The translations under genes and the position numbers were made by a program. DNA of 41,013 nucleotides from Geminicoccaceae bacterium (lineage in GTDB: Bacteria; Pseudomonadota; Alphaproteobacteria; Geminicoccales; Geminicoccaceae): NCBI GenBank assembly GCA_025062095.1, contig JANXAZ010000001.1:1-41013 (forward strand), read 5' to 3'. Positions 1 through 41,013 of this stretch are shown one piece after another. Position 1 is the stretch's first letter; each line of letters starts with the position of its first letter. The notes beneath the pieces are model-generated. The model saw only the letters and a list, made by a program, of their open reading frames with translations, was not told where the DNA came from and did no database searches.

Positions 1-2
1 TT

Positions 3-128
3 TTTATTGCGCTGTGCGCGAATCGCGGTCTCGGCTTGGCGACCGCCTTCGCGAAAGGTCTCGTCGACCTCTCCCACCCCGTCTTCGAACCCTTGCGCGC
101 GCTTCTCCGCGCGCAGATCGACCCGTGA
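3..128 (+). CDS. C-terminal end of an unidentified protein (truncated by window edge)
   Basis: An open frame enters from the left edge and stops at a TGA at 126-128, giving about 41 residues ending in LLRAQIDP. Codon third positions are G/C-rich, as in the real genes here, and the frame ends just before the converging CBS-domain gene. No family can be named from so short a tail. It could also be chance readthrough of G+C-rich DNA. Confidence 0.35.
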   Translation, partial: FIALCANRGLGLATAFAKGLVDLSHPVFEPLRALLRAQIDP

Positions 129-159
129 GCGTCGCGGGCGCCGGCAGAAAGGCGCCGCG

Positions 160-594
160 TCACCAGATGCGTTCGGCGAGGCTGTGTTCGAGCTCGAGCA
201 TGCGCGCCATCCGCCCGATCTCTTCGTAGGGCAGATCGCGGGCCGAGACGATGCCCACCACCTTGCCCTCCTCCACCACCGGGAGATAGCGGAAGCTGCC
301 TTCGTCCATGATCCGGATCGCCTCGCGCACCGGCTGATCGGGTCCGATCGTCACCGGATCGATGGTCATGACGTCGCGCAGGCGCGTGCGCGCCGGATCT
401 TTTCCTTTCGCCACCACCCGGCGGACGAGATCGCGTTCGGTGAAGATCCCGACGAGCCGATCGCCCTCGCACACGAGCACGCTGCCGCAACAGCCTTCGT
501 CCATCTTGCGGCAGGCGTCTCCCACGCTCTCGTCCGGGGCGCAGCGGGCGATCGCCGACCGGGTCATGATCTCGCGCACGGGACGCAGCGGCAC
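160..594 (-). CDS. Tandem CBS-domain protein
   Basis: A 144-residue protein made almost only of two CBS motifs, at about residues 5-62 and 70-130. The repeats share the pattern VxxIMT...V.DA...M.E...G...V...G..VGI.TERDL, the second copy reading VREAIRIMDEGSFRYLPVV and VGIVSARDL. CBS pairs bind adenine nucleotides and act as energy or redox sensors; free-standing pairs are common in proteobacteria and their partners are rarely known. The GTG start has a good AGGAGG-type ribosome site about seven bases upstream. The gene lies 81 bases downstream of the haem-protein gene on the same strand, so it may be cotranscribed with the mau genes. Nothing in the sequence proves a role in methylamine use. 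Confidence 0.85.
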   Translation of the reverse strand: MPLRPVREIMTRSAIARCAPDESVGDACRKMDEGCCGSVLVCEGDRLVGIFTERDLVRRVVAKGKDPARTRLRDVMTIDPVTIGPDQPVREAIRIMDEGSFRYLPVVEEGKVVGIVSARDLPYEEIGRMARMLELEHSLAERIW

Positions 595-675
595 CGGGCT
601 TCTCCTCCTTCTTCCTCGATGCGTAGCAACATGCCGCCCTCGTGCGGCGCTGCCAAGGCGCTCCGCACCGCACGG

Positions 676-2223
676 TTAGGTCTCGGCCTCGGCCCGAGAA
701 CCGCGCCTTAGGCGCGCGGCCGCGCGCAGGCCGACATGCGCGAGGATCGCGAACGCCAGAAGCCCGAGGGCCCCGACGGTCGCCCGATCGAGCCAGAGAA
801 AGCGCGTCGCCGCCGTGACGTGATGCTCGGCGAGAAGTCCCGCGTTCGCGAACCCGCTGCGCGGCTCGGACGCCGCCGGGATGAAACGCCAGAGGCCGCG
901 CAGGAGGAAACTGTCGAGCCGGTGGCAGTCGGTGCAGCCCTCGGCCGCCCGGCCGGAAAGGAGATCGTGGGCGAGCGGGCGGTCGCGGCCGGCGTGGCAA
1001 TCCGCGCAGCGCACCGCCGCCAGGTGGCGGGCGGCGCGCGGCACCGCGGCGTGCGCGGTCACGAGATCCGGTCGCAGGGGATCGGAAAGCGCGCCGCTCG
1101 CCTCGGGCCGATGGCAGGAAAGACAGGGGCCGTCGTGTTCCGCCTTGAGCCGCGCGGGCAGGACGAGGCTCGCGCTCGCCCGCATGTAGTGGGGGTGGTG
1201 GCAGCCCTCGCAGTCGCGCGCACCGCGGAGTTTCCGGAAGGCTTCGGCGTGGGCCGTGCCCGCGTGTTCGCGCTCGAGCCGCGGGAAGTCGTAAGCGGCG
1301 TCGACGGCGGCGGCCGCGGCGGGCTCGGTGCGCGGATGGCAGTCGCGGCAGGCGGGGAAGCGCCGCTCGGCCGCTACGCGGTGGGGAAAGCGATCGAAGC
1401 CGCGGCTGTGGCACTCGCGACAGGCCATCCGCCCGTGCACGCCCACCTGCAACCGCGCGAGCTCGACCGTGACGTCCTTGCGCGCACCCGTCCGCGCGTC
1501 GCTCACGATGCGCCGCGAGCCCGGCGTGCCCGAATGGCAACCCACGCATTGAAGCGCCGGCGAGGAGCGGTCGAGGACGATCTCGGCCGCGAGTCCGGGG
1601 GCGGGTGCGAGCGCGAGAACGCCGGCGGCGATCGCGAGCGGTGCGATGCGGCGCCAGTCGGCCATCGTCGCCATGTAGAGATGGAGCAGGAAGAAGAGGG
1701 TGGCGAAAAGCGCGAAGAGCGCGTGCGCCGCGGCGAGCAGGGCCCGCTCGAGGGGCGCGGGGAGGATCCCGAAGCTCTCCTCGCGGAACAGGGCGAGGCC
1801 GGTGACCGAAAGAGCCGGCAGGACGAAGACGATGAGCGGGAAATAGAGGAGCCTCTGCACGGGATTGAGCCGGGCTCCCTCGGCTCCGCCCGCGGGCGGT
1901 GATCCGCCCCGCCAGATCCCCGCCGTATACTGCGCGATCTCGAGCGCGACCGCGCGCGCGAGCCCGCGCCGGGGCGGAAGATAGTCCCCGATGCGCCGCG
2001 CGAGCGAAAGGGCGATCGGATAGGACAGGGCGAGCGCCGCGGCGGCGATGCCGAGAAGCTCGTGCAACCGCACCGAGAGCGCGTAGCCCCAGAGCTCGAT
2101 CCCGCCGTAGTGCAGGTGCCAGCCGGTCAGAAAAAGAGGCACGAAGAGAAGGGCGTGCACGAGGTGCCAGAGGCGGATCCACCGCGGTGCGGCGGCCGGC
2201 GTCTGCGCACGCGCCGATTTCAC
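676..2223 (-). CDS. Cytochrome b561-like membrane protein fused to a seven-haem cytochrome c domain
   Basis: A 515-residue protein starting at a GTG that overlaps the mauG stop (GTGA). Residues 14-190 hold about four membrane helices with spaced histidines (H20, H23, H36, H38, H54, H167, H181), like b-type subunits of thiosulfate reductase or Ni-Fe hydrogenase. A further hydrophobic stretch at 193-213 ends in AxA and leads into a hydrophilic domain with seven CXXCH haem c sites, starting at C226, C268, C292, C338, C367, C406 and C430. A last helix lies near 482-500. The layout predicts quinone-side b haems joined to a periplasmic c-haem wire anchored at both ends. It sits at the 3' end of the mau operon, where other methylamine users carry mauL/M/N. 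Inference: it carries electrons between the quinone pool and MauG or methylamine dehydrogenase. It is not a recognised Mau protein. Confidence 0.82.
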   Translation of the reverse strand: MKSARAQTPAAAPRWIRLWHLVHALLFVPLFLTGWHLHYGGIELWGYALSVRLHELLGIAAAALALSYPIALSLARRIGDYLPPRRGLARAVALEIAQYTAGIWRGGSPPAGGAEGARLNPVQRLLYFPLIVFVLPALSVTGLALFREESFGILPAPLERALLAAAHALFALFATLFFLLHLYMATMADWRRIAPLAIAAGVLALAPAPGLAAEIVLDRSSPALQCVGCHSGTPGSRRIVSDARTGARKDVTVELARLQVGVHGRMACRECHSRGFDRFPHRVAAERRFPACRDCHPRTEPAAAAAVDAAYDFPRLEREHAGTAHAEAFRKLRGARDCEGCHHPHYMRASASLVLPARLKAEHDGPCLSCHRPEASGALSDPLRPDLVTAHAAVPRAARHLAAVRCADCHAGRDRPLAHDLLSGRAAEGCTDCHRLDSFLLRGLWRFIPAASEPRSGFANAGLLAEHHVTAATRFLWLDRATVGALGLLAFAILAHVGLRAAARLRRGSRAEAET

Positions 2224-3239
2224 TCGGCGATACCCCCTCGTTCGTCGGGCGGCGGTCGGGAGAGACTCGAAAGAAACGCGAGCAGGTCCTCCTTCTCGGC
2301 TCGCGACAGACCGAGAGGACGAACGAGCGGAGAGCGGCTCGGCCGATCGATGCCGCCGCGATCGTAGTGAGCGATCACCGCCAGCAGATCCGGAAGCGAT
2401 CCGTCGTGCATATAGGGCGGTCGCGCGCCGACCCAGCGCAACGAAGGCGTGCGGAAGGCGAACGGTCGCTCGGGATCGAAGCGCCCGCGGCCGAGATCGC
2501 GGCTCGGAAGACCGATGTCGTGGAAGCCGTCGTCGGTGAGCCGCCAGCCGTGGTGGCAGGCGATGCAGCCCGCACGCCCGGCGAAGAGCCGGAGGCCGCG
2601 CCGCGCCTTCGCCTCCAAGGCGTCCTCGCGGCCTTCGACCCAGGCATCGAAGGCGGTCCGCGGGCTCTCGAGCGTGCGCAGGTAAGCCGCGAGGGCGCGG
2701 GCGAGCGTCGCGCGCGAGAGTCCCTCGCCGGGAAAGCCGGCCGCGAAAGCCTCGCGGTAGAACGAGACGCGGCCGAGCTGCGCGAGCAGGCGCTCTTCCG
2801 TCTGGCCCATCTCGTTCGGGTCCAGGATCGGCATCAGGACCTGCTCCTCGAGGCTCGCGGCGCGGCCGTCGCGCATGAGCGGTCGCACCTCGCCGAGATC
2901 GAAGAGCGAGGGCGTGCGCCGCGCGAGCGTGCGATAGAACACCCCGACCGCGCGGGGCTTGTCGTCCTGGAAGAAACGCGCCGGATCGTGGCAGGTCGAG
3001 CAAGCCATCCGGCCCGTTCCGGACAGGAGCCGCTCGAAGAACAGATGCCGTCCGAGCCGCTCTCGGCTCTCGCGCAGAGGATCGGGGGGGAGGACGGCGG
3101 GCGGGGGACGGCGGAAGAGCTCGCGCAGCGCCGGCAGATCCGCTTCCTCCGCGGCGCGCGCGGGACAGGCCGCGAAGACCAGAAAGGCCGCGGCGAGCGC
3201 GGCGAACGCACGCGCTTTCGCCTCAGGACGTGGCCGCAT
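2220..3239 (-). CDS. mauG: MauG-like dihaem enzyme for TTQ maturation
   Basis: A 339-residue exported protein of the bacterial dihaem peroxidase/MauG family. A signal peptide ends near AxA at residue 30. The first c-haem site is CSTCH at 80-84 and the second CIACH at 225-229; the family PYMHDG motif is at 275-280. MauG completes tryptophan tryptophylquinone on the MauA precursor. The two haem histidines are 145 residues apart, close to classical peroxidases. The residue before DGR, usually Trp in family members, is Arg123. Assignment as mauG rests on family plus position: it overlaps the end of mauJ by 17 bases and the downstream b-haem gene by four. ATG at 3239 was chosen because it gives a clean signal peptide. 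Confidence 0.85.
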   Translation of the reverse strand: MRPRPEAKARAFAALAAAFLVFAACPARAAEEADLPALRELFRRPPPAVLPPDPLRESRERLGRHLFFERLLSGTGRMACSTCHDPARFFQDDKPRAVGVFYRTLARRTPSLFDLGEVRPLMRDGRAASLEEQVLMPILDPNEMGQTEERLLAQLGRVSFYREAFAAGFPGEGLSRATLARALAAYLRTLESPRTAFDAWVEGREDALEAKARRGLRLFAGRAGCIACHHGWRLTDDGFHDIGLPSRDLGRGRFDPERPFAFRTPSLRWVGARPPYMHDGSLPDLLAVIAHYDRGGIDRPSRSPLVRPLGLSRAEKEDLLAFLSSLSRPPPDERGGIAE

Positions 3240-4176
3240 GGCCGGGTTCCGCCGCGCGGCCGGCTCCGATGCGCGCGAGCTCGGCGCAGAGCCGCAGCTC
3301 CTCGGCGAGGATCCGGTGCGCGAGAAGATCGGCGAGGTTCGCGGCACCGGTGAGCTCGCGCTCCGCCTCGAACGCGTACCACGCCTTTCCGTCCCCGATC
3401 GGGGCGCGGGGATCGAGGAGCGCGCGCGCCCGCTCCACCCGTGGCGCGAGCCAGTCGAGAACGCGGGGCAGAGGGATCGGAACCGGCTCGGGAAGAAGCG
3501 CGCGGCAGTCGGCGAGGACGAGATCGAGGCGGCCGATCGCCACCGGAGCGCGAGCGAGCCCGAATGCCGCCGCGCAGCGGTCGGTGCCGGCAAAGGGTTC
3601 CGCGCTCGAAGCGAAGGCGGCGAGGATGCGGTGGGCGGCGAGAAGGCGCAGGACGACGCTGCGCCCCCGCCGGGCCTCTTCGTAAGCGCGCAGCACGAAC
3701 GCGTGCTCGGGACGCAGGGCCGCGGGCGCGAGCTCCGGCAGAGCGACGGTGCTGGGCTGAAAGGGCAGGATCCGCCAGCGCGCGCCGTGTTCGAGATCGG
3801 CGATGCGCGCCCCGCTGAGAGCGAGCCCGCGCCCGCTCGCCACCGTCCAGCGCGCACAAGAGCCTGCGACCGCCCGCCAACCGAGGGCGAGCGCCTCCTC
3901 CGCCCCGCGCGCCTCGATCGAAAAGACGATCTCCGACAGCCGTCCGTTGCGCCCGGGGCACAGGCGCGCGCGCACGATCCGTCCGTCGAGATCGACGAGG
4001 TCGAGCACGCGCTCCTCGGCGAGCGCGAAATCGCTCTCGATCTCGCGCCGCGCGGGCGATTCGAGGAAAAAGGCGACGAGAAACGGCCGCGGCCTCTCGT
4101 CGTTCTCCGCGGCCGCCGTCGTCTCTTCCGCGCTTTCGGCCTTGAGGGGACCGAGAGCGAGATAAGGGACCCACAC
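3223..4176 (-). CDS. mauJ: MauJ-like protein of methylamine operon
   Basis: A 317-residue, apparently soluble protein with no signal peptide and no membrane helix. It starts at GTG, 27 bases after mauA, and overlaps mauG by 17 bases. In Methylobacterium the order is mauFBEDACJGLMN, so a protein of about 300 residues directly before mauG fits MauJ, whose function is unknown. Visible features are an N-terminal beta-rich half and an Arg/Ala-rich helical C-terminal half with a few isolated cysteines; no catalytic motif is recognisable. The symbol depends mainly on position and length. Confidence 0.65.
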   Translation of the reverse strand: MWVPYLALGPLKAESAEETTAAAENDERPRPFLVAFFLESPARREIESDFALAEERVLDLVDLDGRIVRARLCPGRNGRLSEIVFSIEARGAEEALALGWRAVAGSCARWTVASGRGLALSGARIADLEHGARWRILPFQPSTVALPELAPAALRPEHAFVLRAYEEARRGRSVVLRLLAAHRILAAFASSAEPFAGTDRCAAAFGLARAPVAIGRLDLVLADCRALLPEPVPIPLPRVLDWLAPRVERARALLDPRAPIGDGKAWYAFEAERELTGAANLADLLAHRILAEELRLCAELARIGAGRAAEPGHAATS

Positions 4177-4203
4177 GCGCGATCCGCCTCGCCGGTCCGG
4201 CGC

Positions 4204-4746
4204 TCACGCCGCCCTGCCGATCACCGGGGAGATCGTGCAATGGTAGGTCATCGCCTCGTTCTCGGCGCCGAAGCACCAGATGATATCGTTGCTGAACTCC
4301 GGGCGATAGATCGGCAGTTCGCCCACGGTGTTGAAACAGCCGCAGCGCCGGGCGATGTTCTTGCCGCAGCAGTCGCGATAGGCGATGAGATAGCTCTGTC
4401 CGTCTTCGGGATTGAAGCAGCTCGCCACCCAGGAGCTCGGGGAGAGCGCGGTCCCCGGCGGGCAGGAGGTGAGCCCGCCCCCCGAGCACAGGCACAGATA
4501 CCCGTCGAGCGAGCAGTGGCGCCAATAATCGCACGCCGCGGGGTCGCGGGTCTGCGGCTTCCAACCCTCCAACCCGGCGGCCTGCGCGGCCTTGCCGCCC
4601 CGGCGGTCGAGCGGCAGCAGGGGGGCGAGCGTGGCGCCGATGCTCGCCAGGCCGACGCGGCCGATGAAGCTGCGGCGCGAGGAGCGGGAAGCGATCTTGC
4701 GCGTGAGCGCCTCGAAGAGCTGGTCGAACTTGCTGCGTCCCAACAT
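4204..4746 (-). CDS. mauA: Methylamine dehydrogenase small (beta) subunit precursor
   Basis: A 180-residue precursor of the quinone-bearing subunit, which oxidises methylamine to formaldehyde and ammonia in the periplasm. The N-terminus has a twin-arginine motif (SRRSFIG at 23-29), so it is probably exported folded by Tat. The mature part is cysteine-rich, with CDYWRHC at 72-78. The two tryptophans that become TTQ are W106 (SWVASC) and W157 (DIIWCFG). They are 51 residues apart, exactly as Trp57 and Trp108 of Paracoccus. Asp125 in RDCCG matches catalytic Asp76. The C-terminal half follows methylamine rather than aromatic amine dehydrogenase. A GGAGAA ribosome site lies seven bases before the ATG. 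It follows mauD by 28 bases. Confidence 0.97.
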   Translation of the reverse strand: MLGRSKFDQLFEALTRKIASRSSRRSFIGRVGLASIGATLAPLLPLDRRGGKAAQAAGLEGWKPQTRDPAACDYWRHCSLDGYLCLCSGGGLTSCPPGTALSPSSWVASCFNPEDGQSYLIAYRDCCGKNIARRCGCFNTVGELPIYRPEFSNDIIWCFGAENEAMTYHCTISPVIGRAA

Positions 4747-4774
4747 GGTCGCGTTCTCCGCACGGGGTCCGGGG

Positions 4775-5410
4775 TCAGCCCGAAGAGGGGGGCGGGGTCG
4801 GCGCCGCGGCGCCGTTCGGCCGCCGCTGCGCGGCCACGAACTCCTGCAAGGTGGCGAAGCCGGTCCGGTGCGCCTCGACCAGGCTCTCGAGATGCTCGCG
4901 GGTGTTCACGAGGCCCTTGGCGCGGACGCGCCCCGTGTGGTCGAGGAGCACGGCATAGGGCACCTTGCCGATCTGAAAGCGCATGCCGATCGAGGGCGAG
5001 ACGACGTAAGGAATGTCGCCGAGCTCGTGGGTTTCGAGGAAGCGGCGGTGATCCGCTTCGTCGCCGTCGCTCACGATCACCGGAAAGACGCCCTCGCCGG
5101 CGGCGAAGCTGCGCACGGTGGGCAAGAGCTTCTCGCACATCGGGCAGGTGGGCGAGAGGAAGAGGAGGAGCTGGAGTTCGCCCGCCGGCCGTTCGCCTCC
5201 GATCTGGACCGGCCGGCCGCGGAAATCGCGCACGCTGAAGAGCGGTGCCGGCTCGCCGACGTCGGGCCCCTTGTCGGTGACGAGCGCCCCCAGCGGAGCC
5301 GAGCGTTCGTGCAACACGCCCACCTGGCGGGCGAGGCCCAGAAGGACCACGGCGCCGGCGAGGATCGCGAGCCACTGCAAGAGTTCGGAGGCGAGCAGAA
5401 GCGTGTTCAC
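4775..5410 (-). CDS. mauD: MauD thioredoxin-like protein for MADH disulfide formation
   Basis: A 211-residue protein with one N-terminal membrane helix (about residues 3-27) and a periplasmic thioredoxin-like domain. The active site is CPMC (C89, C92) in FLSPTCPMCEKLLP. MauD is needed for the six disulfides of the MauA subunit; without it MauA is degraded. The start was placed at a GTG that overlaps the mauE stop codon (GTGA), which gives a membrane anchor immediately at the N-terminus; longer versions have an arginine-rich, implausible extension. It lies between mauE and mauA, the standard position. Confidence 0.93.
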   Translation of the reverse strand: MNTLLLASELLQWLAILAGAVVLLGLARQVGVLHERSAPLGALVTDKGPDVGEPAPLFSVRDFRGRPVQIGGERPAGELQLLLFLSPTCPMCEKLLPTVRSFAAGEGVFPVIVSDGDEADHRRFLETHELGDIPYVVSPSIGMRFQIGKVPYAVLLDHTGRVRAKGLVNTREHLESLVEAHRTGFATLQEFVAAQRRPNGAAAPTPPPSSG

Positions 5411-5985
5411 GACGGGCTCCCGGAACCGGCTCCGGTCCCTTCGCCGACCAGCTCGTGACGCGGATCGAAGGCGAGCTGGGCGCCGGCGAGGAAGAGAAGG
5501 GCGAAGCTCGCGGCGGCGAGCGCGGCCACCGCGAGATCGAGAAATCCGGCCGGCCGCGGCGCAGCGGTAGCGACGAACAGCGCGGCGGCGCAAAGCGAGC
5601 CGTTGCGCGCGACGTGCCACCAGGACAGCCGTTCGCGCAAGAGCGTGCGGAAGCAGCCGCAATCGATGCCGCGCCGCCCGCGGGCGAGGTTGACCGCCAC
5701 GGCGCAGGCGAAAAGCGCGAGAAGCGCGGCCGCGAGCGCGGCCGCGGCCGAGCGCGTCCAGGGCAGCAAGAGCCCGAGCAGGACGGAGAGTTCGGCCGCG
5801 ACGATGCCCAGCGCCACCGGCCGGGCTAGGACGGCCGGCAACAGACGGTAGTTCCGCACCGTCCCGACGAAGGCCTCGAAGTCGCGCAGCTTGCCCGGAA
5901 GGGCGAGCGCGAAGACGGCGAGGAGCAGGAACCAGGCCGCGGCGTAGAGGGCCGGTTCGCTCGCGAGCGCGCTCGCCTCGGGCAC
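5407..5985 (-). CDS. mauE: MauE membrane protein for MADH maturation
   Basis: A 192-residue integral membrane protein with four or five predicted helices. The pair C109 and C111 (IDCGCF) follows the third helix and could pass reducing or oxidising equivalents to MauD. MauE is required with MauD for stable MauA. It starts at GTG four bases after the mauB stop, with GAGGAGGG eight bases upstream inside the mauB end. Its stop overlaps the mauD start, so the two are probably translationally coupled. The long C-terminal Gly/Ser tail is not typical of the membrane core. Confidence 0.9.
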   Translation of the reverse strand: MPEASALASEPALYAAAWFLLLAVFALALPGKLRDFEAFVGTVRNYRLLPAVLARPVALGIVAAELSVLLGLLLPWTRSAAAALAAALLALFACAVAVNLARGRRGIDCGCFRTLLRERLSWWHVARNGSLCAAALFVATAAPRPAGFLDLAVAALAAASFALLFLAGAQLAFDPRHELVGEGTGAGSGSPS

Positions 5986-5989
5986 GGGC

Positions 5990-7234
5990 TCAGCCCTCCT
6001 CGGGGGTGAGCACGATGTAGGGCTCGCGTCCGAGCTCGGTCACCCGCTGGCGGAACGCACCGGTGCGGGCGTCGTAGATCTCGAGCGTTCCGCCGTGCGC
6101 CTGCAGCCCGTAGAGCAACGGCTCGGGATCCTGGCTCACGGCGATCGAGGTGGCCGGGTGCTCGAGCTTGATCGTCTGCACCCGCGCGCCCGTGGTCGTG
6201 TCGTAAACATAGACCCAGCCGCTGGGATAGGCGTGCGTCCAGGGCGCGCGCTTGTCGACGAGGACGTAGAGGCGGTTGGACGTGCGGTGCCAGGCCGCCG
6301 GCAGCCAGCCGCCCGGGGCCCAGCCCTCCTTCTTCTCGGCGTCGGAGAAGAGGGCGAAGGGCTTGCCGAACCTGGCCTCCGTGCCGACGAGATCGACCGG
6401 GAAGACGTCGCCGTCGTAGGTCAAGAAGAACACTTTGCCGGCTTTGCGGGAGAACGCCGGGGTGTCGAAGAAGTGCTTCTCGGCCGGGCGCAGGATCGGC
6501 GTGTGCCGCATCGTCGCTTCCCCGCGCTCGTCGAAGGAGACCGAAAGAAGCGAGCCCTCGCGGCAGAGCATGAAGAAACTCCTGGGGCCGGAGGGGAAGA
6601 CGAGATAGCAGTCGGGGACCGGTACCGTCTTCAGGTGGCGCTGCTGTTGCAGATCGACGATGCCCACACCGGGCTCGGGCGCGAATTGGAAATACAGAAG
6701 ATAACGGCCGTCGGTGGTGACGTCCGTCATCTGCGGCATGGTCATGACCAGAAAGCGCCCTTCGGGGATGTCGAAATCACAGGTAGTCGAAAAGGTCCTG
6801 GGATCCTGGCAGCGGATGAAATCGTCCTGCGGACCTTGCGAGAACCGCTTGAACCAGGTCTCGGCCAGATAGATCTTCCGCCCGCTGTCCCAGAGTACGA
6901 TGTTGGTGAGAAGACCGGTGTCGATCTGGCCGAGGACGCGCCCCGTGCTGCCGTCGATGCCGTAGATCTTGGTCACCACGTCGAAAGCCGCGGTGTCGTA
7001 AACGTACACGCGACGCAGATCGGGCTCGGGAGCTTGGAGCACCGTGACGTCGTCGACCGGAACCGCGAGCGCCACCCCGCCTTCGACCTGGCGCAGCAGC
7101 TCCGGGATCTGGCCGTGTTGGGCGAGGCCCGAGGAAGAGCCGACGAGGAGAAGCGCGAGCGCGCACGCAGCGCCCGAGAACAGACGCCGGGAAGCGCGCG
7201 CGAGCGAGGGCGAAAGGGGGCGAAGCGGGATCAT
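5990..7234 (-). CDS. mauB: Methylamine dehydrogenase large (alpha) subunit precursor
   Basis: A 414-residue precursor, the expected size for the seven-bladed beta-propeller subunit of methylamine dehydrogenase. Repeated strands of the type RVYVYDT, RYLLYF and WVYVYDTTTGARV recur along the chain. The N-terminus has a long signal with an RR pair (SRRLFSG near residues 15-21) followed by a hydrophobic stretch, so Tat export is likely, as for MauA. The ATG at 7234 was chosen over a further-upstream frame because GGGAGA precedes it by about five bases and the signal then has normal length. It is 58 bases downstream of mauF. Confidence 0.95.
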   Translation of the reverse strand: MIPLRPLSPSLARASRRLFSGAACALALLLVGSSSGLAQHGQIPELLRQVEGGVALAVPVDDVTVLQAPEPDLRRVYVYDTAAFDVVTKIYGIDGSTGRVLGQIDTGLLTNIVLWDSGRKIYLAETWFKRFSQGPQDDFIRCQDPRTFSTTCDFDIPEGRFLVMTMPQMTDVTTDGRYLLYFQFAPEPGVGIVDLQQQRHLKTVPVPDCYLVFPSGPRSFFMLCREGSLLSVSFDERGEATMRHTPILRPAEKHFFDTPAFSRKAGKVFFLTYDGDVFPVDLVGTEARFGKPFALFSDAEKKEGWAPGGWLPAAWHRTSNRLYVLVDKRAPWTHAYPSGWVYVYDTTTGARVQTIKLEHPATSIAVSQDPEPLLYGLQAHGGTLEIYDARTGAFRQRVTELGREPYIVLTPEEG

Positions 7235-7292
7235 GCTCGTCTCCCGAGGCGACCTGGGGAACGCGGAAGGAAACACGGCCGCCCCCGCCCGC

Positions 7293-8144
7293 TCAGGCGA
7301 GGGCGGAAAGAACAAGCGCGGTGCCGGCGAGAAGAAGCGCGCTCGCACCCGCCGCGACGGAAGCCGCCTCGCGCTCGGCGAGCCAGCGCTGCACGGCGCG
7401 ATCGCTCACCGGGAAGGCGTTCACGAGGATCGGCAGGAAGCGGCCGCAATTGAGCGCGAGGACCAGACCCAGGGCGAAGGCGGGCGAGCCCGAGAGCAAG
7501 GCCGCCGCGACCACGACGTAGAGGACGGGTGTGCGCACGTAGGTCAGGAAGTTGAGCCCGAGCGCGAAGCCGTAGAGAAGTCCGATGCGCCACATCGGCC
7601 AGCGCAAGCGCACGTCGTGCGGGACCTGCGCCTTGCGCTGAGGATAAGGGAGAGAGACGAGCCCCAGCTGATCGAGGCCGTAGGCGAGGGCGAGGGCGCC
7701 GAGCACGACCAGCGGCCAAGAGGCGGTCGCGGGCACGGAGAGCAGCCCGGCGCCGAGCGCGAGCACCCCGCCCAAGACGAGGCCGCCCGCGAGATAGCCG
7801 AGCCCGTGGGCGAAGAAGGTCGGAAGCCAGCCGGCGACGGCGCGCGGGCTCCAGACGCCCCAAGGGCGCAAGGTGGCGAGCGAGGAATAACCGCACGGCG
7901 ACCAGGTGGAGAGGAGCCCGCCCGCGAAGGCCAGCCCGAGCAGAAGCGCCGGGGCAAGATCGGATGCGGGCGACGCCGCGCCCAATGCCGCTCCCGCCGC
8001 GACCGAGAGCGCACCCGACAAGAGCTTGGCGCCGATGGAAAGCCCGCCCGCGTGCGGAACGAAATCCGGAACCGAACAGACGGCCTCGTTCGCATCGGCC
8101 CGGGAACGCGAACCCGCGACGGCTTCGCTCGTGCGCGCGAGCAT
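7293..8144 (-). CDS. mauF: MauF membrane protein for MADH biogenesis
   Basis: A 283-residue polytopic membrane protein, first gene of the operon. The motif TWSPCGYSSL around C84 and the late LNCGRFLP around C233 recall the paired cysteines of CcdA/DsbD transporters, to which MauF is distantly similar. MauF is essential for making active methylamine dehydrogenase in Methylobacterium, by an unknown mechanism. About seven helices are visible. A strong ribosome site GGGGGAGG lies six bases before the ATG. Confidence 0.9.
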   Translation of the reverse strand: MLARTSEAVAGSRSRADANEAVCSVPDFVPHAGGLSIGAKLLSGALSVAAGAALGAASPASDLAPALLLGLAFAGGLLSTWSPCGYSSLATLRPWGVWSPRAVAGWLPTFFAHGLGYLAGGLVLGGVLALGAGLLSVPATASWPLVVLGALALAYGLDQLGLVSLPYPQRKAQVPHDVRLRWPMWRIGLLYGFALGLNFLTYVRTPVLYVVVAAALLSGSPAFALGLVLALNCGRFLPILVNAFPVSDRAVQRWLAEREAASVAAGASALLLAGTALVLSALA

Positions 8145-8183
8145 CGGCGGCCTCCCCCTTTTCGCGGCGCCTGGCGCACGGGA

Positions 8184-8212
8184 ATGAGGCCAGAGCGCGC
8201 GGATGCGGTCAA
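8184..8212 (-). promoter_or_regulatory. Candidate promoter of the mau operon
   Basis: On the minus strand, TTGACC (8212-8207), a 17-base spacer and CCTCAT (8189-8184) lie 40 bases before mauF. The -35 matches five of six consensus bases and the -10 only three, as is usual in alphaproteobacteria. A dyad CAAGC-N5-GCTTG at 8260-8274 lies about 50 bases farther upstream and could be an activator site, for example for a MauR-type LysR protein not present in the window. Confidence 0.45.
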
Positions 8213-8295
8213 GCGTCGCACCATCCGCGGCGCTTCGTCGCGCGCGGAAGGGTGCGTTGCAAGCCGAGCGCTTGTCCGGGGCGGTGGCCGGCGTT

Positions 8296-8328
8296 CGGGC
8301 GGGGCGCGCGGAGCACGCCCCGCGCCCG
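8296..8328 (-). terminator. G+C-rich stem-loop just after the mrr gene
   Basis: CGGGC (8296-8300) plus GGGGCG (8301-8306) can pair with CGCCCC (8316-8321) and GCCCG (8324-8328), with a two-base bulge and a nine-base loop. It starts three bases after the mrr stop codon. No T-run follows, so it is a terminator-like hairpin rather than a canonical intrinsic terminator. Confidence 0.4.
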
Positions 8329-8331
8329 GGT

Positions 8332-9186
8332 TCATTCCTCCAAGAAGAAGTCCTCGTCGATCTTCTTGACGTGGAACGTGCCGGCGACCCGGACGCCCAC
8401 GTCGTAGCGGATCATGAGCCGCGCGAGCTCGTCGCCGTCGATCAGCACGATCCGCTGCGGGAGGTTGGCGGCGGTGCCGCGTGCGTCATCCGTGAATCGC
8501 GAGGTCGTGATGAACACGCCCTGCGTCACTCCACGCTGACTATTGAGCGCACCCGAGAACTCGCGGATCTGCGCGGCCGTCACGCGTTGATCGGGCGCAT
8601 AACGCTTGGCCTGGACATAGACGCGATTGAGTCCGAGCGGATCGAGGTGGATCACGCCATCGATTCCGCCGTCACCCGAACGACCGACGACCCGAGCTGC
8701 ACCTTCCAGTCCGCTGCCGTAACCCATCTTTTCCAACAGCTGGATCACGACCCGCTCGAAGAAAGAAGGTTCCACGTCGCGGACGCGCCGAAGCAGCTCT
8801 TGGGCCAAGGCGGTTTCGAGTTCCTTGTACGCGAGATCCATTCGTTCTTCGGGAGCGAGATCCGGCGCCTGCTCCTTGGCCACGGGTTGGCTCGGCGCCT
8901 GGGTCCCCATCCCGCCCAATCGCTGCTTACCGTTCTGAGTGATTTTATAATAACCCCACTGTGGGCGCTCGATGCTGCCTTGATCTAGAAGTCTTCCCAG
9001 GGCGGCGTTCAGGCGCGAACGGAAAACCGGAGCCCCGGATGGTAACCGTTCGTCTCGTTCATTTTCGGTCAACCTCAGGGCATCTGCCACCCTGTGTTCA
9101 AGCTCGCGCGCTCGTACTTCCTCTTTGCTTTCAGAAAGAACTCGTAAGACAGGAGCTTCAAGTTCAGCGATGCCCGGAATAGGCAT
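8332..9186 (-). CDS. Mrr-type (type IV) restriction endonuclease
   Basis: A 284-residue protein with the two-part Mrr architecture. An N-terminal winged-helix-like region (about 1-100) includes WGYYKITQNGKQRL, and a C-terminal PD-(D/E)XK nuclease domain covers about 135-265. The catalytic pattern is GDGGIDGVI with D172 and D176, then VYVQAKRY with Q192 and K194. Mrr enzymes cut DNA carrying foreign methylation and need no partner methylase, which agrees with none being present. The ATG at 9186 was preferred to one at 9213 because GAGG lies eight bases before it and a good promoter would start transcription between the two. The gene is less G+C-rich than its neighbours in places, which suggests transfer. 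Confidence 0.85.
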   Translation of the reverse strand: MPIPGIAELEAPVLRVLSESKEEVRARELEHRVADALRLTENERDERLPSGAPVFRSRLNAALGRLLDQGSIERPQWGYYKITQNGKQRLGGMGTQAPSQPVAKEQAPDLAPEERMDLAYKELETALAQELLRRVRDVEPSFFERVVIQLLEKMGYGSGLEGAARVVGRSGDGGIDGVIHLDPLGLNRVYVQAKRYAPDQRVTAAQIREFSGALNSQRGVTQGVFITTSRFTDDARGTAANLPQRIVLIDGDELARLMIRYDVGVRVAGTFHVKKIDEDFFLEE

Positions 9187-9218
9187 TGCGTGCCCTCGCT
9201 CTTCTGCCTGCATGTGAC

Positions 9219-9247
9219 TTTTTACCGAGGCTCGGAAACAGATGCAA
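9219..9247 (-). promoter_or_regulatory. Candidate promoter of the mrr gene
   Basis: On the minus strand, TTGCAT (9247-9242), a 17-base spacer and TAAAAA (9224-9219) precede mrr in a locally A+T-richer stretch. Transcription would begin about 25 bases before the ATG at 9186. This separates mrr from the upstream transporter genes. Confidence 0.45.
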
Positions 9248-9295
9248 CAAACTCGTAACGTTCCGAGGCGATCCGAGGTAGGGGCCAGCCAATGG

Positions 9296-11137
9296 TTATT
9301 TCCTGAGCCAGAACGTATCCGGCCGATAGAAGCCGAACTGCGCGTAAGGTTCCCAGCCCCAGATCCCCTCCTCGGGAACGTTGACGAGGTTCTTGCGCAC
9401 CGCGATCGGCTGCAACACGTTCGCCACCGTCCCGATCGTCCAACATTGCGCGGAATAGAGGCTCAGCATCTCGCTCCAGATCGCCGTGCGCGCCGCATCG
9501 TCGGTGGCCCGCGTCCACGCGCGATAGAGCTCGAGCAATCTCGCGGCTTCCGGCAGATCCGGCGCCTCGCCCGCGCGCCCGCCGGTCTCGAAGTGCTGGC
9601 CCCATTTCGGCCACTGCGGCTGGTCGGCCTGGCTCGTCGGCGCGAATTCCCAAGGCGCCATGGCGGCGGTCACGATCCCGTTCTCCTTGCCGAACCAGAC
9701 CACCATCAAGGCCTCGCCGGCGAAGATCCGATTGCGGAAGAGCTCGCGCTCGGAAGGGCGGCTGTGGATCTTGATCCCCAGCGCGCGCCAGGAATCGCGC
9801 ACGAGCTCCAAGAGATCGACCTGCTCGGGATCTTCGCCCGCGGTTTCGATCACGATCTCCATCGCTCGGCCGTCGGGCAGCTTGCGGATGCCCTCGCGCG
9901 TCCGCTCGACGAGCCCGAGCTCGTCCAGGAGCCGGTTGGCCGCCTCCGGATCGAACCCGAGACAGGCACTCGCCACTTCCTCGCTGTAGAGCGGGCTGTC
10001 CGGCAACAGCGTGTTGTTCGCCGCGGTCGCGAGCCCGAAGTAGAGGTACTGGTTGATCGCCTCGCGATCGAGGCCGAGCGAGAGCGCCAGCCGGAAGCGG
10101 CGGTCGCGGAACAGCTTGCGCCAGACGGGATCGTTGGCGTTGAGGTTCGGATAAAGGGCCAGATGCGCGCCGCGGCTTTCGCGCCACAGATAGGTCTTGA
10201 GGCCGCTGCGCGCCTCGCTCTCCTTCAAGAAGGTGTAGTCTTTGAAAGAAAGCCCGCGCGCCTGGAGATCGGTCTCCCCGGCCCCGGTCTTGATCGGGAC
10301 GAGCTTGCTGTCGACCACCTCGAGGACGATGCGGTCGAGATAGGGCAGCTGTTGGCCCTTGGCGTCGACGCGGTGGAAGTGGGGGTTGCGCACGGCGACG
10401 AACCGTTCGGCCGGCGGGGCGGTGACGAGCATCCAGGGTTGCAGGGTCGGCAGCTCCGGATTGTCGAACTCGCTCATCCGCTCCTTGCGCCGGAACAGCT
10501 GCGCCCAGTCGCGCGACTTGGTCTCTTTGACCAGACGCTCCAGTTCCGCCGGATCGGCGTATTTGGCGTGGAAACGCGCGAGATAGTGCTTGGGGGCGTA
10601 GACGAATTCCGGCGTGGCGGCGGCGTTGAGAGGCAGGAAGAACGGGTTGGGCTTCGACCAACGATAGCGGATCCTGTGCTCGTCGAGCACTTCGACCACC
10701 GGAGGCTCGCCCTCGACGAGCATGCCCACGGGCGGACCCATGGGGCTGAGCTTGGGATCGAGAGCCACGTCCTCCCACCAGAAGCGGAAGTCCTCGGTGG
10801 TGAAAGGATGTCCGTCCGACCAGCGGTGTCCGCGGCGCAAGGAGAAGGTGAAAATCCGGCCGTCCTCGACTTCGAAGCTCTTGAGGATGTCGGGCACGAG
10901 CCGGAGATCGCGGTCGTAGCCGACCAGACGCGCGTTCCCGTAAACATGCAACAGGCGGGTATCGCGCGCGCGTCCGACGAGCATGCGGATCTCGCCGCCG
11001 CGTCGGCCGATCTCGGGGATGTCGGCGAGCACCCGCGGCTCCTCGGGCGGACCCGCGCGCAGCGGCGCGCCGGAAAAGGCGGCGAACGAGAGCAAAAGAA
11101 GATGAAGGCCGACGTGCGCGAAAAGGCGCGTCCTCAT
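9296..11137 (-). CDS. ABC transporter solute-binding protein, family 5 (peptide/nickel type)
   Basis: A 613-residue exported binding protein with a signal peptide ending near residue 28. Family 5 signs are [17 protein letters not shown] (about 109-125), [11 protein letters not shown] and the late [21 protein letters not shown]. The length and the N-terminal GGEIRML suit the larger YejA-like subgroup. It overlaps the upstream ATPase gene by ATGA, so the two are coupled, yet no permease genes are adjacent. The substrate is unknown; peptides, opines and oligosaccharides are all bound by this family. Confidence 0.9.
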
Positions 11138-12990
11138 GCGGCGATCCTCACGAAATGACCCGGGCCCACCTGCTCGAGCCGGCCGCTGCCGCGCACCAGG
11201 CGGAAAGGCTCCGGCCAGGCCGCGGGGTCGGAGGCGCGTCCGGAACGAAGCGCCTCGAGATCCAGAGGGTAATCGGGATCGGGCTCGGGGATCGCGGCCA
11301 ACAGCGCGCGGGTGTAGGGATGGCGCGGCGCGGCGAAGAGCTCGGCGGTGGGAGCGAGCTCGACGAGTTTTCCTGCGCACATCACCGCGATGCGGTCGGC
11401 GATGTACTTGACCACCGCCAAATTGTGCGAGATGAAGAGATAAGTCAGCTCCAGCTCGCGCTTGAGGTCCTTGAGAAGGTTCAAGATCTGGGCTTGTACC
11501 GAGACGTCGAGCGCGGAGACCGGCTCGTCCAGGATCAACAGTTCGGGTTCGAGGGCCAGCGCACGGGCGATGCCGATGCGCTGGCGTTGGCCGCCCGAGA
11601 AACTGTGGGGATAGCGCGAGAGATGCTGCGGCTCGAGGCCGACCGCGGCGAGCAGGGCTTTCACGCGTTCTTCGCGTTCCTCGCGCGTGCCGATGCGGTG
11701 GATGACGAGCGGCTCGGCGACGATGTCGCGCACGGTCATGCGCGGGTTCAGCGAGCCGAAGGGATCCTGGAAGACGTATTGGACGGCGCGTCGGAACGCG
11801 GCGAGCTCGCGTTCGTCGAGGGCGAAGACGTCGATCGGGCCGTCGCGGCCGTGGAAGATCACGCGCCCGCGATCGGCGGACAGCGCCCGCACGACGAGCC
11901 GGCTCACCGTCGTCTTGCCGCAGCCGCTCTCGCCCACGAGCGCCAGACACTCCCCCCGCTCGACCGTGAAGCCGACGTCGTCGACCGCGACGATCTCCTG
12001 CCAGTTCGGGCGCAACCAGCCGCCGCGGCGCAGCCGGAAGGTCTTGCGTAGGCCTTCGACCTCGAGGATCGGCCCGCGCGGGCGGGCGAGCGGCGCGCGC
12101 ACCCGGCTGCGGCGCAAGAGCGCGCCCGCTTCGCTCGGCACTCGGCGCAGCGGCACGAGCGGCCGATCGGCGGGCGTGTGCAGGCGCGGAACCGCGCGCA
12201 ACAGGCCCTGCAGATAAGGATGACGCGGGGCGGTGAACAACGCCCGCGTGGGCCCGCGCTCGACCACCCGGCCGCGATAGAGCACGACCACCCCGTGCGC
12301 CATGTTCGCGACCACGCCGAGATCGTGGGTGATGAACAGGATCGCGATCCCGAGCTCGCGCTGCAGATCGGCGAGGAGCTTGAGGATCTGGGCCTGGATC
12401 GTGACATCGAGCGCGGTGGTGGGCTCGTCGGCGATCAGGAGCGCGGGCGCGCAGACGAGCGCCATGGCGATCACCGCCCGTTGCCGGAGCCCGCCCGAGA
12501 GCTCGAAAGGATAGGCGCGGTAGGCTCGTTCGGGGTCGGGGAAACCCACCTTCGCGAGCATCGCGAGCGTCCGTTCGCGCACTTCCGCGCGGCTCGCGCG
12601 CCCGTGCGCGGCCAGGGCCTCGCCCACCTGGTCGCCGATCGTGTGCAGCGGCGAAAGCGAGCTCATCGGCTCTTGAAAGACCATGGCGATGCGCCCGCCG
12701 CGGATCCGCCGGCGCTCCGGGTCGTCGGGACGCAGCGCCGCGAGATCGCGCACGACCCCCGGCTCGGCGGGATCGGAAAACAGGATCCGGCCTCCGGTGA
12801 TGCGCGCGTTGCGCGGCAGGATCCCCAGGATCGCCTGCCCGATCGCCGTTTTGCCGGCGCCCGATTCGCCCACGAGCGCCACCGTGCGGCCCATCGGCAC
12901 GTCGAAAGAGACCCCGCGCACCGCTTCGACGACCCCGCCCTCGGTGCGGAAGGCGACGGAAAGATCGCGCACCAGGAGCAACGGGGTCAC
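11134..12990 (-). CDS. Fused double ATPase of a peptide-type ABC transporter
   Basis: A 618-residue protein with two complete nucleotide-binding domains, like YejF or a DppD-DppF fusion. The first domain has Walker A GESGAGKT (41-48), signature LSGGLRQR and Walker [13 protein letters not shown]. The second has [16 protein letters not shown] and [12 protein letters not shown]. The regions ending in HPYLQGLL and HPYTRALL are the oligopeptide-family C-terminal segments. It starts at GTG overlapping the deacetylase stop and ends overlapping the binding-protein start. The nearest permeases on this strand are 11 kb away at 24.0-25.8 kb. Confidence 0.93.
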
Positions 12991-13733
12991 GAGCCGTCCT
13001 CGAGAAGACCGGTGGCGGTCATGAAACGGACCCGCGGATGGTCGCGCAAGACGCCGAGCAACGCGGCGAGCTCGGCGAAGGCCGCGTCTTCCGTGACCGG
13101 GTGATGGGTCACGAGCCCGAGGGGCCCGCGGGCGGTGGCGATCCGCCGGGCGAAGCGGCGGGCGAGTTCCTCGAGGCCGATCCAGCGCCGGCCGCCGCGC
13201 CAGTCGATCGGATCGAGGTGCACGTCGAGCCGCGCGAGCCCGGGGGGCATCGGGCCGAGATCGCCTTCGTCCCAGATCGAGAGCACGCGAAAGCCCAGGC
13301 TCGGCAGCTCCTCCACCACGTCGCGGGCGATGCGGTTCCAGGGCGGGACGAGCACGGGCAGAAAGCGCGGGCCGAACGCCGCGCGCAAGATCGCGCTGCC
13401 TTGGCGCAGCCGAGCGGCGAGGAGCCCGCGGTCGGCGCCCCCGCCGAGCTCGATCTTGCGCTCGCCGGCCCGCGCGTGGTCCTCGTGCGCGAAGCCGTGC
13501 TGGAGCACGCTCGCCTCGGGGGTCGCGAGCACGGCGCCGATCGTCTCGGGCTCGAGCCAGGCGGGCACGACCGAAAGCGCGATCGGGACCTCGAGCGCCC
13601 GGACGAGGCGCAACAGCGCGAAAAGCCGCGGATGCGCCCGGCCGGCGTCGTCGTCGCGCCACCACAGGCGCACGGGCTCGTCGCGCTCCGCGAGCGCGCG
13701 CTCCACAGGGGCGAGCTCAGGCCGCACGCGCAC
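12987..13733 (-). CDS. Polysaccharide deacetylase-like (NodB fold) protein
   Basis: A 248-residue protein resembling carbohydrate esterase 4 enzymes. The metal-site pattern is visible as WRDDD (D27-D29), HGFAHEDH (H79, H83), LVPPWNR (129-134) and a late THHP. It has no signal peptide, so it would act in the cytoplasm, on a sugar or lipid-linked intermediate. The GTG at 13733 has GGAG seven bases before it and overlaps the preceding glycosyltransferase by 17 bases; another GTG six bases later is possible. Its place in a run of glycosyltransferases suggests it removes an N-acetyl group during glycan assembly. Confidence 0.78.
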
Positions 13734-14853
13734 GCGCGAGCTCCAGGAGCCACTCGGCGGTGCGCGCGGCACCGTCGAGGCGCACGGGAGAGGGCAGGGG
13801 GCCGGGTGTGGCGAGCGCGCTGCGGACCGCTCGCACGAGACGTTCGGGACCGAGCTCCGCTTCCCGCACGAGCGCGGCGCGGCCGCACGCGGCGAGGGCG
13901 CGCGCGCGGACGATCTGCTCGTCTTCGCGCGCCGTTTCGAAAGGAACCAGGACCATGGGCGTGCCGCCGGCGAGAGCCTCGGCCACCGTGTTGTAGCCGG
14001 CCTGGGAGACCGAGACCGCGGCGCGCGCCAGGAGCGCGGGCAGATCCGCCCGCATCCGCTCGATACGGACCCGCGGCGGAGCCGCCCGGGCGAGCGCGGC
14101 GAAGGCGGAATCCGAAAGCCCGCCGCCGGTGACGATCCGCCAGGGCGGGTCGGGAAGAAGCCGCGCCGCTTCGAGGGCGGTCGCGCACAGCCTGGCGCCC
14201 ACCGCTCCGCCGCCCGCGGACACCAGGATCTCCCGACGCGTCTGCGCGGGAGCCGGACGCTCGGGAGGCGCCACGTAACCAGTGTAGCGCAGCTCGGGTT
14301 CGAGCGCGCGGGCGAGCGGAAAGCGCGCCTCGAAGGGCAGCAGGGAGGGATCGCCGTGGACGAGGACGAGGTCGAGCCCGCGCGCGTGTTCCGCCATCCG
14401 TGCGTATTTGGCGGGATCGTCCTTGCTCACCAGGACATCGCGCACCGAACAGACGAGCCGAGCGCCGATCGCGCGCGCGCGAGCGAGGAGCGCCCGCACC
14501 TCCGCGTCGAAGGCGCGGCGCCCGAAGGGCCAGTGCTCGACGATCACCACCTGCGGTTCGTGCCTCGCGAGCGCATCGAGCAGAAGCCTTCGTCGTCGTG
14601 CCCAGATGTCGCCGCCGAGCGGCTCGCCTCGGCTCCCGACGAGACGCCCGAGGTCGGCGCCGTCGCTTCCGATCGGCGGCAGCTGGAGGAATTCCGTGCC
14701 CTTCGGTGGGGGAAAGCCCGCGGGCGGCCCGCCCGAGGCGAGGAGCACGCGGCCGCCCCGGGCGGCGAGCGCTTCGGCGAGGAGAAGGGCGCGGCGCAGA
14801 TGGCCGGTGCCGAGGAGATGCTGGACCCAGAAGAAGAACCGGGGCGGGCTCAC
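13717..14853 (-). CDS. MurG-like glycosyltransferase (GT-B fold)
   Basis: A 378-residue protein. An N-terminal motif LGTGHLRRALLLAEAL resembles the acceptor-side loop of MurG-like enzymes. The C-terminal SQAGYNTVAEALAGGTPMVLVP is the nucleotide-sugar binding loop. It starts at a GTG overlapping the phosphatase stop and overlaps the deacetylase start. A second protein of the same design lies at 17861-19078. Donor and acceptor cannot be told from the sequence. Confidence 0.82.
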   Translation of the reverse strand: MSPPRFFFWVQHLLGTGHLRRALLLAEALAARGGRVLLASGGPPAGFPPPKGTEFLQLPPIGSDGADLGRLVGSRGEPLGGDIWARRRRLLLDALARHEPQVVIVEHWPFGRRAFDAEVRALLARARAIGARLVCSVRDVLVSKDDPAKYARMAEHARGLDLVLVHGDPSLLPFEARFPLARALEPELRYTGYVAPPERPAPAQTRREILVSAGGGAVGARLCATALEAARLLPDPPWRIVTGGGLSDSAFAALARAAPPRVRIERMRADLPALLARAAVSVSQAGYNTVAEALAGGTPMVLVPFETAREDEQIVRARALAACGRAALVREAELGPERLVRAVRSALATPGPLPSPVRLDGAARTAEWLLELARARAA

Positions 14854-15443
14854 GGCTGCGGATCGAGAAGCGGCCACGGCGCGGCCGAACGCGCGCATCC
14901 CCGCGCATCGAGCTCGAGGAGAAGGGCCAGAGGCCCCGAAAGCGGCAGGGGCGGCTTCCGGCGCATGTCCCACCCCGAAGCCCGAGCGTACGCCGCGCGG
15001 ATGACGCCTTTGTGGGTCACGGCCACATGGTCGCCGCCCAGATCGGCCAGGCGCAGGAAGAAAGGTGCGAGACGCTCGGCCACCGCGCGCGGGCTCTCGC
15101 CTCCGGGCGGCTCGAGATCGAAGCCCAGGGCCTCGAGCGCGCTCGCGCGTCGGGCGTCCGCTTCGCGCAGCTCGCGCAGCGTACGACCTTCCCACAGACC
15201 CCAACTCATTTCGACGAGCCGGGGTTCGACTTCGGCGTCTCGACGTCCGAGCAGAGCCGCGGTTTCGCGCGCGCGCAGCATGGGGCTCGTCCAGGCGCGG
15301 GCGTGTTCGGCCCAGCGCGGAAGCCGCCAGCGCGCGATCTCGGCGCGACCTTCCGGGCACAAGGGCACGTCGGTCCGTCCCTGCAACCGACGCTCGAGGT
15401 TCCAGGCGGTCGCAGCGTGGCGCACGAGCAACAGGCGCGTCAT
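14850..15443 (-). CDS. Histidine phosphatase family protein
   Basis: A 197-residue protein with the phosphoglycerate-mutase-like core. LLVRHAATAWN carries the phospho-accepting H9 next to R8, and R57, E78 and H144 (VAVTHKG) complete the usual pocket. Such enzymes dephosphorylate sugar phosphates, nucleotides or cobalamin precursors. Here it is locked between two glycosyltransferases by ATGA and GTGA overlaps, so a sugar-phosphate or lipid-phosphate intermediate of the same pathway is the likeliest substrate; this is inference from context. Confidence 0.85.
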   Translation of the reverse strand: MTRLLLVRHAATAWNLERRLQGRTDVPLCPEGRAEIARWRLPRWAEHARAWTSPMLRARETAALLGRRDAEVEPRLVEMSWGLWEGRTLRELREADARRASALEALGFDLEPPGGESPRAVAERLAPFFLRLADLGGDHVAVTHKGVIRAAYARASGWDMRRKPPLPLSGPLALLLELDARGCARSAAPWPLLDPQP

Positions 15444-16609
15444 GCGGCTGCGCTCCGCGCGCGTGCGCGCCGGCCGCAGGCCTCGGCGATCGCCGCTTCG
15501 AGCCGCGTTCGCGCCACCGGTCGGTCGTGCTCGCGCGCCACCCGCGCCGCCGCCGCGCGGCCGAGCCGGGCGCGGAGCTCGGGCGCGTCGAGGAGGAGGC
15601 GCGCGGCAGCGGCGAGCGCGCCCGCATCGCGCGGGCGCACGAGAAAGCCGGTTTTCCCGTCCGCGACCACGGCGTCGACGCCTCCTTCCCGGCCGGCCAC
15701 GACCGGAAGCCCGGCGGCCTGGGCTTCGAGGAGCGCCATTCCGTAGGCCTCCTCGACCGCGGGCCAGAAGAAGAAATCGCAGGCGGCGTAGAGCACGGCC
15801 AGATCTTCCGGCGCGCATCGCCCCAGAAGGCGCAGCCGCGGACCGCACGCCGCCGCGAGTTCGGCTTCGACGGCCGGGCGCAGCGGTCCGTCGCCCGCGA
15901 CCAGAAGCGCCCAGGGGCGATCGGTCAGAAGCGAGAGAGCGCGAGCCGAGAGCGCATACGAACGGCGCTTGGCGCCCGGGCGCATCATGGCGACGACGAG
16001 GATCCAGGGGACCGCGGGATCGAGAGCGAGAGCGCGGGCGAGCGCCGCACGGTGGCGCGGGCGGACGATGGCCGCCGCGCGCAGAGGCGCGGCGTCGAGG
16101 AAGGGCGGGAAGAGGCGGACGGCGTCTTCGGGCAGGCCGGCCTCGAGGAGCCCCGAGCGATCGCGCTCGCTCATCGCGAGCAAAAGGTCGGCGCGGGCGA
16201 GCGCCCGCAGGCTCGCGGCGTGGCCGAGGGCCCAGGGGCCGTCGGCCTGGCGTCGGGCGCAGGAGGCTTCGATCACGAGATAGGGGAGGTCGAAGCGCTC
16301 GACGACGCGCGGTCCCAAATGATCGGGCGCCTTGTGGTAGAGATGATAAGTGAGCCAGAGCGCGGGCCGCGGCGACAGGCCCGTGGAGATGCGACGCGCG
16401 AGCCGCTCGGCGAGGCTTGCCCCGAGCCGGGCGAGCCGCTCTTGGCGCGCGGGGTCGCCGGCCCGATCGAAGCTGCGGAACCGGCTCACGGTGATCGGGC
16501 GGTGGCCGCATTCGCTCAGGAGCGCGAGGAGCGCGCGCGCCATCGTGCGGTCGCCGGAGGGCACCGGATGGTCGGGCGGCTTCAGGGGCGCGTAGAAGGC
16601 GACATCCAC
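15440..16609 (-). CDS. Glycosyltransferase family 4
   Basis: A 389-residue GT-B protein. The C-terminal half has the GT4 features VAGDGPLRP, LLGRCAPEDLAVLYAACDFFFWPA and EEAYGMALLEAQAAGLPVVAG, with the EX7E pattern in the last. The N-terminal domain starts VAFYAPLKPPDHPVPSGDR. The GTG start overlaps the upstream glycosyltransferase by 28 bases and the stop overlaps the phosphatase start. No signal peptide is seen, so it acts on the cytoplasmic side. Confidence 0.85.
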   Translation of the reverse strand: MDVAFYAPLKPPDHPVPSGDRTMARALLALLSECGHRPITVSRFRSFDRAGDPARQERLARLGASLAERLARRISTGLSPRPALWLTYHLYHKAPDHLGPRVVERFDLPYLVIEASCARRQADGPWALGHAASLRALARADLLLAMSERDRSGLLEAGLPEDAVRLFPPFLDAAPLRAAAIVRPRHRAALARALALDPAVPWILVVAMMRPGAKRRSYALSARALSLLTDRPWALLVAGDGPLRPAVEAELAAACGPRLRLLGRCAPEDLAVLYAACDFFFWPAVEEAYGMALLEAQAAGLPVVAGREGGVDAVVADGKTGFLVRPRDAGALAAAARLLLDAPELRARLGRAAAARVAREHDRPVARTRLEAAIAEACGRRARARSAAA

Positions 16610-17895
16610 GGGTGTGCGAGCTCCCCGCTGGCGGCCGGCGCGCAGGCGCGGGCGAGCGCGCGAGCCAGCCGATCGAAGCCGCTCTCGTCCGAAAAGCGCG
16701 CGAGCACGAGGCGGCGGGCTTGCGCGCCGAGCCGCGCGCGCAGCTCGGGATCGCGGGCGAGGCGGGCGATCGCCCGGGCGAGCGCGTCCGGATCTTCGGG
16801 CGGGACGAGGACGCCGTTCTCGCCGTCCTCGACCGCCTCGGGGATCGCCGAGATCGGGGTGGCGACGACCGGCAGGCCCGTGGCCATGGCCTCGAGAAGG
16901 GCGTTGGGCAAACCGTCGCGATCGCCGTCCGCCGCGATCCGCGCGGGAAGGCAGAAGAGATCGGCCGCGTGCAGCAGTTCGAGCACGCGAGCCTGCGGCC
17001 GCGCCCCGTGCCAGAGAATGCGCTCTTCGAGCCCGAGCGCTCGGGCGCGGTCGCGCAGCTCGCGCGCGAGCGGACCCGCCCCCAGGTGATCGAAGCGCCA
17101 CGCGAGGTCGCGTGGCAGCCGCGCGAGGGCGTCGAGGAGCACATCGAGGCCTTTTTTGGGAATCGCGCGCGCGACCGAGAGGATGCGAACGGGATCGTCG
17201 GGGTCGCGTCCGTCGCGCGGCGGGCGCGGGCGGGGAGGCGGGGCGAAGCGGGCGACGTCGACCCCGTGGTAGAGCAGCTCGATCCGCGCCCGGGGCGCGA
17301 GCGCGCGCAGATGCTCGAGGTTCGTGCGGGTGCAGGTGACGGCGAAGACCGCCTCGTCGAGCTTGCGCCGCTTCTCGTGCGCGGGCGTGGTCCAGATGTC
17401 CTTGGCGTGTGCCGAGATCGAATAGCCGCGCCCGGTGAGGAGCGCGGTATAGCGCGCGACCGAGCAGGGGGTGTGCAGGAAATGGGCGTGCAGATGGCGC
17501 ACCGTGCTCGGCAGTTCGGCCGCGAGCACGAGCGCCTGGCCGAAGCGGCGGACGCGGTTGGGCGTGAGATCGCGCAAGAGATCGGCGAGGAAGGCGCACA
17601 GCGCGCGGAACAGCCCGGGCATGGCGGAAGCGGCGCGCAGCGCGCGCAGGACGCGCAGGGGTTCCCGGTAGAGATATTCGGGCAGATAGAGGACCTTCGC
17701 GCGCAGCCGCTCGTGGTCGGGATGGCGCGCGGGATCGGTCGGGTGGCGCAACGAGACGAGCAGAAACGAGAGGCCGCGGGCTTCGAGCGCGCAGAGCTCG
17801 CGCGCCACGAAGGTTTCGGAGAGCCGCGGCCAGCCCTTGAGCAGGACGGCGAGCGGCGGCTCAGGCGACGGCGCGGGCGAGGCGGCGCGGGGCAC
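16582..17895 (-). CDS. Glycosyltransferase family 4 (colanic-acid WcaL-like)
   Basis: A 437-residue protein. It opens with LLKGWPRLSETFVARELCAL, typical of WcaL/AmsK-type exopolysaccharide glycosyltransferases. Further motifs are HAHFLHTPCSVARY, ILSVARAIPKKGLDVLLDAL and GLPNALLEAMATGLPVVAT, the last with the EX7E pair. The start is a GTG overlapping the upstream gene by 35 bases; a clear ribosome site is not visible, so the exact start is uncertain. Confidence 0.87.
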   Translation of the reverse strand: MPRAASPAPSPEPPLAVLLKGWPRLSETFVARELCALEARGLSFLLVSLRHPTDPARHPDHERLRAKVLYLPEYLYREPLRVLRALRAASAMPGLFRALCAFLADLLRDLTPNRVRRFGQALVLAAELPSTVRHLHAHFLHTPCSVARYTALLTGRGYSISAHAKDIWTTPAHEKRRKLDEAVFAVTCTRTNLEHLRALAPRARIELLYHGVDVARFAPPPRPRPPRDGRDPDDPVRILSVARAIPKKGLDVLLDALARLPRDLAWRFDHLGAGPLARELRDRARALGLEERILWHGARPQARVLELLHAADLFCLPARIAADGDRDGLPNALLEAMATGLPVVATPISAIPEAVEDGENGVLVPPEDPDALARAIARLARDPELRARLGAQARRLVLARFSDESGFDRLARALARACAPAASGELAHPWMSPSTRP

Positions 17896-19078
17896 GTCGC
17901 GTACGGGCGCGATCGAGCCAGGGGGCGGCGAGCTCGGCGATGCGCTCGAGCCCGGTGAGCATGCGCGCGCGGACCGCGGCCGGCGGCACGGGGGCGTAGG
18001 GCAAGGCGCGCAAGGCCGCGGCCATGCGCCGCGGATCGCGTTCCTCTTCGGCCGGGAGCATTCGGAGCAGGCCCAGCGCCTGGGCGCGCTCGGCGCGGAT
18101 GAACTGCTCGCGCCGCGGTTCGGTGCGCGGGACGACGAGCGCCGGCTTGCCGAAAGAGAGGATCTCGCAGAAGGTGTTGTACCCGCCCATGGCGACGACC
18201 CCGAGCGCCCGCTCGAAGAGCGGTTCGACGCGAGCCTCGAAGGTGATCGCGCGCAGGCGGGGATCGCGCGCGACGCGCTCTTGGAATCGGGCGCGCTGCT
18301 CGGCCGGAAGGAAGGGGCCGAAGACGATCACCGCCGGGTGGGGCAGATCGGGGTCGCAGGCGTAAGCGCGCAGCACCCAGTCGACGAGGTCGCCGCCGTC
18401 GCCGCCGCCACCGGTGGTGACGAGCAGAAACGGCGCCGACGGCAACAGGTGCGGCGCCCCGGCGCCGACGTCTTCGGGTACCGAGCGCCGCAGATAGCCG
18501 GTGAAGCGGATCTTGTGGGCGACGGCCCGCAGCCCCGGGATCTCGCGCAGCGGGTCGAAGAGCTCGGGGAGGCCGTAAACCCAGATCTCGTCGTAGAGCC
18601 GATCGAGTTCGGGAAAGACGCCCTTGCGCTCCCATTCCTCGGTGAGGCTCAGGGGGTCGTCCATGACGTCGCGCAATCCGAGCACGCAACGGACCCCCCG
18701 GGCGCGCAGGAGCTCGAGGGCGGGTTTGACCTCGCCGCGCAGTCCCAAGGGCTCTTTGTCGACGAGGAACATGTGCGGCTCGAAAATGGCGGCGGTGTGT
18801 TGAATGATGGAGCTTCGGATCGCGATCGTGGTATCGATGTCGACGTGTAGCTTGAGCGAGGTGTATTCGCCGTTGCGGAGCTTGATGACCCCGGGGATGC
18901 GCACGAAATCGACGCGACTTTTGAAGTCGAAGCTGCCGATGATCGGCGACCCCGACAAGATCAACACGGAAAGACCGCGGAAGCGGTCGACGAGATCGTG
19001 CGCGATCGCCCGGCATCGGCGCAGGTGCCCGAGGCCGAAACTGTCGTGGCTGTAGATCAACAGACGGCTGCCCGACAT
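17861..19078 (-). CDS. MurG-like glycosyltransferase (GT-B fold)
   Basis: A 405-residue protein beginning MSGSRLLIYSHDSFGLGHLRRC. The GLGHLRR loop and the late MGGYNTFCEILSFGKPALVVP match those of the enzyme at 13717-14853, so the two are paralogues. A glycine-rich LLVTTGGGGDGGDLVDWVL lies mid-protein, where GT-B enzymes contact the donor. It is the first gene of the glycosyltransferase run; 120 bases separate it from the sulfotransferase upstream. A promoter may lie there but none is clear. Confidence 0.83.
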   Translation of the reverse strand: MSGSRLLIYSHDSFGLGHLRRCRAIAHDLVDRFRGLSVLILSGSPIIGSFDFKSRVDFVRIPGVIKLRNGEYTSLKLHVDIDTTIAIRSSIIQHTAAIFEPHMFLVDKEPLGLRGEVKPALELLRARGVRCVLGLRDVMDDPLSLTEEWERKGVFPELDRLYDEIWVYGLPELFDPLREIPGLRAVAHKIRFTGYLRRSVPEDVGAGAPHLLPSAPFLLVTTGGGGDGGDLVDWVLRAYACDPDLPHPAVIVFGPFLPAEQRARFQERVARDPRLRAITFEARVEPLFERALGVVAMGGYNTFCEILSFGKPALVVPRTEPRREQFIRAERAQALGLLRMLPAEEERDPRRMAAALRALPYAPVPPAAVRARMLTGLERIAELAAPWLDRARTRRAPRRLARAVA

Positions 19079-19198
19079 GGCGTTCCGGCCCCGCGGCGTC
19101 TCCCCCGGTGGAGCTTATGGCAGATCGCGTCGGCTGCGGGAATGACGCGGTTGCGACGATCGCGGATCGGCAACCGGGTCTCGTCCAGCCGGTGTCGC

Positions 19199-20056
19199 TC
19201 AGCGGCCGTAGCCCCACGCGGGGTCGAGGGTCTCGACCACGAGCCGGTCGAGCTCGGCGGCCTGCTCCGGGGTGAACCGACGGCGCCAACCGCCGAGGCT
19301 GCCTTCGCGCACCTTGAACAGGGCGTCTTCCCCGCCCGGCTCGGGCGACCGGCTCGTCGCCCCGAAGCGACCGGAAGCGAAAAATCCCTCGCGCTCCTTC
19401 TCTTTGAGGTTCTCGAAGCTCGCGAACGCGACCGCGGCCTCGAGCCGCGCGCGGGGCTGCGTTTGGCCGAGAAAACGAACGATCCGGTCGAGCTCCCCCA
19501 CCGTGTCGGCGCGCAAATCCTCGTAGCGCAGTGTGGTCGCGTGCGGCAGCTCGGCGAGCTCGCGCCGCCATCGGTTGTAAAAGCCGATCACCCGCGGCAC
19601 TCCGAGTTCGGGGTGGGTCGCGAAAGCGAAGAGGTCCAGGTTTCTGGCCGCGAGCGGGATGCGCTTGCGCGCGAGTTCGGCATCGGAGGCCCGGTGTCGG
19701 ACGTGGAACCAGAAGGAGACGGCGACGTCGCGAGGGTCGCGCACGAGGACGAGCACCTTTTGTTCGGGGCGCGGACGCAGCTCCCCCGTCTCCGGCGGGA
19801 AGCGCGTGTCGCGTTCGAAATGCACGGCCGGCACCACCGCGACGCGGCGCTTGAAATTGTCGCCGTGAACGAGCTCGTTCACCGGCAGCCCGTGCTCGAG
19901 GTGCCACAGATGGGAGAGCATCACCCGAAGCCAGGTGCGCCCGCTCTTGGTGTGGGAGACGACGAGCAGGTCGGCACTCGCGAACATGGCCCCGCGCTTG
20001 GCGAGAAAGCGCCGCCTCTGCCGCCAGGCCTCGAGGCGGCGCAGAAGAGCGATCAT
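19199..20056 (-). CDS. Sulfotransferase (PAPS-dependent)
   Basis: A 285-residue sulfotransferase-domain protein. The 5'-phosphosulfate loop is TKSGRTW (36-42), the 3'-phosphate motif LVRDPRDVAVS with R106 and S114, and the C-terminal KVREGSLGGWRRRFT corresponds to the RxGxxGxW signature. All PAPS contacts expected for the family are therefore present. The acceptor is probably a carbohydrate or lipid made by the neighbouring genes. The ATG overlaps the upstream sulfotransferase stop (ATGA). Confidence 0.9.
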   Translation of the reverse strand: MIALLRRLEAWRQRRRFLAKRGAMFASADLLVVSHTKSGRTWLRVMLSHLWHLEHGLPVNELVHGDNFKRRVAVVPAVHFERDTRFPPETGELRPRPEQKVLVLVRDPRDVAVSFWFHVRHRASDAELARKRIPLAARNLDLFAFATHPELGVPRVIGFYNRWRRELAELPHATTLRYEDLRADTVGELDRIVRFLGQTQPRARLEAAVAFASFENLKEKEREGFFASGRFGATSRSPEPGGEDALFKVREGSLGGWRRRFTPEQAAELDRLVVETLDPAWGYGR

Positions 20057-20799
20057 TCTGCCGCTGTCTCCGCGGGCCGTGCGGAGGCGTCGTAGCGCGC
20101 GAGATAGCGATGGTAGAGCGCGGGCCCCAGGCGCTCGAGCAGATATTGCCGGAGGGCCTCCCGGCTCGCGGGATCGAGCCGACGCGCGTGGCGGCCGAAG
20201 TCGAGCGGGTCGTCCGCGGTCTGCGGAGCGTCCGGCCCGCGCGCGTAGAGTTCGAGCGAGCGCCGGCGATGGGTCTCGAGGTCGAAGCGCGCGAGATCGT
20301 GTGGTACGCCGATAAAAGCGAGGATCCGCCCGATCTCCGCCGTACCGCGAAGGAGATCCTCATAATAAACTAAAAGTTTTTCGCGTCGACAGCGGTCGAA
20401 AATCGCGATGTTCGAAGCGAAACCTGCCAGCGCCTGCGGGCGCAAGGCGCGAACCCGCACGTAGAGATCGAAGGGGTTACGAACCAACAACAATACGCGT
20501 CGCGAACGGACGAGGTGGCGGATCTCCCATTCTTTTTTCAGCTGCTTGAGCCATCGCCGAGCGAAGACCCGGTGTCCGGGCTCCTCGGCCGTTTCGGCGC
20601 GGCCGGCACAGTGGGCGCGCAGAAGCGGCCGATCGCGTTTGTCGAGGAAATGGGTGCGGTCGATGATCGGTTCGCCTTGGTGGACCAGCAACTTGCGCTC
20701 GCTTCCGGGCGTCGGTCGTCCCGAGAAATACTCGATGCAATAGCGGACCCAGTTCGATCCGCTCTTCGGAAAGGAGCAGAGAAGCACTTTGTCGGTCAT
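20053..20799 (-). CDS. Sulfotransferase-like protein with altered 3'-phosphate motif
   Basis: A 248-residue protein with the sulfotransferase N-terminus VLLCSFPKSGSNWVRY (5'-phosphosulfate loop at 11-17). The second PAPS motif reads LVRNPFDLYVR (105-115): Arg107 is kept but the usual serine is Arg115. The C-terminal part lacks a clear RxGxxGxW signature. It may be an unusual or weakened sulfotransferase. The ATG at 20799 was chosen because the protein then starts right at the core fold. It is translationally coupled to the next sulfotransferase. Confidence 0.8.
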   Translation of the reverse strand: MTDKVLLCSFPKSGSNWVRYCIEYFSGRPTPGSERKLLVHQGEPIIDRTHFLDKRDRPLLRAHCAGRAETAEEPGHRVFARRWLKQLKKEWEIRHLVRSRRVLLLVRNPFDLYVRVRALRPQALAGFASNIAIFDRCRREKLLVYYEDLLRGTAEIGRILAFIGVPHDLARFDLETHRRRSLELYARGPDAPQTADDPLDFGRHARRLDPASREALRQYLLERLGPALYHRYLARYDASARPAETAAE

Positions 20800-20933
20800 C
20801 GATCCGAACGAAACGGGGTGCGCGTCCGTCTCGCGACGTCTCCATCGCAGATCTCGTGGCGATCGTGAAGAGGGGTGTGGCAGCGTCGACACGCTCGCTG
20901 CGCGAGTCCGAAGAGCTGCGACGGCTAGGCGGT

Positions 20934-20962
20934 TTGTCGAAACCGCATCGGTCGCCTATCTG
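20934..20962 (+). promoter_or_regulatory. Candidate promoter of the 2OG oxygenase gene
   Basis: TTGTCG (20934-20939), a 17-base spacer and TATCTG (20957-20962) lie about 57 bases before the oxygenase ATG, in the 219-base region shared with the divergent sulfotransferase genes. Confidence 0.4.
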
Positions 20963-21018
20963 TGGGGTCCGCCGGTCGGTCCGCGGCCGGCCGAAACTTC
21001 TGCGGAACGCCAACGAGC

Positions 21019-21777
21019 ATGGCTCGAGCTCTGTTCTCTCTCGACAATCTCGCGCTGCGGTACGAGCCCTTCCCGATCGGCTTGGCCAAGCCGATCATGA
21101 ACGAGGAGGTCTATCGACGTTTCCTGGATGCCTGGCCGCCGGTGGAGCTGTTCCAGTATTTTCCGAAGGTCGGTCACAAGTACGTTTTGTCGGAAAAATA
21201 CAATTCCGTTAAATATCACGAGTGGATCCGCAGCCACGAGGTGTGGCGCGATTTCTACTCGTGGATCAAGTCCGACGATTTCATCTGGGGGGTTCTCGAG
21301 GAGCTCAAGGAGCGGCACATCGACCTCGGCTTCAAGCGGCTGTCCGCGGCCGGGCGCCTCAAGCGCAACCTCAAGAATCTCGTGCGCGGGAAATGGTGGA
21401 AGGCGCCGCCCAAGCTCTCGGCCCGCTTCGAGTTCTCCATGCTGCCGGCCGACGGCGGCTGCGTCACGCCCCATACCGACAATCCCGACAAGATCGTGAC
21501 CATGGTCGTCTCGATGGCGCGCGAAGGAGAGTGGGATCGCGCTTGGGGTGGCGGGACCGAGGTCAACCGTCACGTGAAGCCCGAGTTCAGTTTCAATCGG
21601 ATGAACGACAAGGCCGCGTTCGACGACATGGAGACGCTCGACGTCTACGAGTTCGAGCCCAATCAGTGCGTGTTGTTCGTCAAAACCTTCAACTCCTGGC
21701 ACTGTGTCCGTCCGATGCGCGGCCCCAAGGGTCCGATGCGGCGCACGCTGACGATCAACATCGAAACCTCGCACTGA
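21019..21777 (+). CDS. 2-oxoglutarate/Fe(II)-dependent oxygenase-like protein
   Basis: A 252-residue protein with a likely Fe(II) triad: H152 and D154 in TPHTDNPDK and H228 in NSWHCVRPM. An arginine in PMRRTLTINI (R241 or R242) could hold 2-oxoglutarate. This is the HxD...H...R order of the double-stranded beta-helix oxygenases. The N-terminal third is charged and aromatic and has no recognised domain. It is divergent from two sulfotransferase genes, so hydroxylation of the same glycan or lipid is a reasonable guess. The ATG at 21019 was preferred because upstream residues are of poor quality; its ribosome site (GGAA) is weak. Confidence 0.8.
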   Translation: MARALFSLDNLALRYEPFPIGLAKPIMNEEVYRRFLDAWPPVELFQYFPKVGHKYVLSEKYNSVKYHEWIRSHEVWRDFYSWIKSDDFIWGVLEELKERHIDLGFKRLSAAGRLKRNLKNLVRGKWWKAPPKLSARFEFSMLPADGGCVTPHTDNPDKIVTMVVSMAREGEWDRAWGGGTEVNRHVKPEFSFNRMNDKAAFDDMETLDVYEFEPNQCVLFVKTFNSWHCVRPMRGPKGPMRRTLTINIETSH

Positions 21778-22090
21778 ACGCACGCCGGCGCACGCCGGAA
21801 GCGGTGGCGGAGACGGCGACCGACCCCGGGATCGTCGAACGCGTCGACCGCACGTTCGAACGCCGCGCCGAAGGGCGAGGGCGGCCCGCGAAAGCGGCCA
21901 CCCGGCCGGACTGCATCGGCTTTCCCTCTCGCGCCCTCGCCGCGAGTGCGCGATCGCCAGACCCTCGTGCGCGCATGTCCGGGGCGACGAGAGGAATCGC
22001 GTTCGCCCGGCGACGGATCGGCACCGCCCGGGGGCGGCTCGTCCTGCCTCGCTCGAACGGGTCGCGCGCGGGCGCGCGGCGTCGAGAGCC
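21778..22090. other. Convergent intergenic region
   Basis: This 313-base stretch lies between the 3' ends of the oxygenase and DUF1178 genes. It begins with a perfect tandem copy of CGCACGCCGG (21779-21788 and 21789-21798). I see no gene, RNA or clear terminator in the rest. Confidence 0.5.
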
Positions 22091-22507
22091 TCACCCGTCG
22101 AGCTTGGGCACCCAGGGCAAGGGGCGGACCTCGATGCCTTCTTCGAGCAGGCTCTCGACCTCCTCGCGGCTCGCTTCCCCGTAGATGTCCCGCGGTTCCG
22201 CTTCGCCGTAATGGATCTTGCGCGCCTCCTCCGGGAAGCGGTCGCCCACGTGCTCGAAGTTGGCCTCCACGTAGGACCGCAGGGCGCGGAGCATGGCGAG
22301 GAGCTTGCCGACCACCTCCGGGGACGGCCCTTCCCCGCGCCCGCCGCGCGCCACCGCCGGGGCCATGATCGCTTTGTCGACGGCGCGATCGCCGCACAGG
22401 GGGCATTCGAGCCGTCCCGCCCGATGCTGTTCGTCGTAGGCGGCGTTGCTCTTGAACCAGCCCTCGAACTCGTGGCCGCGGCTGCAGCGCAAGGCGAAGC
22501 GGATCAC
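22091..22507 (-). CDS. DUF1178 family protein
   Basis: A 138-residue protein of the DUF1178 family, widespread in alphaproteobacteria and of unknown function. The N-terminus has a zinc-ribbon-like arrangement with RCSRGHEFEGWFKS (first Cys near residue 7) and ECPLCGD (around residues 38-44). The rest is charged and helical, ending in PLPWVPKLDG. The GTG start overlaps the glutaredoxin stop (GTGA), so the two are coupled, a pairing that hints at redox or metal handling. Confidence 0.88.
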   Translation of the reverse strand: MIRFALRCSRGHEFEGWFKSNAAYDEQHRAGRLECPLCGDRAVDKAIMAPAVARGGRGEGPSPEVVGKLLAMLRALRSYVEANFEHVGDRFPEEARKIHYGEAEPRDIYGEASREEVESLLEEGIEVRPLPWVPKLDG

Positions 22508-22770
22508 GACGTCCCACCCGCGAGCAGACGGTCGAGCTCTCCGGCCCGCTCGAGCGCGAAGAGCTCGTCGGAGCCGCCGATCGCCCGACCGTCGATGAAG
22601 ATCTGCGGCACCGTGGTCCTCCCTTGCGCACGCGCGATCATCTCCGCGCGCCGCTCCGGTTCGCGCCAGAGATCGATCTCCTCGAAAGCCACGCCCTTGT
22701 CGGCGAGCAGGCGCTTCGCCCGCCAACAATAAGGACAAAAAGGCGAAGTGTAGATCTCGACTTTCGCCAT
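22504..22770 (-). CDS. grxC: Glutaredoxin 3
   Basis: An 88-residue dithiol glutaredoxin with active site CPYC (C12, C15), the TVPQIF cis-proline motif and the GGSDEL glutathione-binding turn. It reduces protein and glutathione mixed disulfides in the cytoplasm. The ATG at 22770 (MAKVEIYTSPFC) was chosen over one 36 bases upstream, since family members start just before the first beta strand. It lies 39 bases after comF. Confidence 0.94.
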   Translation of the reverse strand: MAKVEIYTSPFCPYCWRAKRLLADKGVAFEEIDLWREPERRAEMIARAQGRTTVPQIFIDGRAIGGSDELFALERAGELDRLLAGGTS

Positions 22771-22809
22771 CGCCGCGGGCGCGCCTTCGCCGTCACGGTT
22801 CCGCAACGC

Positions 22810-23592
22810 TCATATAAGCGTCGCCTCGGGTTTCACCACCCTCGCGAGCACGAGGACGTCGACGCGCGCCGCTCCGGCGGCCGCGAGTACGCGCGTGCAG
22901 GCGCTGAGCGTGGCGCCCGTGGTCTGGACGTCGTCGACGAGGAGCAGCCCGCGACCTTCCAGGCGGTGGCGCAGCCGCGCGGGCACGGTGAAGGCCGCCG
23001 CGGTCACGTTCGCGCGCCGCGCCGTGGCCGAGAGCCCCTGCTGCGAGCGCGTGGCGCGGCGGCGCAGGAGGACGTCCGGCGACCAGGGAACGCCGGAAAG
23101 GCGCGCGAGGTGCTTGGCGAGCAGAGCCGCCTGGTTGTAGCCGCGGGCGAGAAGGCGCCAGCGGTGCACCGGCACCGGCACGAGGAGTTCGGCCTCGGCC
23201 AAGAGCTCGGCGCCCGCCGCCGCCATCCAGGAGGCGAAGGTCGGCGCCGCCTCGATCCGGTCGGCGTGCTTGAAGCGCAGGATCATGCCGCGGCTCGCCT
23301 CGTCGTAGGCGAGGGCGGCGCGTCCGCACCGCCAAGGCGGAGGGCGCGCGGCGCAGCCGGCGCAGAGCGGAGCGTCCGGCCCCTCGTGCGGCAGGGGGCG
23401 GCCGCAGCGCGCGCACCACGGCGGATGCAAAAAGTGCAGCCCGCTCCAGCACGCGGCACAGAGCTCGCCTTGCCGACCGACCGGAGCACGGCAGGAGAGG
23501 CACAGAGGCGGGAGCACGGCATCGAGCACGCGCACGGCGATGCGCGCGAGCGCGGAGGCGACCCGCCCCGAGGATCGAACCGTACCGGCCAA
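22810..23592 (-). CDS. comF: ComF family phosphoribosyltransferase-like protein
   Basis: A 260-residue ComF/GntX-family protein. The N-terminus carries zinc-type pairs CLSC (31-34), CAAC (45-48), CARC (60-63) and CAGC (77-80). The C-terminal PRTase domain has the PRPP loop LLLVDDVQTTGAT (216-228). ComF proteins help DNA uptake in naturally competent bacteria, but homologues occur widely without proven competence. The start is a TTG with GAGGAG just upstream; an internal GTG about 20 codons on is a possible alternative. Confidence 0.9.
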   Translation of the reverse strand: MAGTVRSSGRVASALARIAVRVLDAVLPPLCLSCRAPVGRQGELCAACWSGLHFLHPPWCARCGRPLPHEGPDAPLCAGCAARPPPWRCGRAALAYDEASRGMILRFKHADRIEAAPTFASWMAAAGAELLAEAELLVPVPVHRWRLLARGYNQAALLAKHLARLSGVPWSPDVLLRRRATRSQQGLSATARRANVTAAAFTVPARLRHRLEGRGLLLVDDVQTTGATLSACTRVLAAAGAARVDVLVLARVVKPEATLI

Positions 23593-23631
23593 GGGCTCCT
23601 CGTTCCGCCGCTCGGCGAGGTTGTTCTACTA

Positions 23632-23985
23632 TCAGTTGTCTTCTTTGTCAGCGGGCTCGCCCGAGCCGCCGCTCGCCGTCTCCGCTGCGAGCCAGGCGAG
23701 ATAGTCCGGGTTGCCTTCGCGGATCGGCAGGGCGATCACGCAGGGCACGCTGTACGAGTGCCGCTCCTTGACCGCGGCGACGAGCGGCTCGACGAGCTCG
23801 GCACGGGTCTTGAGCACGAGGATCGTCTCTTGCGCGGTCTCGATCCGGCCCTGCCAGTGGTAGATCGAGGTCGCACCGGGGACGACGTTGGCACAGGCGG
23901 CGAGGCGGGCCTCGACGAGCGCGCGCCCGATCCGCTCGGCTTCGCCGGGCGAAGCGCAGGTGACGTAGCACAAGCGCAGATCCAT
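23632..23985 (-). CDS. cutA: CutA1 divalent-cation tolerance protein
   Basis: A 117-residue CutA1 protein of standard length. Family motifs are CASPGEAERIGRALVEARLAACANV in the first half and ETILVLKT, HSYSVPCVIALPI and NPDYLAWL after it. CutA1 forms very stable trimers; a link to copper tolerance was reported in E. coli but its real function is uncertain. A GGGAGAAAG ribosome site precedes the ATG. It is 24 bases downstream of the permease gene, apparently as part of the same transcript. Confidence 0.94.
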   Translation of the reverse strand: MDLRLCYVTCASPGEAERIGRALVEARLAACANVVPGATSIYHWQGRIETAQETILVLKTRAELVEPLVAAVKERHSYSVPCVIALPIREGNPDYLAWLAAETASGGSGEPADKEDN

Positions 23986-24009
23986 TCTCTTTCTCCCGAT
24001 CCGATGCGC

Positions 24010-24942
24010 TCAGCGGCGACGGGCGCGCGGATCGGCCCGCTCGGCGAGCGCATCGCCCAAAGCGTTCCAGGCGATCACCGCGAGCAGGATCGCGAGCCCC
24101 GGCCAGAGCGCCAAGAGCGGCGCCTGCCACATCACCTCTTGCGCGTGGCTCAACATGTTGCCCCAGGAGGCGGCCGGCGGCCGGATACCGAGGCCCAAGA
24201 AACTCAACACCGATTCGGCGAGGATCGCCTGGCCCGCGGCGAGGGCGGCGGCGACGCCGAGGGGGCCGGCGAGATTGGGGACGAGGTGGCGGCGCGCCAC
24301 CCACATCGGCGAGGCGCCGAGGGCACGGGCGGCGCGCACGAACTCCGCGCTCTCGAGGGAAAGCGTGCCGGCGCGCACGAGCCGAGCCGTGGCCGGCCAC
24401 CCGAAAAGAGCGACGAGGAGAACGATGCGCCCGACTTCGAGCGCGGTCGAATCGAGCTCTGCGGGCAGCCCGAGCTCGCCCGGATCGAGCGCCGCGAGCA
24501 CCACCAGAAGCGGCAGAAGCGGCAGGGCGAGGAGGACGTCCCCGATGCGCATGACGAGCGCGTCGATCGTGCCCCGGGCGAGCGCCGCCCACACGCCGAG
24601 AAGGGTTCCGAGCAGCGTCGTGGCGAGCGCGCCGCCGACGCCCACGGCGAGCGAGATCCGCCCGCCCTCGAGCAAGCGCACGAGAAGATCGCGGCCGAGC
24701 TCGTCGGTGCCGAGCGGCGCGTGCGGTCCCGGCGGCGCCAGCCGCCGCGCGAGGTCGATGCTCTCGCCGTCGAGCCCGAGCATCCGGCACAGAGGCGGGC
24801 CGAAGGCGCAAACCAGGGCGAGGACGCAGAGCACCGCGAGGGCCGCGATCCCCCGCGGCCGGACCCGCCGGCCGGACGGGGGTTGCGCCGGAAAAGTCTC
24901 AACCGAGCCGGACACGCGGATCGAGCCGCGCATGGAGGACAT
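24010..24942 (-). CDS. Peptide-type ABC transporter permease (DppC/OppC-like)
   Basis: A 310-residue inner-membrane permease. It has a short cytoplasmic N-terminus and a first helix at about 33-50. The OppC pattern HAPLGTDELGRDLLVRLLEGGRISLAVG precedes the main domain, and the EAA-like loop reads VRAARALGASPMWVARRHLVPNL. The ILAESVLSFLGLG and SWGNML motifs are typical. The start is uncertain: ATG at 24942 overlaps the other permease gene by 44 bases, while an in-frame GTG at 24915 would overlap by 17. Confidence 0.92.
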   Translation of the reverse strand: MSSMRGSIRVSGSVETFPAQPPSGRRVRPRGIAALAVLCVLALVCAFGPPLCRMLGLDGESIDLARRLAPPGPHAPLGTDELGRDLLVRLLEGGRISLAVGVGGALATTLLGTLLGVWAALARGTIDALVMRIGDVLLALPLLPLLVVLAALDPGELGLPAELDSTALEVGRIVLLVALFGWPATARLVRAGTLSLESAEFVRAARALGASPMWVARRHLVPNLAGPLGVAAALAAGQAILAESVLSFLGLGIRPPAASWGNMLSHAQEVMWQAPLLALWPGLAILLAVIAWNALGDALAERADPRARRR

Positions 24943-25846
24943 CGGCCGCGAGATTGGCGAGCAGCACCGCCGCCGTGCCGACCCAAACCGCGACCAGGGC
25001 GAGGTGATAGTCGTTGCCCATGATCGCCTCGTAGATCAGGCGACCCATCCCGAGCCAGCCGAACACGGTCTCGACCGCGAGCGCGCCCGAGAACAGCCCT
25101 CCGAGCTGCAGGGCGAGGATCGTCACGAGCGTGGGCGTCGCCTGCGGCAAGGCGTGGAAGAAGACGACCCGCGCGGTCCCGGCTCCCTTGGCCCGGGCGG
25201 TGCGGACGAAGGGCTCGCGCAGGGCCTCGCGCAACCCGGCCCGCAGGAAGCGGAACAAGGGCGCGAAGGCGAGAAGGGCGAGCACGCTCACCGGCAAGAC
25301 CATGTGCCGCACCACGGGTACGAGGCCCGGCTCCGCGGGTTCGCCTCCGGCCGGAAGCCAACCCAAGAGCACGGCGAAGACCACGATCGCGAGAAGCGCG
25401 AGCCAGAAGGAGGGCACCGAAAGGCCGAAAAACGCGAAGACGTTGAGCATCCGGTCGAGGAGCGAGCCCGCCCGCAGCGCGGCGAGCACCCCGAGGGGAA
25501 GGGCCGCGAGGACGGCGAAGAGCAGGCTCGTACCGAGAAGAAGGAGGGTCGAGGCGAGCCGCGGCCACAGGATCTCGGCCACCGGCACCGAATAGAGGCG
25601 CGAATAGCCGAATTCGCCGCGAAGGACGTCCGAAAGCCACGTGCCGAACCGCTCCAGAAGAGGCCGGTCGAGGCCGTAGAGCGCCTTGAGGCGGGCGATG
25701 TCGGCGCTCGTGAGCCGGGGATCGGCCTGCAGCATGAGATCGAGGGGATCGCCCGGCATGAGATCGACGAGCACGAACAACAGAAACGCCACGAGCAGCA
25801 TCGAGGCCGCCGTCTCCAGCCCGCGGCGCACGAGATAAGCCCCCAT
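24899..25846 (-). CDS. Peptide-type ABC transporter permease (DppB/OppB-like)
   Basis: A 315-residue permease. It starts MGAYLVRRGLETAASMLLV, the usual DppB opening, and has the MPGDP motif and ALYGLDRPLLERFGTWL in the first periplasmic loop. The EAA loop reads VRTARAKGAGTARVVFFHALP. A GGAGGG run lies directly against the ATG, unusually close. No convincing gene is seen for 1.3 kb upstream, although its natural binding-protein partner lies just beyond. Confidence 0.92.
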   Translation of the reverse strand: MGAYLVRRGLETAASMLLVAFLLFVLVDLMPGDPLDLMLQADPRLTSADIARLKALYGLDRPLLERFGTWLSDVLRGEFGYSRLYSVPVAEILWPRLASTLLLLGTSLLFAVLAALPLGVLAALRAGSLLDRMLNVFAFFGLSVPSFWLALLAIVVFAVLLGWLPAGGEPAEPGLVPVVRHMVLPVSVLALLAFAPLFRFLRAGLREALREPFVRTARAKGAGTARVVFFHALPQATPTLVTILALQLGGLFSGALAVETVFGWLGMGRLIYEAIMGNDYHLALVAVWVGTAAVLLANLAADVLHARLDPRVRLG

Positions 25847-27171
25847 CCCTCCGACCCGCTCGGCGATGCGCGCACCCGTCGAGCCGCCGCGGTTCGCGAT
25901 GCGGCGCGGCGAGCCTAGTCCCGTCGGCCCCGCGAAGGGAGAGTGCGGGCAAAGGCGCGAACAGAGGCGCAGGGTTTCGGGCCCTGCACCCGCCGAGCGC
26001 GCCTTTCTCGTTTCGCGCGGCCTGCTCGGCTCGTTCCGGCCGCATCGGCGACCGGTGCGGGCCGCGCCCGGCCGCGGGTGCCCCCGGCCGGCTTTTCCGG
26101 GCCCTCGACTTCGTGGATCGCGCCCGATCCTCCTCGCCCGCCGAGCGTGCTTCGTGCGCATCCGTCGCTCGAGGGCGTTTCGCGGTTCCGCCCCGGTGCC
26201 GCTCGGGTCGAGACACGCCCGGCTTCTCGCCGGGCCGGGCGGTGACTTCCGGTTTTCGGAGCCCGGGCGGTGTGCGCCGCCCGCGTCGCCGATCTCGCCT
26301 CCGTCTTCGGCGCGCGCGGCGTCCCGCGGCGACCGTCTACGCGGGCGCGGGCTCGGGATCGCGCCCGGCGAACGCACCACGATAAAGAGGGGCGCGCGTG
26401 CCGTGGCGATGATCCGCGCACCGATCGTGCCACGGATCGCGTTTCGCTCGCGCCGGCCCCCTCGGCGAGGCCGGCGGAGGCGCAGGCGGCGCACCGCGGC
26501 TCCGGGAAAGATCCTTCCGCATCCCCCGGTCGCGCCTTCGGCGCCGAAGTCGACTTCGGGCTCGGAATGCGGGCAGCGCACCGGGCCGCCCGACAATCGT
26601 GCCGAGCGGGGCCGGGAAGATCGCGGCGGGATCGGCGCCGTTGTCGCCTGCGATGCGGAGCCCCGACCTTCTCCCTCGTCTCGTGCTCCGCGCTCGACGA
26701 CCTCGAGATCGCCCGCACCGATCGCAATCGGATCGCCCAGGCCTGCGCGCGCGACGAGCTCGGCCTCGCCGAAGGGTTCGTACGAGGGGCGTTTCGCGTC
26801 GGATAGCCCGAGCGGACGGGTGCGCCTGTCCCCGAGTGGATCGGCTGGGCGGCGACTCTTCGGCCTCCGTTCCGCGGCGCTCCGGTCCCGGCGGTCGCGG
26901 GTGGTACGGGCGGGGCGGCTTCCGTGGGGGGGAACTCGTGATCGGCACGATCGTCCCGGGAATCGCCGCGCTCGGGCGGGGCGCGCCGCGGCACGACACC
27001 CTCCGGCGGAAGCGGTCTTCGTCACCGGCGGCGTCACCGAGGCCCGGCTCGGCAGCCGCTTTTTCGACGCTCCTTCGCGATCGCGGCGGGTGCGACCGGA
27101 GAGCCGACGAGCCCGCCGCGCCCGGCGCGCGGTGTCGGGTCTCGGCCCCCGATCGCCGCCTCCGGCGGAAA
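25847..27171. other. 1.3-kb region without a convincing gene
   Basis: This stretch separates a binding-protein gene from its permease genes on the same strand. It is very G+C-rich and open in several frames, but the translations are Arg/Ala/Pro-rich and lack signal peptides, domains or good starts. The only protein-like piece is about 37 codons ending at 26806 on the plus strand (LDDLEIARTDRNRIAQA and on). I see no RNA gene or clear repeat. It could be a decayed gene or spacer DNA. Confidence 0.5.
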
Positions 27172-28821
27172 TCAAGAAGCGATGCGCCAGTGCTCGACCC
27201 AGAACGTGGTGGGGGCGAGATGGCCGGTGGGTTCGACCCCCTGCAGCCATTTCGGCCAAACGTGGGCCTCGGCGCGGAAGTAGAGGGGAAGCGCCGGCAA
27301 CTGCTCGGCGTAGATCGTCTGGAGGCGATGCCACAGCCCGCGCCGGCGTTCCTCGTCGAGCTCGACTTCGATCGCATCGAGAAGGGCATCGACCTCGGGA
27401 TCGGCGAAGCCCGTGTAGTTCTGGCCCGACCAGTTGTTCTCGGGACGCGGGATCTCGCTCGAGTGCAAGACGGAACGGGGGACGTTTTCCGGGCTCGAGA
27501 TCCAGGCGAACATGACCATGCCCGAAAAGCGCCGCTTGCCGAGCGTCTCCGCGAAGAGCACGCGCGGTGGTTCGTTCTTGATCGTCACCTCGATCCCGAG
27601 CTTGCGCCACATGCCCTGCAGCACCTGCTGGACCAGCTCGCGCGAGCGGTTGCCGGCGGTGGTCTGGAATTCCAGCCGCAACGGTTCGCCGCGGGCGTTG
27701 CGCCGGATCCCGCCCGGTCCGAGCCGCCAGCCCGCCTCCTCGAGCAGCCGGGCGGCGCGCTCCGGGTCGAAAGGCCAGCGCGGCAGCTCTGCGGCGAGCA
27801 TGCGGTCGAGCGGGCTCACGAAGGAATGGGCCACCGGCTGGCGACCCTCGAAGAGCTCGCGCACCAAGAGTTCGCGATCGAGAGCGAGCAGGAGCGCTCG
27901 CCGGACCCGCACGTCCGAAAGGATCGGATGATCGAGCCTCAGATCGATGTGTTCGTAGACGAGCCCGGGCTTGAAGAAGACGGTGAAGCGGTCGCGGTGG
28001 CGCTTCTCGAAGGCCAGGGCCTGGTCGAGGGCGAGGCCGAGGGTGCCGTCGATCATGTCGATCTCGCCCGAGAGGAGATTGGCCTCGAGCGCGGCGGTGT
28101 TCTCGATCGCCCGCACGATGATGCGCTCGAAGGCGGGAGCGGGGCCGCGCCAGGCGGGATTGCGGGCGAGCTCGATGCGGCTGCCGGGCGTGACCGCCAC
28201 GATCCGATAAGGTCCGAACGCGAGCCCGGGATCGGTGGGCGCGGTGTCGAAGAGCGTGCGGTTGCGATAGGTCGCGGGATCGGCGGCGAAGATCGCGCGT
28301 TCGCGATGGGCGGGCAGAAGACCGAAGCCGATGGCGTTGTAATCGAAGGTCACGCGATCGACGTGCAGGGTGAAGCTACGCTCGTCGAGGATGTCGATCT
28401 TCCAGATACGCCGATAGAGTTCGGCGTTCGTCACCCCGGAGAGCGGATGGCGCCCGACCTCCCAAGTGAAGCGCACGTCCTCGCTCGTGACGGGAACTCC
28501 GTCGCCCCAGAAGAGATCCGGACGCAAGCGATAGGTGAGCGCGACGCCCTCTTTGCCCTCGGGCGTCCTCTCGCGCACGGCACCGCCGTTCTCGAACGTC
28601 GGCAGCTCCGTGCACAGCATGCACACGAGCTTCCAGTCCCGATCGTAGGTGGTGAGCGGACGTTGGACGAGGCCGAGCACGTAGCTCTTGGCAGCCATCG
28701 AGTCGATGTTGGGATGGAGATTGGAGGGGAACTGGGTGATCCCGATGCGCAACTCCCGCCCGGCCGCGGGGATCGCCAGGAGCAGCGCCGCCAGAAGCAC
28801 GAGGCCATGAAATCCGCTCAA
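27172..28821 (-). CDS. ABC transporter solute-binding protein, family 5 (peptide type)
   Basis: A 549-residue exported binding protein with a signal peptide ending near residue 21 (AIPAAG/RELRIG). Family 5 motifs are FWGDGVPVTSEDVRFTWE and VRRALLLALDRELLVRELF, and the C-terminal LPALPLYFRAEAHVW is typical. It is the natural partner of the permeases at 24.0-25.8 kb. The substrate is unknown. It is divergent from the HpaI operon, so the transporter might serve that pathway. Confidence 0.92.
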   Translation of the reverse strand: MSGFHGLVLLAALLLAIPAAGRELRIGITQFPSNLHPNIDSMAAKSYVLGLVQRPLTTYDRDWKLVCMLCTELPTFENGGAVRERTPEGKEGVALTYRLRPDLFWGDGVPVTSEDVRFTWEVGRHPLSGVTNAELYRRIWKIDILDERSFTLHVDRVTFDYNAIGFGLLPAHRERAIFAADPATYRNRTLFDTAPTDPGLAFGPYRIVAVTPGSRIELARNPAWRGPAPAFERIIVRAIENTAALEANLLSGEIDMIDGTLGLALDQALAFEKRHRDRFTVFFKPGLVYEHIDLRLDHPILSDVRVRRALLLALDRELLVRELFEGRQPVAHSFVSPLDRMLAAELPRWPFDPERAARLLEEAGWRLGPGGIRRNARGEPLRLEFQTTAGNRSRELVQQVLQGMWRKLGIEVTIKNEPPRVLFAETLGKRRFSGMVMFAWISSPENVPRSVLHSSEIPRPENNWSGQNYTGFADPEVDALLDAIEVELDEERRRGLWHRLQTIYAEQLPALPLYFRAEAHVWPKWLQGVEPTGHLAPTTFWVEHWRIAS

Positions 28822-28865
28822 GACCGGCCTCCTTTTCGCGCCCGGTCGGGATCGCGTCCCTCGCC

Positions 28866-28894
28866 TGGACAGGGCGGAACCTCCCGCCTAGCCT
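28866..28894 (+). promoter_or_regulatory. Candidate promoter and operator of the aldolase operon
   Basis: TGGACA (28866-28871), a 17-base spacer and TAGCCT (28889-28894) lie 28 bases before the aldolase GTG. The spacer contains a perfect dyad GGCGG-N6-CCGCC (28873-28888), placed where a repressor would block polymerase. The 101-base region is shared with the divergent binding-protein gene. Confidence 0.45.
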
Positions 28895-28922
28895 GCCCGC
28901 CGCAGCCCGAAGGAGCGCGCCG

Positions 28923-29711
28923 GTGCGCGAGAACACGCTCAAGAGAAAGTGGAAGCAGGGCATCGCCACCGTCAACGGCTGGTGCGCGATCCCGAGCGCC
29001 TTCGCCGCCGAGCTCATGGCTCATTGCGGTTTCGACAGCCTCACCATCGATCTCCAGCACGGCCTCGTCGACTATCAGGCGGCCGTGGCCATGCTCCAGG
29101 CGATCGGGACCACTCCCGTCGTCCCGCTGGCCCGCGTTCCCTGGCGCGAGGCGGGGATCGTCATGAAGCTCCTCGACGCCGGGGCGATGGGCATCGTCTG
29201 CCCGATGATCAACGATCGCGCGCAAGCCGAGGAATTCGTCTCCTTCTGCCGCTACGCACCGGCCGGTCAGCGCAGTTTCGGTCCCACCCGGGCGCTCGTC
29301 GCGCTCGGATCCGACTACGGCGCCCGGGCCAACGAGGAGATCCTCGCGCTCGCGATGATCGAAACGGTGGAGGCCCTCGATCACCTGGAGGAAATCCTCT
29401 CCACCCCGGGGCTCGACGGTGTTTACATCGGTCCGGCGGATCTCGCCCTCTCGATGGGTTATACACCGACGCTCGATCCGACCGAGCCCGCGGTCGTGCG
29501 CGAAGTCGAGCGGATCATCGCCACCGCGCGCCGTTTCGGTCTCTTCGTCGGCATGCACTGCGGTGCGCCGACTTACGCGAAGGCGATGATCGCCAAAGGT
29601 CTGCATTTCGCGACGCTGCTTTCGGACGCCCGCATCCTGGTCATGAAAGCGACCGAGCTCGTCAAAGAGATGGGCGCGGCGGTCGAGGCACCGAAGAGTA
29701 CGTCCTATTGA
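28923..29711 (+). CDS. HpaI/HpcH family 2-keto-acid aldolase
   Basis: A 262-residue class II (metal-dependent) aldolase of the HpcH/HpaI family. The active-site residues are visible: H46 in IDLQHG, R71 in LARVPW, E147 in MIETVEAL and D173 in GPADLALSMG. These enzymes split hydroxy-keto acids to pyruvate plus an aldehyde; relatives act on 4-hydroxy-2-oxoheptanedioate, 2-keto-3-deoxyglucarate and 2-keto-3-deoxyrhamnonate. The exact substrate cannot be assigned. A GAAGGAG ribosome site precedes the GTG. The two downstream dehydrogenases suggest a sugar-acid pathway. Confidence 0.92.
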   Translation: MRENTLKRKWKQGIATVNGWCAIPSAFAAELMAHCGFDSLTIDLQHGLVDYQAAVAMLQAIGTTPVVPLARVPWREAGIVMKLLDAGAMGIVCPMINDRAQAEEFVSFCRYAPAGQRSFGPTRALVALGSDYGARANEEILALAMIETVEALDHLEEILSTPGLDGVYIGPADLALSMGYTPTLDPTEPAVVREVERIIATARRFGLFVGMHCGAPTYAKAMIAKGLHFATLLSDARILVMKATELVKEMGAAVEAPKSTSY

Positions 29712-29721
29712 GGCGGACGCC

Positions 29722-30687
29722 GTGGTGCGGGTGCTCCTGCTCGGTGCCGTCCACGAAGCGGGCCTCGCACGGCTGCGCGCGCGCCCGGAGGTCGAGCTCG
29801 TCGCGCTCGACGAGACCGACGAGGCGGGGATCGATCGCGACCTGCCCGAAGCCGATGCGGTGATCGTCCGCACCGCGCCCTTGCCGGCGGCGCGGATCGC
29901 GCGCGCGCCTCGGTTGCGGGTCATCGCCAAGCACGGAGTGGGGGTGGACAACATCGACCTCGCCGAAGCCTCGCGCCGGCGCATCCCGGTGACCGTGACC
30001 GCGACCGCGAACGCGACCTCGGTCGCCGAGTTCGCCTTCGCCCAGCTCCTGGCTCTGGCCAAATCGACCCGTGCCTGGGACGAAGCGGTGCGCGCGGGCG
30101 ATTGGGCGGCCCGATACCACCGGACGGCGGTCGAGCTCGCCGGCAAGACGCTGCTCGTCGTCGGCTTCGGGCGCATCGGTGCGCGCGTCGCCGCCCGCGC
30201 CCTCGCCTTCGAGATGCGGGTGCTCGCATACGATCCGTACGTCTGCGCGGAACGGATCCGCGCCGCCGGCTGCACCTCGGTCGCCGATCTCGACGCGGTC
30301 CTACCCGAGGTCGACGCGGTCTCGCTGCATTGTCCGTCGACGCCGCAGACGCGGGGCATGTTCGACGCGCAGCGGCTCGCGCGCCTGAAGCCGACGGCGT
30401 TTCTCGTGAACACCGCGCGCGGCGGCATCGTCGACGAGGAGGCCCTGGCGCGGGCGTTGCGCGGGGGGAGGTTGGCCGGTGCGGCGCTCGACGTGTTCGC
30501 GCGCGAGCCGCTTCCGGCTTCCGATCCGCTCCTCGGCGTTCCCGGTCTCCTCCTTTCGCCGCACGTCGCGGGGATCACCGCCGAATCGGCGCGGCGCATG
30601 GCCCTCGAAGCGGCCGAGAACCTGCTCGCCGCGCTCGACGGTCGGCTCGATCGGAGCGTCGTCGCGAATCCGGAGGTCCTCGCATGA
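29722..30687 (+). CDS. D-2-hydroxyacid dehydrogenase (SerA-like)
   Basis: A 321-residue NAD-dependent D-isomer-specific 2-hydroxyacid dehydrogenase. The Rossmann motif is VVGFGRIG (G148, G150, G153), and the catalytic set is R233 (NTARGGIVDE), E262 and H281 (LSPHVAG). It lacks the C-terminal ACT domain of long SerA, so a catabolic or hydroxypyruvate/glyoxylate reductase role is as likely as serine synthesis. GTG start at 29722; a second in-frame GTG follows three bases later. Its stop overlaps the next ATG. Confidence 0.92.
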   Translation: MVRVLLLGAVHEAGLARLRARPEVELVALDETDEAGIDRDLPEADAVIVRTAPLPAARIARAPRLRVIAKHGVGVDNIDLAEASRRRIPVTVTATANATSVAEFAFAQLLALAKSTRAWDEAVRAGDWAARYHRTAVELAGKTLLVVGFGRIGARVAARALAFEMRVLAYDPYVCAERIRAAGCTSVADLDAVLPEVDAVSLHCPSTPQTRGMFDAQRLARLKPTAFLVNTARGGIVDEEALARALRGGRLAGAALDVFAREPLPASDPLLGVPGLLLSPHVAGITAESARRMALEAAENLLAALDGRLDRSVVANPEVLA

Positions 30688-31817
30688 TCCGGCCCTTGCG
30701 GATCGGGCTCGTGGGCTCCGGCTTCATGGGCAGGAGCCACGCTCTCGCCTGGCGGATCGCACCGCTCGTGTTCGAACTCCCGGTGCGGCCGGAGATCGTC
30801 GTCCTCGCCGACCGGACCGAGGAGCTGGCGGCGCAGGCGGCGCGCCAGCTCGCGATCCCGCGCGCGACCGGCGACTGGCGCGACGTCGTCCGCGATCCGG
30901 AGGTGGATCTCGTCGACATCACCACGCCGAACGCGCTCCACAAGGAGATCGCGCTCGCCGCGATCGAGGCGGGCAAGGCGGTTTATTGCGAAAAGCCTCT
31001 GGCGCCTTCGGCCGCGGACGCGCGCGAGCTCACCGAAGCCGCGGAGCGGATGGGGCTGTCCACTTTCGTCGGCTTCAACTACTTGCGCAACCCCATGACG
31101 CGCCTGGCGCGCGAGCTCGTCGCCTCGGGCGAGGTGGGCGAGGTGTGGAACTTCCGCGGCATCCACGCCGAGGATTACATGAGCGATCCGGGCGTGCCCT
31201 GGTCGTGGCGCCTCGATCCCGCGGGCGGGGCGGGGGCGGTGGCCGATCTCGGATCGCACATCATCGCCATGGCCCGCTTCATCGTCGGCCCCATCGACGA
31301 GCTCGTCGCCGACGTCGACACGGTGGTGACCGAACGGGCGATCACCCGAGGCGGTGCACCGGTGCGGCCGGTGGAGGTGGACGACGAGGCCCGCGCTCTC
31401 GTGCGCTTCGCCAACGGCGCCACGGGCACGATCGAGGCCTCCTGGGTGGCCACGGGGCGCAAGATGTACCTCGCCTTCGAGCTCACCGGCTCCAAAGGTT
31501 CGATCCTCTTGAACATGGAGCGGATGAACGAGCTCAGGCTGTTCGTCAAAGGCCAAAAGGCCGGTCGCGAAGGTTACGTCGAGATCCCCGCCGGTCCCGA
31601 TCACGTCGACTACGCCGCCTTTCTGCCCGCACCCGCGCATCAGCTCGGCTTCAACGAGATCAAGGCGATCGAGGTCAAGGACATCGCCATGGCGATGGGC
31701 GGCGGCCCCGCCTTCCGGCCCGATTTCCGCGAGGCCTACGAGATCCAGCGGGTCGTGGACGCGATCCTGCTGTCCGCGCGCGAGCGCCGGTGGGTGTCGA
31801 TCGACGAGATCGACTGA
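30684..31817 (+). CDS. Gfo/Idh/MocA family oxidoreductase
   Basis: A 377-residue NAD(P)-dependent dehydrogenase. The N-terminal Rossmann motif is GLVGSGFMGRSH (8-19), followed by the signature EKP at 103-105. The catalytic-domain helix reads DLGSHIIAMARF. Family members oxidise inositols and sugars at a ring hydroxyl. It is translationally coupled (ATGA) to the hydroxyacid dehydrogenase, and with the aldolase forms a plausible pathway for an inositol- or sugar-acid-type compound. Confidence 0.93.
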   Translation: MIRPLRIGLVGSGFMGRSHALAWRIAPLVFELPVRPEIVVLADRTEELAAQAARQLAIPRATGDWRDVVRDPEVDLVDITTPNALHKEIALAAIEAGKAVYCEKPLAPSAADARELTEAAERMGLSTFVGFNYLRNPMTRLARELVASGEVGEVWNFRGIHAEDYMSDPGVPWSWRLDPAGGAGAVADLGSHIIAMARFIVGPIDELVADVDTVVTERAITRGGAPVRPVEVDDEARALVRFANGATGTIEASWVATGRKMYLAFELTGSKGSILLNMERMNELRLFVKGQKAGREGYVEIPAGPDHVDYAAFLPAPAHQLGFNEIKAIEVKDIAMAMGGGPAFRPDFREAYEIQRVVDAILLSARERRWVSIDEID

Positions 31818-31841
31818 AGCGCATCGGCGGCACGCCCGGGA

Positions 31842-32021
31842 ATGGACGAAGGACGCTTCTTCGCGCTCGTCGCGCTGCTCGCCGTTCTTTTCTGGTTGCT
31901 CGGCGGGCAGAAAGGGATCGACCCGCGCCTGCGACGCTGGGCGTTGCCGGTGGCCTATGCCACCCTCGCCATCGGTCTCGCCTACGCCTTCCTCCGCACC
32001 CTGCTGTTCTTCTTCGGCTGA
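31842..32021 (+). CDS. Small two-helix membrane protein (59 residues)
   Basis: A short gene of 59 codons starting 24 bases after the oxidoreductase stop. The protein has two hydrophobic helices (about 6-20 and 35-57) joined by the basic loop GGQKGIDPRLRRW, and ends in LLFFFG. Codon third positions are G/C-rich and the hydrophobic pattern is far from random, which supports coding. The function is unknown; position suggests cotranscription with the aldolase operon. Confidence 0.65.
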   Translation: MDEGRFFALVALLAVLFWLLGGQKGIDPRLRRWALPVAYATLAIGLAYAFLRTLLFFFG

Positions 32022-32270
32022 GCGGAGATGCCGAGAAGGGGCGCGCGCGGCGCGCGCGCCGGCACCGCCCAGAAGGCGCGCGAGCGAGGGGACGCGCATG
32101 CGGGCGCGCGCTCCCACCAGAAGCGCGAGCACCGAGACCAGGCAGAACAGGGCGGCCGCCACCATCGCTCGTGTCGATCCGTACGCCTCGAGCCTCGCAC
32201 GCGATGGTTGAAACTTCGTGAACGCCTCGCGCCGCGAAGGCCGGGACGGCGTCCCGCGCGCCGCCCTCGC

Positions 32271-32951
32271 TCAGGGGATCGCGGCGACGCCGAACAGCCG
32301 CGGGTGGAGCCAGATCAGGGCGACGTAGAGGGCGAGCGCGGCGACCGCTCGAGGAAGCCCGATCTCGCTCGGGACGAGCCTCTGGCGCCGCTCGAGGACG
32401 GCGCGGAACGGGAGGTTGGAAGTCCGCTGCAAGAACACCCCCCAGCCCGGCGGCCGCGCCTCGGTCCGGCGCGCGTCGATCGCCGCGGCGCCGGCGAGCG
32501 CCAGGAGCAGGAAGCTGCCGAAGAAGATCGAAGAGGCGAAATCGCCCTTGGCGAGGACGTGGACCGCGGCCCAGATCGCCACCGCCCACATCATCGGATG
32601 ACGGGTGATCCGGACGATCCCGCGCGCCGGTTCGGCCGCGTCGGGGTCGGGTGCCTGGCCGAGCGCGGTCGGATTGCGCTGCGTGAGCGCGCACACGAAC
32701 AGAAGGCAGGCGAAGGGCATCGCGAGAAGCGGCAACCGGCGCAGCACCGGCCCGGGCGTCCACAGCGGCACGAAAGGCGCGGCGCGCCAGGCGTGGACGA
32801 GCCAACCCAGGGCCGCGAGCGCGACGAGGGAAAAGAGCACCCGATAAGCGCGTTCGCCGATCGCCGCCACGAGCTGGGCGCGCAAGGGGCTGTTGGGGAT
32901 GCCGAGATGCGTGCCGAGGAAGAAGAGCGCGGCGATGAGGAGATCCCGCAT
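32271..32951 (-). CDS. NnrU family membrane protein
   Basis: A 226-residue membrane protein of the NnrU family, with about six helices. The family signature RITRHPMMWAVAIWAAVHVLAKGD lies mid-protein. NnrU was found next to nitric oxide reductase genes in Rhodobacter, but family members are widespread and also relate to isoprenylcysteine methyltransferase-type folds and carotenoid or heme-linked proteins. No denitrification gene is nearby. The ATG at 32951 has GGGGG five bases upstream. The 249 bases downstream to the small membrane gene hold no convincing feature. Confidence 0.85.
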   Translation of the reverse strand: MRDLLIAALFFLGTHLGIPNSPLRAQLVAAIGERAYRVLFSLVALAALGWLVHAWRAAPFVPLWTPGPVLRRLPLLAMPFACLLFVCALTQRNPTALGQAPDPDAAEPARGIVRITRHPMMWAVAIWAAVHVLAKGDFASSIFFGSFLLLALAGAAAIDARRTEARPPGWGVFLQRTSNLPFRAVLERRQRLVPSEIGLPRAVAALALYVALIWLHPRLFGVAAIP

Positions 32952-32999
32952 GCACACCCCCGGTCGACCGGCCCCGCTCGCGACCGCCGCCGCGGCGTA

Positions 33000-33026
33000 G
33001 AAAATGCCGTTCCCGCTTCCATTTTC
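33000..33026. promoter_or_regulatory. Inverted repeat between nnrU and the peroxidase gene
   Basis: A perfect dyad GAAAATG (33000-33006) and CATTTTC (33020-33026), centres 20 bases apart, lies in an A+T-rich island of the 117-base divergent region. The half-sites are two helical turns apart, as expected for a dimeric regulator. Confidence 0.4.
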
Positions 33027-33068
33027 CACGTCCGTCGGGCCCGTGATCGCTTCGGGGAGAACCGCGCG

Positions 33069-33635
33069 ATGCGCGCTACGCTCGCCTTGCTCTTCGCTTT
33101 TCTCGTCGGTCTGGCGCCGAGCCGCACGGCGGCCGGGCAAGGGGCGGCCGGGGAGGGTGCCTACGCCTTCGCCTTCGTCTCGATCGAGGGCGAGCCCTTG
33201 CCGCTCGCGCGGTTCCGCGGCCGGCCGCTTCTCGTCGTGAACACCGCGAGCCTGTGCGGGTTCACCTACCAGTATGCGGCGCTGCAGCGCCTGTGGACGC
33301 GCTATCGCGAGCGCGGGCTCGTCGTGCTCGCCGTGCCGTCCAACGACTTCAACCAGGAGCCGGGGACCAACGCCCAGATCAAGACGTTCTGCGAGACGAA
33401 CTTCGCGCTCGATTTTCCGATGACGGAAAAAGTGCGGGTGCGCGGGCCCGATGCGCATCCCTTCTTCCTCTGGCTGCGGCGCGAGCTCGGGGAGCGGGCG
33501 GGACCGCGTTGGAACTTCTACAAATACCTGATCGACGGCCAGGGGCGCGCGGTCGCCGTCTGGCCGTCGAGCGTGGAGCCCGAAGCGCCCGAGATCGCGC
33601 GCGCGATCGAGCGGGCGCTCGCGGGCTCCGGGTGA
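33069..33635 (+). CDS. Exported glutathione peroxidase-like protein
   Basis: A 188-residue protein with a signal peptide (cleavage near residue 22, TAAG). The peroxidase domain has peroxidatic C63 in NTASLCGFTYQY, Q96 in SNDFNQEPG, and W148-N149 in WNFYKYL, giving the complete Cys-Gln-Trp-Asn set. C108 may be the resolving cysteine of the thioredoxin-dependent type. It would detoxify peroxides in the periplasm. It lies 1.3 kb from oxyR and catalase. The 261 bases after it, to the 3' end of oxyR, contain no visible gene. Confidence 0.9.
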   Translation: MRATLALLFAFLVGLAPSRTAAGQGAAGEGAYAFAFVSIEGEPLPLARFRGRPLLVVNTASLCGFTYQYAALQRLWTRYRERGLVVLAVPSNDFNQEPGTNAQIKTFCETNFALDFPMTEKVRVRGPDAHPFFLWLRRELGERAGPRWNFYKYLIDGQGRAVAVWPSSVEPEAPEIARAIERALAGSG

Positions 33636-33896
33636 GCGGGCACGGCCGCGGCTCGCGCCCTCGGTCGCGCCCCGCTCGCGCCCGGCTTCGGCACCGCTTC
33701 CTTCCGCTTTCGCGGGCGACGCGGCCGCCGACCGCGCCGGTTCGATCTCCTGCGGCCTTCCGCGCGAGGAAGGGACCCGTCGGTCGTCATCGGCCGCGCG
33801 CTCGTGCGCGAGTGATCGCCGATCGCAGGCCTCGCGCACCGGCTCGGCGACCTCCTTTCGCCGGGCGCGCGGGCACCACCGGGCGCGTCCGGTGCG

Positions 33897-34856
33897 CTAC
33901 TCCTCCGCACTCGGGCCCCGTTCCGTTCGCACTCGGCTTTCGCTCCGAGAAGCGACCGCCGCGAGCAGGGCGCGAAGCTCGCCCGCGAGCTCGGTGAAGG
34001 CGGCCCCGAGCGGCGAGCTCTTGCGCCAGACGAGCGCGAGGCCGCGCGCGGCCTCGGGGTGGTCGAGCGGGCGGACCGCGATCGGCGCGCCCTGGGCGAA
34101 GGGCCCCAGGGTGGCGAAGGCGGGCAGAAGAGCCGGTCCCGTGCCCGCGCTCACCATCTGCCTCAGGCTCTCGATGCTGCTCGCCCGCACCTCCGCGTGC
34201 GGCGAAAGCCCGAGCCGCTCGCTCAGCCGCAGCGCCTGATCGCGGAAGCAGTGCCCGTCCTCGAGCAAAATGAGCGGCTCGCCCGCGAGCTCTCGGGGCT
34301 CGAGCCGGGCGCGCGCGGCCAGGGGATGGCCGGGCGGAAGGGCGACGACGATGGCCTCGCGGCCGATCGGGGCGCTCGCCAGCCCGCGTCCGTCGAAGGG
34401 AGGGGAGAGGATCGCGGCGTCGAGCTCGCCCTGGGCGAGCTGGACGAGCAGCCGGGCGGTGGTGGCCTCGCGCAAGACGAGGCGCAAGCGCGGGTAGGCT
34501 TGCTTGAGCCCGGGCAGGACGAGCGGCAGGAGATAGGGTCCGGAGGTCGGGATCACCCCGAGCCTGAGCGGACCGGCGAAGGGGTCGCCGTCGCCGCGCG
34601 CGAGTTCCTCGAGCCGCGCGACCTCGCGCAGGACGATCTTCGCCTGGGCGATCACCCGTTCGCCCAGGGGCGTGGGCACCGCACCGCGGGGCCCGCGCTC
34701 GAACAGTGCCGCGCCGAAGCGCTCTTCGAGCTTCTTGAGCTGCATGCTGAGCGTCGGCTGGCTCACGTGACAGCGCCGCGCCGCCTCGCCGAACTGGCCG
34801 GTCTCGGCGACCGCGACGAGATAGCTGAGATCGCGCAGGCTGACCGCGAAAGCCAT
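33897..34856 (-). CDS. oxyR: OxyR-type LysR peroxide regulator with one regulatory cysteine
   Basis: A 319-residue LysR-family regulator aligned along its length with OxyR. The helix-turn-helix region is at about 19-45 (FGEAARRCHVSQPTLSMQLKKLE). IPTSGPYLLP and SSIESLRQMVSAGTGPALLPA match E. coli closely. The peroxide-sensing cysteine is C203 in LEDGHCFRDQAL. The resolving cysteine, nine residues later in E. coli (C208), is Ser212. The only other cysteine is C29 in the DNA-binding domain. The gene is divergent from a catalase gene, with an OxyR-like operator covering its own start codon, so autoregulation is likely. Confidence 0.93.
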   Translation of the reverse strand: MAFAVSLRDLSYLVAVAETGQFGEAARRCHVSQPTLSMQLKKLEERFGAALFERGPRGAVPTPLGERVIAQAKIVLREVARLEELARGDGDPFAGPLRLGVIPTSGPYLLPLVLPGLKQAYPRLRLVLREATTARLLVQLAQGELDAAILSPPFDGRGLASAPIGREAIVVALPPGHPLAARARLEPRELAGEPLILLEDGHCFRDQALRLSERLGLSPHAEVRASSIESLRQMVSAGTGPALLPAFATLGPFAQGAPIAVRPLDHPEAARGLALVWRKSSPLGAAFTELAGELRALLAAVASRSESRVRTERGPSAEE

Positions 34857-34891
34857 AGACGGAGCCTATCGTTCGGTTCGAAACAATCGAT
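34855..34891. promoter_or_regulatory. OxyR operator
   Basis: The four tetrads ATAG (34855-34858), CTAT (34866-34869), TTCG (34877-34880) and CGAT (34888-34891), each separated by exactly seven bases, match 13 of 16 positions of the E. coli consensus ATAG-N7-CTAT-N7-ATAG-N7-CTAT. The first tetrad overlaps the oxyR start codon and the last abuts the catalase -35 box. Confidence 0.75.
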
Positions 34892-34920
34892 TTGACCCGC
34901 ATTCGTCAAGGGTCCATGAC
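34892..34920 (+). promoter_or_regulatory. Candidate catalase promoter
   Basis: TTGACC (34892-34897), a 17-base spacer and CATGAC (34915-34920). The -10 is weak, as expected of an activated promoter. OxyR bound to the adjoining operator would touch the polymerase directly. Confidence 0.5.
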
Positions 34921-34978
34921 AACGTCGGGTCGCCGCCCGTGCGCAGGCGGCGGGCGAAGCGACCGCTCGGGGGGAGGA

Positions 34979-36430
34979 ATGACCGGTCGGCCGACGCTCA
35001 CGACCGTATCCGGTGCGCCCGTGGCGCGGCGCGCGGGCGCTTCGGGTCCGGAGGAGGTGCCCCGCTTCGACCGCGCGCTCCTCGAAGAGCTCTGCTATTT
35101 CAACCGAGAGCGGATCCCGGAGCGCGTGGTCCACGCCAAGGGCTTCGGTGCCCACGGCTCCTTCACGGTCACCAACGAGCTCTCGCGTTTCACCCGCGCC
35201 GCGCTCTTCTCCAAGGTCGGCAAGCGCACCCCGTGTCTCGTGCGCTTCTCGAGCATGAGCGGGGAGCAGGGATCCGCGGATCTCGAGCGCGATCCGCGCG
35301 GCTTCGCGGTCAAGTTCTACACCGAGGAGGGGAACTTCGATCTCGTCGGCTCGAACCTTCCCGTCTCGTTCGTGCGCGATCCGGCCAAGTTCCCCGACCT
35401 CGCCCGCGCCCGCAAGCGCCATCCGCGCTCGCATCTGCGCTCGCCCGCGGCGATGTGGGACTTCTTCTCGCTCTGCCCCGAGACGCTGCACGCGCTGCTG
35501 CTGCTCTATTCGGACCACGGGATCCCTCGCGCCCCGTTCTTCATGGACGGGTTCGGGGTGCACGCCTTCGCCCTGTGGAACCGCAAGGGCGAGCGCTTCT
35601 GGGCCAAGTTCCACTTCGAGAGCCTGCAGGGGCGGGGTTTCTTGACCGATGCCGAGGCCGAACGGCTGATCGGTGGCGATCGCGACGCCTTCGCGCGGGC
35701 GCTGTTCGAGGCGATCGAGCGCGGCGAGTTCCCCCGCTGGCGGCTGCGCGTGCAGATCCTGAGCGAGGCCGAGGCCGAGCGGCTGCCCTTCGATCCCTTC
35801 GACCCCACCAAGCTCTGGCCGGAGCACGAGCATCCGGCGATCGAGGTCGGCGTTCTCGAGCTCGACCGCAACCCGGACAATCACTTCGCCGAAGTCGAGC
35901 AGGCCGCCTTCGACCCCGGCAATTTCGTCCCCGGCATCGGCCCGAGCCCGGATCCGGTCCTGCAGGCCCGTTTGTTCGCCTACGCCGATGCCCAGCGCTA
36001 TCGTCTCGGCACCCACTACGCCGCGCTTCCGATCAACGCCCCGCGCTGTCCCGTCCACCACTACCACAAGGACGGGGCGATGCGCTTTTTCGACAACAAC
36101 ACGAAAAACCCCGACGCTTTTTACGAGCCGAATTCTTTCGACGGCCCGGTGCCCGGCCCGGAGCAGGGCGAACCCCGGCCGCGGCCGACGGTGCGGCGCG
36201 CGCGGCGGGAGGACGAGGACGACTTCGCCCAGCCGCGGGCGTTCCTGCGTTCCCTCGAGCCCGAGGAGCGGGCGCGTCTGGTCGGCAACCTCGCCCGTGC
36301 CATGGCGGGCGTGCCGGAGTTCGTCGCGCGCCGTCAGCTCGCCCTGTTCGCCCGGGTCGAGCCGGCCCTGGCCGAGGCCGTCGGCGCCGCTCTGGGGATC
36401 CGGCCGACCCTCGCCGTGGCCGCCGAGTGA
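34979..36430 (+). CDS. katA: Haem catalase (small-subunit, clade 3 type)
   Basis: A 483-residue monofunctional catalase that converts hydrogen peroxide to water and oxygen. Distal-side residues are H52 (RVVHAKGFGAHG) and N126 (VGSNLPVSFVRD). The proximal haem ligand is Y335 in RLFAYADAQRYRLG. The size is that of NADPH-binding small-subunit catalases; there is no signal peptide, so it is cytoplasmic. A GGGGGAGGA ribosome site sits just before the ATG. It is divergent from oxyR and very probably under its control. Confidence 0.96.
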   Translation: MTGRPTLTTVSGAPVARRAGASGPEEVPRFDRALLEELCYFNRERIPERVVHAKGFGAHGSFTVTNELSRFTRAALFSKVGKRTPCLVRFSSMSGEQGSADLERDPRGFAVKFYTEEGNFDLVGSNLPVSFVRDPAKFPDLARARKRHPRSHLRSPAAMWDFFSLCPETLHALLLLYSDHGIPRAPFFMDGFGVHAFALWNRKGERFWAKFHFESLQGRGFLTDAEAERLIGGDRDAFARALFEAIERGEFPRWRLRVQILSEAEAERLPFDPFDPTKLWPEHEHPAIEVGVLELDRNPDNHFAEVEQAAFDPGNFVPGIGPSPDPVLQARLFAYADAQRYRLGTHYAALPINAPRCPVHHYHKDGAMRFFDNNTKNPDAFYEPNSFDGPVPGPEQGEPRPRPTVRRARREDEDDFAQPRAFLRSLEPEERARLVGNLARAMAGVPEFVARRQLALFARVEPALAEAVGAALGIRPTLAVAAE

Positions 36431-36443
36431 TCCCCGAAACGCC

Positions 36444-36471
36444 TTGACAAGGGCCCGGCGCTCCGCGGAGC
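36444..36471 (+). promoter_or_regulatory. Candidate promoter with palindrome before the amino-acid transporter
   Basis: A consensus -35 TTGACA (36444-36449) lies 55 bases before the ATP-binding gene. No good -10 is visible. A perfect 12-base palindrome GCTCCGCGGAGC (36460-36471) occupies the -10 area and could be an operator or the foot of a hairpin. Confidence 0.4.
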
Positions 36472-36498
36472 CTCTTCCGGGAGGAGCCGTGCGCCGCC

Positions 36499-37299
36499 AT
36501 GGCGGCCGAGGAAACCCCCGCGCTCGAAGTCGAGGACGTCCGCAAGGCCTTCGGTTCCCTCGAAGTCCTCAAGGGGGTCTCGCTCCGCGCCCACAAAGGC
36601 GACGTCATCGCTCTTCTGGGCGCCTCGGGCTCGGGCAAGAGCACGCTTCTGCGCTGCATCAACCTGCTCGAGCTGCCCGATGCCGGAAGGATCCGGGTGA
36701 CCGGAGAGGAGATCCGGCTCGTGCCCCGGCGCGGTCGGCTCGTCCCCGCCGATCGCCGGCAAGTCGAACGGGCGCGCACGCGCCTGGGCATGGTCTTCCA
36801 GCAGTTCAACTTGTGGTCGCACATGACCGTGCTCGAGAACGTGATCGAGGCCCCGGTGCACGTTCTCGGGCTTCCCAAGCGCGAGGCGGTCGAGCGCGCG
36901 GAAGCGCTCCTCGCCAAGGTCGGCATTTTCGAGAAGCGCCACCACTACCCCGCCCAGCTCTCGGGAGGGCAGCAGCAGCGCGCGGCGATCGCCCGCGCGC
37001 TCGCCATGGAGCCCGCGGTGCTGTTGTTCGACGAGCCGACCTCGGCCCTCGATCCCGAGCTCGTGGGCGAAGTCCTCAAGGTGATGCGGGATCTCGCGCT
37101 CGAGGGCCGCACCATGCTCGTCGTCACCCACGAGATCGGCTTCGCGGCGGAAGTCGCGAGCGAAGTGCTGTTCTTGCACGAGGGGCGCATCGAGGAACGG
37201 GGGCCGCCCGCGGAGGTGCTCGGCCGACCGCGCTCGGCGCGCCTGCGCCAGTTCCTCGCCGGTCACGGCGCGCGCGCGCGTCGGATCGGGCACGCTTGA
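36499..37299 (+). CDS. Polar amino-acid ABC transporter ATP-binding protein
   Basis: A 266-residue ATPase of the HisP/OccP/GlnQ group. Walker A is GASGSGKST (41-49), the Q-loop MVFQQFNLWSHMTVLENV, the signature LSGGQQQR and Walker B VLLFDEPTSALDPEL. The insertion between Walker A and the Q-loop (GEEIRLVPRRGRLVPADRRQ) is typical of the histidine/octopine subgroup. It opens a five-gene operon with two binding proteins and two permeases. GGGAGGAG lies about 13 bases before the ATG, farther than usual. Confidence 0.94.
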   Translation: MAAEETPALEVEDVRKAFGSLEVLKGVSLRAHKGDVIALLGASGSGKSTLLRCINLLELPDAGRIRVTGEEIRLVPRRGRLVPADRRQVERARTRLGMVFQQFNLWSHMTVLENVIEAPVHVLGLPKREAVERAEALLAKVGIFEKRHHYPAQLSGGQQQRAAIARALAMEPAVLLFDEPTSALDPELVGEVLKVMRDLALEGRTMLVVTHEIGFAAEVASEVLFLHEGRIEERGPPAEVLGRPRSARLRQFLAGHGARARRIGHA

Positions 37300-37352
37300 C
37301 GCGAGGCGCGGATCCGGGAAGACAACCTCGACCGCTGGTGGGAGTCCGCTCG

Positions 37353-38321
37353 ATGCGCCTCGGTCGTCTTCTGGCCGTCACGGTCGTTCTCGCGCTCGCT
37401 GCGCGCGCTTTCGCCTTCGCTGCCGAGGCGCCGGCGCCCGTGCCCAAAAAGCCGTGGACGCCGGCGGCCGCCAAGGCCGAGCCGGCGACCGCGAAGCCCG
37501 CGCGCACCGCGCGCAAAGAGGCGCGGACCGAGGACGGACGCGCGCAGCGACCCGCTCGGCTCGCCGCGGTGCGGCCCCAAGCGCCGGTGCCCGCGGGCCC
37601 GGTGCTGCGGGTCGCGGTCGAAGGGGCTTATCCGCCCTTCAGCGAGACGGACGGCAAAGGCCGGCTCAAGGGCTTCGACATCGACATCGCGCGCGCTCTG
37701 TGCGCCGAGCTCGCGATGCGTTGCGAGTTCGTGCAACGGCCCTGGGCGGTGATCCAGGACGCGGTGATCGGGGTCGATCCGCGCTTGTGGAACGAGGCGG
37801 ACGCGATCGTGGCCTCGGTCTCGATCACCGACAGCCGCCGCCAGACGGTGGATTTCACCAAGAAATACTACCACATCCCGGCGCGTTTCCTGTGCCGCGC
37901 GGGCGGCGGGGTCGAGGCCGAACCGGGTCGGCTCGGCGGCCGCCGGATCGGGGTGCAGGCGGCGACGACGTTCGACCGGTTCGCGACCGCGCGCTTCGGT
38001 GAAGAGGCGCGGATCCTGCGCTTCGAGACCCTGCCCCAGGCGGTGGCGGCGCTCAAAGAAGGGAAGGTCGAGCTCGTGCTCGCCGATGCCATGGCGCTGC
38101 AGCGCGCGGCGCTCGAAGGCGCGGACGGAGCGGCGTTCGAGCTGTGCGGACCGAACTTCGTGGATCCGGTGTGGTTCGGCCAGGGAGCCGGGATCGTCGT
38201 GCGCAAGGGCAACCAGGAGCTCCTCGCCAAGCTCGACGCCGCTTTGGAGCGCATCCGGGCGAAAGGCGAGCACGCGCGCATCGCCAAGGCCTATTTCCGC
38301 TTCGACATCGATCCGCGCTGA
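37353..38321 (+). CDS. Polar amino-acid binding protein with a long N-terminal linker
   Basis: A 322-residue family 3 binding protein. A signal peptide (cleavage near residue 24) is followed by an unusual linker of about 58 residues rich in Ala, Pro, Lys and Arg. The binding domain starts near residue 84 with LRVAVEGAYPPFSE and GFDIDIARALC. Later motifs are ADAIVASVSITDSRRQTVDFT and WFGQGAGIVVRK. Compared with its neighbour it is about 60 residues longer, all at the N-terminus. The linker could tether the domain in the periplasm or to the cell wall. Confidence 0.9.
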   Translation: MRLGRLLAVTVVLALAARAFAFAAEAPAPVPKKPWTPAAAKAEPATAKPARTARKEARTEDGRAQRPARLAAVRPQAPVPAGPVLRVAVEGAYPPFSETDGKGRLKGFDIDIARALCAELAMRCEFVQRPWAVIQDAVIGVDPRLWNEADAIVASVSITDSRRQTVDFTKKYYHIPARFLCRAGGGVEAEPGRLGGRRIGVQAATTFDRFATARFGEEARILRFETLPQAVAALKEGKVELVLADAMALQRAALEGADGAAFELCGPNFVDPVWFGQGAGIVVRKGNQELLAKLDAALERIRAKGEHARIAKAYFRFDIDPR

Positions 38322-38391
38322 GGGTTCGACGCTTGACGGGGCCGCGGGGCCGGCGCTTGCTCGCTTCGGAGGTTCGCTTGGGGAGGCGCGC

Positions 38392-39174
38392 ATGATCCGC
38401 CGTCTGTTCCTCGTCGCGGCGGCCGTCGCCTGGTTCGTCGCGCCGGGCGGTGCCGAGGCCCGGGAGTGGAAGAAGATCCGCATCGGCGTGGAAGGGGCGT
38501 ATCCGCCCTTTTCCTGGATCAATCCGCAGGGCAAGCTCGAGGGCTTCGACATCGACATCGCTTATGCGCTGTGTGCCAAGATCGGCGCGGAATGCGAGCT
38601 CGTGCTGCAGGACTGGGACGGCATGATCCCCGCGCTCCTGGCCAAGAAGTTCGACGCCATCGTCGCCTCGATGTCGATCACCGAAGAGCGCAAGAAAAAG
38701 GTCGACTTCACCGATAAGTATTACCAGACACCGGCGCGCTTCGTCCGCAAGAAGGGATCGGGAATCGAGATCACCAGAGAGGGTCTGAAAGGCAAGAAAA
38801 TCGGGGTCCAGCGGGCGACCATCCACGACAACTACCTCACCGACAATTACGGCGATACGGTCGAGATCGTCCGCTACGGCACGCAGGACGAGGCGAACCT
38901 GGACATGATCGCGGGTCGTCTCGATCTCTTGCTCGCCGATTCGATCGCGCTCCTCGAAGGCCTGTTGAAGACCGAAAAGGGCAAGGACTTCGAGTTCGTC
39001 GGACCCGAGCTGCGCGATCCCAGATGGTTCGGCGAAGGTGCCGGGATCGCCGTGCGCAAGGAAGACCAGGACCTCAAGAAGCTCTTGAACGAGGCGATCA
39101 AGGCGATCCGCGCGGATGGTACCTATGATGCCATCGCGCGCAAATATTTCGATTTCGACATCTACGGCGGCTGA
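38392..39174 (+). CDS. Polar amino-acid binding protein (HisJ/ArgT-like)
   Basis: A 260-residue periplasmic binding protein with a signal peptide ending at EAR (about residue 24). Family 3 motifs are IGVEGAYPPFSWINPQGKLEGFD, FDAIVASMSITEERKKKVDFT and YYQTPARFV, close to lysine/arginine/ornithine and histidine binders. GGGAGG precedes the ATG by five bases, a stronger site than for the other binding protein. Substrate is probably a basic amino acid or an opine. Confidence 0.93.
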   Translation: MIRRLFLVAAAVAWFVAPGGAEAREWKKIRIGVEGAYPPFSWINPQGKLEGFDIDIAYALCAKIGAECELVLQDWDGMIPALLAKKFDAIVASMSITEERKKKVDFTDKYYQTPARFVRKKGSGIEITREGLKGKKIGVQRATIHDNYLTDNYGDTVEIVRYGTQDEANLDMIAGRLDLLLADSIALLEGLLKTEKGKDFEFVGPELRDPRWFGEGAGIAVRKEDQDLKKLLNEAIKAIRADGTYDAIARKYFDFDIYGG

Positions 39175-39198
39175 GGCGAGAAGGCCGGCGGAGCGACC

Positions 39199-39888
39199 GT
39201 GCTCGACCTCCAGGGCTACGGTCCCTCGATTCTCGAGGGCGCCGTGCTCACCCTCCGCGCGGCGCTCGCCGGTCTTCTGCTCTCCATCCTCTTCGGCCTT
39301 TTGGGCGCGCTCGCCAAGCTCTCCTCCTCGGTGCCGTTGCGCGTCCTCGCCGGTGCTTACACGACGCTGATCCGCGGCGTCCCCGACCTCGTGCTCATGC
39401 TTTTGGTCTTCTTCGGCGGCCAGATGCTCGTGAACGATCTCACCGCGCGCATGGGCTGGGAGCACGTCGACGTGGGGCCTTTCGCCGCCGGCGTGCTCAC
39501 CTTGGGCTTCATCTACGGCGCCTATATGGCCGAGACCTTCCGCGGTGCGATCCTCGCCGTCCCCGCAGGTCAGCTCGAAGCCGCGCGCGCCTTCGGGATG
39601 GGGCCGTTTCTCGTCCTGCGCCGGATCCTTCTGCCGCAGATGCTCCGCCACGCCTTGCCCGGTGTCGGCAACAATTGGCTCGTGCTGTTGAAGGCGACCG
39701 CGCTGTTGTCGGTCATCGGTCTGGACGACATGGTGCGCAAGGCCGCGCTCGCCGCCGGTGCCACGCGCCAGCCCTTCACCTTCTATTTCGCGGTGGCGCT
39801 CGTCTTCTTGGCGCTGACCACGGTGTCCACGCTGCTCCTCGCCGCGGCCGAGCGCTGGGCCCGCCGTGGCGAAGCCCGTCCCGCATGA
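39199..39888 (+). CDS. Polar amino-acid ABC transporter permease (HisQ-like)
   Basis: A 229-residue inner-membrane permease. The polar amino-acid signatures are YTTLIRGVPDLVLMLLVFFGG, YMAETFRGAILAVPAGQLEAARAFGM and the EAA loop ending RRILLPQMLRHALPGVGNNW. GTG start 24 bases after the binding protein. Its stop overlaps the next ATG. Confidence 0.93.
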   Translation: MLDLQGYGPSILEGAVLTLRAALAGLLLSILFGLLGALAKLSSSVPLRVLAGAYTTLIRGVPDLVLMLLVFFGGQMLVNDLTARMGWEHVDVGPFAAGVLTLGFIYGAYMAETFRGAILAVPAGQLEAARAFGMGPFLVLRRILLPQMLRHALPGVGNNWLVLLKATALLSVIGLDDMVRKAALAAGATRQPFTFYFAVALVFLALTTVSTLLLAAAERWARRGEARPA

Positions 39889-40580
39889 TCGACCTCGAAA
39901 TCGTCGTCGCGAATCTTCCGCTTTATGTGCGCGGTACCTGGACCACCCTGTGGCTCACCTTCGCCTCTCTCGCCCTCGGTCTGGTCGTCGCCGTGCCCCT
40001 GGGGCTCGCCCGCACGAGCCGCAATCCGCTGATCAACTATCCGGTCTGGCTCTACACTTATTTCTTCCGCGGTACACCGCTTCTCGTGCAGCTCTTCATG
40101 ATCTATTACGGTGCCGGACAGTTCGCCTTCGTCCGCGAGAGTTCGCTCTGGCCGCTCTTCTCGCAGGCCTGGTTCTGCGCGCTCCTCGCCTTCACCCTCA
40201 ACACCGCGGCGTACACGGCCGAGATCGTGCGCGGGGCGATCCTGGCGACACCGGTGGGCGAGATCGAGGCGGCGCGCGCGCTCGGCATGTCGCGTCGGCT
40301 CGTGCTGCGCCGGATCGTGCTGCCGTCCGCCTTCCGGCGGGCGCTTCCGGCCTACGGCAACGAGATGATCTTCATGCTGCACGGAAGCGCGGTCGCGAGC
40401 ACGGTGACGATCGTCGATCTCACCGCCGCCGCGCGCATCGTCAATTCCCGCTATTACAGTCCTTACGAGGCCTTCTTGACCGCGGCTCTGTTCTACATGG
40501 CCTTGACCTTCGCGATCGTGGGCCTGGTCAAGCTCCTCGAGCGCCGCTGGCACGCCCACCTGCGCCCGCTCGCGCCCTGA
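39885..40580 (+). CDS. Polar amino-acid ABC transporter permease (HisM-like)
   Basis: A 231-residue permease, partner of the preceding one. It has YTYFFRGTPLLVQLFMIYYG, AAYTAEIVRGAILATPVGEIEAARALGM and LPSAFRRALPAYGNEMIFML, matching HisM/ArtM subunits. Its ATG overlaps the upstream stop (ATGA), so the two permeases are made together. It ends the operon. Confidence 0.94.
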   Translation: MIDLEIVVANLPLYVRGTWTTLWLTFASLALGLVVAVPLGLARTSRNPLINYPVWLYTYFFRGTPLLVQLFMIYYGAGQFAFVRESSLWPLFSQAWFCALLAFTLNTAAYTAEIVRGAILATPVGEIEAARALGMSRRLVLRRIVLPSAFRRALPAYGNEMIFMLHGSAVASTVTIVDLTAAARIVNSRYYSPYEAFLTAALFYMALTFAIVGLVKLLERRWHAHLRPLAP

Positions 40581-40603
40581 GCCCGGCAGGAGGAAGACCG
40601 CGC

Positions 40604-40640
40604 CCCGGGGGCATGCGGACCCTCGCGCGGAGCCCCCGGG
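40604..40640 (+). terminator. Terminator-like hairpin after the transporter operon
   Basis: CCCGGGGGC (40604-40612) and GCCCCCGGG (40632-40640) form a perfect nine-base stem with a 19-base loop, 24 bases after the last stop codon. It is followed by AAAA rather than a T-run, so it is not a textbook intrinsic terminator for this strand. Confidence 0.4.
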
Positions 40641-41013
40641 AAAAGAGCGCGAGGTCGCAGGAGCCGGGCGTCCGGATCGCGCGAACCGCCGCGGCGGGAC
40701 CCCGCGCGCGGGCGCGGGGAAGGAGAACGCGAGAGATCACGGGGCGAAAGAGGAAACGAGCGCGCGAGGGGCCGCGCTCTCGGGGCCGGTCGTCGCCGGA
40801 TCCGCCCGTGAAGACTCGACGGCTCGTAGAAGGAAAACGGAAGCGACGCAGTGGACGACCTCTTCGAGCGGCGCGCCGTCTCGGCGCGCGCAGCGAACCG
40901 ACCTTTCGGGTCGCGACGAAGGGCTCCGCATCGAGCACCGAGCGTCGACCCGGATGCCGGCTGGAGACGAACTCGGCCGCTTCGATCCGCCCCGCCTCGG
41001 CTCCGCCGATGGT
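40641..41013. other. Right-edge region without a visible gene
   Basis: These 373 bases are G+C-rich, with short arginine-rich open frames on both strands and no convincing start, motif or codon pattern. A gene could begin beyond the window edge. Confidence 0.5.

Follow-up and report, generated by a model that had tools for sequence, protein, structure and literature searches.

The methylamine dehydrogenase (MADH) operon of a Geminicoccaceae bacterium ends in a gene that joins a cytochrome b561 domain to a heptahaem c domain, and the question raised by this locus is what such a protein does for a TTQ enzyme. The textbook mau cluster (Paracoccus denitrificans and Methylobacterium; mauFBEDA-amicyanin-JGMN) shares the mauF-B-E-D-A-J-G order and, as here, carries a membrane electron-transfer module at its tail. 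However, the textbook tail is annotated as NapG/NapH rather than heptahaem/b561, and amicyanin is missing from the present cluster. We know of no agreed function for MauM/MauN so far, and to our knowledge it is not settled which proteins exchange electrons with MauG, or serve TTQ formation, in the living cell. No work on such a heptahaem/b561 mau module was found among the literature matches listed, a search that lay mostly outside the classical mau literature, and the excerpts of PMC5023228, PMC8262859, PMC12848317 and PMC7876137 hold nothing for or against the module.

The mau operon and its terminal fusion protein

The window, i.e. the whole stretch of DNA analysed, comprises 41,013 nucleotides, and the operon occupies positions 676–8144 on the minus strand.

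7293..8144, minus strand: mauF, membrane protein of the mau cluster; 50–63% identity to annotated MauF (15 plasmid records) over 62% of the length; Pfam and NCBIfam searches gave no match
5990..7234, minus strand: mauB, MADH large subunit; PF06433, 362 bits; TIGR02658, 385 bits, below the cut-off of 454
5407..5985, minus strand: mauE; PF07291, 90.7 bits; no match in NCBIfam
4775..5410, minus strand: mauD; TIGR02661 above cut-off
4204..4746, minus strand: mauA, TTQ-bearing small subunit; PF02975; TIGR02659 (MADH small subunit) above cut-off
3223..4176, minus strand: mauJ, function unknown; assigned by position and by 31–35% identity to the J-position genes of loci L042, L141 and L142; Pfam and NCBIfam searches gave no match
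2220..3239, minus strand: mauG, di-haem CCP_MauG family; PF03150; best NCBIfam model TIGR03791
676..2223, minus strand: the whole fusion gene; 515 amino acids; GTG start
1597..2223, minus strand: N-terminal cytochrome b561 domain of the fusion (PF01292) with an extra helix leading to the c domain
676..1596, minus strand: heptahaem c domain (seven CXXCH) with a C-terminal membrane anchor helix
160..594, minus strand: CBS-domain-like gene adjoining the operon; family assigned by eye; probably not part of the operon

A first-pass annotation had described an intact mauFBEDAJG cluster with conserved TTQ residues, and this description holds: all seven genes were called in order, both TTQ tryptophan columns of MauA are kept, and so are 12/12 cysteines of P. 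denitrificans MauA. It had also described the fusion protein correctly, with its 515 residues, b561 domain, seven CXXCH motifs and C-terminal anchor; its GTG start codon overlaps the stop codon of mauG in the bases GTGA. Amicyanin, mauM and mauN are absent from the cluster as stated; tblastn at E ≤ 1e-4 detected none of the three anywhere in the 41 kb. The layout is more than chance, since the same gene order is seen in 5/6 genomes of the genus. The window starts with the first base of its contig, so the downstream flank of the operon ends at the contig edge; in the loci L017 and L018, whose flank extends further, the CBS gene is followed by a lolA-like gene (labelled by eye) and not by mauM/N. 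In an identity comparison, the CBS-domain-like gene tracks the chromosome backbone and not the mau block.

The b561 domain scores 62 bits against PF01292 (cut-off 30), and His20, His54, His167 and His181 are kept in 12/12 domains checked; judging from their conservation, these four residues could bind two haems. Seven CXXCH motifs and seven other invariant histidines are found in the c domain of 16/16 family members. Because a second histidine for all seven c-haems is conserved together with the four b561 histidines, the protein is better understood as an electron wire than as a catalyst. Peroxidase or oxygenase activity of the heptahaem domain was also considered and is thought unlikely, as the histidine pairs leave no obvious open haem. 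In the AlphaFold model (overall mean pLDDT 60.4) the b561 domain is usable and the c domain lies mostly below 50. No Foldseek match reached E ≤ 0.001; for the b domain, the top-ranking structure was hydrogenase-1 cytochrome b (E 0.4, probability 0.99). No 4Fe-4S domain was detected in the fusion protein by Pfam, whereas MauN shows Fer4 domains.

A multihaem c domain combined with a di-haem b membrane domain is also the architecture of CbcL, MtrH and MtoC, according to PMC9129911 and PMC6295460. The same papers give six membrane helices for CbcL, compared with six hydropathy peaks in the fusion protein, and PMC6295460 describes CbcL-type proteins as able to act in either direction with quinones. 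However, CbcL runs from c to b and has nine haems, whereas the fusion protein begins with the b domain and has seven; permuted relatives of the fusion have the c domain first, as in CbcL. The c part shows 22% identity over 224 residues to a protein of genome G403 that is CbcL-like by architecture but is not CbcL itself.

Distribution of the heptahaem/b561 modules

The family is small. Its 16 members are those found, since the contig scan used two family-derived peptide patterns that distant members may escape; from 118 matching stretches it yielded 19 confirmed loci, of which eight weak ones (E 1e-6 to 3e-4) were left out. The b561 and heptahaem parts are fused in either order or split as neighbours; L141 showed no b561 gene, on a contig that stops about 545 bases past the next gene. 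Gene calls covered the loci apart from L053, L096 and L143; gene starts from the caller are approximate, and longest open reading frames were used for L162, L167, L168, L170 and L140.

A TTQ-subunit gene is present in 15/16 member genomes or loci (L046 being taken as a locus, not a whole genome) and lies within about 3 kb in 10/16. Nine members stand in mauF clusters and one in an aau-type TTQ cluster; five occur elsewhere in TTQ genomes, one of these in a mau-less genome of the window's genus, and for the last no TTQ gene was found. The first-pass annotation named a gene lying mostly away from mau clusters as grounds for refutation, and on this point the counts are mixed.

Among 191 relatives, PF02975 is present in 10/10 heptahaem genomes, with 19 relatives over the cut-off in all. 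Among 369 gamma genomes it is present in 4/5 with strong heptahaem matches and in 13 overall; eight of the 13 matches of this search, weak at E 2e-15 to 3e-13, were left out. Eight weak multihaem matches were accompanied by PF02975 in 0/8 cases. The centre of the gamma sample, G191, had been chosen for having both genes; without it, PF02975 occurs in 3/4 heptahaem genomes versus 12/368 overall (p = 1e-4). Within the family, the link to TTQ is weaker without the window's own genus (4/4 genomes, p = 0.017; 3/3 genera, p = 0.022), and the hypergeometric and Fisher values take genomes as independent. In G503 the PF02975 match (E 1e-12) covers a fragment lying where a contig ends.

TTQ enzymes as such manage without the module, because 9/19 alpha and 9/13 gamma TTQ genomes have no heptahaem match; mauF was not found in the PF02975 loci taken from these genomes, and the heptahaem gene lay beside 0/29 other PF02975 loci taken. 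Clusters for aromatic amine dehydrogenase (aau) have a TTQ subunit and mostly the B-E-D-A order, as in the window, and in Ferruginivarius such a cluster adjoins a split heptahaem/b561 pair. Unlike the window, the aau loci show no mauF, G or J match and mostly have their own c-type cytochrome.

The one-contig genome G005 keeps the fusion gene while mau is absent, and G312 has the module while no TTQ gene was found; therefore, the module is able to serve something else. A strict bond between fusion and mau is ruled out by G005 and by the five members away from a TTQ cluster. These 5/16 members, G005 and G312 also favour a general quinone-linked, CbcL-like multihaem respiratory protein that acts on a substrate of its own and sits next to mau by chance or for convenience, and the distant likeness to a b561 protein with nine haems in G403, which lacks PF02975, points the same way. 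However, such a protein is improbable here, given that 15/16 members are in TTQ genomes or loci and 10/16 near the cluster, across two classes and several layouts, and that mau and the fusion gene were exchanged together.

The place of MauM/MauN

The module occupies the place of MauM/MauN in textbook clusters, a point missed by the first-pass annotation. A MauN homologue lies on the same strand, 6.9–8.1 kb downstream, in 15/15 mauF plasmid records, none of which contains a match to the fusion protein. Conversely, MauM/N was found in none of the loci of the nine heptahaem mauF clusters, and MauN is absent genome-wide (E ≤ 1e-5) from 8/9 of their genomes, G004 having one weak match (E 6e-6). The exclusion has a Fisher p of 8e-7, with kinship not removed, in a sample where 5/9 clusters belong to one genus, 13/15 plasmids to Paracoccus, and it was mostly the heptahaem gene that led to the nine clusters. 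In the MauB and MauF trees, resolution does not extend to the deep branches.

Between G001 and G004, identity is 99% for mauA, 97% for mauB and 81% for the c7 domain, with 69% for cbs, 64% for lolA, 77% for aauB and 89% for aauA. These identities indicate at least one joint exchange of mau and the fusion gene within the genus. The comparison leaves out the mauB, D, E and A values of G005, which are matches to aau paralogues; ftsK, which gave no clean grouping and of which G001 and G003 hold only part; and the peptide-binding-protein rows for G000.

Because the heptahaem protein stands at the cluster end in place of the textbook membrane module, its probable job is to couple this enzyme system with the membrane's quinone pool. 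The preferred reading, with a probability of roughly two in three, is that it serves as an electron wire in the membrane and stands in for the non-homologous MauM/MauN by connecting the quinone pool with the periplasmic TTQ system. The di-haem b561 unit would exchange electrons with the quinone pool, and would pass them to or from seven periplasmic c-haems, each presumably ligated by its conserved second histidine. In these mau clusters, the fusion would thereby perform the job of the NapG/NapH-like MauM/MauN, between the quinone pool and the TTQ-enzyme system; the partner protein and the electron direction are putative. That the MauM/N slot can be filled by another, unrelated module also suggests that the slot is itself a quinone link.

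Amicyanin, MauG and the direction of electron flow

The window genome (3.30 Mb, 99.57% complete) gave no PF00127 cupredoxin match at E ≤ 1, in keeping with the earlier picture of a MADH without such an acceptor; the same search matched in 7/14 control genomes, and PF00127 detects the amicyanin annotated in Paracoccus as well as the amicyanin-like proteins of L042 and L142. The proposed tie between the module and mauC loss fails, since at least 2/9 heptahaem mau clusters (L042 and L142) carry an amicyanin-like gene; L140, which ends inside mauA, was left unjudged. The fusion as a regular replacement for amicyanin is ruled out by these two clusters, which hold both. The Indioceanicola profundi mau cluster, like the window, has no amicyanin gene between mauA and mauJ, but unlike the window it has NapG/NapH-like genes and no heptahaem match, so that MauM/N is present although amicyanin is absent. 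MADH clusters should not be judged by amicyanin or mauM/N alone.

The main idea of the first-pass annotation was a direct outlet, in which reduced MADH would discharge through the heptahaem domain and b561 into ubiquinone, in place of the path by way of amicyanin and cytochrome c. It overlaps the reading as a quinone-linked wire, from which it differs in direction and partner. Hydrogenase-1 cytochrome b, which ranked first among the fold matches to the b domain, carries electrons from a periplasmic enzyme to quinone, which favours an outlet, as do the lack of amicyanin in the cluster and of PF00127 in the genome and the persistence of the module in the aau-type genomes G017, G019 and G029, without a MauG-like match at E ≤ 1e-10. 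It nevertheless appears unlikely: L042 and L142 hold the module beside an amicyanin-like gene, a monohaem c gene lies inside the L140 and L141 clusters, and aau-type genomes also need an outlet, yet the module is absent in 9/9 gammas. Furthermore, bis-His haems are usually of low potential and the TTQ potential is near +100 mV, so that electron transfer from TTQ would be uphill.

The window MauG reaches 251 bits with TIGR03791 against a cut-off of 444, yet this is its best-scoring NCBIfam model. It is nearer to the Burkholderia-type di-haem enzyme 6e1c (122 bits) and to bacterial CCPs in the PDB than to Paracoccus MauG (∼60 bits). The Tyr294 equivalent is kept and the Trp93 equivalent is arginine; the Tyr294 haem ligand is present in 5/5 MauG proteins of the genus. 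Within the heptahaem mau clusters, mauG was not found in 2/9 (L042 and L142) and a third cluster is cut off, so neither co-occurrence with mauG nor the suggested electron sink for MauG holds as a general rule. In the available L042 assembly no MauG-like match was found at E ≤ 1e-6, and the genomes of L142 and L140 hold a MauG-family protein (34–36% identity) on another contig.

A module dedicated to MauG, servicing only the di-haem enzyme as a reductase or sink during TTQ synthesis, would fit the GTGA coupling, the equal overlap of four bases in both G002 and G003, the overlap of c7 with the di-haem gene in L141 and the similar placement of MauM/N after mauG. However, this is held to be a poor prospect, in view of the L042 and L142 loci, of G191, where no mauG was found at E ≤ 1e-6, of the methionine at the Tyr294 position in the L141 di-haem protein, and of G005, which keeps the module although its sole MauG-like match is a 33% protein with methionine. 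For the haem route between membrane and MADH, the TTQ association, the conserved histidines and the missing PF00127 cupredoxin stand, whereas the coupling to mauC loss and the general MauG sink do not.

The quinone-linked wire spans both directions, and the outlet and MauG-dedicated alternatives are therefore partly its sub-cases. Within it, there is a slight lean, somewhat short of even odds, towards quinol feeding the O2-dependent maturation side; MADH discharging into quinone is a tentative possibility. It is conceivable, but doubtful, that mau-type TTQ enzymes need an obligatory quinone link, with the slot filled at least twice by unrelated modules (Fe-S MauM/N and heptahaem-b561), and that where mauG is missing the wire may be the sole dedicated electron partner of TTQ formation. 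The heptahaem domain changes colour on reduction, which offers a handle on both direction and partner.

Composition of the operon and its terminal module

The mau operon is located near the start of a 162 kb contig (window base 1 is its first base) in a genome of 3.30 Mb. As the first-pass annotation had described, gene calls and Pfam matches place mauF, B, E, D, A, J and G in this order on the minus strand, followed by a gene for a 515-residue fusion protein that starts inside the mauG stop codon (shared GTGA). The reported conservation of the TTQ residues also held, as both tryptophan columns, together with 12 of 12 cysteines, are present in MauA aligned to the Paracoccus protein. In MauG, alignment to the Paracoccus enzyme shows a tyrosine equivalent to Tyr294 and an arginine at the position of Trp93 in 5/5 genus members; the numbers and roles of these residues are those that we take to apply in Paracoccus, and the numbering agrees with the Paracoccus gene sequence. 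The window MauG is nearer in sequence to the di-haem enzyme 6e1c and to bacterial peroxidases in the PDB than to Paracoccus MauG, and its top NCBIfam model is TIGR03791 MauG, with a score under the cut-off.

The fusion protein opens with a b561 domain (PF01292), which is followed by an additional helix, seven CXXCH motifs and a C-terminal anchor. In the window's genus the b561 domain precedes the heptahaem (c7) domain, the order is reversed in the fusions of other genera of the same taxonomic family and of the gammaproteobacterial locus L042, and the two are separate adjacent genes in L046 (Ferruginivarius sediminum WD2A32), L139, L140 and L142. In L141 the c7 gene adjoins a di-haem gene, and no b561 gene was found up to the contig end.

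L141:545-1588, encodes a di-haem protein and overlaps the c7 gene; a CCP-type Met replaces the MauG tyrosine ligand

In our reading, hydropathy fits a shared topology for the window, L042 and L142 proteins, with the c domain outside, one anchor and four b561 helices, the window order having one additional helix. The c domains of all 16 family members contain seven CXXCH motifs and seven further invariant histidines, a pattern consistent with seven bis-His haems.

Distribution with TTQ genes and exchange within the genus

Among 191 relatives, the heptahaem family (fused or split) was found in ten genomes, all of which are among the 19 with the TTQ-bearing small subunit (PF02975) above the cut-off. 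In taxonomic family f1, it occurs in 10/16 TTQ genomes versus 0/15 others (p = 2e-4), or by genus in 4/6 versus 0/10 (p = 0.008); with the window's genus removed, the counts are 4/10 versus 0/15 genomes (p = 0.017) and 3/5 versus 0/10 genera (p = 0.022). Only three members, all in f1, were found among 385 alphaproteobacteria. Among 369 gammaproteobacteria, four of the five strong matches have PF02975 (13/369 overall), and PF02975 is absent from all eight weak multihaem matches; because the sample was centred on G191, the genome of L042, which was picked for having both genes, the comparison was repeated without it, giving 3/4 versus 12/368 (p = 1e-4). Of the 16 members in total, including L042 and L046 from a scan of named genomes, 15 are accompanied by a TTQ gene in their genome or locus, within ∼3 kb of the cluster in ten cases; G312 is the sole member for which none was found. 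The converse fails, as the family is absent from 9/19 alphaproteobacterial and 9/13 gammaproteobacterial TTQ genomes, and loci examined from TTQ genomes lacking it contained no mauF.

Within the window's genus (G000–G005), the fusion gene is present in all six genomes and the mau cluster in five. In G005, a single contig whose sole large-subunit gene is of the aau type, the mau cluster is absent, and the fusion and CBS genes are at the unchanged location, 17 bases from an Mrr-like gene. Identities of cbs separate G003/G004/G005 (84–90%) from G000/G001/G002 (84–86%), with 64–72% between groups, and lolA groups the genomes that have it in the same way; ftsK, partial on two contigs, gives no clear grouping. 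However, from mauF through the fusion gene it is G001 and G004 that group together (mauA 99%, mauB 97%, mauG 88%, b561 81% and c7 81%, versus cbs 69%, lolA 64%, aauB 77% and aauA 89% outside the block). The simplest reading of the sequences is that one block, with the fusion gene inside and cbs outside, was exchanged within the genus. A gene labelled Mrr-like by eye (window 8332-9213) adjoins mauF and has ∼50% identity to its counterparts in G001, G003 and G005; none was found in the loci of G002 and G004 examined.

The MauM/MauN position, electron carriers and a possible quinone link

NapG and NapH, the MauM/MauN-like proteins, are annotated past the mauG position in clusters of Paracoccus denitrificans, P. 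yeei, Methylobacterium sp. DM1 and Indioceanicola, in the last after one hypothetical gene. All 15 mauF plasmid records contain a MauN homologue on the same strand 6.9–8.1 kb downstream, and none matches the fusion protein; conversely, MauM/N is absent from the nine heptahaem mauF clusters. A MauN search of 15 heptahaem genomes gave one strong match (G020; 57% identity, aau-type), two weak ones (E about 6e-6) and none in the other 12. A heptahaem gene is near 4/4 gammaproteobacterial mauF-type clusters (3/3 without G191) and near the TTQ cluster in 0/9 aau-type gammaproteobacterial genomes. In the MauF tree, drawn with an arbitrary root, a branch with support 100/99 sets the heptahaem clusters and Indioceanicola, whose cluster has MauM/N and no amicyanin, apart from Paracoccus and Methylobacterium. 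The tail module may have changed only once, since the MauF tree does not settle the branching on the heptahaem side and the MauB tree does not place Indioceanicola. Sigma-54 activator-like genes, recognized by eye, lie beside gammaproteobacterial mau clusters (L042:1943-3082, L140:8407-9537 and L142:17773-18777).

The fusion had earlier been linked to missing amicyanin and to mauG. No amicyanin was matched inside the window, and the suggested check for a cupredoxin elsewhere returned no PF00127 match at E ≤ 1 across the genome, a profile scoring 45 and 49 bits on the amicyanin-like proteins of L042 and L142, respectively, and 87 bits on the Paracoccus amicyanin. However, the L042 and L142 heptahaem clusters contain amicyanin-like genes and neither locus contains mauG (L140 ends within mauA; a MauG-family protein, 34–36% identical, is on a separate contig in the genomes of L140 and L142), and mauG with the Tyr ligand is present in 5/9 heptahaem clusters, all five from one genus. 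Related monohaem cytochromes in gammaproteobacterial mau clusters (L140:7008-7448 and L141:2781-3290; 56% identical) are perhaps stand-ins for amicyanin; the window-genus cluster contains neither kind of gene. Because carrier genes and mauG vary in this manner, the module is bound neither to amicyanin loss nor to an in-cluster mauG.

We consider it probable, at roughly two chances in three, that the module is a quinone link occupying the MauM/N place, in which the b domain would contact quinone and the c domain a periplasmic partner. The sequences themselves show the module's composition, its conserved histidines, the association with TTQ genes, the exchange together with mau and, for the sample covered, the exclusion of MauM/N. 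The top fold match of the b domain is hydrogenase-1 cytochrome b (E = 0.4, probability 0.99) and its top NCBIfam model is thiosulfate reductase cytochrome b, under the cut-off. Related multihaem-b proteins are described in PMC6295460 as working in both directions. For such a quinone link, we lean slightly towards the supply of electrons, since the mauF-type clusters seen have a tail module and aau-type clusters, which also shed electrons, are mostly without one; the reverse direction is nearly as likely in the window's genus, where the operon has no other carrier gene. The parts are of known kinds; neither their combination with MADH, nor fusion in both orders, nor the MauM/N exclusion appeared among the matches listed in literature searches that covered a minority of the older mau papers.

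Clusters of the aau type

Features of aau-type clusters
L003:9908-13353 (contig C64), second TTQ cluster of the window genome: B-E-D-A and a monohaem cytochrome
L046:11646-13001, multicopper-oxidase-like gene
L086:7817-9226, multicopper-oxidase-like gene
L088:10466-11872, multicopper-oxidase-like gene
L090:5628-6953, multicopper-oxidase-like gene
L091:7654-8892, multicopper-oxidase-like gene
L093:1547-2797, multicopper-oxidase-like gene

The second cluster contains no mauF, G or J, and in each of the six genus genomes its large-subunit gene has an aau-kind counterpart, a second gene of lower similarity. TTQ subunit genes occur without a match to the window MauG at E ≤ 1e-10 in G011, G015, G017, G019, G025, G026, G029, G039 and G172, and at E ≤ 1e-6 in G191 and G197, some of these genomes being incomplete. 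A PF02975 fragment at L073 (G187:C1:1656488-1656691; E = 2.8e-4, below the cut-off) contains two internal TGA and two TAA codons. The multicopper-oxidase-like genes, labelled by eye, adjoin aau-type clusters at six loci, and the other five are 43–51% identical to the L046 copy.
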